NCBI RefSeq assembly: GCF_000168975.1
Contig: NZ_AAUW01000015.1
Coordinates: forward strand, 62,001 to 126,000
Source: Roseibium aggregatum IAM 12614
GTDB taxonomy: Bacteria; Pseudomonadota; Alphaproteobacteria; Rhizobiales; Stappiaceae
Length of the DNA stretch: 64,000 bases
Reading direction: 5' to 3'
Position numbers and translations under genes: made by a program. The notes under the pieces are model-generated. The model did no database searches, was not told the origin of the DNA, and saw nothing but the letters and a program-made list of their open reading frames with translations. Shown one piece after another: positions 1-64,000 of this stretch; the stretch's first letter is position 1, and every line of letters begins with the position of its first letter.

Positions 1-317
1 AGCTTGTCGATGGTCGACGTCACCTTCTTTTTGGGCAGACCTCGATTGCGCACGAACGACGGCAGCCAGATGGCGGATCTGCCGACAACGAGCTGGCCTG
101 CCACCAGAAACGTCAACGTGGTGAGAACGATAGGAACGCCCGGAATGGCTCCGATGGGAGAAATCATCACCAGAGCCGGCAGAAACAGCAAAGGGCCCGC
201 CGCACGGCTGCCGGACGCCTTCAGCAGCGAGCCGACGTCGGCCTTGCCTTCCTCTTCGATTTCGTCTTCCCAGTTGGTGAGAACGCCTTTGATTGTCTTT
301 GCCTGATCGGATGCCAT
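1..317 (-). CDS. exoD: ExoD family exopolysaccharide synthesis protein, N-terminal part
   Basis: About 105 residues are visible and the 3' end lies outside the window. The start ATG (315-317) follows AAGGAG. The N-terminus is polar and acidic (MASDQAKTIKGVLTNWEDEI), followed by the family core GPLLFLPALVMISPIGAIPG and a second hydrophobic stretch (TTLTFLVAGQLVVG). This pattern of short membrane segments around PIGAIPGVP is typical of ExoD proteins (about 200 aa), inner-membrane proteins linked to exopolysaccharide production and alkali tolerance in rhizobia. The exact biochemical role is not known in the family. The gene reads off the left edge, so its downstream neighbour cannot be seen. Confidence 0.85.
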   Translation of the reverse strand, partial: MASDQAKTIKGVLTNWEDEIEEEGKADVGSLLKASGSRAAGPLLFLPALVMISPIGAIPGVPIVLTTLTFLVAGQLVVGRSAIWLPSFVRNRGLPKKKVTSTIDK

Positions 318-392
318 TTCGGAACTCCTTCAGTTGGACCTGACTTTCAGCCTGCAGGCACTTGTCCGGCGGCAACAGGCGCAGAAAACGCA

Positions 393-420
393 AAAAGGGC
401 CGGCAAAGCCGACCCTTCTT
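393..420 (-). terminator. Rho-independent terminator after the DUF992 gene
   Basis: On the minus strand a stem of AAGGGTCGGC pairing with GCCGGCCCTT (one wobble or mismatch) closes a short TTT loop and is followed by a T-run (TTTTTG). It lies about 20 nt past the stop at 439 and before exoD, so it ends the DUF992 transcript. Confidence 0.7.
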
Positions 421-438
421 GACGTCATGTCACTTGGT

Positions 439-924
439 TCACTTGATTGCTTTCAGCGAAAGCTGGCTGATGCCAAGAGTAATGTTGGTGCCCGTCTGGC
501 TTTCCACGCTCAGCGGGTTCAGCGCAATCGACTTGTCGAAGCCGCCGATAAGGGCATTGGCCTTCAGGCCCGCACCAAGGCTGGCACCTGCGGTCACACC
601 GCCGTATTCGCCTTCAAGAGCACCGACTTCCAGGTCGGCAGTCGGGGCAACAACACCCCAGATCAGCGTGGCCGAGTCGGTCGTACCGATATCAAGCCCG
701 AATTCGCTCACGGTCGCCGTGTAGTAGCCGGTAGCGCCACTGCCGGCCCGGTCGAACGTGCAGTTCATGATGGCCTTGGAACCGACGATGAAATTGGTTT
801 CCTGCTCGACAACGCAGGTCAGTTTTCCGACCTCAACGCCCGCAGGCTTGTCCTGAGCCATGACAGGGGACGCAAGAAGCGTGGCACCGGTAAGCATCAG
901 GGCGAGTTTCGTAAACCGTTTCAT
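439..924 (-). CDS. Secreted DUF992 domain protein
   Basis: A 161-aa protein of unknown function. I chose the ATG at 924 because GAAGGAG lies just upstream and the protein then begins with a clean signal peptide (MKRFTKLALMLTGATLLAS, cleavage near PVMAQD); a longer frame to 1011 adds an unlikely polar leader. The mature part matches DUF992: an early cysteine in GKLTCVVEQETNFIVGS, a second Cys in IMNCTFDR, and Gly/Ala-rich beta-strand segments ending in NITLGISQLSLKAIK. DUF992 proteins are small periplasmic or outer-membrane-associated proteins common in Rhizobiales. It appears monocistronic with its own terminator. Confidence 0.85.
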   Translation of the reverse strand: MKRFTKLALMLTGATLLASPVMAQDKPAGVEVGKLTCVVEQETNFIVGSKAIMNCTFDRAGSGATGYYTATVSEFGLDIGTTDSATLIWGVVAPTADLEVGALEGEYGGVTAGASLGAGLKANALIGGFDKSIALNPLSVESQTGTNITLGISQLSLKAIK

Positions 925-1032
925 CAATGTCTCCTTCGTGTAAGAGCCTTCCGGAATACTCCGGTCCGCCTTCATCACGGTGGAAACGTCTGCCTCGTCA
1001 GTCAGTTCCAAAATAATTCTACGGATGTCCCG

Positions 1033-2316
1033 TCAGCGCATGGCCATCGGCAGATAAAGGGCAATCTGCGGCAGGGCAATCAGCGCCGCGACCATGGCCA
1101 GCATCGCCAGCACATAGGGAATGGCTCCCAGCATCACCTCGGCAATGGATCCGCCGCGCCGCGCACTCTGGACAACGAAGAGATTGAGCCCCACCGGCGG
1201 TGTGATCAGCGCCATCTCGATCAGCACGATCATCAGGATGCCGAACCAGACCGGATCATAGCCCAGACTGATGACGATCGGCACCACGATCGGGATGGTG
1301 ATGACCATCAGCGACAGGGTCTCGATGAAAAAGCCGAGCACGATATACATCGCAACGATCACCAGCAGCGTCTGCAAGGGACCAAAACCGAGCCCTTCTA
1401 GGAAACCACGCAGCTCCTGCGACAGGCCGGCGGCCGAAAGCGTGAAGTTGAGAAACGACGCCCCGATCACCACCAGCATGATCATGGCCGTGACCCGCAC
1501 GGTGCCGATGAGCGCTTCACCGATCATGCGCGTGTTCAGCCCGCCAAAGAGCGCGGCAATTGCCAGTGCCCCGGCAACCCCGACAGAGGCCGCTTCGGTC
1601 GGTGTCGCCCAGCCTTTGTAGATCGAGCCGATGATGGCACTGAACAGAAGAATGATCGGCAGAAGGTCTGCCAGCCCGAGCAGCATTTCCCGAAAGGGGA
1701 ACGTCCGCCGTTCCCCGCCAAGCTTCGGATTGACCAGGCAGACCGCCGCGGTGACCGCCAGAAAGGCCAGCGCCAGCAGGATACCCGGCAGAAGCCCCGC
1801 GAGAAAAAGCTGGGGGATCGAGGTCTGAGTCAGAAAACCATAGACGATCAGGTTGATCGACGGCGGGATCATGATCCCGAGCGTTCCCCCAGCGGCAATC
1901 GCACCGGAAAAGAGCTTCGGGTCGTAGCCCAGCCTATCAGCCTGCGGCATGGCCACCGTCGCAACGGTCGCGGCTGTTGCCACCGACGAGCCGGATGTGG
2001 CCGAGAACATGGTGGCGGTCGCCACATTGGCATGCACCAGCCCTCCAGGCAGCCAGGAGACCCAGCGGTCGAGCGCCGAGTAGGTTCGTGCGGCGATGCC
2101 GGTGCGCACCAGGATCTCGCCCAGCAGCACGAAGAACGGAATGGCGATCAGCGCCGCATTTTCCGACGTCGACCAGACCATCGAGCCGAGGCCGCGCGTC
2201 AGCGGAAACGCACTGAAGAACTGGTCGATGCCGAAACCCAGCAGGAACAGCACGATGCCGACAGGAATGGAAAGGCTGAGGAGGCCGAGAAGGCCGACGG
2301 AAACGAAGGAAAGCAT
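1033..2316 (-). CDS. dctM: TRAP transporter large permease (DctM)
   Basis: A 427-aa integral membrane protein of the ion-transporter superfamily that carries the Na+-driven transport step of a TRAP importer. The sequence is a run of about 12 hydrophobic segments with the DctM pattern: N-terminal SIPVGIVLFLLGFG, IPFFVLLGEILVRTG, GGTLGIMIPPSINLIVYG and, near the C-terminus, LITPPVGLNLFVVQS. Its start overlaps the dctQ stop in a TGATG junction, so translation is coupled. With dctQ and dctP upstream it forms a complete TRAP system. The ligand cannot be read from the permease. Confidence 0.95.
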   Translation of the reverse strand: MLSFVSVGLLGLLSLSIPVGIVLFLLGFGIDQFFSAFPLTRGLGSMVWSTSENAALIAIPFFVLLGEILVRTGIAARTYSALDRWVSWLPGGLVHANVATATMFSATSGSSVATAATVATVAMPQADRLGYDPKLFSGAIAAGGTLGIMIPPSINLIVYGFLTQTSIPQLFLAGLLPGILLALAFLAVTAAVCLVNPKLGGERRTFPFREMLLGLADLLPIILLFSAIIGSIYKGWATPTEAASVGVAGALAIAALFGGLNTRMIGEALIGTVRVTAMIMLVVIGASFLNFTLSAAGLSQELRGFLEGLGFGPLQTLLVIVAMYIVLGFFIETLSLMVITIPIVVPIVISLGYDPVWFGILMIVLIEMALITPPVGLNLFVVQSARRGGSIAEVMLGAIPYVLAMLAMVAALIALPQIALYLPMAMR

Positions 2317-2864
2317 CAGGCCGTCTCCCCTTCCGGAAAAGCGCCGATGGCCTGTTCGGATTTGGTAAAGTCACCTCGCAGAACCAGCAGCACACCGGCA
2401 ACAAAGGTCAGCCAAGCGGTGACGGCGAACCAGACCCACCCGGCGAACCAGGGCAGTTGCACCAGCGCGAGCGGCGTTTCCAGAGGCGTATTCGCCCTTG
2501 AGGAATTGCGCAGGGTCGTCTCCACCACCGGCCAGCACTTCAGCGCGACGATGGAGACGGTCGAGGACAGGGCGAAGATCGACAGAAGATCCAGCACCGC
2601 CCGCCATTTCGGCAGACCGACCGAACGGCGCAGGAAATCGATCCGGATATGCGACAGTTCGCTCAATCCGAAAGCCATGCCCCAGGCCGTGCCGATGGCC
2701 ATCACATAGCCGGAGATTTCGTCGGTGCCGCCGAAGGAGGCACCGACACGGCGGAGACAGATATCAATCAGAACAAGACCTGCACAGGTGAGGAACAGAA
2801 CGCCGACCGAAATCGCTATCGTCCGGTTGATCCTCGACAGGATTGACAGGAGTTTCTCCGCCAC
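2316..2864 (-). CDS. dctQ: TRAP transporter small permease (DctQ)
   Basis: A 182-aa four-helix membrane protein. Hydrophobic segments are visible near residues 15-35, 50-65, 90-110 and 130-160, with the DctQ-type RIDFLRRSVGLP loop after helix 2. DctQ supports DctM structurally at the inner membrane. It lies 18 nt downstream of the dctP stop and overlaps dctM by one base. The C-terminal tail is polar and acidic. Length is normal for the family (about 160-200 aa). Confidence 0.92.
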   Translation of the reverse strand: MAEKLLSILSRINRTIAISVGVLFLTCAGLVLIDICLRRVGASFGGTDEISGYVMAIGTAWGMAFGLSELSHIRIDFLRRSVGLPKWRAVLDLLSIFALSSTVSIVALKCWPVVETTLRNSSRANTPLETPLALVQLPWFAGWVWFAVTAWLTFVAGVLLVLRGDFTKSEQAIGAFPEGETA

Positions 2865-2882
2865 CTCGATGTCTCCCGGGTT

Positions 2883-3920
2883 CTAGTTGGTCTTGATCTG
2901 CACACCGACGACGGTGCCGGCACTTTCGTTCCAGCGCGCGGCCCAGTCACCACCGGCCCGCTCTGCCCATTCCGGCAGAACATCGGTTTCCAGGATCTGC
3001 CGTGCCCGCTCGATGTCGCCGTCGCTGGCTTCGACCAGAACCATGTCCCGCACCTCGCCCGAGGCGCATTCGCCCTTGCCGGTCAGGCAGGCGATGTCGT
3101 TGGTCAGCGCACCTTCTGCCGATGCCCAGGCGGGGGCTTCGAACTTCTCGGCAATTTCCTTCTGGATCAGGGCCTGGGTCTCCCCGGAAAGGGAATTCCA
3201 CTTGTCGAGATTGATCGCCGTCACCACCGGATCCCAGCCGCCCAGCGGGATCGGAAGCAGATGCGTGCTGACTTCCCACCAACCGGCGCTGTAGCCCGAG
3301 CCCGCCCCGGTCACCGCACAATCGACGACGCCTTTCTGCAGCGCGCCCGGCACCTCGGAAAAGGCAACCGTAATGCCTTCCGCACCGAGCGCTTCCAGGA
3401 ACTTGGCCGTCATGCGGCCGGACGCGCGGATCTTCTTGCCCTTCAGGTCGTCCAGCGAGCCGACTTCAGCGTTGCAGAACACCACCTGCGGCGGATAAGG
3501 CGCAATGGCGAGCACCTTGGAATTGAAGCGTTTCTCGAAAATCTCCTCGACCATCGGCCGGGCAGCGTCGACCGCTGCATGGGCCTTGTCGGCGGACATG
3601 GCCACCAGCGGCACATCGAGGCCTTCCAGTTCAGGCGCATCGGCAACCGCATAGTCGCCCACCGTCATGCCGACGTCGAACACACCCTGGCCAAGCAAGC
3701 GGAACACTTCGCCGACGCCGAGGTTCATCTGGTTATGAGTGGTGACGGTGGTGTTGATGGTGCCGCCGGAGGCTTCGGGCAAGGTGGTCTGCCAGAACGG
3801 CGCCTCATAGTCCTGATGCAGCGGCAGGCTGGACCAGCTACCGACGACAGACAGGTCTTCCGCGGCGGCGGCCGAGGACATGGCAGCACCGGCCATGAGG
3901 AAAGTCAGAATCTTTTTCAT
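2883..3920 (-). CDS. dctP: TRAP transporter substrate-binding protein (DctP)
   Basis: A 345-aa periplasmic protein with a signal peptide (MKKILTFLMAGAAMSSAAAA, cleavage before EDLSVVG). It carries the DctP hallmark region with a conserved arginine (LKGKKIRASGRMTAKFLEALG, near residues 160-180), where the Arg normally binds a carboxylate. EVPGALQKGVVDCAVTG follows as in most family members. It is the upstream member of dctPQM. The adjacent DUF1445 enzyme (26 nt upstream) suggests the ligand is a carboxylate, hydroxy acid or amino-acid derivative; this is inference. Confidence 0.93.
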   Translation of the reverse strand: MKKILTFLMAGAAMSSAAAAEDLSVVGSWSSLPLHQDYEAPFWQTTLPEASGGTINTTVTTHNQMNLGVGEVFRLLGQGVFDVGMTVGDYAVADAPELEGLDVPLVAMSADKAHAAVDAARPMVEEIFEKRFNSKVLAIAPYPPQVVFCNAEVGSLDDLKGKKIRASGRMTAKFLEALGAEGITVAFSEVPGALQKGVVDCAVTGAGSGYSAGWWEVSTHLLPIPLGGWDPVVTAINLDKWNSLSGETQALIQKEIAEKFEAPAWASAEGALTNDIACLTGKGECASGEVRDMVLVEASDGDIERARQILETDVLPEWAERAGGDWAARWNESAGTVVGVQIKTN

Positions 3921-3945
3921 GTGTCCACTCCGTGAAAGTTCGAGC

Positions 3946-4767
3946 TTACTGCGTCTTTTTTGTTATGATTGGAATTTCAGCGTCATCCGGGATGTCCGTG
4001 ATCAGCATGTGTCCCGGTTTGTGGGTAATCAGCAGCGGCAGGGCCGCTTTCTGGATGATGGCCTGGGGCGTCACTCCGCACGCCCAGAAGACGGGCGTAT
4101 ATCCGGCCTCCACCGGCACCGCATCGCCCCAGTCCGGCTTGCCGAGATCGGAAATGCCGATGGCGGCGGGATCACCGATATGCACGGGCGATCCGTGCGC
4201 CAGCGGAAAGCGGGCCGAAATGGCAACCGCGTCCTGCACCCGCTCATCCGGGATCATCCGCATGGAAACCACCATCGCTCCCCGGAACGGCCCGGCCGGT
4301 ATCGTTTCCAGGTTCGAGCGGAACATCGGTACGGTGACATTGCTGGAAATGTGCCAGACGTCGATCCCCGCCTCGATCAGGGCATGTTCGAAAGTGAAGG
4401 AACACCCGAGCGCAAAGGCGACGAGATCGTCGGACCACAAGGCGCTTATGTCCGTCACGGAGCCTTCCAGCCGGCCATCGCGATAGATGTTGTAGGCCGG
4501 AACGTCGGTACGGATATCCAGGCAGTGTCCCAGGGTAAACAGGAGGGGATTTCCCGTGTCCGAAGCACCGATCAGAGGACAGGGTTTGGGATTGCGCTGA
4601 CAGAAGCGCATGAAATCCAGCGCATAGGCCTCCGGAATGATCGCCAGATTTGCCTGAAGCAGGTTCTTGCCGAGCCCAGCCGTGTGCGAGCGATAGCTGC
4701 CGGACCTTATCTGCGCCCGAAGCGTCTCGATGCTTTCCTGCCGAAGGGTTTCATAAGATTGCAGCAC
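3946..4767 (-). CDS. D-glutamate cyclase-like / DUF1445 putative hydro-lyase
   Basis: A 273-aa soluble protein of the YcsI/DUF1445 family; the mammalian relative is D-glutamate cyclase. Visible family motifs are GPFRGAMVVSMRMIP, FPLAHGSPVHIGDPAAIGI and FWACGVTPQ. The start is a GTG at 4765-4767 with GGAGAG in front. It is the first gene of the operon with dctPQM. Family members are annotated either as hydro-lyases or as D-Glu to 5-oxo-D-proline cyclases; bacterial homologues beside TRAP or 5-oxoproline genes are common, but the reaction here is unknown. The 73-nt AT-rich gap to the LysR gene probably holds the operon promoter. Confidence 0.88.
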   Translation of the reverse strand: MLQSYETLRQESIETLRAQIRSGSYRSHTAGLGKNLLQANLAIIPEAYALDFMRFCQRNPKPCPLIGASDTGNPLLFTLGHCLDIRTDVPAYNIYRDGRLEGSVTDISALWSDDLVAFALGCSFTFEHALIEAGIDVWHISSNVTVPMFRSNLETIPAGPFRGAMVVSMRMIPDERVQDAVAISARFPLAHGSPVHIGDPAAIGISDLGKPDWGDAVPVEAGYTPVFWACGVTPQAIIQKAALPLLITHKPGHMLITDIPDDAEIPIITKKTQ

Positions 4768-4840
4768 TGGGGCTCTCCTCCATTGGAGAAAGGCTCCTGC
4801 ATTGCGGTTATAAACTCAAATTGAATGATTTTAGCGGATC

Positions 4841-5749
4841 TTATAAATTATTTTTATATCCTGAGTAAGCGACCGCAACCTCCAGCGCCTTCTTCGCCGC
4901 AGCCGCCACGATGTGGCTGCGCGGGTCACCGAGATAGCTTGCGGAGAACCTCAGGGCGTCCGGCACCCATCCCGGATCGAACTCGACGATCCGTCCGCCA
5001 TCGACATAGGGCCGTGCCAGCGCCTTCGGCAACGCCGCGACCCCGAGCCCTGCTTCCACCAGCCGGAAACAGGCCGAAAGCGACGACGACGGAAACATCT
5101 GCACGTCCGGAGCTACCCGTTCGAACAACAGCGTTTTCAGTTCGCGGTAGGGGCGCGTGTGCCTTGCGTAGGTGATCACCGGCTTCTCCCGCAGAAGCGC
5201 TACGGCGTCCTCTCCTTCAGCCGGGCTATCCGCCGCCACATACCAGCCGAGATCGAAGCCGGGCAACTCGATATTGTCGACCGAATATTCAGATATCGGT
5301 CCCAGCAGCAAGGCCAGATCGATTTCCCGGTCGAGCAGCCCCGCCCTCAGGTTCACCGAGATATCGACGTTGATTTCCACGATGAGGTTCGGAAAATCGG
5401 CCCGCAGCGCGGCAACCAGATCCGGCAGCCAGCACTGCGCGATGGTTTCGGACGCACCGATGCGCAGATGCCGATCTATGCCCTCACGGGAGACCACCGT
5501 CTCCTCGACCTTGTCCGACAGCCGCTCGAACTGCTCGGCGAACGTCTGCAGCAGCTCACCGCGCTTGGTCAGCTTCAGCCTGCCGGGAGAACGCTCGAAC
5601 AACTCGGTGCCCAGCGCCTCTTCCAACCGCTTGATCCGCGTCGTCACCGCCGGCTGGGTCAGGTTCAAACTGCCCGCCGCCTTGTTGACGCCGCCATGGC
5701 GGACAACGGCCAGAAAGGCCCTGAGCTGTTCGAGATTGAGCGGATGCAT
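4841..5749 (-). CDS. LysR family transcriptional regulator
   Basis: A 302-aa regulator. The N-terminal winged helix-turn-helix is clear (LEQLRAFLAVVRHGGVNKAA, then LNLTQPAVTTRIKRLEEALG and LFERSPGRLKLTKRGELL), followed by a LysR substrate domain of about 200 residues. It lies upstream of the DUF1445-dctPQM operon and in the same orientation, which is unusual since LysR genes are more often divergent, yet it is the only regulator nearby. It probably controls that transporter in response to the TRAP substrate or its product. No clear T-N11-A operator could be assigned. Confidence 0.93.
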   Translation of the reverse strand: MHPLNLEQLRAFLAVVRHGGVNKAAGSLNLTQPAVTTRIKRLEEALGTELFERSPGRLKLTKRGELLQTFAEQFERLSDKVEETVVSREGIDRHLRIGASETIAQCWLPDLVAALRADFPNLIVEINVDISVNLRAGLLDREIDLALLLGPISEYSVDNIELPGFDLGWYVAADSPAEGEDAVALLREKPVITYARHTRPYRELKTLLFERVAPDVQMFPSSSLSACFRLVEAGLGVAALPKALARPYVDGGRIVEFDPGWVPDALRFSASYLGDPRSHIVAAAAKKALEVAVAYSGYKNNL

Positions 5750-5874
5750 GAAAGGTCCCGGCGTGATCGGTTTGGGCTAGTTTGCGCGAAGCTGCGGAGA
5801 TTGCAAAGCTTTCGGGAAAAGACCGGGTGCGACAGACCCCAGCAACCTCACCCCCTGCGCAGCGTCCTCCCGTC

Positions 5875-5899
5875 TCCCCCGCATGCGGACAGCGGGGGA
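5875..5899. other. Inverted repeat between LysR and acyl-CoA dehydrogenase genes
   Basis: TCCCCCGC and GCGGGGGA form an 8-bp perfect stem with a 9-nt loop. It lies past the stop of the acyl-CoA dehydrogenase gene when read on the minus strand, but no T-run follows. It may be a weak terminator or an mRNA 3'-end stabiliser. Confidence 0.4.
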
Positions 5900-5962
5900 T
5901 GCACCTCTGCAAAACATTTTTGGTGCGACTGCCGAAACTCTGTCCCTGTGTCTTGAGGAAGA

Positions 5963-7537
5963 TCAGGCGCTCAGAGCCAGTTCGGATCGTGCCAGCACTT
6001 TCCCGGCCAGACGCCGGATCCGATCCGGCTCCGGATGGTGGTCCGCTTTCTCGGCCATCCGTGCCCACAGGACTTTCAAGAGGGTCGCGCTTGTCACTTT
6101 CATGAAGTCATGCGCCAGAGCGGTCGGATCCTCGCTCTGCAACAATTGCTCGCGCGCATGGCACCAGTGGGCAACCACCTCGCTCAATTGATGATAAGCC
6201 GTGTCGTTGCGCTGGCATTCGGCGCGCAGGAAATCCTCGAAGGCCTTGCCTTCCTTGCCCGGCAGCAGGCGCGTGACCAGCGCCCGTTCGTGAATGGCGT
6301 TGGCGCCTTCATAGATCGCGGTGATCCGCACATCCCGGTAGCACTGCTCCAGGAAATATTCCTTCAGGTAGCCATAACCACCCAGCACCTGCATGCCGAG
6401 TTCGGTTGCCTGCATCCCGGCCTGTGTGCAGAAGGTCTTGGCAATCGGGGTCAGGAATTCCGCCAGGGCCCGGTTCTCGCCCGCCTCGACCGTCACCAGC
6501 GCCAGATGCGCGATGGCCCGGCCACCGAGAGCAAGGGCGTCGATCTCGTCCAGCATGCGCCGGACATCGACATGGCCGTCCAGCGTCACAGGCTTGCCTG
6601 CAGCGTCCCGGCCCTGCTTGCGCTCTGCCGCATAGGCGCTGGCAATGTCCGCGGCGCGGGCGGCATGGGCAACCCCCTGCAAGGCCACGTCCACGCGGGC
6701 GTGGTTCATCATCGTGAACATTGCCTTCAGGCCCTCGCCTTCCCGGCCGATCAGTTCGGCCATGGCCCCGTCGAAGGCAAGCTGGCAGGTGGGGGAGGCA
6801 TGGAGGCCCATCTTTTCCTCGATGCGGGTCACGGTCACCGCATTGCGGCTGCCGTCCGCACGGGTGCACGGGCATAGAAACAGCGACAGGCCCTTCACGC
6901 CCTCGTCCGACGTGCGCGCCAGCACCAGGTGATAGATCTTCTCGCTCATGTCCTGATCGCCGCCGGAAATGAAGATCTTCTCACCGCTGATCGACCAGCC
7001 ATCACCAGCCTGCACAGCCCGGCAGCGGATGCGGGACAGATCGGACCCGGCGTCCGGTTCGGTCAGGCACATGGTGGCCAGCGCTTCACCGGATGCAAAT
7101 TGCGGGATCACCCGTGCCTGCTGATCTTCGGTTCCGAAGGCAAGCAGGGTGCGGGCGGCTCCGGCCGCAAGGCTCGTCACCATCTGCAGACTGTGATTGG
7201 CACCGGTGAAGATCTCCGAAGTGATCGCAAGAGCGCCAGCATCGAGCCCCTGCCCGCCAAGCTGTTCCGGGATCGTCAGCCCCGGCCAGCCCTGCTCCGC
7301 ATAGGCGGCATAGGCCTCGCGGAACCCGTCCGGCATCTGCACCCGCCCCTCCACCAGCCGGCAGCCCTGGCTGTCGCCCGGTTCGTTCAAGGGGGCCAGC
7401 TGCTCCTCGGCGAAGGCGGCGAAATGACCGCCGATCTCGGCGGCAAGCTCTGCATCGAAGTCCGGCAGATCCGCCGCCCCGGCAACATAGGTCAGGCAGA
7501 ACAGGATATCGTCAAGCGGTGCGGCAAAGGGTTTCAT
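5963..7537 (-). CDS. Acyl-CoA dehydrogenase
   Basis: A 524-aa FAD-dependent acyl-CoA dehydrogenase that would put a 2,3-double bond into an acyl-CoA. Family marks: MCLTEPDAGSDLSRIRCRA (FAD/substrate loop), EKIFISGGDQDM, EEKMGLHASPTCQLAFD, QVLGGYGYLKEY, and RITAIYEGANAIHERAL, whose Glu sits where catalytic Glu residues of FadE/DmdC-type enzymes lie. Placed at the 3' end of the hydroxycinnamate cluster, it could desaturate dihydro-hydroxycinnamoyl-CoA, as proposed for actinobacterial phenylpropionate clusters. A 106-bp RIME repeat separates it from the DUF3237 gene, so it may be transcribed separately. The ribosome-binding site is weak. Confidence 0.9.
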   Translation of the reverse strand: MKPFAAPLDDILFCLTYVAGAADLPDFDAELAAEIGGHFAAFAEEQLAPLNEPGDSQGCRLVEGRVQMPDGFREAYAAYAEQGWPGLTIPEQLGGQGLDAGALAITSEIFTGANHSLQMVTSLAAGAARTLLAFGTEDQQARVIPQFASGEALATMCLTEPDAGSDLSRIRCRAVQAGDGWSISGEKIFISGGDQDMSEKIYHLVLARTSDEGVKGLSLFLCPCTRADGSRNAVTVTRIEEKMGLHASPTCQLAFDGAMAELIGREGEGLKAMFTMMNHARVDVALQGVAHAARAADIASAYAAERKQGRDAAGKPVTLDGHVDVRRMLDEIDALALGGRAIAHLALVTVEAGENRALAEFLTPIAKTFCTQAGMQATELGMQVLGGYGYLKEYFLEQCYRDVRITAIYEGANAIHERALVTRLLPGKEGKAFEDFLRAECQRNDTAYHQLSEVVAHWCHAREQLLQSEDPTALAHDFMKVTSATLLKVLWARMAEKADHHPEPDRIRRLAGKVLARSELALSA

Positions 7538-7588
7538 GGGCTACAGGCTTTCAAAGGAACGGCGATACGGCAGTTGCTGCAAATTCCC

Positions 7589-7694
7589 CCTCATCCTGAG
7601 GAGGGCGCCAGCCCGTCTCGAAGGATGGGCGGCAAACTCCTGCGCAAGCGGCCCATCCTTCGAGACGGACCTGAAGGTCCTCCTCAGGATGAGG
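7589..7694. repeat. RIME-type mosaic palindrome, copy A
   Basis: A 106-bp element with outer arms CCTCATCCTGAGGAGG and TCCTCAGGATGAGG and inner arms CCGTCTCGAAGGATGGGC and GCCCATCCTTCGAGACGG, so almost the whole element can fold as one long interrupted hairpin. It closely matches the copies at 31936-32043 and 57598-57704. The form fits the Rhizobium intergenic mosaic elements (RIME), short non-coding repeats found between genes in Hyphomicrobiales. It sits between the acyl-CoA dehydrogenase start and the DUF3237 stop. Confidence 0.85.
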
Positions 7695-7763
7695 AGATCG
7701 GTGATCGAGGACTTTGTTTCGGGATGTTTGGAGAGCCCGGACATCACAACCTCACTCCCGCCC

Positions 7764-8219
7764 TCACCCCACCTGGAACAATGACACCAGCACGGCGGAC
7801 GCCAGGCGGTGGCCGGTGCCAAGGAAAAGTGTACGGTTGACCCAGTCATAACGCGGATCTCCCGTTTCCAGCCTTGCCACCGTGCGGAAGTAATAGAGCG
7901 ACGGGTCGACATCCTCGCCGCGGGCGAGCGCCTGAAGAACTTCCTGCGGGCCATGGCGCACGCCCTTGTTGATGATCTCGATCACCACGCCGTCGTCTGT
8001 CTCAAAGGCATAGCGGGTGTCGATATCGGCCGAACCGTCTGCCAGGATGGTCTGCCAGTCGGCGCCCATGTCGAGCACCGTTCCGGACACCTGACCGCTC
8101 ACCCGACCACCGATGATCGGGATGATCCGCCGCGTTCCCGCCCTGCCCTGTCCCATTTCCCGGACAGGGCCCAGTTCGACTTCAAGGTCGCAGAAATGGG
8201 TGAGCTCCGGCGTGATCAT
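7764..8219 (-). CDS. DUF3237 (UPF0311) family protein
   Basis: A 151-aa small soluble protein. Family pattern: GRRIIPIIGGRVSG-like stretch (TRRIIPIIGGRVSGQVSGTV), LADGSADIDTRYAFETDDG, and the C-terminal YYFRTVARLETGDPRYDWVN. DUF3237 proteins are beta-barrel-like; many lie in aromatic-acid and acyl-CoA gene clusters but no reaction is established. The start overlaps the amidohydrolase stop by 4 nt (ATGA), so the two are co-translated. A role in handling the aromatic CoA intermediate or product is inference. Confidence 0.9.
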   Translation of the reverse strand: MITPELTHFCDLEVELGPVREMGQGRAGTRRIIPIIGGRVSGQVSGTVLDMGADWQTILADGSADIDTRYAFETDDGVVIEIINKGVRHGPQEVLQALARGEDVDPSLYYFRTVARLETGDPRYDWVNRTLFLGTGHRLASAVLVSLFQVG

Positions 8220-9088
8220 GCCAGCCCCAGCAGCCTTGCCGCATTGCCCTTGATGATGTCCGGCCGCAGCTCGTCCTTGATCGCGATCTTCTCGAAATCC
8301 GCCAGCCAGCGCTCCGGCGTGATCATCGGCCAGTCGGAGCCGAACAGCACCTTCTTCTTCAGGATCGAGTTGCAGTATTTGACCAGGATTTCCGGGAAAT
8401 ACTTCGGCGACCAGCCGGAGAGATCAATATAGACATTCGGCTTGTGCTGGGCGACCGCCAGGGCTTCTTCCTGCCAGGGGAAGGAAGGATGCGCGAGGAT
8501 GATCTTCATGTCGGGGAAATCGACCGCGACATCGTCCATATACATCGGGTTGGAGTATTTCAGCCGCATGCCGTTGCCACCGCGCATGCCACTGCCGACA
8601 CCTGTCTGGCCGGTGTGAAACAGCGCAATGGAACCTTCTTCCGCAATCGCTTCATAGAGCTCGTAGGCCATGCGGTCGTTCGGGTAAAAGCCCTGCATCG
8701 TCGGATGGAACTTGAAGCCCTTGATGCCGAAATCCTTCATCAGGCGCCGCGCCTCGCGCGCACCCATCTTGCCCTTGTGCGGATCGATGGAGGCAAAGGG
8801 GATCAGCACATCGTCGTTTTCGGCGGCAAGCTCGGCCACTTCCTCGTTCTTGTAGCGACGGTAGCCGGTCTCGCGTTCCGCATCGACCGGGAAAATCACC
8901 GCCGCGATGTTCTGCTCGCGGTAGTGGGCCGCCGTTTCCGGCACAGTCGGCGGATGGCTCCAGGGTGCGCGGAAGTATTTCGCCATCGTCGCCTGCAGGT
9001 CATCATAGCCATCATCGGAATGGCAGCCGCAGGGTTCCTCGGCGTGGGTATGGATGTCGATGGCGCGAACCTTGGTGATATCGACCAT
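8216..9088 (-). CDS. Amidohydrolase-family hydrolase, likely hydroxyphenyl-beta-ketoacyl-CoA hydrolase
   Basis: A 290-aa TIM-barrel metal-dependent hydrolase (amidohydrolase 2, COG2159). Metal and active-site motifs are visible: IDIHTHAEEP (residues 10-19), KGFKFHPTMQGFYP, ALFHTGQTG, ILAHPSFPW and LFGSDWPMITPE. In actinobacterial p-coumarate/ferulate clusters (phd, cou) a member of this family is thought to split the beta-ketoacyl-CoA hydrolytically, replacing a thiolase. The gene order here, with feruloyl-CoA synthase, crotonase and SDR and no thiolase, supports the same role. It lies 16 nt from the CoA synthase gene. Confidence 0.85.
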   Translation of the reverse strand: MVDITKVRAIDIHTHAEEPCGCHSDDGYDDLQATMAKYFRAPWSHPPTVPETAAHYREQNIAAVIFPVDAERETGYRRYKNEEVAELAAENDDVLIPFASIDPHKGKMGAREARRLMKDFGIKGFKFHPTMQGFYPNDRMAYELYEAIAEEGSIALFHTGQTGVGSGMRGGNGMRLKYSNPMYMDDVAVDFPDMKIILAHPSFPWQEEALAVAQHKPNVYIDLSGWSPKYFPEILVKYCNSILKKKVLFGSDWPMITPERWLADFEKIAIKDELRPDIIKGNAARLLGLA

Positions 9089-9104
9089 TTCAAGCGCTCC
9101 TCAA

Positions 9105-10919
9105 TCAGAGTGTGACCACAGCCGGGTCATCGTCTTTGTAAAGCCGTTCCAGCAGCCGCTCGCGGCGTGACAGAACCTTGCGGATGTTCAAATTGCCCTT
9201 GGCGGTCATTTCGCCTTCCGGCATGGAGGCCGGCACAGACAGAACGATGGCGCGGGACACCAGCGTCGAGCTGCCGCTGATTTCGCGGGCACGGGCACTG
9301 AGCCGCCGGTGGAGTTCCCCCTGCAGCAGCTTGCAACGGAACGCGCCGTCGTCATCTTGCAGGTCGAACCCTTCCCGCTTCAGTTCCCCGAGGTTGGGGA
9401 AGATCATGACGCCGATCTGCTGGCGGTCGGCGCCGGTGATGATCAGATCGGAGGCAAGCGGCGCGAGGCGGGACAGCATGTCGAGCTTCAGTTGTGCCGC
9501 CCTTACCCAGGTGCCGGACTGCAGCTTGAAGTCCTCCGATATCCGGCCATCAAAACGCATGCCCTTGTTCGGGTCTGCCGGGTCGAGGAACAGCATCGCG
9601 TCTCCGGTGATGAAGAACCCTTCTTCATCGAAGGCGGCGGCCGTCTTCTCCGGATCGTTGAAGTAGCCCGGCATGATGTTGGGGCCCTTCACCCGGACTT
9701 CGCAGCGCATGTCCGCATCCGGGATCAACTTGACGGTGACCCCGTTCACCGGAACGCCGACAATGCCGGAATGCGGTGCCGGTTCCTGCTGCATAAGGGC
9801 TGAGGGTGCAGTTTCTGTAAGCCCCCAGGAAGAGGTCATCAACGGCACCTCGCCCTTGACCTCCATCGCCATGCGCTCGAACCCGGACCAGACCTCCTGC
9901 GGCAGCGAAGCCCCGGCGTAGAAGATCAGGTCCAGATCCTCGAAGAAGCGGTGACGCAGGTCCGCATCTGCCTCCAGTGCCTTCAGCAGCATGCCGAAGC
10001 CGAGCGGCACGTTGAACACCAGCGTGCCGGTCTTGAGTGTCAGGTTCTCGATCGTGCGCTCGAACAGGCCCTTCACCGGCTTGCCGTCGTCGATATAGAA
10101 ACTGCCGCCATTGGCCAGCATCATGTTGAAATTGTGCGAGCCGCCGAAGACGTGGTTCCAGGGCAGCCAGTCGACGATCACCGGCGGACGCTTGCGCAGG
10201 AACGGCAACGAGTCGGCAAGCTGGACCTGGTTAACGCACATCATCCGGTGGGTGGTCAGCACACCCTTCGGGCTGGAGGTCGAGCCCGAGGTCATCAGGA
10301 TCTTGCCGACCGTATCCGGCGTGACGGCTGCAAAAGCGCTGTCGACATCGACGCTGCCATCACCTTTCAGGAGATCGGCGAAAGTGGTGACGCTTCGGCT
10401 GCCTGCCCTGCTGGCGACAATCTCGACGTGCGCCAGTTCCTCAAGGTTCAGTGCTTCTCCATATTGTTCTGCATCGACCACATAGGCCATTTTCGGCTTG
10501 ATCAGGTTGATCGCCTCGCGCAGGCGGCCATGGGCACCGTGGATGAGCGAATACTGCTCGGCCACCGGTACCACCGGCACACCGACGTATTGCGCGGCAA
10601 GCGCAAGAATGCCGTGATCGACACCATTGCCGGACATGATCAGGATCGGTGTATCGGCCCCCATGCCCCTTGCCAGAAGCGCGGCGCCAACAACCCGAAC
10701 CTTTTCCAGAACACCGGCATAGCGTTCCTCCCGCCAGCCTGCGCCGCTGCGCTCGGCCAGAAACACCCGCTCCGGGGCCTCTTGAGCCCATTGGTGCAGC
10801 CAGTCACCCGTCCGGTCTGCCACCGGGCCGAGCGGATAGGTCGACCGCAGCAGGATGGTGCCGTCCGGCCGGTCTTCCCGCTCGACCGAATGGCGCAAAA
10901 ATTCTTTCGTGCGCTTCAT
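9105..10919 (-). CDS. fcs: Feruloyl-CoA synthase / hydroxycinnamate-CoA ligase
   Basis: A 604-aa adenylate-forming CoA ligase that would activate ferulate, p-coumarate or caffeate. Motifs: MTSGSTSSPKGVLTTH (AMP-binding loop, residues 209-224), DWLPWNHVFGGSHNF, the feruloyl-CoA synthase signature; SSWGLTETAPSAL; GFFITGDAMLFLDP; and the C-terminal RISEDFKLQSGTWV, where family members carry FKL(A/S)(S/T)GTWV. Length fits the family (about 600 aa). It is the entry step of the pathway encoded between 5963 and 12977 and the most specific pointer to aromatic substrates in this region. Confidence 0.93.
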   Translation of the reverse strand: MKRTKEFLRHSVEREDRPDGTILLRSTYPLGPVADRTGDWLHQWAQEAPERVFLAERSGAGWREERYAGVLEKVRVVGAALLARGMGADTPILIMSGNGVDHGILALAAQYVGVPVVPVAEQYSLIHGAHGRLREAINLIKPKMAYVVDAEQYGEALNLEELAHVEIVASRAGSRSVTTFADLLKGDGSVDVDSAFAAVTPDTVGKILMTSGSTSSPKGVLTTHRMMCVNQVQLADSLPFLRKRPPVIVDWLPWNHVFGGSHNFNMMLANGGSFYIDDGKPVKGLFERTIENLTLKTGTLVFNVPLGFGMLLKALEADADLRHRFFEDLDLIFYAGASLPQEVWSGFERMAMEVKGEVPLMTSSWGLTETAPSALMQQEPAPHSGIVGVPVNGVTVKLIPDADMRCEVRVKGPNIMPGYFNDPEKTAAAFDEEGFFITGDAMLFLDPADPNKGMRFDGRISEDFKLQSGTWVRAAQLKLDMLSRLAPLASDLIITGADRQQIGVMIFPNLGELKREGFDLQDDDGAFRCKLLQGELHRRLSARAREISGSSTLVSRAIVLSVPASMPEGEMTAKGNLNIRKVLSRRERLLERLYKDDDPAVVTL

Positions 10920-10944
10920 GATCGTCTCCTCCCGAAACGTCTTG

Positions 10945-11430
10945 TCAGTCTTCCCGTTGGCGGTTGCTTTCGATCATCTGCATCACCTTCGTGGCTCCCT
11001 TCAAAGCATCCGGACTGATGCCGCTGAGCAGCCTCTTTTCGTGCGCCATGACCGCGGCCATCGCCTTTTCGCAAAGCCGCCGTCCGGCGAGCGTCGCCTT
11101 CAGCGCATAGGCCCTGCGGTCATTCGGCAGGCGGTCGCGGATGATCAGGTCGCGCCGCTCCAGTTCGTCGACGATCACGACCAAGTTGGGCCGTTCGATA
11201 TCCAGGGCCTCTGCCAGTTGCGACTGGCGCAGGCCCGGATTATCGACGATCAGGACAAGGGCGGTGTAGGTCAGCATGCGCAGGTCAAGCGGCTTCAGGG
11301 TGCGGCTCAGGTCCGACTGAATGACGTTGAACGTCCGCTTCATCTGATAGCCGTAGAGCGACCGCAGGCTCCTGTCGCTGACGGTCACAATTCCAGTTTC
11401 ACTCTCCGGTTCCATCGCGGTTTTCCTCAT
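10945..11430 (-). CDS. MarR family regulator of the hydroxycinnamate cluster
   Basis: A 161-aa MarR protein. The ATG at 11430 is preferred (AGGTGA upstream, 4 nt after the crotonase stop); a longer frame would run into the upstream gene. The winged helix is visible: LRQSQLAEALDIERPNLVVI, then DELERRDLIIRDRLPNDRRA with the DRR wing typical of MarR. MarR proteins of hydroxycinnamate clusters (CouR, FerC type) are repressors released by hydroxycinnamoyl-CoA thioesters. A shared quasi-palindrome upstream of the SDR gene and of the TRAP operon is a candidate target. It lies inside the catabolic operon, so it should be autoregulated. Confidence 0.92.
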   Translation of the reverse strand: MRKTAMEPESETGIVTVSDRSLRSLYGYQMKRTFNVIQSDLSRTLKPLDLRMLTYTALVLIVDNPGLRQSQLAEALDIERPNLVVIVDELERRDLIIRDRLPNDRRAYALKATLAGRRLCEKAMAAVMAHEKRLLSGISPDALKGATKVMQMIESNRQRED

Positions 11431-11434
11431 GGGG

Positions 11435-12202
11435 TCACCTGAAGGTCGGGTTGCGCTTTTCCAGGAAGGCGGCAAGGCCTTCCAGCGCGTCCGGGCTGGT
11501 CTGGGTGATGGCGGCGCACAGGCTCTCGGTGAACAGACCGTCCGTCTTGGACATGTCCGCGATCCGCGCCAGCGCCTGGATCATGATGTAGTTGGACAGC
11601 GGTGCGTTGGAGGCAATCCGGGCAGCCAGATCCTGTGCCTTCGCCAGCGCCTCGCCCTCCTCCACGGTGTAATGGGCAAGGCCCAGGGCCAGACCTTCGC
11701 CTGCGCTGTACTTGCGGCCGGTGAGCATCATCTCGGTCATCCGGTCCGCCCCCAGGATGCGGCCGACGCGCACCGAAGCCCCCCCGCCGACGAAGATGCC
11801 CCGGCGGCCTTCCGGCAACTGGAAGAAAGCGGAAGGCTCGGCGACACGCACATGGGTGGCGCTGGCCAGTTCAAGCCCGCCACCGATGACGGCCCCGAAC
11901 ATGGCGGAGACCACCGGCAAGCCGCCGAACTGGATCCGGTCCATAACCTGATGCCAGCCGCGCGAGTGGCGCATGGTGCCTTCTGCATCGCGGGCAACAT
12001 GCTCGGACAGATCGAGGCCCGAGCAGAAGTGCCCGGCGGTGCCGGTGATGACCACGGCCTTCACCTCGGCGGGCGGGGCCAGGAAAAATCCGTCGATGGC
12101 TGCCAGCAGCTCGTCGCACATGGCGTTGCGCTTGTCCGGACGGTTCATGGTCAGGGTCGCGACGCTGTCGGAAATCTCGATTTTCAGGATCGGTTCTGTC
12201 AT
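11435..12202 (-). CDS. Enoyl-CoA hydratase/isomerase (crotonase) family protein
   Basis: A 255-aa crotonase. The ATG at 12202 has GAGGAGAG in front; an in-frame start at 12241 would overlap the SDR gene and lacks homologous sequence. Family marks: MNRPDKRNAM near the N-terminus, the oxyanion-hole loop FCSGLDLSEHV, and GAVIGGGLELASATHVRV; LPEGRRGIFVGGGASVRVGR replaces the usual second Glu region. It would hydrate the hydroxycinnamoyl-CoA double bond. Whether it also has lyase activity (vanillin-forming Ech) cannot be told; the SDR and ketoacyl-CoA hydrolase next to it favour simple hydration. Confidence 0.88.
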   Translation of the reverse strand: MTEPILKIEISDSVATLTMNRPDKRNAMCDELLAAIDGFFLAPPAEVKAVVITGTAGHFCSGLDLSEHVARDAEGTMRHSRGWHQVMDRIQFGGLPVVSAMFGAVIGGGLELASATHVRVAEPSAFFQLPEGRRGIFVGGGASVRVGRILGADRMTEMMLTGRKYSAGEGLALGLAHYTVEEGEALAKAQDLAARIASNAPLSNYIMIQALARIADMSKTDGLFTESLCAAITQTSPDALEGLAAFLEKRNPTFR

Positions 12203-12212
12203 GGGTCTCTCC

Positions 12213-12977
12213 TCAGCGCGGCGGCAGCCGCACGGCGCCATCCAGACGGATGGTCGTGCCGTTCAGAAACGGGTTGGTCACGATGTGGCCGGCAAGCAGG
12301 GCATATTCCTCCGGCTCGCCCAGGCGTGGCGGAAACGGTATGTTGGCGGTGATCTTCGCCGCGACTTCTTCCGGCAGGCCTTCCATCATCGGTGTGCGAA
12401 ACAGGCCCGGCGCTATGGTCATCACGCGGATGCCGTGCTGGGCGAATTCCCGCGCCGCCGGCAAACACATGGACGCGATGCCGCCCTTGGACGCCGAATA
12501 GGCAGCCTGGCCAAGCTGTCCGTCCTCGAAGGCGACCGATGCGGTGTTGATGATCACGCCGCGTTCGCCGTTTTCCAGCGGCTCCACATCCATCAGGCGC
12601 CGGGCGGCATGGCTCATGACGTTGAACGTGCCGAAGAGATTGACCTTCAGCGTCTTTTCAAAAGTATCGAAGGAAAGCTTGCCTTCCCGGCCGACGATGC
12701 GGGCGGCAAAGCCGACACCGGCGCAGTTGACAATGATGCGCGGCGGCATGCCGAGCAGCTCTGTCGCCTCTTCGAGCGCGGTGTTCACGGCCGCTTCGCT
12801 GCTGACATCGGCCTGGACGGCGACCCCGCCGATTTCTTCCGCGACGGTGCGGGCCCGGTCGATATCGAAATCAAGGATCGCAACCTTCGCACCCTGGCTT
12901 GCAAAATAGCGAGCGGTTGCAGCGCCAAGTCCGCTGCCGCCTCCTGTGATCAGCGCCGCTTGTCCGGATATCAGCAT
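12213..12977 (-). CDS. SDR family 3-hydroxyacyl-CoA dehydrogenase
   Basis: A 254-aa short-chain dehydrogenase of the HSD17B10 / 3-hydroxy-2-methylbutyryl-CoA dehydrogenase type. NAD-binding motif ITGGGSGLGAATARYFAS (residues 10-27), Asp at the end of beta-2 (ILDFD, favouring NAD+), NCAGVGFAARIV, and the catalytic YSASKGG with preceding serine (INTASVAFEDG). IAPGLFRTPMMEGLP matches the acyl-CoA subgroup. It is the first gene of the minus-strand operon and would oxidise the beta-hydroxyacyl-CoA from the crotonase to the beta-ketoacyl-CoA. Confidence 0.9.
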   Translation of the reverse strand: MLISGQAALITGGGSGLGAATARYFASQGAKVAILDFDIDRARTVAEEIGGVAVQADVSSEAAVNTALEEATELLGMPPRIIVNCAGVGFAARIVGREGKLSFDTFEKTLKVNLFGTFNVMSHAARRLMDVEPLENGERGVIINTASVAFEDGQLGQAAYSASKGGIASMCLPAAREFAQHGIRVMTIAPGLFRTPMMEGLPEEVAAKITANIPFPPRLGEPEEYALLAGHIVTNPFLNGTTIRLDGAVRLPPR

Positions 12978-13004
12978 GGCACAGCCTCTAGATTGGTTTT
13001 AGTC

Positions 13005-13034
13005 ATCATTGTTATATCTCATACCTATTTTGAT
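13005..13034 (-). promoter_or_regulatory. Candidate promoter and MarR operator of the catabolic operon
   Basis: The quasi-palindrome GTTATATCTCATACC (13011-13025) lies 34 nt upstream of the SDR start. It matches GTTATAGTTCATAAC at 16148-16162 in 12 of 15 positions. Read on the minus strand, ATCAAA (-35-like, 13029-13034) and AATGAT (-10-like, 13005-13010) flank it with the same 18-nt spacing as at the TRAP promoter. Promoter boxes are weak here; the shared operator is the stronger signal. Confidence 0.55.
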
Positions 13035-13065
13035 ACGCCGAAAGGGCGCACGCCTTCCGGCTGGG

Positions 13066-14382
13066 TTAACCAGCCAGAAGGAACAGGGTGATTGACGGAA
13101 ACAGGACCAGAAGGATCACGCGGACGATGTCGGACGTCACGAACCAGAGAACCGCCTTGTAGGTCTCCTTCATCGGCGTCGACCGGTCCATCGCGTTGAT
13201 GATGAACAGGTTCATGCCGACGGGTGGCGTTATCAGCCCGACCTCCACAACGATCAGGACCAGAATGCCGAACCAGATCGCGACATGTTCCGGGCTCATG
13301 CCGAAATCAAGCACGCTGATCACCGGGAAGAAGATCGGGATGGTCAATAGGATCATCGACAGGCTGTCCATCAGGCAGCCGAAGACCAGATAGAAAAGCA
13401 GGATCAGCGTCAGCACCACCAGCGGGCTGAAGCCCTGGCCGACGACCCAGCCCGAGAGTTCCTGCGGCAACTGGCTGAGCGCAAGGAAGCTGTTGTAGAA
13501 CCCGGCGCCAAGCACGATGAAGAAGATCATCGCCGTGCTCATGGCCGTCTGGATCATGCTGTCGACGAAGATCTTCCAGGTCAGATTGCCGGAAATGAGC
13601 GCGATGATACCCGTTCCCGCAGCCCCGACCGCAGCCCCTTCCGTGGGTGTGAACCAGCCCAGATAGATGCCGCCGACCACGAGACCGAACACCAGCAGCA
13701 CCGGCCAGACGTCCATCAGTGCGCGCATCCGCTCGGCGTAGGGAACCGGCTCACGCGTACCGGCGGAGCCGGGGTGAAGGCGCACGTAGATCGAGATCGT
13801 GATCATGTAGCCGATGGCGGCCAGGATGCCCGGAATGAAGGCAGCCAGGAACAGTTTGGCAATGTTCTGCTCGGTCAGGATGGCATAGATCACCAGGATG
13901 ACCGACGGCGGAATGAGAATGCCGAGCGTCCCGCCAGCCGCCAGCGTGGCCGTCGAGAACCCGCCGGAATAGCCGTAGCGGCGCAGTTCCGGCAAGGCGA
14001 CACGGCTCATGGTGGCGGCAGTTGCAAGCGACGATCCGCAGATCGCGCCGAAGCCGGCACAGGCCCCGACAGCGGCCATGGCGACACCGCCCTTGCGGTG
14101 GCCGAGCCAGCTTTCGGCGGCCTTGAACAGGGACGCCGACATGCCCGAATGGGTCGCGAACTGCCCCATCAGCAGGAACATCGGAATGATCGTCAGCGAA
14201 TAGCTGGAAAAGGTCGAATAGGTTTCCGACTTCAGCTTGGCGAGAATGATGTTGGGGCTGCCGGTCGCAAGATAGAGACCGCCCAGGCCGCAGATCATCA
14301 TGGCAAGACCAATGGGCGCCCGCAGGAAGATCAGGAAGAGAAGAACGGGAAACGACAGATAGCCGAGTTCAAGCAGGCTCAA
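13066..14382 (-). CDS. dctM: TRAP transporter large permease (DctM), hydroxycinnamate cluster
   Basis: A 438-aa DctM-type permease with about 12 hydrophobic segments. Family marks: LIFLRAPIGLAMMICGLGG, IPMFLLMGQFATHSGMS, GGTLGILIPPSVILVIYAI and GLITPPVGMNLFIINAMD. The start overlaps the dctQ stop by 4 nt (ATGA). As the last gene of a TRAP operon whose promoter shares an operator with the feruloyl-CoA synthase operon, it probably imports hydroxycinnamates; TRAP systems for such compounds are known (TarPQM of Rhodopseudomonas). Confidence 0.94.
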   Translation of the reverse strand: MSLLELGYLSFPVLLFLIFLRAPIGLAMMICGLGGLYLATGSPNIILAKLKSETYSTFSSYSLTIIPMFLLMGQFATHSGMSASLFKAAESWLGHRKGGVAMAAVGACAGFGAICGSSLATAATMSRVALPELRRYGYSGGFSTATLAAGGTLGILIPPSVILVIYAILTEQNIAKLFLAAFIPGILAAIGYMITISIYVRLHPGSAGTREPVPYAERMRALMDVWPVLLVFGLVVGGIYLGWFTPTEGAAVGAAGTGIIALISGNLTWKIFVDSMIQTAMSTAMIFFIVLGAGFYNSFLALSQLPQELSGWVVGQGFSPLVVLTLILLFYLVFGCLMDSLSMILLTIPIFFPVISVLDFGMSPEHVAIWFGILVLIVVEVGLITPPVGMNLFIINAMDRSTPMKETYKAVLWFVTSDIVRVILLVLFPSITLFLLAG

Positions 14383-14966
14383 TGGACCCCTCCCTCGGCG
14401 TCGGGTGTGAAACGCCGGCCGGTAAACAGTTCAAGCACCTTGGCAACCGCACAATAGAGCGCCACGACGGAGGCAACCGCAGCGGCGGCAAAGCTGAGCG
14501 CGAAGGCCCACCAGATCGGGAATTGCAGCAGAAAGGTGGTTTCGTTGTAGCGCATCTTGTCTTCCATGCCGACGAACAGCCGCCAGGTGATCAGGAAGAT
14601 CAGCAGGCTGAAGAGAACCTCCCAGAGCACTTCGAGACCCCGGTTCATCCAGATTGGAAAGCTGCCGGCGAAAACGTCCACGGTGGCGTGTCCGCGCTTT
14701 AGCTGGCAGATGGGCAGGAAGGCGAAAATGGTGAAGCTGATCCCCGCCTCGACCAGTTCAAAATCGCCCGAAACCGGACCGACGCCGGTCGCAATCAGCG
14801 CGTTGGCCGCGCTTTCGGACAGTGAGGTCAGAAACTCGGAATGACCGAATGTGTTCAGGCCGCGGCCGAGCACGCTGACACATGTCAGCCCGATCAGCGC
14901 CGTCAGAACCAGACCGCCGAGTATCGCCATGAAGCGCGCGAGACGCTCCACCAGAGTGAGCAGCAT
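14379..14966 (-). CDS. dctQ: TRAP transporter small permease (DctQ), hydroxycinnamate cluster
   Basis: A 195-aa membrane protein with four hydrophobic segments, for example FMAILGGLVLTALIGLTCVS and ISFTIFAFLPICQL, followed by the conserved RGHATVDVFAG-type loop. I start it at the ATG at 14966; an in-frame ATG at 15005 lies inside the loop of a strong hairpin and is unlikely to be used. It overlaps dctM by 4 nt and lies after the hairpin that follows dctP. Confidence 0.88.
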   Translation of the reverse strand: MLLTLVERLARFMAILGGLVLTALIGLTCVSVLGRGLNTFGHSEFLTSLSESAANALIATGVGPVSGDFELVEAGISFTIFAFLPICQLKRGHATVDVFAGSFPIWMNRGLEVLWEVLFSLLIFLITWRLFVGMEDKMRYNETTFLLQFPIWWAFALSFAAAAVASVVALYCAVAKVLELFTGRRFTPDAEGGVH

Positions 14967-14990
14967 TTTTCTTGTATCCTGTCGAAGTAC

Positions 14991-15019
14991 GCCCTTCGGA
15001 AACATCGTTTCCGAAGGGC
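14991..15019 (-). other. Intercistronic hairpin between dctP and dctQ
   Basis: GCCCTTCGGAAAC and GTTTCCGAAGGGC form a perfect 13-bp stem with a 3-nt loop just after the dctP stop (15033). There is no T-run on the minus strand, so it is better explained as an mRNA processing or stabilising element that raises dctP over dctQM expression than as a terminator. Confidence 0.7.
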
Positions 15020-15032
15020 TGCTTCATGACGG

Positions 15033-16073
15033 TCAGTTGGCCATCAACGCTTCGGCACGGGCCTGCAGCGCCTTGCCGTCGATGCCCTTGGCATCCATTT
15101 CGGCGTACCACTCGTCGATGGTGCCCTGAGCGGCGGCTTCCCATTCAGTTGCCTGCTCGTCCGTCAGCGTGATGATGTTGTTACCCATCTCCACCGCGGC
15201 GGCACGCGGGCCGGCATCGTCGGCCTGCATCTGCTTGCCGGCGAAGGCCGAGAATTCCTCACCGGAGTTCGCATCGATGATGGCCTTCAGGTCATCCGGC
15301 AGGCTGTCATACTTGTCCTTGTTCATCGCGAAGATGAAGGACGTGGTGTAGAGCGCCTTGCCCGGGAATTCCGTGTGGTTCTTGACCAGCTCGTTCACCT
15401 TCAGCGCGCCGACGACTTCCCACGGGATGACCGTGGCATCGACAACGCCCTTGCTGAGCGCTTCCGGAATGGCCGGAACCGGCATGCCGATCGGCGTTGC
15501 GCCGAGATTGGAGAACAGCTTGTTGGTGACACGGGTCGGAGCGCGAAGCTTGACGCCGTTAAGATCCGACAGGGCCACGATCGGCTTGCTGGAGTGGATG
15601 ACACCCGGGCCATGAACCCAAAGGGCCAGCGGCTTGAAGCGCGCAAAGTCCTCATCCATCATGGTTTCTTCGGCAAGCTTCCAGTAGGCGCGGGACATGG
15701 TTTCCGCATCCGTCATGGTGAACGGAAGCTCGAACACTTCGGCGCGCGGAAAGCGGCCGGGGGTGTAGCCTGCAACGGTCCAGACAATATCCACGACACC
15801 ATCGACGACCTGGTCGATCAGCTCCGGCGGCTTGCCGCCAAGCTGCATGGCCGGATAGCGCTCGATCTTGATGCGCCCATCAGATTCGGCTTCGATCTTG
15901 TCGGCCCAGGGGTCGAGTACGTTCTTGGGAACATTGGCCTGAGCCGGCAGGAACTGGTGCAGGCGCAGTGTGACTTCCTGCGCCAGCGTGGCTGATGCGG
16001 TGCCTGCAAGCGCAAGTGCGGATACAGTCGCAGCCACGGCCAGTTTGGCAAACTGCTTATGCAAGTTGATCAT
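15033..16073 (-). CDS. dctP: TRAP transporter substrate-binding protein (DctP), likely hydroxycinnamates
   Basis: A 346-aa periplasmic binding protein. The ATG at 16073 follows GGGAGGAAACC and opens a signal peptide (MINLHKQFAKLAVAATVSAL, cleavage near ATLAQE). The DctP core is visible: LNGVKLRAPTRVTNKLFSNL with the conserved Arg, then GMPVPAIPEALSKGVVDATV. It is the first gene of the dctPQM operon directly upstream (same strand) of the hydroxycinnamate operon. Its promoter region carries the quasi-palindrome shared with the catabolic operon, so the ligand is probably a phenylpropanoid acid. Confidence 0.9.
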   Translation of the reverse strand: MINLHKQFAKLAVAATVSALALAGTASATLAQEVTLRLHQFLPAQANVPKNVLDPWADKIEAESDGRIKIERYPAMQLGGKPPELIDQVVDGVVDIVWTVAGYTPGRFPRAEVFELPFTMTDAETMSRAYWKLAEETMMDEDFARFKPLALWVHGPGVIHSSKPIVALSDLNGVKLRAPTRVTNKLFSNLGATPIGMPVPAIPEALSKGVVDATVIPWEVVGALKVNELVKNHTEFPGKALYTTSFIFAMNKDKYDSLPDDLKAIIDANSGEEFSAFAGKQMQADDAGPRAAAVEMGNNIITLTDEQATEWEAAAQGTIDEWYAEMDAKGIDGKALQARAEALMAN

Positions 16074-16141
16074 TGGTTTCCTCCCTGTTCGATCAACTTC
16101 AAAATCCAACCGGAATCCTCCCTCCGGTCAGATGATGACGT

Positions 16142-16171
16142 ATAATAGTTATAGTTCATAACTTTTTTCAA
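16142..16171 (-). promoter_or_regulatory. Promoter of the TRAP operon with operator in the spacer
   Basis: On the minus strand TTGAAA (-35, 16166-16171) and TATTAT (-10, 16142-16147) are 18 nt apart. The spacer contains GTTATAGTTCATAAC (16148-16162), with arms AGTTAT/ATAACT perfect when one flanking base is added. A repressor bound there would block RNA polymerase. The same motif lies upstream of the SDR gene at 13011-13025, with identical geometry. Confidence 0.65.
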
Positions 16172-16179
16172 GCTATATT

Positions 16180-16539
16180 TCTGACGTCAGTTCTCTCCCT
16201 CCACGCTCAGCTTTGCATGCACGCGGCCGTTCGGAAAGTTATACATTCTGGTCAGCCGCAAAAGCATCACAACATCCGGTAAAATTTGCCGGAGTTTGTG
16301 ATGGATCGTCGCCGAAGGCAAGGCTTTCCGATAAGAACAATGGACAGAAAACGCCGGTATCCTCAACCCTGCAAAATCCTGCAAGGAAAAGTCAGGCAGG
16401 CGGGCTGAGGTTTCGGGTATTCCCGGGGGGAAAGGCCGAAGGCACTGAGCGGGTGCCGCGACGGTGAAAGTCCTGAGAAAACCTGAAAACCGGAGCTTCA
16501 CCGGCAGGGAGAATCATCCGCGAAAAAAGCGGGGAAAGC
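16180..16539. other. Intergenic stretch with no recognised gene
   Basis: Between the TRAP promoter and the terminator-like hairpin of the kinase operon. A 104-codon minus-strand frame (16187-16501) exists but has no ribosome-binding site, an atypical composition and no recognisable domain. I see no RNA gene or repeat here. Confidence 0.6.
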
Positions 16540-16576
16540 ACCGGCGGGCCTTGGCGCTGAGGCCGGGCCCGCCGGT
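16540..16576 (-). terminator. Hairpin terminator after the dihydroxyacetone kinase gene
   Basis: ACCGGCGGGCC and GGCCCGCCGGT form a perfect 11-bp stem 12 nt past the stop of the kinase gene. On the minus strand it is followed by a T-rich stretch (GCTTTCCCCGCTTTTTTCG). It probably ends the whole ABC-transporter/kinase transcript. Confidence 0.65.
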
Positions 16577-16587
16577 CAGGAACCGGC

Positions 16588-18234
16588 CTATGCGGACTTG
16601 GAGGTAAGGGCCGGAGAAAGGGTCAATTGCTCGAACAGCCGCGCAACGGCTTCCGCGCCCGGATCGTTGTGTCCGGAGAGGCTGGCCTCGGAGACATAAG
16701 ACGCCCTGCCCGCGCGTGCCCGCGTGATCCGCGACGTCGCATCCGCCCCCTGACGGGCCTCGCTCGCCGCAGCCTCGATACCGTTTTCCAGCGCATTCAG
16801 TGCCGGCAGCAGCGCGTCGATCATGGTGCGGTCGCCCGGCTGGGCGCCGCCCACCTGCATGATCCGGTCAAGACCGGCCTTCAGGGCTCCGATGGCCCCG
16901 CGCCCGCTGGACGACGCATCGCCCGCAGCGGCAAAGAAGATCGCCAGCAGCACCCCGGAAGACCCGCCCATGGTCTGGCTGAGTTCCAGCCCGATGGCCC
17001 GGTAGAGCTGGGTGAGATCCGCCAGCGGCAGCCGGTCGAGCGCCTTCACCAGCGCCCGGGCGGCGGTGGCAAGCGTGCTGCCGGTGTCGCCGTCGCCCGA
17101 CTTGGCGTCGAGCGCATTGAGGTCGTCCTCGGCGGCGATCAGGATATCGCAGCAGCGCTCGATGAACTTCCGCGTCTCCGGGTTCTTGGACGGCAGCGGC
17201 TGGATCGGCGTCAGGCCGTCCGGTAGCGGCAGCACGGACACTGCGCCAAGCGCAAGGCAGCCGGGCCATGCCCAGGGCGCGACCGGGGCCTGCAGCAAGG
17301 CTTCTTCGGTCTTGCCGACCGGCAGCAGCGACACGGAGAACCCATGCATGTCGAGCGAGGTCATCATCGCCGCCGGGCCGATGACCCAGCGGATCTGGCT
17401 GCCGATGCGCGAAGCCGTGAGTTCTTCCAGAAGCACCGACATTTCCAGCGGCGTCGTGCTGCCCAGATTGTTGAGGATCGCCACATGCGGTCCGGGCGAG
17501 AGGTTCGGCGCCAGCCGGTCCACCACCATGGCCATGGCCGCGCGGGCGTTGGAATAGTCGACCTGCTCGATCCCCGCCTCGCCGTGAATGCCAAGTCCGA
17601 GTTCCGCCTTGCCGTGTGCAATGCGGTCTTCCTTGGGCGATCCCGGCACCGTGCAGGTGTCCAGCGACATGCCGATGGAAATCGCACCGCCGATGGTTTT
17701 CCTGGCGGCCTCCGTGATGGTTTCCAGATCCGCACCCTGATCGGCAAGCGCTCCGGCGATCTTGTGCACGAACAGCGTGCCGGCGACACCGCGCGCCTGC
17801 GGCAGGTCCGGCAGGGCAACGTCGTCGTCGACGATCACCATGTTGACCTTCAGTCCGAAGGAGCGGGCCCGCTCGGCGGCCAGACCGAAGTTCAGCCGGT
17901 CGCCGGTGTAGTTCTTGACGATCAGCAGGCAGCCAGCCTTGCCGGTGACGGCCAGAATGCCCGCCAGCACCGCATCCACGGAAGGCGAGGCAAACACTTC
18001 GCCGCAGACGGCCGCCGTCAGCATGCCCTGGCCGACGAAACCGGCATGGCTCGGCTCGTGGCCGGAACCGCCGCCGGACACCAGAGCCACCTTCGATTTG
18101 TCCCAGTCGGTGCGCACGACCACCTTGATATGCGGATAGCCGTCAAGCCGGGCAAGCCGCCCGCCGGCCGTGCGCAACATGCCGTCAATCGCTTCGGTGA
18201 CGAGCGTTTCCTTGGTATTGATGAATTGCTTCAT
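16588..18234 (-). CDS. dhaK: Dihydroxyacetone kinase, fused DhaK-DhaL (ATP-dependent)
   Basis: A 548-aa single-chain kinase that makes dihydroxyacetone phosphate from dihydroxyacetone, or phosphorylates a related triose or tetrose. The DhaK domain (1-330) shows LVSGGGSGHEPSHAGFVGQG and the substrate-binding His at residue 217 in GLGIHGEAGIE, which forms a hemiaminal with the carbonyl. The DhaL domain (about 350-548) has the metal-binding LDAKSGDGDTGSTL and QTMGGSSGVL. The fusion is as in the ATP-dependent enzymes of Citrobacter and yeast. It is the last gene after a two-ATPase ABC importer, which points to a polyol or ketose entering as substrate or precursor. Confidence 0.93.
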   Translation of the reverse strand: MKQFINTKETLVTEAIDGMLRTAGGRLARLDGYPHIKVVVRTDWDKSKVALVSGGGSGHEPSHAGFVGQGMLTAAVCGEVFASPSVDAVLAGILAVTGKAGCLLIVKNYTGDRLNFGLAAERARSFGLKVNMVIVDDDVALPDLPQARGVAGTLFVHKIAGALADQGADLETITEAARKTIGGAISIGMSLDTCTVPGSPKEDRIAHGKAELGLGIHGEAGIEQVDYSNARAAMAMVVDRLAPNLSPGPHVAILNNLGSTTPLEMSVLLEELTASRIGSQIRWVIGPAAMMTSLDMHGFSVSLLPVGKTEEALLQAPVAPWAWPGCLALGAVSVLPLPDGLTPIQPLPSKNPETRKFIERCCDILIAAEDDLNALDAKSGDGDTGSTLATAARALVKALDRLPLADLTQLYRAIGLELSQTMGGSSGVLLAIFFAAAGDASSSGRGAIGALKAGLDRIMQVGGAQPGDRTMIDALLPALNALENGIEAAASEARQGADATSRITRARAGRASYVSEASLSGHNDPGAEAVARLFEQLTLSPALTSKSA

Positions 18235-18245
18235 GTCCCGTCTCC

Positions 18246-19241
18246 TCAGGAAATGCGAGCGCCGCTGGCGTCGAAGAAAAGCGGATTGCGTGGTTGAATG
18301 GCGAGCGTGTCGCCAGGCTCAAGAGCGGTGTGGCTGTCTGACAGCGTTACGACGGAATGTCCATCGAGCGAAAGATGCAGCCGGGTCTGATCGCCCAGAT
18401 GCTCGACGCGGCGCACTTGCGAAACCTTGCCTTCGCCCTGCGTGATATGCTCCGGGCGCAGGCCGATGGTCTTGGCGCCGCTCGGTGCTCCGGCAAAGAT
18501 ATCGGCCGGCAGGACGTTGATGCGCGGCTGGCCCAGCCGTCCGGCGACATAAAGATTGACCGGGTTCTCATAGATCTCGCGCGGAGACCCGAACTGCACA
18601 AGCCCACCACGATCGAGAACTCCCACATGGGTGGCCATGGTCATCGCCTCGATCTGGTCGTGGGTCACGTAAAGCAGCGTGGCCCCGAGGCTCTCCTGGA
18701 TGCGCTTCAGCTCGATGCGCAGATCCGAGCGCAGCTTGGCGTCGAGCGAGGACAGCGGCTCGTCCATCAGATAGATGGACGGATCGCGTACCAGCGCGCG
18801 GCCGATGGACACGCGCTGCATCTCACCACCGGAAAGGTTGGTCGCCTTGTTGGCCAGCTTGTGCGAGATGCGAAGGACCTCGGCCACTTCGGCAACCTTG
18901 CGGTCGATCTCGTCCTCCGGTGTCTTCAGCAAGGGCGAGCGCAGCGGAAAGGCCAGGTTCTCGCGCACGCTCATGTGCGGATAGAGGGAATACTGCTGAA
19001 ACACCATGGCAACGTTGCGCTGCGCGGGCGTATCTTTGACAACGGAACGCCCGGCAATGACGACATCGCCCTCATCCGGCTGTTCCAGCCCGGCGATCAG
19101 ACGCAGGATGGTGGTCTTGCCGGCCCCTGTCGGCCCCAGCAGCGTGACAAAAGCGCCGTTGGGAATGTTCATGCTGACCTGATTGACGGCGAGCGTATCG
19201 CCGAACCTTTTGGTGAGGCCGGATAGCCTGACTTCAGCCAT
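18246..19241 (-). CDS. ABC transporter ATP-binding protein 2 (UgpC/MalK type)
   Basis: A 331-aa ATPase. Walker A LGPTGAGKTT (residues 36-45), Q-loop FQQYSLYPHMSV, signature NLSGGEMQRVSIGRAL, Walker B SIYLMDEPLSSLDA, H-loop YVTHDQIEAM, and a C-terminal TOBE/MalK-like regulatory domain (GLRPEHITQGEG). The ATG at 19241 overlaps the upstream ATPase stop by 8 nt. Two different ATPases in one carbohydrate ABC operon probably form a heterodimer, as in rhizobial glycerol importers (GlpS/GlpT). The signature has GGEMQ rather than the usual GGQRQ. Confidence 0.92.
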   Translation of the reverse strand: MAEVRLSGLTKRFGDTLAVNQVSMNIPNGAFVTLLGPTGAGKTTILRLIAGLEQPDEGDVVIAGRSVVKDTPAQRNVAMVFQQYSLYPHMSVRENLAFPLRSPLLKTPEDEIDRKVAEVAEVLRISHKLANKATNLSGGEMQRVSIGRALVRDPSIYLMDEPLSSLDAKLRSDLRIELKRIQESLGATLLYVTHDQIEAMTMATHVGVLDRGGLVQFGSPREIYENPVNLYVAGRLGQPRINVLPADIFAGAPSGAKTIGLRPEHITQGEGKVSQVRRVEHLGDQTRLHLSLDGHSVVTLSDSHTALEPGDTLAIQPRNPLFFDASGARIS

Positions 19242-20331
19242 GGGCAAGCACTCCCTCGTTCAACTCCGACCGCAGCGCCCGGCCCGACTGGTTGTCGAAC
19301 AGCGTGACCGTGGACCCGTTGAACTCCAGACCGGCGAATTCTCCCGCGCGAACGGGCTGGTCCGATGGAATGCGGGCTTTCAACTCGCCGGAGGGCGTCT
19401 TCATTGTCACGATCTGCGTGGTGCCGAGATATTCGGCGGCCATGACCTCGCCCCGGAAGGAACCGCTGTCGCTGAGCGTGATGTGCTCCGGGCGAATGCC
19501 GAAGACCATGTCGCCCTCGAAGGGTTCCATCAGGCGCGGCACCTCCAGTTCCTCGTGATGCATCTTCACCCTAGACGACCCGGCATGGACTTCGCCGTGG
19601 AAGCGCAGGAAGTTCATCGGCGGCGAACCGATGAAGTCGGCAACGAACATGGTCGCCGGTTTGTCGTAGATATCCTGCGGCGTGCCGAACTGCTCGATCA
19701 CCCCGTGGTTCATCACCACGATCTTGTCGCCCATCTGCATGGCTTCCAGCTGGTCATGGGTGACATAGACCGTGGTGGCGCCCATGCGGTCATGCAGGGC
19801 CCGCAGTTCCTCGGCCATATGCTCCCGGAACTCCGCGTCCAGCGCCCCCAGCGGCTCGTCCATCATGAAGGCCTTGGGATCGCGGACGATGGCCCGGCCG
19901 AGAGCGACCCGCTGACGGTCGCCGCCGGAGAGCCCACCCACCGGCCGGTCGAGAATGTCGGTTATGCCGAGAATGCGGGCGACTTCCGCCACCTTCTCGG
20001 CCACCTGGCTTTTCGGCATGCCCTGGCTGACAAGAGGATAGGAGATGTTCTTGCGCACATTCATGTGCGGATAGAGCGCGAACATCTGGAAGACGAAGGC
20101 AATGTCCCGCTGGCTGGCCGGCCGCTGGCCGACCTCCTCGCCGTCGATATAGATCTCGCCCGATGTCGGCAGCTCCAGGCCGGCGATCATGCGCAAGGTG
20201 GTGGTCTTGCCGCAGCCGGACGGCCCCAGAAGCATGAAGAACTCACCGTCCTCGATCTTGAAGGAAGACGACTGCACGGCGGTGAAGTCGCCGAAATCCT
20301 TCCGAAGATTTCTGATTACGATCTCTGCCAA
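19234..20331 (-). CDS. ABC transporter ATP-binding protein 1 (UgpC/MalK type)
   Basis: A 365-aa ATPase beginning MAEIVIRNLRKDFGDFTAVQ. I use TTG at 20331 because GGAG lies 8 nt upstream; a GTG at 20340 overlapping the preceding stop (GTGA) is an alternative. Walker A LGPSGCGKTT, Q-loop FQMFALYPHMNV, signature GLSGGDRQRVALGRAI, Walker B AFMMDEPLGALDA, H-loop YVTHDQLEAM, then a TOBE domain with FGIRPEHITLSDSG. It differs clearly from ATPase 2, so the transporter ATPase is likely a heterodimer. Confidence 0.92.
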   Translation of the reverse strand: MAEIVIRNLRKDFGDFTAVQSSSFKIEDGEFFMLLGPSGCGKTTTLRMIAGLELPTSGEIYIDGEEVGQRPASQRDIAFVFQMFALYPHMNVRKNISYPLVSQGMPKSQVAEKVAEVARILGITDILDRPVGGLSGGDRQRVALGRAIVRDPKAFMMDEPLGALDAEFREHMAEELRALHDRMGATTVYVTHDQLEAMQMGDKIVVMNHGVIEQFGTPQDIYDKPATMFVADFIGSPPMNFLRFHGEVHAGSSRVKMHHEELEVPRLMEPFEGDMVFGIRPEHITLSDSGSFRGEVMAAEYLGTTQIVTMKTPSGELKARIPSDQPVRAGEFAGLEFNGSTVTLFDNQSGRALRSELNEGVLAHG

Positions 20332-20336
20332 GACAG

Positions 20337-20528
20337 TCACTCCGGAAAGTGGCTGACGATGATGAACATGACTGTTCCGGTCAGCGTGACGATGAAGGAG
20401 TAGGTGTAGGCCCACAGGAAGACCGGCTGCATCAGCATGATCACCCCGATGGCGATCAGAAAAGATGCGAGCATTTCCCAGGACCCGCGGCGCAGGCGGA
20501 CGAGGCCGCTCATGAAATCGCTGATCAT
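20337..20528 (-). CDS. Small two-helix membrane protein of the ABC operon
   Basis: A 63-aa protein with start ATG at 20528 overlapping the upstream permease stop (ATGA). It has a short basic N-terminus (LVRLRRGSWEML) and two hydrophobic segments (about residues 19-39 and 43-58), ending SHFPE. I do not recognise a named family. Rhizobial two-ATPase polyol importers (GlpSTPQUV) also include an extra small membrane protein, so it may be an accessory subunit of the importer; that comparison rests on gene layout only. Confidence 0.8.
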   Translation of the reverse strand: MISDFMSGLVRLRRGSWEMLASFLIAIGVIMLMQPVFLWAYTYSFIVTLTGTVMFIIVSHFPE

Positions 20529-21466
20529 TTGCGGACCGCTCCGAAGGTGATGCCGCGCAGCAGATGTTTGCGAAGCAGGATGGTGAACACCATGACCGGC
20601 ACCAGGAACAGGGTTGCCCCCGCTGCGACCGCCGGCCAGTCCTGGCCGCCGACACCGATGATGGTTGGAATGAAGGGCGGGGCCGTCTGGGCCGTACCGG
20701 AGGTCAGCAGCACCGCGAACGCATATTCGTTCCACGAGAAGATCAGACAGAAGATCGCCGTCGACGCGATGCCCGTTGCCGCCTGTGGCAGCACCACCTT
20801 GTAGAAGGCCTGGAAGCGGGTGTAGCCGTCGATCAGCGCCGCTTCCTCATATTCTCGCGGGATCTCGTCGATGAAGCCTTTCAGCAGCCAGACCGCCAGC
20901 GAGATATTGACCGCGGTATAAAGCAGGATCATGCCCAGGTGCGTGTCCGACAGCCCGAGCGTGCGGAACATCAGGAAGATCGGGATCGCGACCGCGATCG
21001 GCGGCATCATCCTGGTCGACAGGATGAAGAACAGAAGATCGTCCTTCAGCGGCACCTTGAACCTGGAAAAGGCATAGGCGGCGAGTGTTCCCAGGAACAC
21101 CGACAGGAAGGTGGAGCCGAAGCCGATGATGACCGAATTCAGGAACCTTTCACCGTAACGGGAGGGACCTGCGATCACCATGTCGCGGTTGCGCACGATC
21201 TCCTCGTACCAGGTGGCTGGCGGCGGCAGCGCCTGAAGCTGTTCCGGCGACACCCGGGTGCGGGTGGTGAAGAGATTGACATAGCCTTCCAGCGACGGCT
21301 CGAAGAGCACCTTCGGCGGATAGGCAATCGCATCGACCGGCGACTTGAAACCTGTTGTCAGGATCCAGACCAGCGGCAAGAGGGTGATGACCGCGTAGGC
21401 GATGACCAGCGTTCCGGCCACCCACTTCTGCCGCGAAGACGGTTCTGTGATGGAATAGCTGCTCAT
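20525..21466 (-). CDS. ABC transporter permease 2, carbohydrate (CUT1) type
   Basis: A 313-aa inner-membrane permease of the MalG type, starting MSSYSITEPSSRQKWVAG, six hydrophobic segments. The EAA loop that docks to the ATPase is visible as EYEEAALIDGYTRFQAFYKVV. The C-terminus LLRGITFGAVRK is typical of MalG-type partners. Start and stop overlap the neighbouring genes by 4 nt each (ATGA), so the operon is tightly coupled. An external loop near residues 75-100 (RTRVSPEQLQALPPP) is longer than in simple MalG proteins. Confidence 0.92.
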   Translation of the reverse strand: MSSYSITEPSSRQKWVAGTLVIAYAVITLLPLVWILTTGFKSPVDAIAYPPKVLFEPSLEGYVNLFTTRTRVSPEQLQALPPPATWYEEIVRNRDMVIAGPSRYGERFLNSVIIGFGSTFLSVFLGTLAAYAFSRFKVPLKDDLLFFILSTRMMPPIAVAIPIFLMFRTLGLSDTHLGMILLYTAVNISLAVWLLKGFIDEIPREYEEAALIDGYTRFQAFYKVVLPQAATGIASTAIFCLIFSWNEYAFAVLLTSGTAQTAPPFIPTIIGVGGQDWPAVAAGATLFLVPVMVFTILLRKHLLRGITFGAVRK

Positions 21467-22410
21467 CTTTCCTTCACCTTGTTCAGGGCTTTGACGTAGA
21501 TCGAGGCGAGGCCGAAGACGGTCACGAACAGGATGATCGCATAGGCAGAGGCATAGCCCGTGCGCCATTTCTCGAAGGCTTCACGCTTCAGGTTGATGGA
21601 GGTCAGCTCGGTGACCGAGCCAGGCCCGCCCCCGGTGAGCTGCACCACCAGATCGAACATCTTGAAGTTTTCGATGCCGCGGAACAGGACGGCCAGCATG
21701 AGGAACGGCAGCACCATGGGCACGGTGATGGTCCAGAACTGGCGCCACTTGCTGGCCCGGTCGATCTCCGCGGCCTCGTAGATATAGTCCGGGATCGATC
21801 GCAGGCCCGCCAGACAGATGAGCATCACGAAGGGCGTCCACATCCAGGTATCGACGATCACGATGGCCCAGGGCGCGAGTGCCACGTCGCCGATCATCTG
21901 GAAAGAGGCCGGATCGATCCCGGTGAAGAACGACACGCCGTAATTGAAGAGACCGATCTGCGGCTGATAGAGAAAGGTCCAGAAGTTGCCGACAACCGCC
22001 GGCGACAACATCATCGGCAGCACGATGAGCGTGGTCCAAAGATCGTTGCCCTTGAATTTCCGGTTGATCAGCCAGGCCAGTGTGAAGCCGATCAGCACCT
22101 GCAGAGCGATGGTCCAGAACAGGAAATGCGCCGTTGCCTGCATGGTCAGCCAGATGTCGCCGTCCGTCAGGATGCGCTCATAGTTGCGCAAGCCAACATA
22201 TTCGACATCCCGCGTGGGCCGGTTGGCCCGGAAATTCGTGAAGCTGAGATTGATCGTCCAGATCAGCGGAAAGATGTTGACCGCCAGCAGCAGGAAGATT
22301 GTCGGGGCGACAAAAAGCCAGGCAATCGTGCGGTCGGAAAGCCCTCGGATTTTGGCGGCAACGGTGGGCGGCGTTGCCTTTGCTACTCGGTCTATCGGGG
22401 TGTCGGCCAT
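21463..22410 (-). CDS. ABC transporter permease 1, carbohydrate (CUT1) type
   Basis: A 315-aa MalF/UgpA-type permease with six hydrophobic segments (for example TIAWLFVAPTIFLLLAVNIF). The EAA loop reads YIYEAAEIDRASKWRQFWTI. It pairs with permease 2, with which it overlaps by 4 nt. It lies after a hairpin that follows the binding-protein gene. Substrate cannot be read from the permease, but the downstream dihydroxyacetone kinase suggests a polyol or ketose. Confidence 0.92.
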   Translation of the reverse strand: MADTPIDRVAKATPPTVAAKIRGLSDRTIAWLFVAPTIFLLLAVNIFPLIWTINLSFTNFRANRPTRDVEYVGLRNYERILTDGDIWLTMQATAHFLFWTIALQVLIGFTLAWLINRKFKGNDLWTTLIVLPMMLSPAVVGNFWTFLYQPQIGLFNYGVSFFTGIDPASFQMIGDVALAPWAIVIVDTWMWTPFVMLICLAGLRSIPDYIYEAAEIDRASKWRQFWTITVPMVLPFLMLAVLFRGIENFKMFDLVVQLTGGGPGSVTELTSINLKREAFEKWRTGYASAYAIILFVTVFGLASIYVKALNKVKER

Positions 22411-22477
22411 GAGACGCTCTTTGTGAGAAACGGTTCCGGAAAGCGCCGGCCGGACCGGCCGGAGCTTTCGGGGTGTG

Positions 22478-22501
22478 ACAGCCCGCGAGAAGGCGGGCTG
22501 T
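22478..22501 (-). other. Intercistronic hairpin after the binding-protein gene
   Basis: ACAGCCCGC and GCGGGCTGT (sharing a G near the loop) form a strong GC stem around GAGAAG, about 70 nt past the binding-protein stop and before the permease start. No T-run follows on the minus strand. It fits a transcript-processing or stability element as at other binding-protein/permease junctions of this window. Confidence 0.6.
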
Positions 22502-22569
22502 CCGCTGGAGCCGGGAGCAGGTCAAACCCTGACAACACTCCATGTGCCGGCAGGGTTTGCCTGGAGCCC

Positions 22570-23889
22570 TCAGAGCTTGCCTTCGTCCTCGAAGGTTTCG
22601 GTCCAGTCCTCGATCAGCTTGTCGAGCGCTTCCTGTGCGGTTCCCTGATCGGCGACCACATAGTCATGAAGTCGCTTTTGCATCGCCAACAGCAATTCGG
22701 CGTAAGCCGGCTCCTGCCAGAAATCCATGACGTTATCCATGGCCAGAAGGAAGTCGGACGCAAACGGCGCGCTGTCGGGGAAGCTCGGATCGTTGAGCAC
22801 GCTGACATGGCAGGAATAGCCGCCGAGATCCCACCATTTCTTCTGAACGCTCGGCTGGGCGAACCACTTGATGTAGTCGAGCGCCGCGTCCTGCTTGTCG
22901 GAATAGGCCACCACGGAGATGCCCTGCCCGCCTAGCGTCGAGGCTTCCCGGTTCTGGCCGGGATTGACGAAGAAGCCGATCTTGTCGCCGCCCACATCCG
23001 GATCGGCATAAAGGCCGGGGAAGAAGGCAAACCAGTTCATGGCCATGGCCACCTGGCCCGACTTGAAGGCATCAAGCGACTGTTCCATGTAGCTGTCGGT
23101 GTATCCCGGAGGCGTGCCGGTCTTGTAAAGTTCCTTGTAGAACTCCAGACCTGCGACGGCTTCGGGCGAGTTGACCGCGCCTTCCATGTCGTATTTGCCC
23201 GGCGTCATTTCATACTTGAAACCGAACGGATAAAGCGCGCTGGTCGCGCCCATGGTGATGCCTTCCGAGCCGCGCTCGGTGAAGATGGACGCTCCGTAAC
23301 GGGTCTGACCGTCAATCTCGCGCCCCTGGAAGAACTGGGCGATCTCAAGCAGTTCGGCCTGGGTCTTGGGCGGCGCCAGATCGCGGCCGTGCTTTTCCTT
23401 GAAGGCCGCCTGGATGTCCGGCTTCTCGAACCAGTCCTTGCGGTAGAACCAGCCGTTGGCATCGCCCATGGCCGGCAGTGCGTAGTAGTTCGGCTCACCC
23501 TTGGGCCAAGTGGAATAGGCATAGACGGTCGCCGGGGCGAAATCGTCCATGCTGATGCCTTCCTTTTCGAAGAAGTCGTTCAACTTGACGTAATGGCCGT
23601 TTTCCGCACCGCCGCCGATCCACTGGCTATCGCCGATCAGCAGATCGCACAGTTTGCCGCCGGAATTGAGCTCGTTCAGCATGCGGTCGGCGAAATTCGG
23701 CCAGGGCACGAATTCGAATTTCATGGTGTGGCCGTATTCGGCCTCGAATTCCTTCGACAGCTCGACCAGCGCGTTGGCCGGATCCCAGGCCGCCCAGCAC
23801 AGGGTCAGCTCATCGGCCTGAGCATTGGAAACAGATAGTCCGCTGACCGCAACAAGAGCGGTCGCCGCGAGAAGTTTCGCAGTTTTCAT
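22570..23889 (-). CDS. ABC transporter substrate-binding protein, carbohydrate type
   Basis: A 439-aa periplasmic binding protein (SBP_bac_1 type). The ATG at 23889 gives a clear signal peptide (MKTAKLLAATALVAVSGLSV, cleavage after NAQA). Mature segments typical of sugar binders: TLCWAAWDPANALVELSKEF, FVPWPNFADRMLNEL, WYRKDWF-like GWFYRKDWFEKP, and AMNWFAFFPGLYADPDVGG. It is the first structural gene of the operon and sits behind LacI-type operators. Ligand unknown; the kinase downstream suggests glycerol, erythritol, dihydroxyacetone or a similar small polyol/ketose. Confidence 0.9.
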   Translation of the reverse strand: MKTAKLLAATALVAVSGLSVSNAQADELTLCWAAWDPANALVELSKEFEAEYGHTMKFEFVPWPNFADRMLNELNSGGKLCDLLIGDSQWIGGGAENGHYVKLNDFFEKEGISMDDFAPATVYAYSTWPKGEPNYYALPAMGDANGWFYRKDWFEKPDIQAAFKEKHGRDLAPPKTQAELLEIAQFFQGREIDGQTRYGASIFTERGSEGITMGATSALYPFGFKYEMTPGKYDMEGAVNSPEAVAGLEFYKELYKTGTPPGYTDSYMEQSLDAFKSGQVAMAMNWFAFFPGLYADPDVGGDKIGFFVNPGQNREASTLGGQGISVVAYSDKQDAALDYIKWFAQPSVQKKWWDLGGYSCHVSVLNDPSFPDSAPFASDFLLAMDNVMDFWQEPAYAELLLAMQKRLHDYVVADQGTAQEALDKLIEDWTETFEDEGKL

Positions 23890-23960
23890 GGGTGAAGTCC
23901 TCCCGAATGGTCGCGCGCCGGCGCCTGCCGGACCGCAGCACTCCTCCAAGTGCAGGCTCA

Positions 23961-24009
23961 CGCTATGTGACATACGTATGTCACGTCAATCGAAAAACTG
24001 ACATACGTC
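23961..24009 (-). promoter_or_regulatory. Promoter of the ABC/kinase operon with two LacI-type operators
   Basis: A perfect 18-bp palindrome GTGACATACGTATGTCAC (23967-23984) fills the spacer between TTGACG (23984-23989) and ATAGCG (23961-23966) read on the minus strand. A second site, CTGACATACGTC, lies at 23998-24009. The same 12-mer occurs upstream of the LacI gene (25284-25295). The central CpG palindrome is the classic LacI-family operator form, so the adjacent LacI protein is the likely repressor. Confidence 0.75.
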
Positions 24010-24114
24010 TTTCTTTTTGACATCACCAATAGGCAATTCAAGCGGCAGGAACGCCGCACTCCATTGAATTCACTTATCTTTCGGGAGTTGTCTCCTTTGA
24101 CGAGGAACGAGGCC

Positions 24115-25143
24115 TCAATAGAGGTTTTCGCGCATGATGATCTCGATCCGGATCTTTTCCTGCGCCTCGTAGATGTCCGTGCCGTCGCATTTGGCCCGCA
24201 AGACCCGCAGGGCACTGCGCACAAGGTGCCCCACATTCTGGGCGATGACCGCATCGAGCTCGCCGTCGGCGAGAGCCTGCCGCGTCACCGGCGTCAGGTC
24301 GTGGGCAATCACCACGAAGCGTCCGGCAACACCATGTTCGCGCAGCGCGTCCAGCATGGCCGCATTGCCCGACCCCATGGAATAGATTGCCTTCAGCTCC
24401 GGATGGGCCTTGAGCGCATGGTCCAGCGTCTCGTGGATCCGGTCCGGATCATCATAGAACTCGATGGTCGGCAGGGTTTTCAGCTGCGGATAGTCCCGCG
24501 ACAGCACCTCGTCCAGACCGAAGCGCCGTTCGATGCTGTCGCGCGCCACCATGGAATTGGTCACCACCAGGATGCTGCCGGTCTCGTTGCGCAGGAACTT
24601 GCCCAGAAGCGCCCCGGCCGTCTTGCCGGCGGAGAAATTGTCGACACCGGCAAAATAGTGGCATCTGGAGTTCGGCAGATCCGACACCAGCGCAACCACA
24701 TAGACACCCGCACTCTTGATATGCGCAATGGCATCGCGCACCTGCGGGGTTTCCGGAACCATGATGGCAACGCCGTCCAGTTCGGACAGGTCCAGGGTCT
24801 TCAGCCGGTCGACGACCGCATGCGGGTCGGCAGCGTTGACCAGCAGCACGCTGACATCGGCCCGGTCCGCCACCTGCGCGCCGGATGCCTCCTCGACCGC
24901 CGCCACCAGCGTCTCGACAAAATGATTGGGGCCTTCGGGCAACACGAACACGAACTTATACTGGCGCTGCCTGGCAAGATTGGCCGCATGGGTATCGCGC
25001 ACATAGCCGAGCTTGCGGACAGCTTCCTTGACCCGTTCCGCGTTTTTCGGGCGCACATCCGCGCGTCCGTTCAAAACCCGGTCGACAGTCGACAGGCTGA
25101 CCCCGGCCTCACGGGCAATATCGTGTACGGTTGGCTTGACCAT
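24115..25143 (-). CDS. LacI family transcriptional regulator (ABC/kinase operon)
   Basis: A 342-aa repressor. The ATG at 25143 follows GGGAGACGTG. The helix-turn-helix is at residues 4-25 (TVHDIAREAGVSLSTVDRVL), with hinge helix NLARQRQYK; the rest is a periplasmic-binding-like effector domain (CHYFAGVDNFSAGKTAGALL, AIYSMGSGNAAMLDALREHG). The helix begins VSLSTVDR instead of VSxxTVSR, seen in LacI proteins of polyol/ribose-like systems. It lies just upstream and in the same direction as the binding-protein gene, and TGACATACGT-type palindromes flank it on both sides. Confidence 0.93.
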   Translation of the reverse strand: MVKPTVHDIAREAGVSLSTVDRVLNGRADVRPKNAERVKEAVRKLGYVRDTHAANLARQRQYKFVFVLPEGPNHFVETLVAAVEEASGAQVADRADVSVLLVNAADPHAVVDRLKTLDLSELDGVAIMVPETPQVRDAIAHIKSAGVYVVALVSDLPNSRCHYFAGVDNFSAGKTAGALLGKFLRNETGSILVVTNSMVARDSIERRFGLDEVLSRDYPQLKTLPTIEFYDDPDRIHETLDHALKAHPELKAIYSMGSGNAAMLDALREHGVAGRFVVIAHDLTPVTRQALADGELDAVIAQNVGHLVRSALRVLRAKCDGTDIYEAQEKIRIEIIMRENLY

Positions 25144-25283
25144 CACGTCTCCCGGACCATCCCGCGCTCTCATGACCGCAGACAAGATGTTCCAATACCT
25201 CTGGCGCCGATCAGCGCCTTTGCATCCACCCGGAACCGACCGGACGCCTTCTGACCGACAAGGAGACAATGTCGCGCAGCATT

Positions 25284-25299
25284 CTGACATACGTCAATC
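25284..25299. promoter_or_regulatory. Operator upstream of the LacI gene
   Basis: CTGACATACGTCAATC contains TGACATACGTCA, an imperfect version of the palindrome at 23967-23984, and shares CTGACATACGTC exactly with 23998-24009. It lies about 140 nt upstream of the LacI start, so it may mediate autoregulation. Confidence 0.6.
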
Positions 25300-25614
25300 A
25301 AAAATCCGCTTCGCAGCGAATGACGGAAGAAATTTCCCCAAGGATATCAGTCAATTGGAAAACGGAACGCTGTCTGATCGGTGCACATTGGCGTTCATAT
25401 ACACCTTGGCCCGCAGCCAATCCGATTCCGCTCAAGCAGACAAGTGGCCGAGGCTCTTTAAGCCGTCGCCAGCTCATAGCAGCACTGCCAGACGGCGAAA
25501 TTTGCAGGGTCTGCCTTATCCGCCCCGTGTGCACACAAAGGTGCGTGCCGCTGAGCATGGCCACTTGCCTCGGCAAGCAACCAGTGTCATGACGCATCGG
25601 CAGGCGCGTTGTAA
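25300..25614. other. Intergenic stretch with no recognised gene
   Basis: Lower GC than its surroundings and without a plausible ribosome-binding site plus frame. Short frames on both strands have no domain signature. No RNA gene recognised. Confidence 0.55.
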
Positions 25615-25642
25615 TTGTATTTCCACGAAGACTTGCTAAATA
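25615..25642 (+). promoter_or_regulatory. Candidate promoter of the AAA+ ATPase operon
   Basis: TTGTAT (25615-25620) and TAAATA (25637-25642) are 16 nt apart, ending 37 nt before the first start codon. This is the only reasonable sigma-70-like pair in the leader. No operator-like repeat was noticed. Confidence 0.45.
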
Positions 25643-25679
25643 AGAACCACATTACAAAGATTTTATCCGGAAGGGGCAC

Positions 25680-26756
25680 ATGGCGGATTTCAGCGCTCAG
25701 ATTGAAAAATCGAAAAAGGAAGTGGCCGCCGCAAGGCAGAAGATCGACGAGCTGACCTCGAAGATCGAAACTGCAAAGTCCAAACTGGACACCGGCCAGG
25801 ATATTTCAATCGACATCGAGAACGCGTCCCTGGACGATGTGCACAAGCACACCGAGCTCATGGGCGCCAATATCGCCGAGCTGATCATGGGTCTTGACGA
25901 TGTCACCGCAACCTTTTCCAAGGACTTCGATGCCATGCGCACGAAGACCGGATGGGAAAACTTCATCGGCATCTTTTCCAAGCAGCGCTCCGACAGCATC
26001 CGCCAGGAACGCATGCGCTCCGCCAGCATCGACGACAAGCTGCAGGACCTGATTTCCAAATCCAATGTCATCGGCCAGTTGTTGCAGGAACAGCTCAGCA
26101 CGCTGAACGAACATTCCAAGCGCGTGGAAGCCAACCTCAGCGAGACGCTGGCCCAGCGCGAACAGACCGTCAGCACGCTGGAAGAGATCAAGGCCAAGCT
26201 GATCGCGATGGATCCGGACGTGATTGCACTGGAAAACAAGATTTCCATGGAAACCGACGCGGCCACGCGCACCAAGCTGGAAAGCCAGCTTGCCGCGATG
26301 AACGCCGAATACAACCGCCTTGCCCAGGAAGAACAGGTCAAGCTTGCCGAAAGCCAGACGCTGGAACGTTACATAGAAAAGGGCAAGACCTGGGTCGACA
26401 GCCTGCAGAACCAGGCAGCCACCCAGATGGTGCTGATCAACAAGCTGCAGACGGACACCAAGCAGCGCGTCGTGCTCTACGATGCGCTTGTGAAGTCGCT
26501 CAAGACGGCGCAGCAACAGGACATTGCCCACAAGATCAACGAGATCGGCGTCGCTACCGACAAGGAAGCCCAGTCCGCGATGGCGGCCATCGGCTCGGCA
26601 ACCAACCAGCGCATGGCCGACATGATGGAGGCCCACGAGGATCACATGGTGTTCGCCCGCAAGGTGCTGGAAGAAAAGGCCAAGTCGGACGAGCGCTTCG
26701 CCCGACGCTTCCAGCAGATCGTCGAGAAGCACGACAAGAACACGTACGGGGCCTGA
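25680..26756 (+). CDS. Long coiled-coil protein, possibly TelA-like, of the AAA+ operon
   Basis: A 358-aa soluble protein without signal peptide or membrane segment. Start ATG follows GGAAGGGG. Residues 1-40 (IEKSKKEVAAARQKIDELTS), 110-215 and 270-345 show heptad-like charged and hydrophobic patterns, so it is mostly alpha-helical coiled coil. The layout recalls TelA/toxic-anion-resistance proteins, but no decisive motif is visible. It is the first gene of a five-gene operon with an AAA+ ATPase (11 nt to the next gene) and may be a scaffold or an ATPase substrate. Function unknown. Confidence 0.85.
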   Translation: MADFSAQIEKSKKEVAAARQKIDELTSKIETAKSKLDTGQDISIDIENASLDDVHKHTELMGANIAELIMGLDDVTATFSKDFDAMRTKTGWENFIGIFSKQRSDSIRQERMRSASIDDKLQDLISKSNVIGQLLQEQLSTLNEHSKRVEANLSETLAQREQTVSTLEEIKAKLIAMDPDVIALENKISMETDAATRTKLESQLAAMNAEYNRLAQEEQVKLAESQTLERYIEKGKTWVDSLQNQAATQMVLINKLQTDTKQRVVLYDALVKSLKTAQQQDIAHKINEIGVATDKEAQSAMAAIGSATNQRMADMMEAHEDHMVFARKVLEEKAKSDERFARRFQQIVEKHDKNTYGA

Positions 26757-26767
26757 GGGTCTGAACG

Positions 26768-27901
26768 GTGGATCTGACCCTGGACCACAGAACCCTGGAA
26801 GAAGCGCATGAAACACGGCGCTACTTCGCCAAGTTCGAGCGGATCATCTCGCATTTGCAGGGCGTCGCGGAAAGCGTCATCAACGAGAACACGGCGCTTC
26901 CGACGGAAATTCCGATTCTGAAGGAATATCTGGAAGCGCTGTCGGGCACCTTTACGGCGCTTTCCTACAAATACCTTCTGGCGGGCCGCGTCTCGGACAT
27001 GCTGCCCTCGCTCCTGAACATCGACCGGCAGGACAGCGGCTTCCCGATCTATCAGGAGCTGCTGCAGATGGCGAATGACGCCATGCAGGCGGACAAGCAT
27101 TTGCGCTCGCTGCCGACGATGCGCGAGCTGAAGCTGGAAATGGTCAACCATATCCTGCGCGAGCAGTCGTCGCCGACCAACCTGCAATTTGCCGCCTCTC
27201 AGCGCCAGTATTATGAGGAACTCGCCAAGGGGGCACTGTTCTGGGCGCGGAATGACCCGCGTCTGGCCTGGATGGGCAACGTCGCAGACAACCGGCGTCT
27301 GTACCGGCTGCACTGGGCGGTTTACGACAGCCAGCAGAACATTCCGCTGATCTACATTCTCGACCTGGAAGATAGCGGCAAGTGGCCCTTGGCCAAGGAC
27401 GAACGCCGCTGGCCGCGTGTCCAGAGCCACCTGACCGCGCAATCCGCTGCCTCGCTCAAGCTGGTGACGATCGCGCGTGGTTTCGACCGCGACTTCGACG
27501 ACCTGCACCCAAAACGCCTGCGCCGGTTCTTTCTGGGCCCGATGTACAGCCACACGTTCACCCAGCAGTCCGGACCGTTGCGCGATGTGCTGGCCGAAGT
27601 CGCCGGCAAGCCGGGTGAGGACTGGGCTCTTGCCTGGACGACCGAGACGCTGGTGGCCTCCGGCTCAGAGTTCGAATCCGCCGGCTTTTTCTCGTCCGTC
27701 GAGCGGCAGATCTACCAGCTCGATCCGCTGTCGGCCCAAAGCCCCGCGTCGCAGGACGTGGCCGGCCATAGCCACCAGCAGCGGTCGCTCATTTTGCCCC
27801 AGCGGCCCTATCAGGTCCTGGAAGAGCGCAACCCGCCGGGCTTTGCCAACATCCGCAAATATGCCGTCAGCCCTTCGGGCAAGATCCTCAGTTACAAATA
27901 G
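26768..27901 (+). CDS. Protein of unknown function in the AAA+ operon
   Basis: A 377-aa soluble protein starting at GTG 26768 (GAGGG upstream). I do not recognise a family. Residues 1-135 look helical (HRTLEEAHETRRYFAKFERI), then a mixed alpha/beta part with NVADNRRLYRLHWAVYDSQQ, IPLIYILDLEDSGKWPL and LKLVTIARGFDRDFDDLHPK, followed by LRRFFLGPMYSHTFTQQSGP. The C-terminal 60 residues are Gln/Pro/Ser rich. It has no signal peptide or membrane segment. It lies between the coiled-coil gene (11 nt) and the ATPase gene (9 nt), so co-expression is near certain. Confidence 0.85.
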   Translation: MDLTLDHRTLEEAHETRRYFAKFERIISHLQGVAESVINENTALPTEIPILKEYLEALSGTFTALSYKYLLAGRVSDMLPSLLNIDRQDSGFPIYQELLQMANDAMQADKHLRSLPTMRELKLEMVNHILREQSSPTNLQFAASQRQYYEELAKGALFWARNDPRLAWMGNVADNRRLYRLHWAVYDSQQNIPLIYILDLEDSGKWPLAKDERRWPRVQSHLTAQSAASLKLVTIARGFDRDFDDLHPKRLRRFFLGPMYSHTFTQQSGPLRDVLAEVAGKPGEDWALAWTTETLVASGSEFESAGFFSSVERQIYQLDPLSAQSPASQDVAGHSHQQRSLILPQRPYQVLEERNPPGFANIRKYAVSPSGKILSYK

Positions 27902-27910
27902 GTTTTCCGC

Positions 27911-29860
27911 GTGACCCTTTCCAACGATCTCATGGAACTCAAAGAAGACAAGATCCGCGAGAAATACGTCTTTGCGGAAGCGATGCTGCAGGGGTTCGAC
28001 CACACGCCCCGTATCGCCAGGAAATCCGAAGCCCCAGTTGCCCAGGAGCGCTCCCCCGGACTTGGTGCCCGCCGTCGTTTCCGCTCCACGACGCCCGGCC
28101 TCGTTACACGCTCCACCGCCCGTCCGGAAGGCGTGCAGCTTTCGGCCCGCATCCTGGATTGTGACGACGACGCCCTGACCACGCCGACCCAGGCCAGCGT
28201 CCTCCAGTCCCTGCGCCGGGCGCTGGCTGTTGCCCAGGTGACCGCCGACCAGTTTGCCGAACAGAGCGGCCTTGCCGAGCTGAAACGCGCCAATCTTTCC
28301 GGAACTCTGGACGCCTCGCAGAAGGTGCGGTTCCAGGACCTCTTGTCGGCAACGGCCATGATCGCGCTTCATGTCTTCGCCAACATGACCGATTTCCTCT
28401 TGTCCGGTCTCTCGACCGACGCCGGTGAGATCGACATCCAGAGCGGTGAGGTCGAGGAAATTCTGTTCGACAACGACCAGCTTGCGCTTCATGGCGTCCT
28501 TTGGGAGCTGGACCAGGAAATTGCCGCCGCCGCGATTGAAGCCGACGCCCAGCTCATCGGTCTGGTCACCTCCTTCTGCGAACAGCTGATGGAAAAGGTA
28601 ACGCTGCGCGCGGAAGGCGTCAGCGTATTGCATCCGTTCTCGCAAAGCCGCTACCGGGTGGAAGCGGACAATTTCGAGATCACCGGCTTTACGCCCTCCG
28701 CGCGCGCGCGCTCCACGACGCTCGCCATGGCGTTCAAGAAACCGGAAGAAGTCGTCGGCAACCACATCGCCAAATACCAAGCGATGAAACTTGCCAAGAT
28801 GCTGATGGCCTATGATTTCGACCGCAAGCTCAACCCGTTCGCGGAGCTCGGCGGCTTCATCTTCACCTTCATGGGTGACGGCAAGCCGGGCACCGGCAAG
28901 ACCACCTTGATCCAGATGATGGCCGGTTTGGTCAACGACTATTGCCAGGTCGCCGGTTATCCGTTCCGCTACCAGAACCTCTCCACCGAGAGCATCGACA
29001 GCTACCAGGGCAAGTCGGCCCAGAACGCCAAGGCCTTCATCCGCAACGTCACCGACCCGAATGTGATCGGCTTCGGCACCATCGACGACATCGACCAGCT
29101 TGCCGGCAAGCGCGGCGACCGCCAGTCCTCCGCCGGGCAGCTGGAAATCACCGCTGTCCTGATGGAAAGCTTCGCCGGAGCCAACACCGTGGTGCGCGGC
29201 AACTGCACCTTCGGCATGTTCTCCAACTATCCGGAAAACGTCGACGATGCTCTGCGCCAGCGCGCGGGGGCCCGCTTTCTGGTCGACGGTCCGCAGACCC
29301 GCGAGGACTACATCGACATCCTGCATCTGCTGATGGGCAAGAACCACTCGATCCCGGTCGGCGACCATGACCTTTTCGAAGCACAGGCCCTGAAGAAGGC
29401 AGTTGCCGCGTCCTACGACCGCCACTCGCGGCCACAGGAAGACGCCTTGATCAAGGTGTTTGACGCAGTGCAGTCGGATATCGGGGACCTTAACACCATC
29501 GCCAAGCTCGGCACCTACCTGAAAGCCATCCAGCAGGCGGACGAACGTTTCACCGGCCGCGCGATCAAGAACATCACCGATGCGGTGAAGGTGCGGGCGA
29601 TGGATTTCGAACTGCCGGACGAATGGATGGAAGATCCCGAGCTGTTCCTGTTCAAGGATTACGAGACCAAGAAGGCGATGATCGCCGACCTGGCGCAGCC
29701 GATCACCGTCAACATGGTCATTCAGGAAATCAACCGCTATGCGGACAGCGAGTTCCGCTATGCGGACAAGTCCGACGAGGTTGCCATCGAGAACGCCGTG
29801 CGCGAGATGCAGCGCATGGAAGAAGCCAAACGCCGTTACATGGAAATCACGCGCCGATGA
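27911..29860 (+). CDS. AAA+ family ATPase with large N-terminal domain
   Basis: A 649-aa ATPase starting at GTG 27911. The first ~300 residues have no recognised domain (Arg/Pro-rich 25-75, then helical). The AAA+ core shows Walker A GDGKPGTGKTTLIQMMAGLV (K330 in GKT), Walker B GFGTIDDIDQLAG (residues 388-400), a sensor-1-like CTFGMFSNYPENVDDALRQR and arginines at 449, 451 and 454 suited to an Arg finger. Residues 470-649 are helical (lid and C-terminal tail, EVAIENAVREMQRMEEAKRR). The next start overlaps its stop (ATGA). It could remodel or unfold partners from the same operon; this is inference. Confidence 0.9.
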   Translation: MTLSNDLMELKEDKIREKYVFAEAMLQGFDHTPRIARKSEAPVAQERSPGLGARRRFRSTTPGLVTRSTARPEGVQLSARILDCDDDALTTPTQASVLQSLRRALAVAQVTADQFAEQSGLAELKRANLSGTLDASQKVRFQDLLSATAMIALHVFANMTDFLLSGLSTDAGEIDIQSGEVEEILFDNDQLALHGVLWELDQEIAAAAIEADAQLIGLVTSFCEQLMEKVTLRAEGVSVLHPFSQSRYRVEADNFEITGFTPSARARSTTLAMAFKKPEEVVGNHIAKYQAMKLAKMLMAYDFDRKLNPFAELGGFIFTFMGDGKPGTGKTTLIQMMAGLVNDYCQVAGYPFRYQNLSTESIDSYQGKSAQNAKAFIRNVTDPNVIGFGTIDDIDQLAGKRGDRQSSAGQLEITAVLMESFAGANTVVRGNCTFGMFSNYPENVDDALRQRAGARFLVDGPQTREDYIDILHLLMGKNHSIPVGDHDLFEAQALKKAVAASYDRHSRPQEDALIKVFDAVQSDIGDLNTIAKLGTYLKAIQQADERFTGRAIKNITDAVKVRAMDFELPDEWMEDPELFLFKDYETKKAMIADLAQPITVNMVIQEINRYADSEFRYADKSDEVAIENAVREMQRMEEAKRRYMEITRR

Positions 29861-31224
29861 TGAGGCTCGTCAAACATGGCTTGATGTTCGGCAACCTTTA
29901 CGAGGTGTCCTCACCATCCATGGTCGCCCGCTACAACCGCGCGCTGGAACATCTGACCGGCAAGCGGACGGCACTTGAGGCCTTTCACATCGACATCTCC
30001 GGCTATTCGCCCGAGATCGGCGACGAGCTGGACGACGTTCATTACCTCAACCCCCATGGCTGCAACCGGCAATTCATCCTGCTGTCGATCGAGCAGAAGA
30101 CAGGACCGCTGCTGAACGCCCGGTTCTCCACCTCCCGTTCGATCCTGAAACGCTTCATCGAGGACAACGAAGAGCAGCTCTTTGCCCTGTCGATCCGCGA
30201 TTGTGTGGTCGGGGAACTGGTCAACTCGATCTATTCCATCTCCTCGCCGCAGGATCTTTTCTATATCCGGGCCATCGAGGTGGAGGCCGATACCGTCGGC
30301 GGACATTCAGAGGCGGGCGAGGAACTGGCCGACAAGATCGAGGCGTTCATGAGCGAGCCGGATGGCTGGTGGGACGATGTCCTGATTGCGGAGATGATCG
30401 AACTCTCCAAGCACACCGGCGACATCATCCGCACACCCTTGTCCATCAGCTCCAAAAGCTATGAGCAGGGCAACTTCTACACGTCCCACTTCGGCGGGCT
30501 GTATATCTTCCGAGATGTCAAGGAAACCGCCTGCATTGCCTCCAAACGCATGGACGTCGTCGTCGACCTGCCGGTGAAGCATCTCTTCAGTCTGGAAGAC
30601 CGCTATGAGGTCGCCGATTTCCTGAACCGCAACCAGCTAGTGGAGCCGATCCTCGACGCAGGCGGCGGCGTTGCCAGGAGCCTGTTGAAACAGAAACTCG
30701 ACTTCATCGTCATCGACACCGCCGCCAGCCAGGGCGAGGACCTGTCGGATGTCTCGCGGCGCGACCTGCGCGCGCTCCGACGCAAATATCACCAGCAGCT
30801 TCCGGCCGAGTATCATGCGCTCAACGAGATCGTGCAGCGGCTGGACCTGAAACCCGAAAAACTCTGGGTGGAACCGGAAAACGCGGCTTACTTCTACCTG
30901 CTGCGCTCGCGCAATCACCGCGACATGAACCTGGTCAACATGCTGCTGGCCGAATTGACGCCGCTTGACTTCCGCCAGCTTTTCATTTGTCACAAGGACG
31001 CCTTCTACGACCATTACCGCACCTGGAGCGAGGCCAAGAAGGTCTATGCGGCCCAGTTCCTGGCGGAAGAATATATGGTCGACAAGGTCGGCACGCGGCT
31101 GGAACTGTTCGGCCCGGAGGCCGGCATGGCGGAGGAAGACCAGGCTGACTACGGCTTTGGCAGGAACATGGGTCCGTGGGGTGCTATCCCCAGAGAACGA
31201 GACGGTGAGGACGGCGCGCGATGA
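29857..31224 (+). CDS. Protein of unknown function (455 aa) in the AAA+ operon
   Basis: Starts at ATG 29857 (a second ATG follows at 29860), overlapping the ATPase stop; the upstream extension of the frame is the shadow of the ATPase gene. No signal peptide or membrane segment. Recognisable stretches: LMFGNLYEVSSPSMVARYNR, EAFHIDISGYSPEIGDELDD, LNPHGCNRQFILLSIEQKTG, and a helical C-terminal half with DVSRRDLRALRRKYHQQLP. I cannot name a family. It overlaps the DUF1523 gene by 4 nt. Conserved-looking paired Asp/His residues near the N-terminus could bind metal or nucleotide, but this is only a guess. Confidence 0.88.
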   Translation: MMRLVKHGLMFGNLYEVSSPSMVARYNRALEHLTGKRTALEAFHIDISGYSPEIGDELDDVHYLNPHGCNRQFILLSIEQKTGPLLNARFSTSRSILKRFIEDNEEQLFALSIRDCVVGELVNSIYSISSPQDLFYIRAIEVEADTVGGHSEAGEELADKIEAFMSEPDGWWDDVLIAEMIELSKHTGDIIRTPLSISSKSYEQGNFYTSHFGGLYIFRDVKETACIASKRMDVVVDLPVKHLFSLEDRYEVADFLNRNQLVEPILDAGGGVARSLLKQKLDFIVIDTAASQGEDLSDVSRRDLRALRRKYHQQLPAEYHALNEIVQRLDLKPEKLWVEPENAAYFYLLRSRNHRDMNLVNMLLAELTPLDFRQLFICHKDAFYDHYRTWSEAKKVYAAQFLAEEYMVDKVGTRLELFGPEAGMAEEDQADYGFGRNMGPWGAIPRERDGEDGAR

Positions 31225-31889
31225 AGTGGATCAAATGGATAATCGGCATTCCGCTCCTGCTGATCCTTGTCGCTTTCCTCCACTACACTTTGCCCGGCCG
31301 CGACGTGGTGCGGATCGTCGGCACGGACGTCAAACGCATGGACATCGGTGCATCGTCCCTCTTCTGGGCCGCGCCTGACGCGGGCACCAACAAGAACTGG
31401 ACCCGGGACGTCCGCTTCATCAACACGGTCTGGCCCAACGGCAAGCCGAGGGTCTACCGCAATGAGGACACCGACTGGGGCTGGCCGCCCTATTTCAAGT
31501 TCGACAGCAGCAACATCACCGCCCAGGCGCAGGATCTGGCCAAGAAAAGCGACGATGTCTGGATTGCGGTCACCCATTATGGGTGGCGACTGGAACTGTT
31601 CACGATCTTTCCCAACGCCATCAGCATCGAGGTCGTCTCCGGCCCGGATGTTTTCCTGATCCCCTGGTTCAATATCCTGTTCATCGTGGTGCTGGTGGTT
31701 CTGGCCTACCTGATCATCAAGACCGTCAATGCCTTCAAGAAAAGCCGGATCGACCCCATGGTCGACGGCATCGACGACTTCATGGACGATGTCGGCGACA
31801 GCGCCGAACAGGCCCGCGCCAGCGCCCACCGCCGCGCGAGCGACGTCACAAGCGGGTTCCGCCGCTGGCTGAAACGCTGGTTCGGTTGA
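31221..31889 (+). CDS. DUF1523 family membrane protein
   Basis: A 222-aa protein with an N-terminal hydrophobic segment (residues 5-22, WIIGIPLLLILVAFLHYTLP) and a second membrane helix at about 145-168 (NILFIVVLVVLAYLIIKTVN). The part between (ARIV-like VVRIVGTDVKRMD, RVYRNEDTDWGWPPYFKFDS, AVTHYGWRLELFTIFPNAIS) matches DUF1523 and should be periplasmic. The cytoplasmic tail (170-222) is charged and amphipathic. As last gene of the AAA+ operon (4-nt overlap) it is the likely membrane anchor of the system. Function unknown. Confidence 0.9.
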   Translation: MKWIKWIIGIPLLLILVAFLHYTLPGRDVVRIVGTDVKRMDIGASSLFWAAPDAGTNKNWTRDVRFINTVWPNGKPRVYRNEDTDWGWPPYFKFDSSNITAQAQDLAKKSDDVWIAVTHYGWRLELFTIFPNAISIEVVSGPDVFLIPWFNILFIVVLVVLAYLIIKTVNAFKKSRIDPMVDGIDDFMDDVGDSAEQARASAHRRASDVTSGFRRWLKRWFG

Positions 31890-31935
31890 CGGGACCGCGA
31901 CGGCGTGCAGGATCAGTGCACTTTCCAATGCCCCT

Positions 31936-32043
31936 CCTCATCCTGAGGAAGCGCGACAGCGCTGTCTCGAAGGATGGGCCGCTTGCTCCCGAGTGTGCCG
32001 CCCATCCTTTGAGACGGACCTGACGGTCCTCCTCAGGATGAGG
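31936..32043. repeat. RIME-type mosaic palindrome, copy B
   Basis: A 108-bp element with the same outer arms (CCTCATCCTGAGGA / TCCTCAGGATGAGG) and inner arms (CTGTCTCGAAGGATGGGC / GCCCATCCTTTGAGACGG) as copy A at 7589-7694. It lies between the DUF1523 stop and the HAD gene start and could serve as a bidirectional structural terminator of the AAA+ operon. Confidence 0.85.
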
Positions 32044-32093
32044 GTGACTTGCTTCTAGACACCAAAAACAATCGTAAGGCAGGAACCTCGAGC

Positions 32094-32774
32094 TTGAATC
32101 AGCCAATCGACCTTGTCATCTTCGACTGCGACGGCGTGCTCATCGACAGCGAAGTCATCAGTGCGCGCATGCTGGTGGCGGAGCTTGCGACGCGCAATGT
32201 CCACATCACCATGGACTATGTCGCCCACCATTTCCTGGGCCGAAGCTATCCGGTGGTTCTGCAGCAGATCCGGCAGGAGTTCGGCGTCGACCTGCCGCCG
32301 GAGTTCGAAACCGCCTACCGGGCAAGTCTTCTCAGCGCCTTTGAAGCGGAGCTCCGGCCGGTCGAGGGTGCACGAGAGGTGATCGAGGCCCTTGCCGTGA
32401 ACTATTGCCTGGCTACCAGTTCCAGCCCGCCGCGGCTTGCCAGATCGCTGGAAATCACTGGACTGACGGATCTGTTTGCCGGACGCACGACGACAGCTTC
32501 CGAAGTTGCCCACGGCAAGCCCGCCCCGGACCTGTTCCTGCTGGCAGCGGAAAAACACGGCGTTGCACCCGAGCGCTGCCTGGTGATCGAGGACAGTGAA
32601 AACGGCATCAAGGCAGGCCTTGCCGCCGGTATGGAAGTCTATCGTTTCATTGGCGGATCGCATCTCACGGGACTTGCGACCTCCAGCACTGCCGCGGCCG
32701 GTTCCACGCAAGTGTTTGCATCTTTCGGCGAATTCTTTCAGCTTAGGCCGGATCTGAAGAAAAACGGCAACTAA
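32094..32774 (+). CDS. HAD-superfamily hydrolase (beta-phosphoglucomutase / GPH type)
   Basis: A 226-aa HAD-IA phosphatase or mutase. I start it at TTG 32094, which is followed directly by the catalytic motif IDLVIFDCDGVLIDSE and preceded by AGGAA; an upstream TTG at 32049 lies at the end of the RIME repeat. Motif I DxDGVLIDS (nucleophile Asp and general acid Asp), motif II ATSSSPPR, motif III lysine in HGKPAPDLFLLAAE, motif IV VIEDSENGIKAG. It is the first gene before the SorC regulator and smo genes; a role as sugar-phosphate phosphatase in polyol breakdown is inference. Confidence 0.88.
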   Translation: MNQPIDLVIFDCDGVLIDSEVISARMLVAELATRNVHITMDYVAHHFLGRSYPVVLQQIRQEFGVDLPPEFETAYRASLLSAFEAELRPVEGAREVIEALAVNYCLATSSSPPRLARSLEITGLTDLFAGRTTTASEVAHGKPAPDLFLLAAEKHGVAPERCLVIEDSENGIKAGLAAGMEVYRFIGGSHLTGLATSSTAAAGSTQVFASFGEFFQLRPDLKKNGN

Positions 32775-32775
32775 G

Positions 32776-33732
32776 ATGAAACAGAAAATTCCTGCCGAGG
32801 CATCCCGTCTCGACGATGCCGCCCGCGCCGGCTGGTTATACTATGTTGCCGGCAACACCCAGGACGAGATTGCCCGCAAGCTCGGCGTCTCGCGGCAGTC
32901 GGCACAGCGACTGGTGTCGCTTGCGGTCAGCGAGCGCCTGATCAAGGTCCGGCTCGATCATCCGATTGCCCATTGCATGGAATTGAGCAGCCGCCTGACC
33001 GAACGCTTCGGCTTGCAGAGCTGTGAGATCGTGCCGAGCGACCCCGACGCGCCGTCCTCCACCGTCGGCATTGCACTGGCGGCGGCTGCCGAGATGGAGC
33101 GTCACTTCCGGTCCCAAACACCGAAGATCATCGCCTATGGCACCGGCCGAGCCCTGCGCGCCTCGGTCGATCAGTTGCCGATGATGGACTGCCCGCAGCA
33201 CCGCATCGTCTCGCTCCTGGGCAACATGATGTCGGATGGCTCGGCTTCGGCCTACAACGTCATCATCCGGCTCGCGGACCGCATCAATGCCCGTCATTAC
33301 CCAATGCCGCTGCCTGTCTTCGCCCGCTCCCGAGAAGAACTTCAGCTTCTGCACAACCAGGAAGCGGTGCACAATATCCTCGATCTCATCCGTCAGGCCG
33401 ACGTCACCTTCGTTGGTATCGGCAACATGGGGCCAACTGCGCCATTGACGGTCGACGGATTCGTCAGCCACGACGAAATGCGCGCCCTGGAAAAAGCCGG
33501 TGCCATCGGCGAGATCACGAGCTGGGTTTACGATAGGAAAGGCGCGCTCGTCGAAGGACTTACCAACGACCTTGTTGCCAGCGCCCCCCTGCTGCCGGCG
33601 GGGGAAAAACCGGTCTACGGAATTGCAGCGGGCGACGGCAAGGTGCCGGCCATGCTGGGCGCTTTGAATGGCAAATTCATCAATTGCCTGATCACCAACG
33701 AGACCACGGCTGAGCAATTGCTCAAACTCTGA
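32776..33732 (+). CDS. SorC family sugar-binding transcriptional regulator
   Basis: A 318-aa regulator. The N-terminal helix-turn-helix (residues 15-60) reads AARAGWLYYVAGNTQDEIAR then LGVSRQSAQRLVSLAVSERL, and the sugar-phosphate/isomerase-like domain follows: GIALAAAAEMERHF, YGTGRALRASVDQLP, VTFVGIGNMGPTAPL, PVYGIAAGDGKVPAMLGAL. SorC-family regulators control sorbitol, mannitol and related operons; here the gene sits right before smoEFGK. It starts 1 nt after the HAD stop and ends in a strong terminator, so the smo genes have their own promoter. Confidence 0.93.
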   Translation: MKQKIPAEASRLDDAARAGWLYYVAGNTQDEIARKLGVSRQSAQRLVSLAVSERLIKVRLDHPIAHCMELSSRLTERFGLQSCEIVPSDPDAPSSTVGIALAAAAEMERHFRSQTPKIIAYGTGRALRASVDQLPMMDCPQHRIVSLLGNMMSDGSASAYNVIIRLADRINARHYPMPLPVFARSREELQLLHNQEAVHNILDLIRQADVTFVGIGNMGPTAPLTVDGFVSHDEMRALEKAGAIGEITSWVYDRKGALVEGLTNDLVASAPLLPAGEKPVYGIAAGDGKVPAMLGALNGKFINCLITNETTAEQLLKL

Positions 33733-33745
33733 GCTATTACCCATC

Positions 33746-33761
33746 ACATATAACTATATGT
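33746..33761. promoter_or_regulatory. AT-rich perfect palindrome after the SorC gene
   Basis: ACATATAACTATATGT: 7-bp perfect arms around AC, 14 nt past the SorC stop and 5 nt before the terminator. Candidate protein-binding site, but its position before the terminator makes its role unclear. Confidence 0.4.
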
Positions 33762-33765
33762 ATTT

Positions 33766-33800
33766 AAAAGGCTTTTCGCAGTGCAGCGAGAAGCCTTTTT
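33766..33800 (+). terminator. Rho-independent terminator after the SorC regulator gene
   Basis: AAAAGGCTTTTCGC and GCGAGAAGCCTTTT pair over 14 positions with one mismatch around a 6-nt loop, and are followed by a T-rich stretch (TTTTTAGTTTT). Because of its A/T flanks it could also act on the minus strand. Confidence 0.85.
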
Positions 33801-33820
33801 AGTTTTAGGCGATTCACATC

Positions 33821-33871
33821 TTGACTCACGCCGCGAAATCGAGCGAATATTTGCCCGCAAGAATGGCAAAT
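33821..33871 (+). promoter_or_regulatory. smo promoter with candidate SorC operator
   Basis: TTGACT (33821-33826) followed by a -10-like GAATAT around 33845-33850 gives a plausible promoter. An inverted repeat ATTTGCC-N9-GGCAAAT lies at 33849-33871, where the transcript would begin, 26 nt before the smoE start. A repressor bound there would block initiation; the adjacent SorC protein is the natural candidate. Confidence 0.55.
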
Positions 33872-33896
33872 GCCCAATCTCGCTTGGGAGGAAAAA

Positions 33897-35207
33897 ATGG
33901 CATTTCATACCCGTGCGCTGCTCAGCGCATGTGCAATGGTGGCTCTGTGCGCATCCGCATCTGCAGAAACCATCACCATCGCAACCGTGAACAACGGCGA
34001 CATGATCCGCATGCAGGGTCTGACGAAGGATTTCACCGACAAGAACCCCGACATCGAAGTCAAATGGCTGACCATGGAGGAGAACGTTCTCCGCCAGCGC
34101 GTCACCACTGACGTCGCCACCAAGGGCGGTCAGTTCGACGTCATGACCATCGGCACCTACGAGGTTCCGATCTGGGGCAAGCAGGGCTGGCTCGTTTCCC
34201 TGAACGACCTGCCGGAAAGCTACGATGTGGACGACATCCTGCCGGCCATTCGTGGCGGCCTGACCGTTGACGGCGAGCTCTATGCAGCACCGTTTTACGG
34301 CGAAAGCTCCATGGTCATGTACCGCAAGGACCTGATGGAAAAGGCCGGCCTGGAAATGCCGGAAGCCCCGACCTGGGACTTTATCGTCGAAGCCGCCAAG
34401 GCAATGACGGACAAGGAAAACGAAATCTACGGCATCTGCCTGCGCGGCAAGGCCGGCTGGGGTGAGAACATGGCGTTCCTGACGGCCATGGCAAACTCCT
34501 ACGGTGCCCGCTGGTTCGACATGGACTGGAAACCGCAGTTCGACACGCCACAGTGGAAAGATACCCTGACCACCTATCTCGACGTGATGAACGAAGCAGG
34601 CCCTCCAGGCGCTTCGTCCAACGGCTTCAACGAAAACCTGGCTCTGTTCCAGACCGGTAAGTGCGGCATGTGGATCGACGCCACCGTGGCGGCCTCCTTC
34701 GTGACCAACCCGAAGGACAGCCAGGTTGCCGACAAGGTCGGCTTCGCTCTGGCACCGGACAACGGCCTTGGCAAGCGCGGTAACTGGCTGTGGGCATGGT
34801 CTCTGGCCATTCCGGCCGGCACCCAGAAGGAAGCTGCTGCGAAGAAGTTCATCGAGTGGGCGACTTCCAAAGAATACCTGGAGCTGGTTGCGGCCGAAGA
34901 AGGCTGGGCGAACGTCCCCCCGGGAACTCGCACGTCTCTCTATGAAAACCCGGAATACCAGAAAGTTCCGTTCGCAAAGATGACGCTGGACAGCATCAAC
35001 TCAGCTGATCCGCAGAATCCGACCGTCGATCCGGTCCCGTATGTCGGTGTGCAGTTCGTCGCTATTCCGGAATTCCAGGGCATGGCAACTGTTGTCGGTC
35101 AGGCATTCTCCGCAGCTCTTGCTGGCTCGATGGATGCTGACGCCGCCCTGGCCGCAGCACAGGCTGCGACCGAACGCGAAATGAAGAAGGCCGGTTACCT
35201 CAAGTAG
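33897..35207 (+). CDS. smoE: Sorbitol/mannitol ABC transporter substrate-binding protein
   Basis: A 436-aa periplasmic protein. The ATG at 33897 follows GGGAGG and gives a signal peptide (MAFHTRALLSACAMVALCAS, cleavage after ASA); an in-frame ATG at 33870 lies inside the operator. Mature segments match SmoE: ETITIATVNNGDMIRMQGLT, DVMTIGTYEVPIWGKQGWLV, ICLRGKAGWGENMAFLTAMA, GCGMWIDATVAASFV-like KCGMWIDATVAASFV. It captures polyols (sorbitol, mannitol, arabitol) for SmoFGK. It is followed by a strong hairpin before smoF. Confidence 0.93.
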   Translation: MAFHTRALLSACAMVALCASASAETITIATVNNGDMIRMQGLTKDFTDKNPDIEVKWLTMEENVLRQRVTTDVATKGGQFDVMTIGTYEVPIWGKQGWLVSLNDLPESYDVDDILPAIRGGLTVDGELYAAPFYGESSMVMYRKDLMEKAGLEMPEAPTWDFIVEAAKAMTDKENEIYGICLRGKAGWGENMAFLTAMANSYGARWFDMDWKPQFDTPQWKDTLTTYLDVMNEAGPPGASSNGFNENLALFQTGKCGMWIDATVAASFVTNPKDSQVADKVGFALAPDNGLGKRGNWLWAWSLAIPAGTQKEAAAKKFIEWATSKEYLELVAAEEGWANVPPGTRTSLYENPEYQKVPFAKMTLDSINSADPQNPTVDPVPYVGVQFVAIPEFQGMATVVGQAFSAALAGSMDADAALAAAQAATEREMKKAGYLK

Positions 35208-35218
35208 AAGCCTTCGCG

Positions 35219-35249
35219 GACCGGCGGGTGCCTGCCCGTCCCGCCGGTC
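35219..35249 (+). other. Intercistronic hairpin between smoE and smoF
   Basis: GACCGGCGGG and CCCGCCGGTC form a perfect 10-bp GC stem 12 nt after the smoE stop, followed by a pyrimidine tract without a real T-run. It probably protects the smoE message and damps expression of the permease genes. Confidence 0.7.
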
Positions 35250-35292
35250 TCCTCCTCTTCCGCGTGAGCTCTGACCGAGCAAAGGTCACACC

Positions 35293-36165
35293 ATGGCTAC
35301 CCAACACTCACGGGCGGCGGCCCGTTTGATGATCTCTCCGGCAGTTCTGCTGCTGCTGGGCTGGATGATCATCCCGCTGTCGATGACCCTCTATTTCTCT
35401 TTCCTGCGCTACAACCTGCTGATTCCGGGAATGGAAGAGTGGGCCGGCTGGACCAACTACGAGTTCTTCCTCACCGATCCGGCTTTCTTTGCAGCGCTGA
35501 AGAACACCCTGCTGCTTGTCGGCGGCGTCCTTCTCATCACCATCATCGGCGGCGTGTTGCTGGCCCTGCTGCTCGACCAGCCCTTCTGGGGCCAGGGGAT
35601 CGTGCGCATTCTGGTGATTGCCCCGTTCTTCGTCATGCCGACCGTTTCCGCGCTGGTGTGGAAGAACATGTTCATGAACCCGGTCAACGGCCTGTTCGCC
35701 TACTTTGCGAAGTTTCTCGGGCTGGAACCGTTCGACTTTCTTTCCCACGCGCCGCTTTTCTCGATCATCCTGATCGTCGCCTGGCAGTGGCTGCCCTTTG
35801 CAACGCTCATTCTGCTCACCGCGCTTCAGTCGCTGGACAGCGAACAACTGGAAGCGGCCGAAATGGACGGCGCCAATTTCCTGAACCGCTTCGTCTTCAT
35901 CATGGTGCCGCATCTGGCCCGCTCGATCACGGTCGTGATCCTGATCCAGACGATCTTCCTGCTGTCGGTCTTCGCGGAAATTCTCGTCACCACCAATGGC
36001 GGTCCGGGCTATGCCTCGACCAACCTCACCTACCTGATCTATGCCCAGTCGCTGCTGCAGTTCGACGTCGGCGGCGGATCGGCCGGCGGTGTGGTCGCCA
36101 TTATCCTCGCCAACATCGTTGCGATCTTCCTGATGCGGATGATCGGCAAGAACCTGGAGGCCTGA
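35293..36165 (+). CDS. smoF: Polyol ABC transporter permease SmoF
   Basis: A 290-aa MalF-type inner-membrane permease with six hydrophobic segments, starting MATQHSRAAARLMISPAVLL. The EAA loop is LEAAEMDGANFLNRFVFIMV. LVTTNGGPGYASTNLTYLIY is a stretch strongly typical of sorbitol/mannitol permeases. It works with SmoG as the channel of the importer; the next gene begins 3 nt after its stop. Confidence 0.93.
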   Translation: MATQHSRAAARLMISPAVLLLLGWMIIPLSMTLYFSFLRYNLLIPGMEEWAGWTNYEFFLTDPAFFAALKNTLLLVGGVLLITIIGGVLLALLLDQPFWGQGIVRILVIAPFFVMPTVSALVWKNMFMNPVNGLFAYFAKFLGLEPFDFLSHAPLFSIILIVAWQWLPFATLILLTALQSLDSEQLEAAEMDGANFLNRFVFIMVPHLARSITVVILIQTIFLLSVFAEILVTTNGGPGYASTNLTYLIYAQSLLQFDVGGGSAGGVVAIILANIVAIFLMRMIGKNLEA

Positions 36166-36168
36166 CCC

Positions 36169-36999
36169 ATGGCGCGCGCAGTCTCCACCCGCCGCAAGGC
36201 CCTCGTCACCATCTGTGCATGGGCCGTCGGCATCGCCATCTTCTTCCCGATCCTGTGGACCGTGCTGACCAGCTTCAAGACGGAAGCAGAAGCCATTGCG
36301 TCTCCTCCCAGCTTCCTGTTTTTCGACTGGACTCTGGAAAACTACAGCACGGTCCAGGAGCGTTCGGACTATTTCCGGCACTTCTCCAACTCGGTCATCA
36401 TCTCCTTCGGCTCCACCTTGCTGGGCCTCCTGATCGCGATACCGGCGGCCTGGTCCATGGCCTTCGTGCCGGGCAAGCGCACCAAGGACGTGCTGATGTG
36501 GATGCTGTCCACCAAGATGCTTCCGCCGGTCGGCGTGCTGATCCCGATCTATCTGCTGTTCCGGGACACGGGCCTTCTCGACACCCGTATCGGCCTCGTG
36601 ATGGTGCTCACCCTCATCAACCTGCCGATTATCGTCTGGATGCTGTTCACCTACTTCCGCGAAATTCCGGGCGAAATCCTGGAAGCCGCGCGAATGGACG
36701 GGGCGGAGCTCTGGTCCGAGATCGTCTATGTGCTGACGCCCATGGCGGTGCCCGGCATTGCCTCGACCCTGCTGCTCAACATCATCCTGTCCTGGAACGA
36801 AGCGTTCTGGACCTTGAACCTGACGGCTGTCGACGCTGCCCCCCTCACCGCTTTCATTGCCAGCTATTCCAGCCCGGAAGGCCTGTTCTACGCAAAGCTG
36901 AGCGCTGCCTCGACGATGGCAATCGCCCCGATCCTCATCATCGGCTGGTTCAGCCAGAAGCAGCTCGTACGCGGCCTGACCTTCGGCGCGGTTAAATAG
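36169..36999 (+). CDS. smoG: Polyol ABC transporter permease SmoG
   Basis: A 276-aa MalG-type permease, six hydrophobic segments. Visible: [20 protein letters not shown] after helix 1, and the EAA loop [20 protein letters not shown]; the C-terminus reads [14 protein letters not shown] as in other polyol permeases. It forms the membrane pore with SmoF. A GGAG lies before the next start 11 nt downstream (smoK). Confidence 0.93.
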
Positions 37000-37010
37000 G
37001 AGACCTGAAC

Positions 37011-38011
<1,001 letters not shown>

Positions 38012-38015
<4 letters not shown>

Positions 38016-38785
38016 GCCGACTTGCAGGAAAATCCGCGCTGATAACCGGGTCTGCCCGGGGTATCGGCAAGGCCTTTGCCGCGCGGTTTGTGGAAGAAGG
38101 GGCCAAGGTGGCGATTGCCGATATCAACCTTGAAGGCGCTGAAGCTGCGGCCAGGGAAATCGGCCCGAACGCCTATGCCCTTCGGCTGGACGTCACCGAC
38201 CAATCCTCCATCGATGCGGCCATTGCGGCCGTGGAGGAGAAGACCGGCGGGCTCGACATCCTGGTCAACAATGCGGCGCTGTTCGATCTGGCACCGATCG
38301 TCGAGATCACCCGCGAAAGCTACCAGCGCCTGTTCGATATCAATGTCGCCGGAACCCTGTTCATGATGCAGGCCGCGGCGAAATCGATGATCAGGCGCGG
38401 CCAGGGTGGCAAGATCATCAACATGGCCAGCCAGGCGGGCCGGCGCGGCGAAGCGCTGGTGGGCATCTATTGCGCCACCAAGGCCGCCGTCATCAGCCTG
38501 ACCCAGTCGGCCGGCCTCAACCTGATCGAACATGGCATCAACGTGAATGCCATCGCCCCCGGCGTCGTCGACGGCGAGCACTGGGACCACGTGGATTCGA
38601 TGTTCGCGAAATACGAAGGCCTGCAGCCCGGCGAAAAGAAGGCTCAGGTTGGAGCCTCCGTGCCGTTCGGGCGCATGGGCACCGCGGAAGACCTCACCGG
38701 TATGGCTGTTTTCCTGGCGTCGAAGGACGCGGACTACATCGTATCGCAGACCTACAACGTCGATGGCGGCAACTGGATGAGCTGA
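38012..38785 (+). CDS. smoS: Sorbitol dehydrogenase (SDR family) SmoS
   Basis: A 257-aa short-chain dehydrogenase that oxidises D-sorbitol (and galactitol-like polyols) to the ketose with NAD+. [20 protein letters not shown] (NAD motif, residues 4-23), Asp in [26 protein letters not shown], catalytic Ser in [15 protein letters not shown] and Tyr/Lys in IYCATKAAV, then [20 protein letters not shown]. These stretches match the Rhodobacter sphaeroides enzyme very closely, so the assignment is firm. It overlaps smoK by 4 nt and lies 3 nt before mtlK. Confidence 0.95.
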
Positions 38786-38788
38786 CCA

Positions 38789-40300
38789 ATGACCCAGAAA
38801 CTAGATGAAACTGTGCTCTCCTCTCTTCCTGAAACCGTCAAGGCACCGGCTTACCGCCGGTCGGACCTTTCCCCCGGCATCCTTCACATCGGCGTCGGCA
38901 ATTTTCACCGCGCGCATCAGGCCATCTACCTGAGCAAGCTGTTCGATCTTGGCGAAGGCCATGACTGGGCCATCGTCGGCGCGGGTCTGAAGCCCTACGA
39001 CAAGGCCATGCGCGAACGCCTGCAAGGCCAGGACTGGCTGACAACCGTGGTCGAACTCGATCCGGACGGCCTCAGCGCGCAGGTCTGCGGTGCCATGATC
39101 GACTTTGTCGATGTCGACCCGCAGGCGCTGATCGCACGCCTTGGCGACCCTGACATCCGCATCGTCTCGCTGACGATCACCGAAGGCGGCTATTTTGTCG
39201 ATCCGAACACCGGCGGCTTTGACGTCAACCACCCGGAAATCCAGGCGGATCTGGCGTCTCCCGATGCCCCGCAAACGGTTTTCGGCGTGCTTGTGGCCGC
39301 TCTGCTGGCAAGGCGCGACAAGGGCCTTGCCCCCTTCACCGTGATGTCCTGCGACAACCTGCCGGAAAACGGCCACATGGCAAAACAGGCCGTTGCCGGG
39401 TTTGCCAAGGCACTGTCCCCGGAAGCGGGAAGCTGGATCGCCGACAACGTCGCCTTTCCGAACGGAATGGTCGATTGCATCACGCCGGCGACCGGCGACC
39501 GCGAACGCAGCCTGGTGCAGGAGCGTTTCGGCCTGACCGATGCCGCTCCCGTCGTCTGCGAGCCGTTCCGCCAATGGGTGCTGGAGGATCATTTCCCGGC
39601 AGGCCGCCCGGCTCTTGAAAAAGTCGGCGTCGAATTCGTCGACGATGTCGCGCCTTACGAACTGATGAAGCTGCGCATTCTCAACGGCGGCCATGCGGCC
39701 ATCGCCTATCCGGGTGCGTTGCTGGGGCTTTACTTCGTTCATGACGCCATGGCCGACCCGCTGATCCGCGCCTTCTTGCGGAAGCTGGAAGAAGACGAGA
39801 TCCTGCCCACCGTTCCGGAAATCCCCGGCGTCAGCTTTCAGACCTATCTCACCACGGTGATGGAGCGGTTCTCCAATCCTGCGGTGGGTGACACGATCCC
39901 CCGCCTTTGCCTCGACGGTTCCAACCGTCAGCCGAAGTTCATCCTGCCGTCGATCCAGGACCGGCTGGACAAGGGACTGCCGATTGCCGGTCTTGCTCTG
40001 GAAACGGCGCTGTGGTGCCGCTACTGCCTCGGCCAAAACGAGGCTGGGGAACCGCATGTCATCGAAGACAATAACGCCGGCCTTCTCAAGTCCTGGGCGC
40101 AAAGCGTTTATGCCAGCAAGACGGATCTGATCGAAATGCCGGAGCTCTTCGGCAACCTCGCCTTCGACGGCAACTTCCTGAGGGCGTTCAGCTATGCCGC
40201 GGAGATGATCGCTACGGAAGGTGTTGCCGAAACCCTGAAGGCCTATATCGACGGCCGGTTCCAGAGCGGCGTGGCCTCGCTTCAGGCCAGAGCCAGCTAG
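38789..40300 (+). CDS. mtlK: Mannitol 2-dehydrogenase (long-chain polyol dehydrogenase)
   Basis: A 503-aa NAD-dependent polyol dehydrogenase that turns D-mannitol (also D-arabitol, sorbitol) into D-fructose or related ketoses. N-terminal Rossmann part GILHIGVGNFHRAHQAIYLS (residues 30-49), VSLTITEGGYFVDP, VMSCDNLPENGHMAKQAV, and the catalytic helix with lysine in YELMKLRILNGGHAAIAYPG. Length fits the family (about 480-500 aa). It closes the smo operon; a hairpin terminator follows. No xylulokinase or fructokinase gene is attached, so the ketose is phosphorylated elsewhere. Confidence 0.95.
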   Translation: MTQKLDETVLSSLPETVKAPAYRRSDLSPGILHIGVGNFHRAHQAIYLSKLFDLGEGHDWAIVGAGLKPYDKAMRERLQGQDWLTTVVELDPDGLSAQVCGAMIDFVDVDPQALIARLGDPDIRIVSLTITEGGYFVDPNTGGFDVNHPEIQADLASPDAPQTVFGVLVAALLARRDKGLAPFTVMSCDNLPENGHMAKQAVAGFAKALSPEAGSWIADNVAFPNGMVDCITPATGDRERSLVQERFGLTDAAPVVCEPFRQWVLEDHFPAGRPALEKVGVEFVDDVAPYELMKLRILNGGHAAIAYPGALLGLYFVHDAMADPLIRAFLRKLEEDEILPTVPEIPGVSFQTYLTTVMERFSNPAVGDTIPRLCLDGSNRQPKFILPSIQDRLDKGLPIAGLALETALWCRYCLGQNEAGEPHVIEDNNAGLLKSWAQSVYASKTDLIEMPELFGNLAFDGNFLRAFSYAAEMIATEGVAETLKAYIDGRFQSGVASLQARAS

Positions 40301-40322
40301 GGCGCGGCCTCATAAATGACAG

Positions 40323-40365
40323 GGGATCACGCTCGCGCCACCGTGTGCGCAATGTGATCCCTTTT
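40323..40365 (+). terminator. Rho-independent terminator after mtlK
   Basis: GGGATCAC pairs with GTGATCCC, with additional partial pairing inside the long loop, and is followed by TTTT. It lies 22 nt past the mtlK stop and before the TlpA-like gene. Confidence 0.7.
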
Positions 40366-40466
40366 GCCTTTCAATTTGCCCCGCTGCGCTTACCTTTGCC
40401 TTCACTGACAGGCGAGGTTTTGACCGTCGCCTGTACGACAGATCGCGGCAAGGCGGGATTACGGGC

Positions 40467-41006
40467 ATGAGACACTTGAACCGACGGGACTTTCTGGCAG
40501 GCAGCGCGGCAATGGCGATGCTGCCGGGAACCGCGTTTGCGGCAGGCAACGACTTCTACCGGCTTGGCCTGGCCGAACCGGCTTTTTCCATCGAGCCAAA
40601 ACTCGATCTCCCCGATCTTGGCGGCACCGTCCACACGCTCTCCGACTATTCCGGGAAGATCCTGCTGGTGTCGTTCTGGGCGACATGGTGCCCGCCCTGC
40701 CGAAAGGAAATGCCTGGGTTGGCGCGGCTCAACCGGGAACTTGGCCCCGAAGGTTTTTCGGTGCTTGCCGTCAACGTCGGCGACCGGCAGGATCGGATCG
40801 AAGGCTTTCTGGATGAGATCGACTACGACGGCCTCACCGTCCTGATGGACACGGACAAGGCGATGCCGAGCACCTGGTTCCTGCGCGGCTTGCCGGTGAC
40901 CTACATTCTGGACGGCACCGGCAAGGTCGTCCTTGCCGCCATCGGTGACCGGGTATGGGATTCGGACGAAATGATCGCCGCGCTGCGCTCCCTGAAAGGC
41001 GCCTGA
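40467..41006 (+). CDS. TlpA-like periplasmic thiol-disulfide oxidoreductase
   Basis: A 179-aa thioredoxin-fold protein. The N-terminus has a twin-arginine-like export signal (RRDFLAGSAAMAMLPG, cleavage after AFA). The redox motif WCPPC is at residues 74-78 within LVSFWATWCPPCRKEM, and the cis-proline loop is LRGLPVTYILDG. It would reduce or exchange periplasmic thiols, as in cytochrome c maturation or metal handling. It stands alone between the mtlK terminator and the convergent hmu operon; a link to haem uptake is possible but not shown. Confidence 0.9.
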   Translation: MRHLNRRDFLAGSAAMAMLPGTAFAAGNDFYRLGLAEPAFSIEPKLDLPDLGGTVHTLSDYSGKILLVSFWATWCPPCRKEMPGLARLNRELGPEGFSVLAVNVGDRQDRIEGFLDEIDYDGLTVLMDTDKAMPSTWFLRGLPVTYILDGTGKVVLAAIGDRVWDSDEMIAALRSLKGA

Positions 41007-41038
41007 CGGCGCAGCAGCGACCCGAGGCGACGGGCCCG

Positions 41039-41866
41039 TCAGCCGTTGTCCACCGGAACGATCACCGGCCGTCCCCCGCCCGTACGTGTCAGGATCTCCA
41101 GCGGAAAGTCGTAAGCCTTCGACAGCAGCCCGGCCTGCATCACCTCGTCGCGCACACCGAAGGCGAGACGACGCCCGCCCTGCATGACCAGCACACGGTC
41201 GGCGAAGGCCGCGGTCAGATTGAGATCGTGCATCACAGCAACGACCCCGCCGCCGCGTTTGGCGTAATCGGCCGCAAGCTGCATGATCTGGACCTGATGC
41301 TTGATGTCGAGACTGGACACCGGCTCGTCCAGGAACAGCCAATGCGGCAGGCCTTCTTGCGGAAGCGGCTCCCACACCTGACACAACACGCGCGCGAGCT
41401 GCACCCGTTGCTGCTCGCCGCCGGACAGGTCCTGATAGCTCCGCCCTTCGAACCCGGCAAGGCCCACCTGCGCGAGCGCCTCGGCGATGCGCCGGGCACG
41501 AAAGTGTCTGTCCCGGCGTCCGCCGGTCACGCCCAGTCCGACCACTTCGGCCACATTCAGCGGAAAGGAAATCTGGCTCGCCTGCGGCAACACTCCGCGC
41601 ATGGCCGCCAGAACCTCCGGCGACAGGCCGCTGACCTCAAGCCCGGCCAGCGTAATCGCTCCGGAATAGGGCATGTCCCCGGTCATGGCTTTCATCAAGG
41701 TGGTCTTGCCGGAGCCGCTCGGCCCGATGATCGCCAGCACCTCGCCCGCCTTTGCATGAAAGGAAAGGTCCTGCACGATCCGGGTCTTGCCGGCAGAAAC
41801 AGACACCTGCTCGACAAAAAGATCGGGCGTCAGTGCCGTGCCGTTTTCAATTGTCCTGTGCAACAT
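41039..41866 (-). CDS. hmuV: Haemin ABC transporter ATP-binding protein HmuV
   Basis: A 275-aa ATPase of the FecE/BtuD type. Walker A IIGPSGSGKTT (residues 46-56), signature DLSGGEQQRVQLARVL, Walker B WLFLDEPVSSLDIKHQ and H-loop VAVMHDLNLTAAFADRVLVM. ASQISFPLNVAEVVGLG and the family-typical insertion with an external Cys (RVLCQVWEPLPQEGLP) mark HmuV. It energises HmuU for haem import across the inner membrane. It is the last gene of hmuSTUV, 9 nt after hmuU, and converges with the TlpA-like gene. Confidence 0.94.
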   Translation of the reverse strand: MLHRTIENGTALTPDLFVEQVSVSAGKTRIVQDLSFHAKAGEVLAIIGPSGSGKTTLMKAMTGDMPYSGAITLAGLEVSGLSPEVLAAMRGVLPQASQISFPLNVAEVVGLGVTGGRRDRHFRARRIAEALAQVGLAGFEGRSYQDLSGGEQQRVQLARVLCQVWEPLPQEGLPHWLFLDEPVSSLDIKHQVQIMQLAADYAKRGGGVVAVMHDLNLTAAFADRVLVMQGGRRLAFGVRDEVMQAGLLSKAYDFPLEILTRTGGGRPVIVPVDNG

Positions 41867-41875
41867 TACGCCCCC

Positions 41876-43018
41876 TTAAAGACCTGTAAGGCCGCGCTTG
41901 CGCAGCAGGATCCAGAGGAAAAATGGCGCGCCCGCAAAGGCGGTGATGATGCCGATGGGCATTTCGGCCGGAGCCACGAGGGTGCGCGCCAGCGTATCGG
42001 CGGCAATCAGCAGACAGGCGCCAAGAAGCGCTGCGGCAGGCAGCATGTAGCGGTGGTCCGGACCGATTGTGAGGCGCAGCAGATGCGGCACGACAATGCC
42101 GACAAACCCGATGCCGCCACTGACTGCCACGCAGGCCCCCGTTGCGGCCGCCACCAGCAGAATACTGAGGTTCTTGAGCCGCTGCACCTTGATGCCGATG
42201 TGAGAGGCTGCGGCCTCGCCCAGAGTCAAGGCGTTGAGACCGCGCGCCAGGAACGGCACACAGACGAGCATGGCCAGGATGATGGGTGCGGCGGACGCAA
42301 CCTTTTGCCAGTTGGAGCCCGCAAGCGAGCCCAGCCCCCAGAACTGCAGGTCGCGCAGTTCCTGATCATCCGCCACATAAACCAGCAGACCGGTGATTGC
42401 ACCGGTGAGCGCCCCAAGCGCAATGCCCGCCAGAAGCAATGTCGCCACCGAGGTGATGCCGCCGCGTGTGCCGATCCGGTAAAGCAGCAACGTCGTCGCA
42501 AGACCACCGCCAAAGGCCGCCAGCGGGACCGCGTATATGCCAAGGAGTGCCATCACCGGGGCGAGCAGCGAATTTCCCAGAACGATGAACGCCGCCGCGC
42601 CGAGCCCCGCCCCGGCCGAGACGCCCACAATGCCTGGATCCGCCAGCGGATTGCGGAAGAGCCCCTGCATCACCGCACCGGACACCGCCAGGGCCGCGCC
42701 GATCAGCGCTCCCAGCGTGACGCGCGGCAGGCGGATATCCATGAGCACGATCCAGTCTCTGGCCGAAACGCCGTCCGGAACCTGCTCCCCTGCCCCAACG
42801 ATATAGGACGGCACATGGGGAAGAAGCTCCAGAACGGGGATCGAGATCGGGCCGATGGCAAGGCTTCCCAGAACGACAAGACAGGTGAACGCCGCGAGCA
42901 GCACAATGACCGCCCGCGCGAGGGGCGCCCGGTCTCCGTGTTTGAGATCGGCAAGACCGAGCAGCGAGGATAGCCGCCCGCTTCTGCCGGCCAGCGCCGT
43001 TTCACTCATCAAGGCCAT
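41876..43018 (-). CDS. hmuU: Haemin ABC transporter permease HmuU
   Basis: A 380-aa FecCD-family permease with about ten hydrophobic segments. Marks: DIRLPRVTLGALIGAALAVS, MQGLFRNPLADPGIVGVSAG, LAAFGGGLATTLLLYRIG, GGIGFVGIVVPHLLRL, and the C-terminal PAEMPIGIITAFAGAPFFLW. The start overlaps the hmuT stop in TGATG. It forms the channel for haem taken from HmuT. Length is slightly above the family mean due to a basic N-terminal tail of about 40 residues. Confidence 0.94.
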   Translation of the reverse strand: MALMSETALAGRSGRLSSLLGLADLKHGDRAPLARAVIVLLAAFTCLVVLGSLAIGPISIPVLELLPHVPSYIVGAGEQVPDGVSARDWIVLMDIRLPRVTLGALIGAALAVSGAVMQGLFRNPLADPGIVGVSAGAGLGAAAFIVLGNSLLAPVMALLGIYAVPLAAFGGGLATTLLLYRIGTRGGITSVATLLLAGIALGALTGAITGLLVYVADDQELRDLQFWGLGSLAGSNWQKVASAAPIILAMLVCVPFLARGLNALTLGEAAASHIGIKVQRLKNLSILLVAAATGACVAVSGGIGFVGIVVPHLLRLTIGPDHRYMLPAAALLGACLLIAADTLARTLVAPAEMPIGIITAFAGAPFFLWILLRKRGLTGL

Positions 43019-43915
43019 CAGCTTGCCGTGTCCGCCAGGCGGTTCGACAGTTCGCGGACAGCTTCGGCCGTGCGCGGACCGAACCCGAGGAGGAGCTGGC
43101 CGTTCATCCGGACCAGCCGCTTGTTCCGGCCTGCCGGCGTTTGTGCCAGCGCCGGATGATTGAACAGGGCATCACCGCTGGCATCGCCGTCACCGTCGCC
43201 ATGCCGGTCCATCATCAGCACCACATCGGGTGCCGCGCTTATGATGGCCTCGTCGCTGAGGATCTTGTAACCGGAAAAGCCGGACGTGGCGTTTTCCGCC
43301 CCTGCCAGGGTCAGAATGCCGTTGGCCGCCGTATCGGATCCGGCCGCAAGAATACGCCCGGCTTTTGTCGACAGAACAAACAGAACGCGCACCCCTTCGG
43401 TCCTGCTTTCCGCGGCACGTTGCGCTTCGGCGAGATCCTCTTCAAGCTTGCCTGCAAGAGCTTCGGCCTTCGCCGGAACGCCGAGCACCTCGCCGACGAC
43501 GCGCACCTTCCGGAGGATACCCTCTGCGGTGTAGGCCTCCGGCACATCCGCCAGCGCCACACCGGACTTGTGCAACACGTCCAGCGCTTCCTGCGGACCG
43601 CTGCCTTCCAGCATCAGGATCAGATCCGGATTGACGGACAACACGCCTTCCGGTGAAAGCGCGCGCATGTAGCCGACATCCGGCAGGCTTGAAGCTTCTG
43701 CCGGGTAGATGCTCGTGCTGTCGCGGGCAATCAGCCTGTTGTCTTCACCAAGGGCATAGACGATCTCTGTCACGGAGCCGCCGATGGCGACGATCTGGTT
43801 GCTTTCCGGACGGCTTGACCCTTCGGCGAACAAGGGATTGCCGGGCAGGACAACCGCCGCGGCGGTCAGAACGACAGCCGCAGAGACACTGCAAAACGTG
43901 AAGGGACCCGATCAT
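43018..43915 (-). CDS. hmuT: Periplasmic haemin-binding protein HmuT, signal-peptide region frameshifted
   Basis: A FecB/BtuF-like binding protein: IVAIGGSVTEIVYALGEDNR, DVGYMRALSPEGVLSVNPDL, VLFVLSTKAGRILAAGSDTA and PDVVLMMDRHGDGD fit haem-binding HmuT. The open frame begins only at TTG 43833 (271 aa), without a signal peptide. Upstream in that frame the codons read a good signal peptide (VSAAVVLTAAAVVLPG, NPLFA) but no start codon exists before the hmuS stop. An ATG at 43915 overlapping that stop (ATGA) is one frame off; removing one base in the four-A run 43893-43896 (plus strand) would join them. So either a real +1 frameshift, a slippery site or a sequence error. Confidence 0.8.
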
Positions 43916-44994
43916 GTGCTGCTCCCAGCCGGACGCACGTCGAGTTCGGCATGTTTCGGCAAGGCCGCGCCATCGGTCCGCTCCCGGTTGCCTTCACCGC
44001 GCACACCGAAGAACTGGATGATCTGCTGGCCATCGCTGTCATAGGCCTCGATGGAGGTGACATGACCGATATCCGCCGGCTTGCGCACCGCCCAGACCTC
44101 ATAGATGTGATCGGTCCGCAGATGCAGATGGAAGGTCGGGTCCATGACGTTGATCCAGGGGCCCTTGTCCATCACGGTTTCCACCGGACCCGAATGGATC
44201 TGGATGCAGCCACGGTTGCCGACGAAACACATGATCGGGATCTTTTCCGAAGCGGCCAGACGCAGCAAGGCCGGGATCGCGCCGCGATCGAGCGGCCAGG
44301 CCCAGGCATCGCCCGCCAGCTCGAACGCGCTGACCCGGTCGAGGTCCAGATCCTTCAGAAGTCCGTGGAACTGATGCGGATCGGTCATCGCTTGCCAGCG
44401 GGCGCGCAGAACCGTTTCAGCACCCTCCGACGGCGACTTGCGGCGGAACGGGTCTGCCCTGGCTACCTCCGGCAGCACATCCGGCGTCTGGTCTTCCAAC
44501 GCCAGTTTGTCGACCAGTGCGTTCCAGGCGTCCAGGTCCGTTTCCGCACGGGTGTGGATCTTCATCACCGCGTCGCCATGGGCATCGAAGAACTGCAGCG
44601 ACCGGCGGATGTCGTTGCCGTCAGCCTTTTCGACGGCAAAACCATGCACCCAGTTGGCCGGGAACATGCGTGTATCGATCTGCTCACCCAGCATCAGGGC
44701 TGCCCGCTTGCCGTTCACGAATTTCTCGAAGGGCCCGATCTTCTCGTGCACCGCGCTCTCGTTACGCGTCAGTGCCATGACGGTGCCGACGCTCTGCAGC
44801 CCCGGAAACAGGTCATCGAACCGCGGCTCGATTCGGCGCACGCCATGCCCCACGAAGCTGGCGACAAGCTCCGCCTCCGTGATGTCGAGCATCTGTGCCA
44901 GATCGCGCTCGCGCATCTTCGGATTGTTTGCGCGTGCCGCCCGGATGCTGGCAGCGCCTTGCCTGGGTTCAGAGGAAATCTGATCGGCATTCAT
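43912..44994 (-). CDS. hmuS: Haemin-degrading factor HmuS
   Basis: A 360-aa cytoplasmic protein of the HemS/HmuS/ChuX family with two related halves. Visible: MRERDLAQMLDITEAELVAS, VGTVMALTRNESAVHEKIGP, FPANWVHGFAVEKADGNDIR (with the His of the first half), HGLLKDLDLDRVSAFELAG and the haem-ligand region CFVGNRGCIQIHSGPVETVM, then WINVMDPTFHLHLRTDHI. It binds incoming haem and helps break it down to release iron. It is the first gene of hmuSTUV and divergent from hmuR across an IRO-box region. Confidence 0.94.
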   Translation of the reverse strand: MNADQISSEPRQGAASIRAARANNPKMRERDLAQMLDITEAELVASFVGHGVRRIEPRFDDLFPGLQSVGTVMALTRNESAVHEKIGPFEKFVNGKRAALMLGEQIDTRMFPANWVHGFAVEKADGNDIRRSLQFFDAHGDAVMKIHTRAETDLDAWNALVDKLALEDQTPDVLPEVARADPFRRKSPSEGAETVLRARWQAMTDPHQFHGLLKDLDLDRVSAFELAGDAWAWPLDRGAIPALLRLAASEKIPIMCFVGNRGCIQIHSGPVETVMDKGPWINVMDPTFHLHLRTDHIYEVWAVRKPADIGHVTSIEAYDSDGQQIIQFFGVRGEGNRERTDGAALPKHAELDVRPAGSST

Positions 44995-45141
44995 GAGTTT
45001 TGCCCCTAATCGCTATGGTCTTCCTGCTGCGCATCTTCAGTTTGCCGCCTCATCATCCCGTTGGGTAACATTCTGGGATCATTGGGTATTTTGGATTCAT
45101 TCCAAAGAAACGGTTTTCCTCAAACGCCGCAATCTAATACT

Positions 45142-45196
45142 TGACTCATATATTCATATTTCATTAGGAACACAATACATGAGTCACTGACTCATG
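45142..45196. promoter_or_regulatory. Two IRO-type (RirA-like) boxes between hmuS and hmuR
   Basis: TGACTCATATATTCA (45142-45156) and TGAGTCACTGACTCA (45180-45194) both fit the TGA-N9-TCA pattern of rhizobial iron-responsive operators bound by RirA. The second lies in a perfect 19-nt palindrome CATGAGTCACTGACTCATG (45178-45196), and TGACTCAT occurs three times counting both strands. They are 65-120 nt upstream of hmuR and 150-200 nt from hmuS, so both operons can be iron-repressed. Confidence 0.7.
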
Positions 45197-45260
45197 TTTA
45201 TAACGCTGTGTGAGAGGCAGCGAAAAGGACGCGAACAACGCGCACTCTTGGAGAATTTTT

Positions 45261-47384
45261 ATGGGGCTAAAGAAGACCGGCAACTCCCGCTTGATGGGGG
45301 GTGTTGCCCTTTGGGTTCTGGCTTTTAATTGCGGGGCAGCGGCACAGGATCTGGCACCGGATGCCGCATCGGCGGCACCTGCCACCGGACAGGATCAGCC
45401 GGTGTCTGTGTTGCAGCAGATCGTGGTCAGTGCAGGCGTTCCGAAAGTCGCCATCGACACACCGCAGGCGGTCACGGTGCTGGATCAGGAACGAATCGAC
45501 GATCTGCAACCGCGCTCGATCGGCGACGTTTTCGAGGAAATTCCGGGCGTCACACCGATCGGCAGCAACTCGATCCTCGGCGAAAGCATCAATATCCGCG
45601 GTATCGGCGAAGCCCTTTCGGGCGACGAGACCCGGATCATCATGCAGGTCGACGGGGTCAACAAGTTCTTCGAACAGTACCGGATGGGCTCGTTCTTCTC
45701 CGATCCGGAGCTTTACAAGCAGATCGAGGTCCTGCGCGGACCGGCGTCCTCGACGCTCTATGGTTCCGGCGCCATGGGCGGTGTGATCACCTTCACCACC
45801 AAGGACGCCAGCGATTTCCTCGATTCGGGTGACCTGATCGGCGGACGGCTGAAAACGTCATGGGATTCCAATGGCAACGGTTGGCTGGGTAGTGCGATCA
45901 TCGCGGCAGAACCGGTCAAGAACCTCGAGTTGCTCGGTGCCCTCAACTACCGGCAGTCTCAGGACATCACGGACGGCCAGGGCAACGAAGTCCCGGACAC
46001 GGATTTCAACTCCATCAACGGCCTGATCAAGGCCCGTTACACCTTCGGGGAGAACGACGACCAGTCCGTTTTCGCAAATTACCAGAACTGGTCGAGCGAC
46101 GAGGACAACCAGAACTACGATCAGATTTCCTGGGAGAACACCTTTGGAGACGTGGACCGGACGGTTACCGACCAGACCGCGATCATCGGCTACCAAAATG
46201 CCTTCACCGGCAACGATTTGCTTGATGTGAAGGCACAGGTCAGCTGGTCCGACACGCGGGTTGAGCAGAAGAACCAGGACCCGATCTGTTACGGCCCAAA
46301 TAGCTGCGTCTACTCTCTCGGCATGAGCTCAGAATATTCCTATGAAACCTGGCAGGGCAAGGCTGACAACGTTGCCACGTTCCAGTTGGGTGAAGACTGG
46401 ATGGCCTATGTGACGACCGGGATCGACGGCCAGTATCAGGAGCGGCTCAATCCACGCCATTTTGCGAACTATACTCAATCCGGTTCGAACTCTCACCCGG
46501 AAGGCGAAACGGTCAACGTTGGTGGATACGCGCAGGCCGAACTGGTCTGGAACGACCGCATCACCCTCATTCCCGGCATGCGGATCGACTACAGCAATGT
46601 GTCTGTCGGCAGCTATGTGAACAGCAAAGGCACGACTGTTGACCTGAACGAGGACAAGAGCGCCGTCGGCTATTCTCCGAAGCTGGCAGCCATGATCAAG
46701 ATGTCCGAGTGGCTCGGCGTCTTCGGCTCCGTCGCTCATACCGAGCGCCTGCCGTCTCTCGACGAGGTGTTCTCGAATTATGTCGTCAACGATCTCGACA
46801 AGGAACTGTCGAACAACTTCGAGGCCGGTGTCACGCTGTCCTTCGACGACCTGATCATGGGTGGCGATGCCTTCCGCCTGAAGGGAACGGCGTTCCGCAA
46901 CAACGTCACCAACTATTACGCCAGCTACTGGAACGGCTCGTCGGTGGTAACAGAGGTCATTCCGAAAGCCCGTTACGAAGGGCTTGAACTGGAAGCCTCC
47001 TACTGGACGGAAAGCGTTTACGGATCGCTTGGCGCCTCGCTGATCCGGGGCAACAACGTCAGCACCGGCGGCTACATGAATGCCGTCCCCGCCGACAGTG
47101 CGTTCCTGAAGATCGGATACGTCTACCGCCCCTGGAACCTCGACTTCGGCTGGAAGGGCGACTTCTACGCCGCCCAGGACCGCGTGGGGTCCGACGAACA
47201 GGAAACCGCCGGCTATGTGCTGCATAACCTTTATGCCGCCTGGAAACCGGAAGAAGGTTTCATGGCGGATAGCGAGGTCCGCTTCAACGTCGACAACGTC
47301 TTCGACAAGTCCTACCGGAACCACCTGAGCGAAGACGAAGGTGCGGGCCGCAGCTTCAAGCTGAGCTTCGCCAAGAAGTTCTGA
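45261..47384 (+). CDS. hmuR: TonB-dependent haemin/haemoglobin receptor HmuR
   Basis: A 707-aa outer-membrane receptor. The ATG at 45261 follows GGAGA and opens a signal peptide (MGLKKTGNSRLMGGVALWVL, cleavage after CGAAA). A TonB-box-like VLQQIVVSAG precedes the plug domain (GDVFEEIPGVTPIGSNSILG, NIRGIGEALSGDETRIIMQV, VLRGPASSTLYGSGAMGGVI). The barrel includes the receptor region TERLPSLDEVFSNY and KELSNNFEAGVTLSF, comparable to the FRAP/NPNL region of haem receptors, and ends with Phe (SFKLSFAKKF) as outer-membrane barrels do. Divergent from hmuSTUV. Confidence 0.93.
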   Translation: MGLKKTGNSRLMGGVALWVLAFNCGAAAQDLAPDAASAAPATGQDQPVSVLQQIVVSAGVPKVAIDTPQAVTVLDQERIDDLQPRSIGDVFEEIPGVTPIGSNSILGESINIRGIGEALSGDETRIIMQVDGVNKFFEQYRMGSFFSDPELYKQIEVLRGPASSTLYGSGAMGGVITFTTKDASDFLDSGDLIGGRLKTSWDSNGNGWLGSAIIAAEPVKNLELLGALNYRQSQDITDGQGNEVPDTDFNSINGLIKARYTFGENDDQSVFANYQNWSSDEDNQNYDQISWENTFGDVDRTVTDQTAIIGYQNAFTGNDLLDVKAQVSWSDTRVEQKNQDPICYGPNSCVYSLGMSSEYSYETWQGKADNVATFQLGEDWMAYVTTGIDGQYQERLNPRHFANYTQSGSNSHPEGETVNVGGYAQAELVWNDRITLIPGMRIDYSNVSVGSYVNSKGTTVDLNEDKSAVGYSPKLAAMIKMSEWLGVFGSVAHTERLPSLDEVFSNYVVNDLDKELSNNFEAGVTLSFDDLIMGGDAFRLKGTAFRNNVTNYYASYWNGSSVVTEVIPKARYEGLELEASYWTESVYGSLGASLIRGNNVSTGGYMNAVPADSAFLKIGYVYRPWNLDFGWKGDFYAAQDRVGSDEQETAGYVLHNLYAAWKPEEGFMADSEVRFNVDNVFDKSYRNHLSEDEGAGRSFKLSFAKKF

Positions 47385-47390
47385 CCCATG

Positions 47391-47423
47391 ACCCGCCGCC
47401 TGTCCCCGCGGGCGGCGGGTTTC
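47391..47423 (+). terminator. Terminator after hmuR
   Basis: ACCCGCCGCC and GGCGGCGGGT form a perfect 10-bp GC stem, followed by a short TTTC. It lies 6 nt past the hmuR stop. Confidence 0.7.
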
Positions 47424-47475
47424 AAGCCGGGCTCCGGCGAACGTCTGCGCCTTAAAAAAGCGCCTCCCTCCCTTT

Positions 47476-47537
47476 TTGGAAACGCTTTCATCAAAGTGAC
47501 ATCGACGCCCTGTATTCAGCCTTGGAAACGTTTCCAA
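47476..47537 (+). promoter_or_regulatory. Two LacI-type operators upstream of the LacI/phosphodiesterase operon
   Basis: TTGGAAACGCTTTCAT (47476-47491) and the perfect palindrome TTGGAAACGTTTCCAA (47522-47537) share the GAAACG half-site and are 46 nt apart (about four helical turns plus), just before the GTG start at 47555. Pairs of central-CpG palindromes like these are typical for LacI-family autoregulation. Confidence 0.75.
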
Positions 47538-47554
47538 GACTGAGGGAGCCAGGA

Positions 47555-48619
47555 GTGAGATCGCGACCACCGACGATCAAGGATGTTGCCGAGCAGGCCG
47601 GTTGCGGCATTGCAACGGTAAGCCGCGTTCTCAACGGCACCGGCTCCGCAAGCGCCGACACACGCCGGAAGGTTCTTTCGGCAGCAGACGCACTCGGTTT
47701 CGAGTTCAGCGCGCTTGGCCGGTCCCTGCAGAGCAGCTCGACCAAGACCATCGGCTGCATCGTCCCCTCCCTTGCCAATCCCGTTTTCGCCGAAGTCGTC
47801 CAGGCTGCTCAGCAGGAAGCCCACCTCGAGGGCTATCAGCTCATTCTGGCCTGTTCGGAATACGACGAGATGCAGGAGCTTCAGGCCGCGCGCACCCTGA
47901 TTGCCAAACAGGTCGACGGCCTGGTTCTGACCGTCAACAACGCTTCGGACAGCGAAGCCCTGGAACTGATCCGGGACCGGCGGCTTCCCTGTTGCCTTGT
48001 CTACAATCGCGCGTCTTTCGGCCTGCCCGCATGGGCCGTCGACAACCGGGCGGCAGCGCGCGAGGTCGCACAGGCCTTCCATGACGAGGGACACGTTCAA
48101 ACAGGCTTCCTCGCCCTGCGGTTCCACCGCTCCGACCGCTCGCGCGAACGCTACGAAGGCTTCGCCGCCGCGTGCCGCGAATTCGGCATGGCGGACCCGC
48201 TTCTTCTGGAAATCGAGGAGCAGGAGGGCAACCTTCTGGAATTGCTCGGCACGCTTCTGGCGGAACACCAGGCCCTGACCGGAATTTTCGCGTCGAACGA
48301 CTTTCTGGCCCTTGCCGCCATGAAGGCCGCACGGGCCCTCGGCAAGCGTATTCCCGACGATCTGTCGCTGGTCGGATTCGACGGCATTTCCACCGGCCTG
48401 CTGGTCGACCCGCATCTGGCGACCGTCGAAACCGATCCGCGCACAATGGGTCAGGGCGCGGTCCAATCCGTCCTGGCAAGGCTGCTGGACCGGCCAACAC
48501 CCGACCTGCCGTCCGCTGCCGCCACATTCAGTTTCCGGGCCGGAGGCAGCCTCGGCCCTCCCGTTCCCGGAAAAGCCGATGGCAGAGAAGCTGCCACTTC
48601 CCTGCCATCCCATGAGTAA
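47555..48619 (+). CDS. LacI family transcriptional regulator (ABC/phosphodiesterase operon)
   Basis: A 354-aa repressor starting at GTG 47555 (GGGAG and AGGA upstream); a TTG at 47522 lies within the operator palindrome and is rejected. Helix-turn-helix: PTIKDVAEQAGCGIATVSRV, hinge LGRSLQSSSTKTIGCIVP; the effector domain has VDGLVLTVNNASDSEALELI, GIFASNDFLALAAMKAARAL and LSLVGFDGISTGLLVDPHLA. It is only 38 nt from the binding-protein gene, so both share the operon and its operators. Confidence 0.93.
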   Translation: MRSRPPTIKDVAEQAGCGIATVSRVLNGTGSASADTRRKVLSAADALGFEFSALGRSLQSSSTKTIGCIVPSLANPVFAEVVQAAQQEAHLEGYQLILACSEYDEMQELQAARTLIAKQVDGLVLTVNNASDSEALELIRDRRLPCCLVYNRASFGLPAWAVDNRAAAREVAQAFHDEGHVQTGFLALRFHRSDRSRERYEGFAAACREFGMADPLLLEIEEQEGNLLELLGTLLAEHQALTGIFASNDFLALAAMKAARALGKRIPDDLSLVGFDGISTGLLVDPHLATVETDPRTMGQGAVQSVLARLLDRPTPDLPSAAATFSFRAGGSLGPPVPGKADGREAATSLPSHE

Positions 48620-48657
48620 CCCCGAGACCTGCTTGAGATCGCTTAGGAGTCACTGAC

Positions 48658-49653
48658 ATGAAACGTACACTTTTCGCATTGGCCATGACAATGGCGGCCG
48701 TCGTGCCGGCAAAGGCCGAAGATGCCGTTTGCTACAACTGCCCGCCGCAATGGGCCGACTGGGCATCGATGCTGGAAGCCATCAACGAAAAACTCGGCAT
48801 TGCCATGCCGCATGACAACAAGAATTCCGGCCAGACCCTCAGCCAGCTTCTGGCCGAGAAAGCCGCACCGGTTGCCGACGTTGCCTATTACGGCGTAACG
48901 ACGGGCATCAAGGCCGGCAACGAAGGTGTCGTCACCGCCTATAAACCTGCCGGTTTCGACGATATTCCCGAAGGCCTGAAGGACCCGGAAGGCAAATGGT
49001 TCGCCGTTCACTATGGCACGCTTGGCCTGTTCGTGAACGTTGACGCCCTCGGCGATGCACCGGTGCCGCAGTGCTTTGCCGATCTGAAGAAGCCGGAATA
49101 CCGCGGCATGGTCGGCTATCTCGATCCGTCATCCGCCTTCGTCGGCTATGCAGGCGCGGTTGCCGTCAATCTGGCCTTCGGCGGTGATCTGGAGAACTTC
49201 GATCCGGCCATCAGCTACTTCAAGGAACTGGCCGAAAACGACCCGATCGTTCCCAAGCAGACTTCCTTCGCACGCGTCGTTTCCGGCGAAATCCCGATCC
49301 TCTTCGACTATGACTTCAACGCCTACCGCGGCAAATACGAAGAAGACGGCAACTTCGAATTCGTGCTGCCGTGCGAAGGCTCCGTGCGCGTTCCCTACGT
49401 GATGAGCCTGGTGGCAGGTGCGCCGCATGAAGAAGCCGGCAGGAAGGTTCTGGACTTCATCCTCTCCGACGAAGGCCAGGCCATCTGGACCAACGCCTAC
49501 CTGCAGCCGTCCCGCCCGGTGGAACTGCCGGCTGAAGTCGCAGCCAAGTTCCTGCCTGCAAGCGACTACGAGCGCGCGGTTGCCGTCGACTATGCCCACA
49601 TGGAACGCGCCCAGGCCGGTTTCGGCGAGCGTTACCTGAACGAAGTCAAATAA
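48658..49653 (+). CDS. ABC transporter substrate-binding protein (Fe3+/phosphonate-type fold)
   Basis: A 331-aa periplasmic protein with signal peptide (MKRTLFALAMTMAAVVPAKA). The layout KLGIAMPHDNKNSGQTLSQL, VADVAYYGVTTGIKAGNEGV, SSAFVGYAGAVAVNLAFGGD and VVSGEIPILFDYDFNAYRGK fits the AfuA/PhnS-like cluster (ferric iron, 2-aminoethylphosphonate, polyamine-type binders). Two cysteines near the N-terminus (VCYNCPPQWADW) are unusual. The LacI regulator and phosphodiesterase of the operon suggest a phosphorylated or glycerophospho-type compound; ligand not established. Confidence 0.88.
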   Translation: MKRTLFALAMTMAAVVPAKAEDAVCYNCPPQWADWASMLEAINEKLGIAMPHDNKNSGQTLSQLLAEKAAPVADVAYYGVTTGIKAGNEGVVTAYKPAGFDDIPEGLKDPEGKWFAVHYGTLGLFVNVDALGDAPVPQCFADLKKPEYRGMVGYLDPSSAFVGYAGAVAVNLAFGGDLENFDPAISYFKELAENDPIVPKQTSFARVVSGEIPILFDYDFNAYRGKYEEDGNFEFVLPCEGSVRVPYVMSLVAGAPHEEAGRKVLDFILSDEGQAIWTNAYLQPSRPVELPAEVAAKFLPASDYERAVAVDYAHMERAQAGFGERYLNEVK

Positions 49654-49666
49654 CGTCCTGACCTTG

Positions 49667-49700
49667 CGGGCCGGAGTGCATCGGCGTTCCGGCCCGTTTT
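49667..49700 (+). other. Hairpin with T-run between binding-protein and permease genes
   Basis: CGGGCCGGA pairs with TCCGGCCCG (9 bp) around a 12-nt loop, followed by TTTTCCC. It resembles a leaky terminator between the binding-protein stop (49653) and the permease start (49717), and would lower permease expression. Confidence 0.7.
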
Positions 49701-49716
49701 CCCGAAGGCATCCTTC

Positions 49717-50520
49717 ATGTCCGACAGAACATTCGTGACCGCCTGCCTTGTGCCGCTGGCGGTATTCACCCTCGCTTTTCTGGCACTGCCGCTGGTGCGC
49801 CTGGTTCAGGCTTCGTTTGAATCGGAAGCCGGCTGGCAGATCTACCTGCAGATCCTGCAGACACCGCGTTATCTGGAAACTCTGGTCAACACGGTGCTGG
49901 TGTCGCTGGCGGTCAGCCTTGCCGCGCTGGTGCTGGCGACCACCGCCGGTCTGTTTCTGGCGCGGAACAGGTTTATCGGACGCGGCCTGCTGCTCTCCGT
50001 CCTCACCCTGCCGCTCGCCTTTCCGGGCGTCGTCATCGGCTTCCTGATCATCCTCCTGGGAGGACGTCAGGGGCTTTTCAACCAGCTTTTGCCCGGGCAC
50101 ATCGTCTTCGCCTATTCGCTGACCGGCCTCTTCCTCGGCTATCTCTATTTTTCCATTCCGCGCGTCCTGCTGACGGTGATGGCGGCGGTGGAAAAACTTG
50201 ACCCCGCGCTGGAAGAAGCCGCCCGCACCCTCGGCGCGTCGCCCTGGCGTATCGTCATCGACGTGATCCTGCCCGGTCTTGCGCCGTCCCTGGTTGCCGC
50301 CGGCGCCATTGCCTTCGCCACCGCCATGGGCGCCTTCGGCACCGCCTTTACGCTGGCCACCAACATCGATGTGCTGCCGATGGTGATCTACACCGAGTTC
50401 ACCCTGTCGGCGAATATCGCCATGGCGTCCGCCCTCTCCGTTCTGCTGGGTATGGTGACCTGGGCCCTGCTTTATGTCGCCCGCAGTTTTGCGGGAACGA
50501 CGGTTGCGGCGGGAGGCTGA
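49717..50520 (+). CDS. ABC transporter permease A (Fe3+/phosphonate type)
   Basis: A 267-aa inner-membrane permease (BPD_transp_1) with six hydrophobic segments, for example LVPLAVFTLAFLALPLVRLV and SVLTLPLAFPGVVIGFLIIL. The EAA loop is LEEAARTLGASPWRIVIDVI, close to CysT/PotB/PhnU permeases. It forms the channel with permease B, whose start follows after one base. Confidence 0.9.
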   Translation: MSDRTFVTACLVPLAVFTLAFLALPLVRLVQASFESEAGWQIYLQILQTPRYLETLVNTVLVSLAVSLAALVLATTAGLFLARNRFIGRGLLLSVLTLPLAFPGVVIGFLIILLGGRQGLFNQLLPGHIVFAYSLTGLFLGYLYFSIPRVLLTVMAAVEKLDPALEEAARTLGASPWRIVIDVILPGLAPSLVAAGAIAFATAMGAFGTAFTLATNIDVLPMVIYTEFTLSANIAMASALSVLLGMVTWALLYVARSFAGTTVAAGG

Positions 50521-50521
50521 C

Positions 50522-51313
50522 ATGAAAAGATCTCTCGCCTGGTGGCTGCAATGCGCGGTCACGCTTGTCATCGCCGCCTTTCTGCTGGTCCCGGCCATCC
50601 AGTCGATCCTGGCCGGGGTAACAGCCAACTATTTCCGAGGCCTCTCTTCCGGACTGACACTGAAATGGATCGGGCGGGTCTGGGAGCTTTATTCTGCCAG
50701 CATCTTCCTGTCGCTCTGGCTCGCGATTGCCTGCCTTGTCGTCACGCTGGTGATCGGCGTTCCGGCGGCCTACGCCCTTGCCAGAAATCCCGGCCGTCTG
50801 TCGCGCATGCTGGAAGAATTCATCTCGCTTCCCCTCGCCATTCCTGGCCTTGCGCTGGCGCTTGCGCTCTTGCAGCTTTACGGGACCTTGTCCGGCTTCC
50901 GCACGTCCTGGACCTTCATCCTGGTCGGCCACGTTCTCTACACGCTGCCGTTCATGGTGCGCTCTGTCCTGGCCGTTCTGATGGCCATGGATTTCCGCAG
51001 CCTGGAAGAAAGCGCGGCAACGCTCGGTGCGTCCGCCTTCACGCGGTTTCGAACGGTAATCGTGCCCAATGCCATGCCGGGCATCCTGGCAGGTGCGCTG
51101 ACCGTGGTGACGCTTTCCATCGGCGAGTTCAACCTCACCTGGATGTTGCACACGCCTTATCTGAAAACCCTGCCCGTCGGCCTTGCCGACAGCTACGCCT
51201 CCATGCGGCTGGAGGTTGCCTCCGCCTATACGCTGGTCTTCTTCGCGATGATCGTGCCGCTGTTGATGGCCATGCAATGGGCCTCCGCCAGAGCGCAAAG
51301 GATCGCTCAATGA
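50522..51313 (+). CDS. ABC transporter permease B (Fe3+/phosphonate type)
   Basis: A 263-aa permease starting MKRSLAWWLQCAVTLVIAAF at 50522 (GGGAGG upstream; the in-frame ATG at 50474 lies within the previous gene). Six hydrophobic segments; EAA loop LEESAATLGASAFTRFRTVI, PotC/PhnV-like. The stop overlaps the ATPase start (ATGA). Confidence 0.9.
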   Translation: MKRSLAWWLQCAVTLVIAAFLLVPAIQSILAGVTANYFRGLSSGLTLKWIGRVWELYSASIFLSLWLAIACLVVTLVIGVPAAYALARNPGRLSRMLEEFISLPLAIPGLALALALLQLYGTLSGFRTSWTFILVGHVLYTLPFMVRSVLAVLMAMDFRSLEESAATLGASAFTRFRTVIVPNAMPGILAGALTVVTLSIGEFNLTWMLHTPYLKTLPVGLADSYASMRLEVASAYTLVFFAMIVPLLMAMQWASARAQRIAQ

Positions 51314-52353
51314 CCCTGACAATCGAAACCGCCGCCAAGACGTTTGCTGACGGCACGCGGGCGCTGTGCCCGACCGACCTGACCGTCGGCCCCGGTGAAA
51401 TCCTGTCCCTGCTCGGCCCCTCCGGCTGTGGCAAGACGACCCTTTTGCGCATCATTGCCGGACTGGAACGCCCAGACGCAGGCAGCCGGATCCGGTTCGA
51501 CGAGACCGACGTCACCGGGCTTGCCGTGGAACACCGCAATGTCGGCATGGTGTTCCAGTCCTACGCGCTCTTTCCAAACATGAGCGTGCGCGCGAATGTC
51601 GGCTACGGCCTGAAGGTTAGAAAAGTCCCGGCGGACGAACGCCGGCAACGTGTAGACGAGGTGCTGCGCCTGTGCCGCCTCACCGACTACGCCGACCGGC
51701 CGACCCATGCCCTTTCGGGCGGCCAGCGCCAACGGGTGGCCCTGGCACGGGCCGTGGCACCGCGCCCGAAGATCCTGCTGCTGGACGAACCGCTGTCAGC
51801 CCTGGACGCTGCCTTGCGCGACAGCCTTCGCGACGAACTTGCCGCCATGCTGCGCCAGTTCCGGATCACGGCTGTTTTCGTGACCCACGACCAGAGCGAA
51901 GCCATGGCGATAGCGGATCGGATCGCGGTGATGTCGAGCGGAACAATGCTGCAGGTCGGCCGCCCTGAAGAGCTCTACCACGCACCGGCGAATACCTTCG
52001 TCGCCCGGTTCATCGGCAACGCCATGCCTCTGGCAGGACAGATGGAAAACGGTGTCCTTCACCTGCCAGGTGGACGCCTGGAGCTTCCGGCAAGCGCCGC
52101 CGGCAAAACGGCCTACATACGGTCGGAAAACATCCGGCTCGACCAGGCAGGATCACTGGAAGGAAAGGTGGAAACCGTCACCTTCTCCGGCGGTCATTTC
52201 CGTCTTGCCGTCGGTGGTGTCCTGCCGGACGGCAGCCTTCTCTATCTTCAGCACCCGGGCAGAACAGCCCCTGAAAGCGGCAGCACCGTGCGCCTCACCA
52301 TCGACCCTTCCGACCTCATCTATCTCGCAGACCAGACATCGACACATTCATGA
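51310..52353 (+). CDS. ABC transporter ATP-binding protein (PotA/FbpC type)
   Basis: A 347-aa ATPase beginning MTLTIETAAKTFADGTRALC at 51310. Walker A LLGPSGCGKTTLLRIIAGLE, Q-loop VFQSYALFPNMSVRANVGYG, signature [20 protein letters not shown], Walker B ILLLDEPLSALDAALRDSL, H-loop FVTHDQSEAMAIADR, and a TOBE domain with AYIRSENIRLDQAG. VRANVGYGLKVRKVP is typical for the PotA/PhnT/FbpC group. The frame overlaps both neighbours by 4 nt; a longer in-frame extension to 50542 is a shadow of permease B. Confidence 0.93.
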   Translation: MTLTIETAAKTFADGTRALCPTDLTVGPGEILSLLGPSGCGKTTLLRIIAGLERPDAGSRIRFDETDVTGLAVEHRNVGMVFQSYALFPNMSVRANVGYGLKVRKVPADERRQRVDEVLRLCRLTDYADRPTHALSGGQRQRVALARAVAPRPKILLLDEPLSALDAALRDSLRDELAAMLRQFRITAVFVTHDQSEAMAIADRIAVMSSGTMLQVGRPEELYHAPANTFVARFIGNAMPLAGQMENGVLHLPGGRLELPASAAGKTAYIRSENIRLDQAGSLEGKVETVTFSGGHFRLAVGGVLPDGSLLYLQHPGRTAPESGSTVRLTIDPSDLIYLADQTSTHS

Positions 52354-53162
52354 CCAAGATCATTCAGATTTCCGATACCCATATCGTTCCCGAAGGGACC
52401 CTCGCCTACGACCAGGTCGACACTGCCGCAGCCCTTGCCGAGACAGTCGCCACAATCAATCGCCTGCTGCCCCGGATCGGGCCAGTCGATCTCGTGATCG
52501 TCACCGGTGATCTGACGGAACATGGAACACCGGAAGAATACGACCGCTTCAAAAACCTGATGGCGGATCTCGAACTGCCCTATCGGGTCCTGCCGGGCAA
52601 CCATGATCGGCGCGAGCCGATGCGGGAAAGCTTCTCCGGCGAAAACTGGATGCCCCGGACGGGCCCCGTCAACTGGCAGATCGACCTTGAAGACTTTGCC
52701 GTAGTCGGGCTCGACAGTCTCACCGAGAATGCCGCACACGGCACCCTTGAAGCGGCAACCCTGTCGTTCCTTACGGATGCTCTGACAGACATTGGCGACA
52801 AACCGGCCCTTGTCGGATTTCATCACCCTCCCTTTGCCGTGGGCATCGAGGCGATGGACGCGCAGAACCTGCACGATGCGAACAGCCTCGGCAGCGCCCT
52901 CTCCCTGCACTCCGGGCAGGTCCGGCTTGTCTGCGGGCATCTGCACCGCTCCATCGCCGGGCTTTTTTCCGGCAGCCTGTGCCAGGTCTGTCCCGGCACT
53001 TCGCATGCGGTCACGCTGGACCAGCGTGCCAATGCCGGCAACAGCCTGACCAAGGAGCCAGGCGGCATGCTGCTTCACGAATGGCGTGACGGCGGATTTC
53101 TGACCCACCTCATTCCGGTCGGGACCTATCCGGGGCCTTATCCCTTCCTGGGTGTTTCCTGA
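52350..53162 (+). CDS. Class III phosphodiesterase (GpdQ/CpdA-like metallophosphoesterase)
   Basis: A 270-aa calcineurin-fold phosphoesterase. All five metal-binding motifs are present: QISDTHIVPEG (D-x-H), VTGDLTEHGTPEEY, LPGNHDRREP, VGFHHPPFAVG and CGHLHRSIAG. This motif set is that of class III cyclic nucleotide phosphodiesterases and of glycerophosphodiesterase GpdQ; no signal peptide, so cytoplasmic. Coupling to an ABC importer (4-nt overlap) suggests it hydrolyses an imported phosphodiester, more in line with GpdQ than with cAMP turnover. That is inference. Confidence 0.9.
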   Translation: MTKIIQISDTHIVPEGTLAYDQVDTAAALAETVATINRLLPRIGPVDLVIVTGDLTEHGTPEEYDRFKNLMADLELPYRVLPGNHDRREPMRESFSGENWMPRTGPVNWQIDLEDFAVVGLDSLTENAAHGTLEAATLSFLTDALTDIGDKPALVGFHHPPFAVGIEAMDAQNLHDANSLGSALSLHSGQVRLVCGHLHRSIAGLFSGSLCQVCPGTSHAVTLDQRANAGNSLTKEPGGMLLHEWRDGGFLTHLIPVGTYPGPYPFLGVS

Positions 53163-53202
53163 GGGACTCCCGCAGAGATAATTCGACCTTCGCTCCGATG
53201 CC

Positions 53203-54273
53203 TCATGGCCCCGGAAACGTCGACCGCCAGCGGCGCAGAAACGTTTCCCGGGTCAGGGCATCGAGCGCGACCATGAGGGCGGGTGACAGCCCGATAGGTC
53301 GCAGCGCGGTCGAACTCAGCGCCTCGCCCTCGTTGCCTTCCTCCGTTTCCAGAAGCGGACTGATCAGCAAGGCCGTCCTGAGCGCAAGCGTACCTTCCGA
53401 AGACAGGAGGTAATCCAGAAACGCAGCTGCCTCTGCCTGATTTTGCGCCTGTTTCGGGATCATGAAGGTGCGTGACAGGACCAGCGTATAGTCGGACGGC
53501 AGCACGATGCCGATCCGGTCGTCGTTAAGCTGATAGCCCTGGGCGTAAGACCCCAGCACGTTGTAGGCAATCAGGTAGCGCCCCTCGGCCACCCCCCTGA
53601 TAATGTCGACCGAGCAGCAGGTGGAAATCGCCTGCGACCGGCCGAAGGATTCCTGCAGCGCGCCGAATGTGGTCGCCTCCTGCGCGTCGGCGAACGCGAA
53701 CAGATAGCCGAGCCCGGACTGCTCGATATCATAGGTCGCGACCCGCCCGGCATAGGGCGTGCCGGACGGTCTCAGAAGGTCGAGCAGGTCGAAGCGCGTT
53801 TGCGGAATATCCTCCACGGGCACGAGCTGGCGGTTATAGACGATCACCGCAGGTTCCCGGGTGATGCCCCACAATTCGTCGCGCCAGCGAAGGGCTTCGG
53901 GCAACTGTTCGGTCAACCGCGAGCGGTAGGACGCCGCGCAGGCTTCGTTGACGAGTTGCACCATCTGGTGAACGCCGGAGCTGATGACGATATCGGCACC
54001 GGCAACGCCGTCACGGCACTCCCGGCGTGTCAGCCGGTAAAGCTCGTTCGAGCCCCATTGTTCATAGCGTACCTGCAGCCCCGGCCGGGTGCGCAGGAAG
54101 CTTTCGACCACGGGCCCGAAGATGGCGATATCGGTAGTCGAGCGCAGCACCAGCACCCTGTTGGGGGTCTGGGGCCCGAAAACTTCCACCAGCTCCTGGG
54201 CCGAAACGGCCCGACCGGTGGTGAAGAGAACGGCCAGTGCGGCAAGGCACTTCAGGACAGGCACCAGCTTCAT
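53203..54273 (-). CDS. Periplasmic binding protein linked to the TctDE two-component system
   Basis: A 356-aa secreted protein with signal peptide (VLKCLAALAVLFTTGRAVSA). It is an ABC-type extracellular binding fold: VLVLRSTTDIAIFGPVVESF, DIVISSGVHQMVQLVNEACA, WRDELWGITREPAVIVYNRQ, QAQNQAEAAAFLDYLLSSEG. It has no permease next to it; instead its start overlaps the sensor kinase stop (4 nt). Similar trios of binding protein, TctE-like kinase and TctD-like regulator occur in Proteobacteria, and PgtC of Salmonella plays such a sensory role. It probably presents the ligand to the kinase. Confidence 0.87.
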   Translation of the reverse strand: MKLVPVLKCLAALAVLFTTGRAVSAQELVEVFGPQTPNRVLVLRSTTDIAIFGPVVESFLRTRPGLQVRYEQWGSNELYRLTRRECRDGVAGADIVISSGVHQMVQLVNEACAASYRSRLTEQLPEALRWRDELWGITREPAVIVYNRQLVPVEDIPQTRFDLLDLLRPSGTPYAGRVATYDIEQSGLGYLFAFADAQEATTFGALQESFGRSQAISTCCSVDIIRGVAEGRYLIAYNVLGSYAQGYQLNDDRIGIVLPSDYTLVLSRTFMIPKQAQNQAEAAAFLDYLLSSEGTLALRTALLISPLLETEEGNEGEALSSTALRPIGLSPALMVALDALTRETFLRRWRSTFPGP

Positions 54274-55667
54274 GTGCGTCCCTCCGGCAGGGCCGCAAAA
54301 ACCAGGGCGGCGCGAAAACTGTTGCTGGTGGTTTTTTCCAATAGCAATTCACCATCGAAGGAATGGGCGACCGAATGCGCGATCGCAAGACCGAGACCGG
54401 AACTGCTTTGCCGTGACCGGGCGCCCTTGTTGAAGCGGGACCCCAGTTCGGCAAGAACACCATCCACCGGCCCGCCGCCTGCATCTTCCACCCAGATGCT
54501 GGCTCTCTCGCCTTCCAGGGAAGCCCCGATGCGCACCGGCGAGCGGCCGTATCTGAGCGCGTTGTTCAAAAGGTTCTTCAAGGCTTCCTTCAGGGACTGC
54601 GCATCGGCCAGCACTTCGACGGGGTCCTCGCCGATATCCAGGATGACGTCGAACTCCGGATTGAGAACCGCGTGATCGCCTTCCTCGAAAACATCGAGCG
54701 CAATATCGCGCAGGTCTACCCTCTCCCGCCGGGCGCTGTCACCCCGGTGGATCACCAGGGCCTGGCTGAGAAGCTGGTCAAGCAGACGGCCGAGACTGGC
54801 CGTGCGGGCCTGGATCCGCTCGACGATCTTTTCTTTGCGGGCAAGCTCCGGCTCGTCGGTAAAGAGTTCTGCCTGCGCCCTCAGGGCCGCCACCGGTGTC
54901 CTGAGCTGATGCGCGGTGTCGGAGATCAGATGCCGCATGGAATTCATCTGCCTGTCGAGCCGGGCCATGAAGCCGTTGAGGGCATTGATCATGACCGCCG
55001 TTTCCCGCGGCACCGAGGTATCGAGCGGCGTCAGGTCGTGCGGATCACGCGCGGTGAGGCCACCTGCGATCCGCTCCAGAGGCTGCAGCACCGAGCGCAC
55101 GACGACCACCGACAAGAGCACCATCGCAAGCCCGGAGGCTGCCAGCACATAGAGCGCCTTGCGGGTGATGTCATAGGCCATCTCATTTCGTGCGCGCAGC
55201 GTCTGGCCGACAACCACCTTGACCGTGCCATTCAGCGTGCGTTCGGCGAACCGGCGAGAGACGACGGCAAACCGGGCCTGTTCGCCGAAGAACGCACCGT
55301 CGAAAAACCCGCCCCGGATATCCCGCCTGCCCGTGGGCAGGGTGATTTCGTCGTAGCCGGTCAGGGTTTCCCCCTCTACGCCGATGATGCGGTAGCCGAT
55401 CCTGTCATCGGGAGCGAGGGCCAGCAGCTCGAACGCGGAGACCGGCAGCTCGATGACGGGCCTTCCATCCTGAACGGTGATGGATGAGGCAATGCCGGTC
55501 GCCGCGCCCAGCAGCAGCCGGTCATAAGCGCTTCGGGCAGCTTCCCGGCCATAGGCAAAGGCGGCGATGGAAACGATCACCCCGCCGGAGATCAGCAGAA
55601 AGGCGATACCGAAGGCGACACGCGCGGTGAGCGAGGAGGACGCCAGCCTGCGAATGAGATCAGTCAT
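54270..55667 (-). CDS. tctE: Sensor histidine kinase, TctE-like
   Basis: A 465-aa kinase. Start ATG at 55667 overlaps the regulator stop by 8 nt. Two membrane helices (about residues 18-38 and 172-192) flank a periplasmic sensor part of the two-component sensor kinase N-terminal type (VIELPVSAFELLALAPDDRI). HAMP at about 192-240, dimerisation helix with His253 in LISDTAHQLRTPVAALRAQA, and ATPase boxes NNALRYGRSPVRI, VEDAGGGPVDG, GLGLAIAHSVAHSFDG. It would phosphorylate the TctD-like regulator in response to a tricarboxylate-like ligand. Confidence 0.92.
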   Translation of the reverse strand: MTDLIRRLASSSLTARVAFGIAFLLISGGVIVSIAAFAYGREAARSAYDRLLLGAATGIASSITVQDGRPVIELPVSAFELLALAPDDRIGYRIIGVEGETLTGYDEITLPTGRRDIRGGFFDGAFFGEQARFAVVSRRFAERTLNGTVKVVVGQTLRARNEMAYDITRKALYVLAASGLAMVLLSVVVVRSVLQPLERIAGGLTARDPHDLTPLDTSVPRETAVMINALNGFMARLDRQMNSMRHLISDTAHQLRTPVAALRAQAELFTDEPELARKEKIVERIQARTASLGRLLDQLLSQALVIHRGDSARRERVDLRDIALDVFEEGDHAVLNPEFDVILDIGEDPVEVLADAQSLKEALKNLLNNALRYGRSPVRIGASLEGERASIWVEDAGGGPVDGVLAELGSRFNKGARSRQSSSGLGLAIAHSVAHSFDGELLLEKTTSNSFRAALVFAALPEGRT

Positions 55668-56331
55668 CGACTTCCAGCTTGTAGCCAAGCCCTCTCTGGG
55701 TCTCGATCCTGACAGACCCGCCCGAGAGTTTCTTGCGCAGCCGCGCAACATAAAGCTCCAGCGCGTTCATGCTGACATCGGTATCCTGAAAACTGAACAC
55801 GCCCTCGAACAGACGTTCTTTGCTGACGGTCTTGCCGCGATTGCGGACCAGGATCTCCAGCAGCGAGAATTCACGCCGGGTCAGAGTGATCGGGCTACCG
55901 TCCTGCCGGACAACCCGCGCGGAGGCATTGAACGTCAGGCTGCCGAGCGTCAGTTCCTCCGCCTTGTCGCCCTGCTCACGGCGATAGAGCGCGCGGATGC
56001 GCGCTTCCAACTCGCGGTGGTCGAACGGTTTGACCAGATAATCGTCCGCGCCGGAATTGAGCGAGGAGACCCGGTCGTCGACGGAAAACTCGGCTGTCAG
56101 CATCAGCACCGGCGTGCGCTCGCCCCGGGCCCTGATCTCTTTCAAAAGCTCGGTGCCCAGACCATCCGGCAGATTGATATCGAGAACGATCACGTCGTAG
56201 CGCTGGACGGTGACGCAGGCCCGCGCCTCTTCCAGCGTCTTGGCCAGATCGCAGGCGACACCGGACCGGCCCAGCCGGATCATGATCGCCTCCGCCATAT
56301 CAAACGTGTCTTCAACGAGCAAAAGACGCAA
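55660..56331 (-). CDS. tctD: OmpR-family response regulator, TctD-like
   Basis: A 223-aa regulator. I start it at TTG 56331, preceded by GGAGGAAAG, so the protein begins (M)RLLLVEDTFDMAEAIMIRL; ATG starts further upstream would run through the tctC promoter region. Receiver domain with phospho-acceptor Asp51 (VIVLDINLPDGLG), Thr in LMLTAEF and Lys in YLVKPFDHREL; C-terminal winged helix (TRREFSLLEILVRNRGKTVS, ALELYVARLRKKL). It likely activates the divergent tctCBA genes through 11-bp-spaced repeats at 56398-56415. Confidence 0.92.
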   Translation of the reverse strand: MRLLLVEDTFDMAEAIMIRLGRSGVACDLAKTLEEARACVTVQRYDVIVLDINLPDGLGTELLKEIRARGERTPVLMLTAEFSVDDRVSSLNSGADDYLVKPFDHRELEARIRALYRREQGDKAEELTLGSLTFNASARVVRQDGSPITLTRREFSLLEILVRNRGKTVSKERLFEGVFSFQDTDVSMNALELYVARLRKKLSGGSVRIETQRGLGYKLEVDD

Positions 56332-56397
56332 AGATTCTTTCCTCCCGGTCCAGTCTTGCCCCGCAATTTCGCCGCTTGCAAGCAATGTGCGCTCTGT

Positions 56398-56438
56398 TGA
56401 CAGGTTGGTGACAGGGTTTGGCGCTAGGCTCCCTGTCA
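56398..56438. promoter_or_regulatory. TGACAGG repeats between tctD and tctC, likely response-regulator site
   Basis: TGACAGG occurs at 56398-56404 and 56409-56415 (11-bp period, same face of the helix) and as its inverted form CCTGTCA at 56432-56438. Direct repeats one helical turn apart are the usual target of OmpR-family regulators. The site lies about 90-125 nt upstream of tctC and 70-110 nt from tctD. Confidence 0.65.
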
Positions 56439-56523
56439 CGTCCGTTGGGAGGGCCCGTACAAAGGCAGCACAACGGATATCAAGGGCTAACCAAAAGCCT
56501 TGCACATGTGGAGGAAACACAAC

Positions 56524-57513
56524 ATGGCATTCAAAACGACCCGCCTTCTGATGGCGGCCGCATTCCTTGGCGCGTCCGCGTTCGGCGCAACCGCTGCCGA
56601 TTTCACACCGGAAAACCCGGAATGCATTGCACCGGCCAACCCGGGTGGTGGCTGGGACTTCACCTGCCGCCAGGTCGGCAAGTCTCTTCAGGACCTGAAG
56701 CTTCTCGACAAGACCATGCAGGTGGTGAACCTGGCTGGCGGCGGCGGCGGCGTGGCCTATGCTGAAGTGGTCAACAAGCGCGGCGACGACAACGACCTGA
56801 TCGTGGCAGCTTCCTCGGCCACCGCGACCCGTCTCGCCCAGGGCGCTTACCCGGGCAACACCATGGACCAGGTCCGCTGGGTGGCTTCCGTCGGCGCTGA
56901 CTACGGCGTCATCGCCGTTGCGGCCGACAGCCCGATCAACACGCTGCCGGAACTTCTCGACCAGATGAAATCCGATCCGGCCTCCATTTCCGTTGCAGGC
57001 GGCTCCGCCGTTGGCGGCTGGGACCACCTGAAGGTTCTGATCGCAGCCAACGCTTACGGTATCGAAGACGTCCGCACCGTGAAATACATCGCCTTCGATG
57101 GTGGCGGTGAAGCCGTGACCCAGCTTCTGGCCGGTTCCGTCCAGGCTTTCACCGGCGACATTTCAGAAGCCAAGGGCTTTGTCGACAGTGGCGACATCAA
57201 GGTGATCGCCGTTCTGGCGCCCGAGCGTCTGTCCGGTGAATTCGCCGACTTCCCGACCGCAAAGGAACAGGGTGTCGACGCGATCGGAGCCAACTGGCGC
57301 GGTTTCTACGCACCGGGCAACATGTCCGACGACGCCTACAACGCGTGGGTGTCCAAGATCTCCGAACTCTACGCAAGCGAAGAGTGGAAAGGCATCATGG
57401 CTGCAAACGGTCTGGCGCCGCTCGACCTGCAGGGTGAGGCATTCCAGGAATTCGTTGCCAACTCGGTTCAGCAGATCCAGGACATCTCCAAAGAAATCGG
57501 CATCATCAAATAA
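56524..57513 (+). CDS. tctC: Tricarboxylate transporter binding protein TctC (TTT family)
   Basis: A 329-aa periplasmic protein. The ATG at 56524 follows TGGAGG and opens a signal peptide (MAFKTTRLLMAAAFLGASAF, cleavage after ATAA). TctC/Bug-family marks: ECIAPANPGGGWDFTCRQVG, MQVVNLAGGGGGVAYAEVVN, SISVAGGSAVGGWDHLKVLI, VKYIAFDGGGEAVTQLLAGS. Two Cys (about residues 43 and 53) frame the ligand loop. It captures a tricarboxylate or other carboxylate for TctAB. A RIME repeat and 300 nt separate it from tctB. Confidence 0.93.
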   Translation: MAFKTTRLLMAAAFLGASAFGATAADFTPENPECIAPANPGGGWDFTCRQVGKSLQDLKLLDKTMQVVNLAGGGGGVAYAEVVNKRGDDNDLIVAASSATATRLAQGAYPGNTMDQVRWVASVGADYGVIAVAADSPINTLPELLDQMKSDPASISVAGGSAVGGWDHLKVLIAANAYGIEDVRTVKYIAFDGGGEAVTQLLAGSVQAFTGDISEAKGFVDSGDIKVIAVLAPERLSGEFADFPTAKEQGVDAIGANWRGFYAPGNMSDDAYNAWVSKISELYASEEWKGIMAANGLAPLDLQGEAFQEFVANSVQQIQDISKEIGIIK

Positions 57514-57597
57514 GAATGCCGCTTTTCCGACTGGGGGGCGCAGTCCATGTGCCCCCCTCTCTTTTACAAATTCCGACTGACCGATCCACATACACAC

Positions 57598-57704
57598 CCT
57601 CATCCTGAGGTGCGGAGCAACGCGAAGCCTCGAAGGATGGGTCACGAGTTCGGCATCCGCCGCCCATGCTTCAAGACAGGCCTTCGGCCTTCATCAGCAT
57701 GAGG
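57598..57704. repeat. RIME-type mosaic palindrome, copy C (diverged)
   Basis: A 107-bp element sharing CCTCATCCTGAGG and CTCGAAGGATGGG with copies A and B, but with a different left insert (TGCGGAGCAACGCGAAGC) and a decayed right arm (TTCATCAGCATGAGG, GCCCATGCTTCAAGACAGG). It lies in the gap between tctC and tctB, inside an operon, where it could act as the intercistronic structure seen as simple hairpins in other transporter operons here. Confidence 0.8.
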
Positions 57705-57815
57705 GAGGTGGTGTGGCGCGTCAGAAAACCGGGTGGCACCGCAAGTGCCGTTTCCGATAGACCCCGTTTCAGGCGACCGCCGTCACCGGCAAGGACCGCC
57801 TGAAGGAAGGTATCC

Positions 57816-58247
57816 ATGAGCGACCGTATCTTTGGCGCGGTCGGGCTTTTTCTCGCGCTGGGATATGCCTGGGCCGCTCTTGTCATCGAAGAAAGCTTTC
57901 TGTCCGACGCCGTCGGCCCGAAGGCCTTTCCCCTCATCATCGCGGCGGTTCTGGGCCTTGCCTCCGTTGCAATTTTCCTGAAGCCGGACACCGCGCCGGA
58001 ATGGCCGTCGCTGCCGCGCCTTCTCGAAGTCGCCATGGCTGTGCTGGCGATGATCCTCTACGCGATCCTTCTGCCGGAAGCCGGTTTCATCCTGGCAACC
58101 GCCGTCGCCGCGGCCTACCTCACCTGGCGCCTCGGCTCATCGCCCATCGGCTCGCTTGTCACCGGCTGCCTGACGTCGGTCGGTATCTACGCCGTCTTCC
58201 ATCTCGTTCTTGGCCTGTCTCTGGCCAAGGGCCCGTTCGGCTTTTAA
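57816..58247 (+). CDS. tctB: Tricarboxylate transporter small membrane subunit TctB
   Basis: A 143-aa protein with four hydrophobic segments (IFGAVGLFLALGYAWAALVI, AFPLIIAAVLGLASVAIFL, LEVAMAVLAMILYAILL, TSVGIYAVFHLVLGLSLAKG), matching DUF1468/TctB. DAVGPKAFPLIIA is the conserved loop. TctB assists TctA at the inner membrane. Starts ATG 57816 behind GAAGG; 12 nt before tctA. Confidence 0.92.
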   Translation: MSDRIFGAVGLFLALGYAWAALVIEESFLSDAVGPKAFPLIIAAVLGLASVAIFLKPDTAPEWPSLPRLLEVAMAVLAMILYAILLPEAGFILATAVAAAYLTWRLGSSPIGSLVTGCLTSVGIYAVFHLVLGLSLAKGPFGF

Positions 58248-58259
58248 CGGAGCATCGCC

Positions 58260-59801
58260 ATGGAAACTCTCTCTTCACTGGCCGACGGCTTCGTCATCGC
58301 GCTGACCTGGCAGAACCTGCTGCTGGCCCTGCTCGGCTGTTTTCTCGGCACCATCATGGGCGCTCTGCCGGGCCTTGGCCCGTCGAATGGCGTCGCCATC
58401 CTGATCCCGCTGGCCTTCACCCTCGGCCTTGGCGCCACGCCCTCGCTGATCCTGCTGACCTCGGTCTATTACGGCGCCATGTACGGCGGGCGTATCTCGT
58501 CGATCCTCCTGAACATTCCCGGTGACGAACCGGCGATGATGACCTGTCTCGACGGTTACCCGATGGCCCAGCAGGGCCGCGCCGGCGAGGCCTTGTCCCT
58601 GTCGGGCGTCGCCTCCTTCGTCGGTGCGTTCATCGCAACCTGGGGCCTGATCCTGCTGGCGCCTCAGCTCGTCAAGATCGCGCTTCTGTTCGGTCCGGCG
58701 GAATATTTCGCCCTGTTCACGCTGGCCTTCGCCACCCTGGGCGGCGTTGCCTCGACCAACCAGGCCAAGACCGCCTTTGCCGCGGCGCTCGGCATTGGCC
58801 TGGCCACCGTCGGTGTCGACACCCAGACCGGCGTGCCGCGCTTCACCTTCGGCGAAGTGCACCTTTACGACGGCATCGACTTTCTGGTTGCCATCGTCGG
58901 CCTGTTTGCCCTGTCCGAGGTCTTCCTGTTCCTGGAACACCGCCACGGCAATGCCGACGCCAACTCCAGCAAGATTTCCGTCGGCCGGCTGATGCCCAGC
59001 TTCGCGCTCCTGAAATACTGCACCCCGACCATGCTGCGCACCAGTCTGCTCGGTTTCGTGGCCGGTGTTCTGCCGGGTGCCGGCGCATCGCTCGGCTCGT
59101 TCATTTCCTATACGTTCGAGAAGAAACTCGTCGACAAGGAAGGCACCTTCGGCAAGGGCGACCCGCGCGGCGTTGCCGCCCCGGAAGCCGGCAACAACGC
59201 CGCCGCGGGCGGCGCACTTGTGCCGATGCTGGCGCTCGGCGTCCCCGGCTCGGGCACCACGGCCGTCTTGCTGGCGGTTCTTCTGGCGCTCAACATCACC
59301 CCGGGCCCGCTGTTGTTCACCCAGCAGCCGGATGTGGTCTGGGGCCTGATCGCGGCGCTGTTCATTGCCAACTTCATGCTGCTGGCCATGAACATTCCGA
59401 TGATCGGCCTGTTCACCCGGGTGCTCCTGATCCCGCCGCGCATCCTGATGCCCATCGTTGCCATGGTCAGCTTCGTCGGCATCTACGGCATCTCCGGCTC
59501 CTCCTTCGACCTTATGGTCATGGTCGGCTTCGGCGTGCTCGGCTGGGTGCTGCGCAAGCTCGACGTGCCGCTGGTCCCCATCATCCTCGGCACGCTGCTC
59601 GGCAACGCCATGGAAAACAACCTGCGCCGCGCCATCAGCATCAGCAACGGCGACTGGTTCACCCTGATCGACAGCCCGCTCTCCATCGCGCTGTGGAGCC
59701 TGGCGGCCATCGGCTTCGTCCTGCCGATCCTCTTCGGCAAGGTCCTGAAAGCCCGCATGCGTCACATGAAAAAGGACGAAGAAGGCTCAACCATCGACTG
59801 A
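58260..59801 (+). CDS. tctA: Tricarboxylate transporter large membrane subunit TctA
   Basis: A 513-aa membrane protein with about 11-12 hydrophobic segments. TctA signatures: GCFLGTIMGALPGLGPSNGV near the N-terminus, SVYYGAMYGGRISSILLNIP and the second repeat GFVAGVLPGAGASLGSFISY with GNNAAAGGALVPMLALGVPG. It moves the carboxylate by a cation gradient. Last gene of the tctCBA operon, followed by a terminator. A long frame on the opposite strand is a shadow of its regular codon use. Confidence 0.95.
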   Translation: METLSSLADGFVIALTWQNLLLALLGCFLGTIMGALPGLGPSNGVAILIPLAFTLGLGATPSLILLTSVYYGAMYGGRISSILLNIPGDEPAMMTCLDGYPMAQQGRAGEALSLSGVASFVGAFIATWGLILLAPQLVKIALLFGPAEYFALFTLAFATLGGVASTNQAKTAFAAALGIGLATVGVDTQTGVPRFTFGEVHLYDGIDFLVAIVGLFALSEVFLFLEHRHGNADANSSKISVGRLMPSFALLKYCTPTMLRTSLLGFVAGVLPGAGASLGSFISYTFEKKLVDKEGTFGKGDPRGVAAPEAGNNAAAGGALVPMLALGVPGSGTTAVLLAVLLALNITPGPLLFTQQPDVVWGLIAALFIANFMLLAMNIPMIGLFTRVLLIPPRILMPIVAMVSFVGIYGISGSSFDLMVMVGFGVLGWVLRKLDVPLVPIILGTLLGNAMENNLRRAISISNGDWFTLIDSPLSIALWSLAAIGFVLPILFGKVLKARMRHMKKDEEGSTID

Positions 59802-59826
59802 TTGCTGCCAGTACTGCAAACAACCG

Positions 59827-59860
59827 AAAACGCCCTCTCCTGCCGGACGAGGGCGTTTTT
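59827..59860 (+). terminator. Rho-independent terminator after tctA
   Basis: AAAACGCCCTC and GAGGGCGTTTT form a perfect 11-bp stem with a 12-nt loop, ending in TTTTT. It lies 26 nt past the tctA stop. Confidence 0.9.
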
Positions 59861-60164
59861 GGTTTGCTCTTCTGCCTCTGACACTCCGTGCAACTGGAGA
59901 GCCAGACCCGCCCCCCGTACATCTGCTCGCACCGCAGGCGCATTCATTCTCAAAAACTTAGATCGCGAACCGCCTTTTCCCCTACCGCTAATTTCGACAG
60001 TTTTGCGGTGGCCCGAGTGAGACGTCAGGCGGCCACAGGCCTTCAGCTTGACTATCAACGGGTCTTCGGCCAGTGATGGCGCGAATACCAATGACAAGCC
60101 TTTATAATAACATCGGAATTTTTGAACCTGCTTCAGCAGCAGGCGGTAGATCAAGAGACGTGAC
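59861..60164. other. Intergenic stretch with no recognised gene
   Basis: About 300 nt between the tctA terminator and the FGE-fold gene. Only short frames without ribosome-binding sites. A TTATAATAAC stretch near 60105 could hold a promoter for the next gene, but no convincing -35 was found. Confidence 0.5.
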
Positions 60165-60842
60165 GTGTTGAATTTCGAGAGTTTGACCGAGAATATGGTC
60201 GCTCTTCCCAGCGGCAGCCTCCTGTTGCGGGATGATCGGCTCGGGACATCCTGGACCGTCGATATCAAGCCCTTTTCAATCTGCCGCTATCCGGTCACCC
60301 GGACCTTGTTCGCGAAGGTGACGGGTGCCTCGCCATCATCGAAAGCAGCGGAAAATCATCCCGTCGACACGATCTCCTGGCTGGAGGCCGCGCAATTTTG
60401 CAATCGGCTGTCGGCGCTGTTCAACGTGCCCAACCACTATGTTTTTTCTGCAGACGGCCAGGAGGCAACTGCCGAGGCGACCAGTGATGGGTTCCGGCTG
60501 CCGAGCGAAGCGGAATGGGAATTTGCCTGCCGTGCCGGCACAAAGGAACCGCGCTACGGGCCGATCGACGACATCGCATGGTACAAGGAAAACTCTGGTG
60601 GCGGCTCCAGGCCGGTAGGCACCAAGCGCCCCAATGCGTGGGGGCTCCATGACATGCTGGGCAACGTCTGGGAGTGGTGTCAGGACATCTACGATCCGGC
60701 CGTCTATGGCACGTACCGCGTCTTTCGTGGCGGAGGCTGGGCCGACCATGAGCGCGGCTGTCTGGCAACAAATCGCCGACGAAGCCACCCGACGTTTGCA
60801 ATCGATGATCTCGGGTTTCGCATCGCGAGAGCTTGCTCTTAG
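60165..60842 (+). CDS. FGE-sulfatase (SUMF1) fold protein
   Basis: A 225-aa protein with the formylglycine-generating-enzyme fold: ICRYPVTRTLFAKVTG, HPVDTISWLEAAQFCNRLSA, RLPSEAEWEFACRAGTKEPR (residues 111-130), NAWGLHDMLGNVWEWCQDIY, FRGGGWAD and the final DLGFRIAR. Start GTG at 60165 is weakly supported; ATG 60195 is possible. True formylglycine-generating enzymes need a Cys pair just before the GFR motif; here Cys199 is present but the second Cys position is occupied by Arg, and no sulfatase is nearby. So it may be a structural or non-sulfatase member of the fold. No signal peptide. Confidence 0.85.
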   Translation: MLNFESLTENMVALPSGSLLLRDDRLGTSWTVDIKPFSICRYPVTRTLFAKVTGASPSSKAAENHPVDTISWLEAAQFCNRLSALFNVPNHYVFSADGQEATAEATSDGFRLPSEAEWEFACRAGTKEPRYGPIDDIAWYKENSGGGSRPVGTKRPNAWGLHDMLGNVWEWCQDIYDPAVYGTYRVFRGGGWADHERGCLATNRRRSHPTFAIDDLGFRIARACS

Positions 60843-61101
60843 GGCTTGTGTCACCAAGGCCCTGCAAAGGCCCCAACAAAGACCAGGCATCACAATGCGC
60901 TGCCATTTGGGTCGTTCGCAGGAATTCGGCCTAATCTGCTAAGCGGTCGTATTCGTGGTCGTTCGGTATGTCGGCAATCTCTGACCCAATGGGCAGATCC
61001 GTTTGAAATAGACACTGGCTTGGCGTCGGGCTCAATGCTGGCTCCTGTCCGGACTCGGCTTTCGCGTCGCGACGGACGATGAATCTTGACTGGCCGATCG
61101 C

Positions 61102-61581
61102 TCACGCTGCGGAGTAGCGCGTGAAGACCTCCGTGCTGCCATCCCCGCGGATCAGGAACACCTCAAACGCGTCTCGTTCGTTTTCCGGCCCCATGCCAGG
61201 CGAGCCGTAGGGCATGCCGGGCACGGCAAGGCCGACGGCATCAGGACGTTCATCGAGCAAGCGACGAATGTAGGCCACAGGGACGTGACCCTCAATCATG
61301 TAGCCCTCGACGCGCGCGGTGTGGCAGGAGGCCATCTCCTGCGGGATGCCACTGTCCAGCTTGTAGCGCATGAGCGCGGTCCCGGCGCTCTGCTCGGTCG
61401 TGACCGCGAAACCATCATTTTCCAGGATCTCGATCCTGGCGGAGCAGCAGCCACAATTCGGATCCTTCATCACATGAATCGCCAGTCCGGCGCCTTGCGA
61501 CAGCGCCGCCACGGGCGATGCAGCCAGCATTACCACCCCACCGATCAGGAGCGTGCGGCGGAAAAAGCTGTCTTGGATCAT
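61102..61581 (-). CDS. DUF411 metal-binding protein, copper-associated
   Basis: A 159-aa exported protein. ATG at 61581 follows AAGGAAAATCAG. The N-terminus resembles a twin-arginine signal (FFRRTLLIGGVVMLAASPVA). The mature DUF411 domain has MKDPNCGCCSARIEILENDG (CGCC redox/metal motif), the conserved MASCHTARVEGYMIEGHVP and GLAVPGMPYGSPGM with metal-ligating Met residues. DUF411 proteins occur with copper resistance genes and may carry or deliver copper in the periplasm. It lies downstream of the P-type ATPase gene in the same orientation. Confidence 0.9.
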   Translation of the reverse strand: MIQDSFFRRTLLIGGVVMLAASPVAALSQGAGLAIHVMKDPNCGCCSARIEILENDGFAVTTEQSAGTALMRYKLDSGIPQEMASCHTARVEGYMIEGHVPVAYIRRLLDERPDAVGLAVPGMPYGSPGMGPENERDAFEVFLIRGDGSTEVFTRYSAA

Positions 61582-61617
61582 CTGATTTTCCTTTTGAGGT
61601 TGCATGTGTGTGGCAGG

Positions 61618-63951
<2,334 letters not shown>

Positions 63952-64000
63952 GGTCTGCCAGCCTTTCGATCTCTTGTTTCAGCTTGCGGCTTCCACTCGC

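Follow-up and report, generated by a model that had tools for sequence, protein, structure and literature searches.

Analysis of the window, a 64,000-nucleotide stretch of Roseibium aggregatum IAM 12614 (contig NZ_AAUW01000015.1, positions 62,001 to 126,000), showed that a five-gene operon on the + strand at positions 25680-31889 is a conserved module, inherited as a unit of four to six neighbouring genes in marine bacteria, root-nodule bacteria and some vibrios. The reading preferred here, which is tentative and falls a little short of an even chance, is that the operon encodes an ATP-driven machine in which an AAA ring acts on a membrane-tethered coiled-coil scaffold. As originally predicted, the module could not be matched to any described system; the sources covered were Pfam, NCBIfam, PADLOC, PHROGs and the searched literature.

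An ORF check of the window confirmed the five genes in the order and at the coordinates first given for them, with gaps of 11 nt between genes 1 and 2 and 9 nt between genes 2 and 3, followed by two 4-nt overlaps. The genes are gene 1 (25680-26756, 358 aa), gene 2 (26768-27901, 377 aa, GTG start), gene 3 (27911-29860, 649 aa, GTG start), gene 4 (29857-31224, 455 aa) and gene 5 (31221-31889, 222 aa). A palindromic repeat lies 3' of the operon (+ strand, approximately 31936-32043), in the surroundings and outside the proposed machine. BLAST matched it 90 times across the genome, often at a single place on both strands, which corresponds to about 45 places. The repeat that had been named RIME is RIME-like. 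An Rfam search of 20-40 kb of the window gave no match, a sigma-70 promoter scan gave no promoter matches, and a terminator scan gave counts at chance level.

The five-gene order recurred in more than 20 other genomes, far beyond chance. It was found in Roseibium and Stappia (Stappiaceae), Rhodobacterales, Kiloniella and one Rhodospirillales MAG, and all five genes were also present in one gammaproteobacterial genome (G415). Outside the Stappiaceae a sixth gene usually stands between genes 4 and 5, and its product, a membrane protein of 89 residues with two helices, was found in most lineages. Genes 1-4, the cytosolic ones, occurred together without gene 5 in the Rhizobiaceae (Sinorhizobium, Shinella and Rhizobium), on Vibrio megaplasmids and on an IMG/VR metagenomic contig (L104). 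On this contig the core adjoins flagellar genes, so the contig is probably bacterial rather than viral. A phage origin of the module was considered and rejected, as no phage record carries the gene 3 ATPase. The neighbourhood check thus bore out the claim that the genes act together, since homologues keep their order in Stappiaceae, Rhodobacterales, Kiloniella and Rhodospirillales, and the first four stay together in Rhizobiaceae and Vibrio. The idea of the five genes as the whole conserved unit was not upheld: the constant part of the module is genes 1-4, and the membrane protein is exchangeable.

The original prediction had also placed the operon in the core genome, and this was not upheld. 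The operon was present in 24 of the 87 family genomes (23 of 45 in the genus and 1 of 42 in the others) and in about 2% of the sampled Alphaproteobacteria; the module is accessory and patchy, not core. Within Roseibium its position is stable, among sugar-transport genes, and in genomes outside Roseibium its surroundings were unrelated. DUF1523, the family of gene 5, was found in 5 of 5 genomes with DUF6638, the family of gene 4, as against 4 of the 284 genomes without it (P 8e-9 in a Fisher test, a value for the sampled class that ignores phylogeny).

Gene 3 matched PF00004 (E 6.7e-13; 49.7 bits against a cut-off of 21.2) and is assigned from its sequence to the classic AAA ATPases of the protein-threading type; its first 290 or so residues form an N-terminal region specific to the family. 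The predicted motif residues were all located in this gene and were invariant in diverse relatives: K330 of the Walker A motif GxPGTGKT (28880-28903), D392 and D393 at the end of Walker B (29072-29089), and the arginine-finger candidates R449 and R451 (29255-29263). R455 and sensor 1 (N439) were invariant as well, and the pore loop 1 motif Y365-Q366-G367 (29003-29011), which was invariant in 20 sequences, as were the Asp-Asp pair and R449 and R451, aligned with the YVG of the i-AAA protease. The usual Walker B ending in classic AAA ATPases is Asp-Glu, although natural variants exist; here Asp-Asp was found instead in every relative. An aspartate in place of the catalytic glutamate could make for a slow ATPase. 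The nearest solved structures were those of the i-AAA protease, a fidgetin-like protein, AFG2 and Vps4, the nearest by sequence being the membrane i-AAA protease domain. The window and Kiloniella proteins were 94% identical in the AAA core and about 57% in the N-domain, and no MIT domain was matched in Pfam.

Gene 1 encodes a familyless, all-helical coiled-coil protein, most conserved in its C-terminal half. Its alignment had a mean column identity of 84%, which is high for a mere spacer, while its AF2 model was all helical and of low confidence (pLDDT 66.6). In some Rhizobium, gene 1 is an orphan accompanied by DUF2333 alone; these pairs occupy the same thymidine-kinase locus and lack genes 2-4. 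The orphans keep 6-7 of the 9 invariant residues of region 49-116 and also residues 79-116 (25914-26027), with a motif around MRxKTxxExFIGIFSKxR, and have lost residues 268-289 (26481-26546, the ALVKSLKTAQQQDIAHKINEIG region), a segment of 22 residues conserved in all complete modules and a candidate docking segment. The loss may be decay after the partners were lost, and it leaves the binding partner at that segment unspecified.

Searches for kin of gene 1 established no homology to PspA/Snf7 or TelA. None of 23 members gave a Pfam match to PspA_IM30 or Snf7 at E 0.5; in hhalign the comparison with PspA reached a probability of 10% (P 0.003), which exceeded 60 shuffles, although the aligned stretch is a coiled coil. 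Weak Pfam coil matches to GAS, EAD9 and Scm3 were all below their cut-offs. Kinship with TelA, which resembles gene 1 in length (about 360-400 aa), in being all helical and in a similar W-E-x-x-x-G turn, was rejected: no PF05816 match was found, the local match (P 0.0026) failed block shuffles, and the hhalign probability of 7.5% was reached by shuffled controls, so the profile match is no better than these. TelA was not found in the host genome or 30 relatives. Structural kin sought by Foldseek and VIA were likewise dismissed, as only generic helical matches (MukF, syntaxin, ClyA-type) were returned for the low-confidence model.

Of the two proteins first described as unknowns, gene 2 remains without a family match in Pfam, NCBIfam, PADLOC and PHROGs, and gene 4 carries the function-less Pfam name DUF6638. 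The AF2 model of gene 2 was confident (pLDDT 85.5, pTM 0.85) and consisted of a helical N-domain (residues 1-155) and an alpha/beta C-domain, in which residues 165-316 (27260-27715) form a tunnelling-fold (T-fold)-like domain. The C-domain has the order strand-strand-helix-helix-strand-strand, as in the T-fold enzymes (uricase, FolB, 6-PTPS, GTP cyclohydrolase I, QueF), and the top VIA-align rows were mostly T-fold families; the best match, to uricase, was weak and below the secure level (Z 5.3, 123 residues, rmsd 3.8). Foldseek against PDB and viral proteins gave no match with E below 0.001 (E 0.28 or worse), no T-fold Pfam match was obtained, and no similarity was found to the profile of FolB (P 0.34), the sole T-fold family compared in this way. 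Unlike these enzymes, gene 2 has an extra helical N-domain and C-terminal strands, and no catalytic site was identified. Among its many invariant polar residues are D187, D211, D240, H247, R253 and Y260. Its helical N-domain gave a faint match to TelA in 4 of 24 members (E 0.064; hhalign P 0.014), which was set aside as too weak, and no kinship of gene 2 with gene 4 was found.

Gene 4 is a clear member of DUF6638 (PF20343, E 1e-181, 605 bits) without a predicted membrane helix, and gene 5 is a clear member of DUF1523 (PF07509, E 4e-66, 222 bits) with membrane helices predicted at residues 6-24 and 144-162; both scores were above their cut-offs. Beside the module in Sinorhizobium and Shinella (downstream) and on the metagenomic contig (upstream) stands a clear member of DUF2333 (PF10095), also a membrane protein, for which no relationship to DUF1523 was detectable. 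DUF2333 takes the membrane slot of DUF1523, an exchange read directly from the gene neighbourhood. No adjoining membrane gene was seen with the Vibrio and pRlX5 copies. In the searched literature DUF6638 was found in no paper and DUF1523 and DUF2333 only in passing; all three are names without function, and no system is described to which any of them belongs.

In the proposed machine, gene 3 would form a cytosolic AAA ring that pulls on a polypeptide by means of pore-loop Y365, and we infer gene 1 to be its most likely substrate. Gene 1, a long helical-hairpin protein, would form or join a rod-like scaffold on the cytoplasmic side of the inner membrane. It would be tethered there by a membrane partner that has a periplasmic domain; this partner is DUF1523 here, accompanied in most lineages by the 89-residue protein, and DUF2333 in Sinorhizobium and Shinella. 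Region 49-116 or thereabouts may face the membrane partner and the segment near 268-289 the ATPase side (genes 2-4). Genes 2 and 4 are putative adaptors or co-factors that the ATPase cannot do without. Such a cycle of loading and dismantling, comparable to that of Vps4 on ESCRT-III, might help to maintain the envelope or remodel membranes. The coiled coil, AAA ATPase and membrane anchor fit the remodelling part of the machine originally predicted, while its envelope role is one that we infer. In S. meliloti 1021 the candidate for gene 3 is SMc02733, inside which a ChvI-bound fragment was reported (PMC3687685); if the two are the same gene, the module would be connected with the ExoS/ChvI envelope regulon.

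Both ESCRT-III/Vps4 and archaeal CdvB/CdvC resemble the operon in pairing a helical-hairpin protein with a classic AAA ATPase whose pore loop is aromatic, and in the likely membrane work. Unlike them, the operon has neither a detectable Snf7/PspA domain (gene 1) nor a recognised MIT domain (gene 3), its Walker B ends in DD and not DE, and it has genes 2 and 4 as constant partners plus a membrane protein. Pairing of PspA/Snf7 proteins with AAA ATPases in bacteria provides a precedent (PMC11237479). The PSP system treated there shares with the operon a coiled-coil protein, an ATPase, an inner-membrane partner and patchy operons, but gene 1 has no PF04012 match; as far as the literature search shows, DUF6638 and DUF1523 are not named in that article. 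PspA-family genes are also present in the host genome, apart from the module. That the module is an undescribed bacterial membrane-remodelling machine, parallel in function to ESCRT-III/Vps4, with unrelated scaffold and adaptors, a cytosolic core of four proteins and an inner-membrane partner that can be swapped, is possible but rather doubtful.

Other explanations were weighed against this reading. Rubisco activases and MoxR proteins serve client enzymes, and by analogy gene 3 could be a chaperone with gene 2 as the client that it opens or loads. The T-fold-like domain of gene 2 would then be an enzyme or carrier of the purine/pterin type, and gene 1 and the membrane protein would only localise the complex. 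The confident gene 2 model with its T-fold element order, the many invariant polar residues and the constant position of gene 2 beside gene 3 favour this, but the structural match is weak, FolB shows no profile similarity, and the orphan pairs of gene 1 with DUF2333 and the very strong conservation of gene 1 are left unexplained; the explanation is considered unlikely. Equally unlikely is that the same machine unfolds third-party envelope proteins for quality control, with gene 1 as a substrate-delivering adaptor. Here the i-AAA protease domain as nearest sequence, the threading pore-loop motif and the exchangeable membrane partner are set against a module without a protease domain or protease gene and against the strict conservation of gene 1, which suggests more than an adaptor.

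A defence or stress-triggered system that protects from phage or envelope damage, in which the ATPase would act as sensor or switch and the membrane protein would be the effector, would agree with the patchy distribution, the presence on Vibrio megaplasmids and a weak PADLOC match to TRIP13 (E 3e-6), which is accounted for by the shared AAA domain. No other PADLOC defence model was matched beyond AAA-domain cross-matches and coiled-coil noise, no recognisable toxin or nuclease domain is present in the window copy, and the stable place within Roseibium and high sequence conservation also make this quite improbable. Least probable is a chromosome or polymer organiser, in which the ATPase would handle gene 1 as a coiled coil of the SMC/MukF kind and the membrane protein would be the anchor. 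A coiled-coil match to an SMC model (E 0.14) was obtained, and MukF/SMC structures appeared in the helical match list, but such matches do not rise above noise for helical proteins; the genes encode neither an ABC-type head nor a DNA-binding domain, and gene 3 apparently belongs to the protein-threading AAA type.

All five proteins lack a known function but are co-inherited across two proteobacterial classes, and Sinorhizobium, a genus used as a laboratory model, is among the carriers of the module. A natural experiment in some Rhizobium, where gene 1 and DUF2333 were kept while the ATPase side and residues 268-289 were lost, offers a direct mutational target. If the proposed machine is true, DUF6638, DUF1523, DUF2333 and the gene 1 family would together gain a testable role, and bacteria would have a further, independent route to ATP-driven membrane-scaffold handling.

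The window sequence was rechecked, and the lengths, starts, and spacings of all five open reading frames in the original prediction were confirmed. The operon consists of gene 1 (25680-26756, 358 aa, coiled coil), gene 2 (26768-27901, 377 aa), gene 3 (27911-29860, 649 aa), gene 4 (29857-31224, 455 aa), and gene 5 (31221-31889, 222 aa). Pfam assigned gene 3 to the AAA ATPases (PF00004), gene 4 to DUF6638 (PF20343), and gene 5 to DUF1523 (PF07509), with no secure Pfam match for genes 1 and 2. NCBIfam, PADLOC, and PHROGs returned only AAA cross-hits and coiled-coil noise for the five proteins, and across the libraries searched, these and Pfam among them, the earlier statement that they match no described system stands. 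The genome carrying the window is 6.56 Mb in size. Kin of the window among named records were Stappia and Roseibium/Labrenzia, the closest named locus being that of Stappia sp. BW2 (proteins 95-98% identical). A RIME-like palindromic repeat of about 108 bp lies at the operon end (31936-32043) and had 90 BLAST matches in the genome, often one place on both strands, which corresponds to roughly 45 places.

Gene 4 was used to find named loci (n = 24), and genes 1-5 stood in identical order at 21 of them, in Roseibium, Stappia, Sulfitobacter, Amylibacter, Kiloniella, Pseudaestuariivita, Wenxinia, Paracoccus, and other genera, so the predicted operon stays together in other genomes and withstands the refutation proposed earlier, a scattering of the five homologues. 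Contig ends interrupted the module at loci L048 and L050, the latter a Rhodospirillales MAG with genes 1-4 present ahead of the contig end. At locus L037, gene 1 was unmatched and gene 2 was truncated, which may stem from sequencing error or decay. The genes of the Stappiaceae modules are tightly packed; outside this family, additional genes are interposed between some module genes. A small conserved gene (approximately 88-100 aa, two predicted membrane helices) lies nearly always between genes 4 and 5 outside Stappiaceae (loci L043-L054) and is absent from that position in the Stappiaceae modules. The Paracoccus module (L054) has inserted genes at L054:8918-9436 and L054:6428-6988, one of which resembles, by eye and as a candidate only, a YbjQ-type heavy-metal-binding domain.

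Gene 1 matches were found in 28 of the 398 Pseudomonadota genomes searched, the carriers being Rhizobiaceae, Rhodobacteraceae, Stappiaceae, and one genome from outside the class, and gene 2 adjoins gene 1 at all these loci except two Rhizobium loci. All five genes were present in three other genomes (G415, G211, and G782). Annotated records showed genes 1-4 together on Sinorhizobium meliloti pSymB, where an endonuclease-like gene and a transposase separate genes 3 and 4, and on Vibrio vulnificus and V. parahaemolyticus megaplasmids (0.88-0.94 Mb). Genes 1-4 also occur in Shinella, on Rhizobium leguminosarum pRlX5, and, with DUF2333 and adjoining flagellar genes, on a 359 kb IMG/VR contig (L104). 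Because this wider distribution keeps genes 1-4 together, they are the constant unit. In the S. meliloti Ak57 module, an IS4-like element (ISRm16) lies between genes 3 and 4 (L055:14981-16144). The Vibrio module lies in nearly the same region in the two species, with mfd, LysM, and SIMPL-domain genes nearby (L056, L057).

The module had been regarded as core genome, which was incorrect: gene 4 was found in 24 of 87 family genomes and 23 of 45 genus genomes, and exceeded the cut-off in 5 of 289 sampled Alphaproteobacteria. Its place within Roseibium is partly syntenic with the window, and its surroundings outside Roseibium are different. The module is accessory, and its distribution looks like that of an old module handed on whole or frequently lost.

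The membrane partner can be exchanged, with DUF1523 and DUF2333 as the two families seen in this role. Among the sampled Alphaproteobacteria, DUF1523 was present in 5/5 genomes with DUF6638 against 4/284 without it (Fisher P 8e-9, uncorrected for phylogeny). DUF2333 directly follows gene 4 in Sinorhizobium and Shinella, the Shinella protein being assigned through sequence similarity to that of Sinorhizobium, and lies immediately upstream of gene 1 on contig L104. Profile comparison of DUF1523 with DUF2333 showed no similarity; each family carries membrane helices close to its N-terminus. Neither was seen beside the Vibrio and pRlX5 copies, and the partner may therefore be located elsewhere or be dispensable there.

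The nearest sequences to the gene 3 ATPase domain were the i-AAA protease, fidgetin-like 1, AFG2, and Vps4, and, judged by sequence, gene 3 is one of the protein-threading ATPases that make up the classic AAA group. Pore loop 1 read Y365-Q-G-K-S/T in 20/20 sequences, in which the Walker A lysine, the sensor 1 Asn, and the R449/R451 pair were likewise invariant. Walker B ended in Asp-Asp in every sequence (n = 20); hydrolysis can be slow where Asp replaces the catalytic Glu, as in NSF D2. Between the window and Kiloniella, conservation was about 57% over the first 280 residues and 94% in the AAA core, the former as would be expected of a partner-binding region. ChvI has been reported to bind a DNA fragment within S. 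meliloti SMc02733 (PMC3687685), and gene order near choX makes SMc02733 the candidate for gene 3.

Gene 1 was modelled with low confidence as an all-helical protein with a long hairpin, and its mean column identity (84%, 23 sequences) exceeded that of the ATPase (80%). Pfam and profile comparisons established no kinship with PspA, Snf7, or TelA. A PspA homologue in the window genome (C43:31598-32269, L147) contains a single in-frame TGA within the matched region, and a second PspA-like gene is on contig C37. Orphan loci, where a diverged copy of gene 1 precedes DUF2333 and the rest of the module is missing, occur at the same thymidine-kinase locus in R. leguminosarum pSK03 and two Rhizobium-like genomes. 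The orphans retained 6-7 of the 9 residues invariant in complete modules within region 49-116; region 245-358 was poorly preserved, and the stretch 268-289, which complete modules conserve strongly, was deleted. The simplest reading is that region 49-116 would serve the membrane side, with genes 2-4 served by the C-terminal half. The losses may instead reflect decay following partner loss.

The gene 2 model was confident (pLDDT 85.5, pTM 0.85). The order of elements in its C-domain resembles the tunnelling fold, and structural comparison gave weak matches (Z <=5.3) with top rows mostly of uricase, FolB, 6-pyruvoyl tetrahydropterin synthase, GTP cyclohydrolase, and QueF; the resemblance is a lead and no proof.

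The predicted remodelling machine is plausible. Its conservation, motifs, and partner exchange were observed here, and we infer its substrate, location, and purpose. A cytosolic AAA ring (gene 3) would grip a peptide via its pore loop, the best candidate being the C-terminal half of gene 1, which DUF1523 or DUF2333 would hold at the inner membrane. Genes 2 and 4 accompany the ring in every case and may be its adaptors. Pairings of a PspA/Snf7 coiled coil and an AAA ATPase are known from bacteria and have been interpreted as serving ATP-dependent remodelling of membranes (PMC11237479), and this manner of working therefore has precedent. Tests of the module proteins did not support their membership of the PspA/Snf7 family. 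An AAA ATPase with a coiled coil and a membrane partner is an already known kind of arrangement, although most parts of the module come from families without known function.
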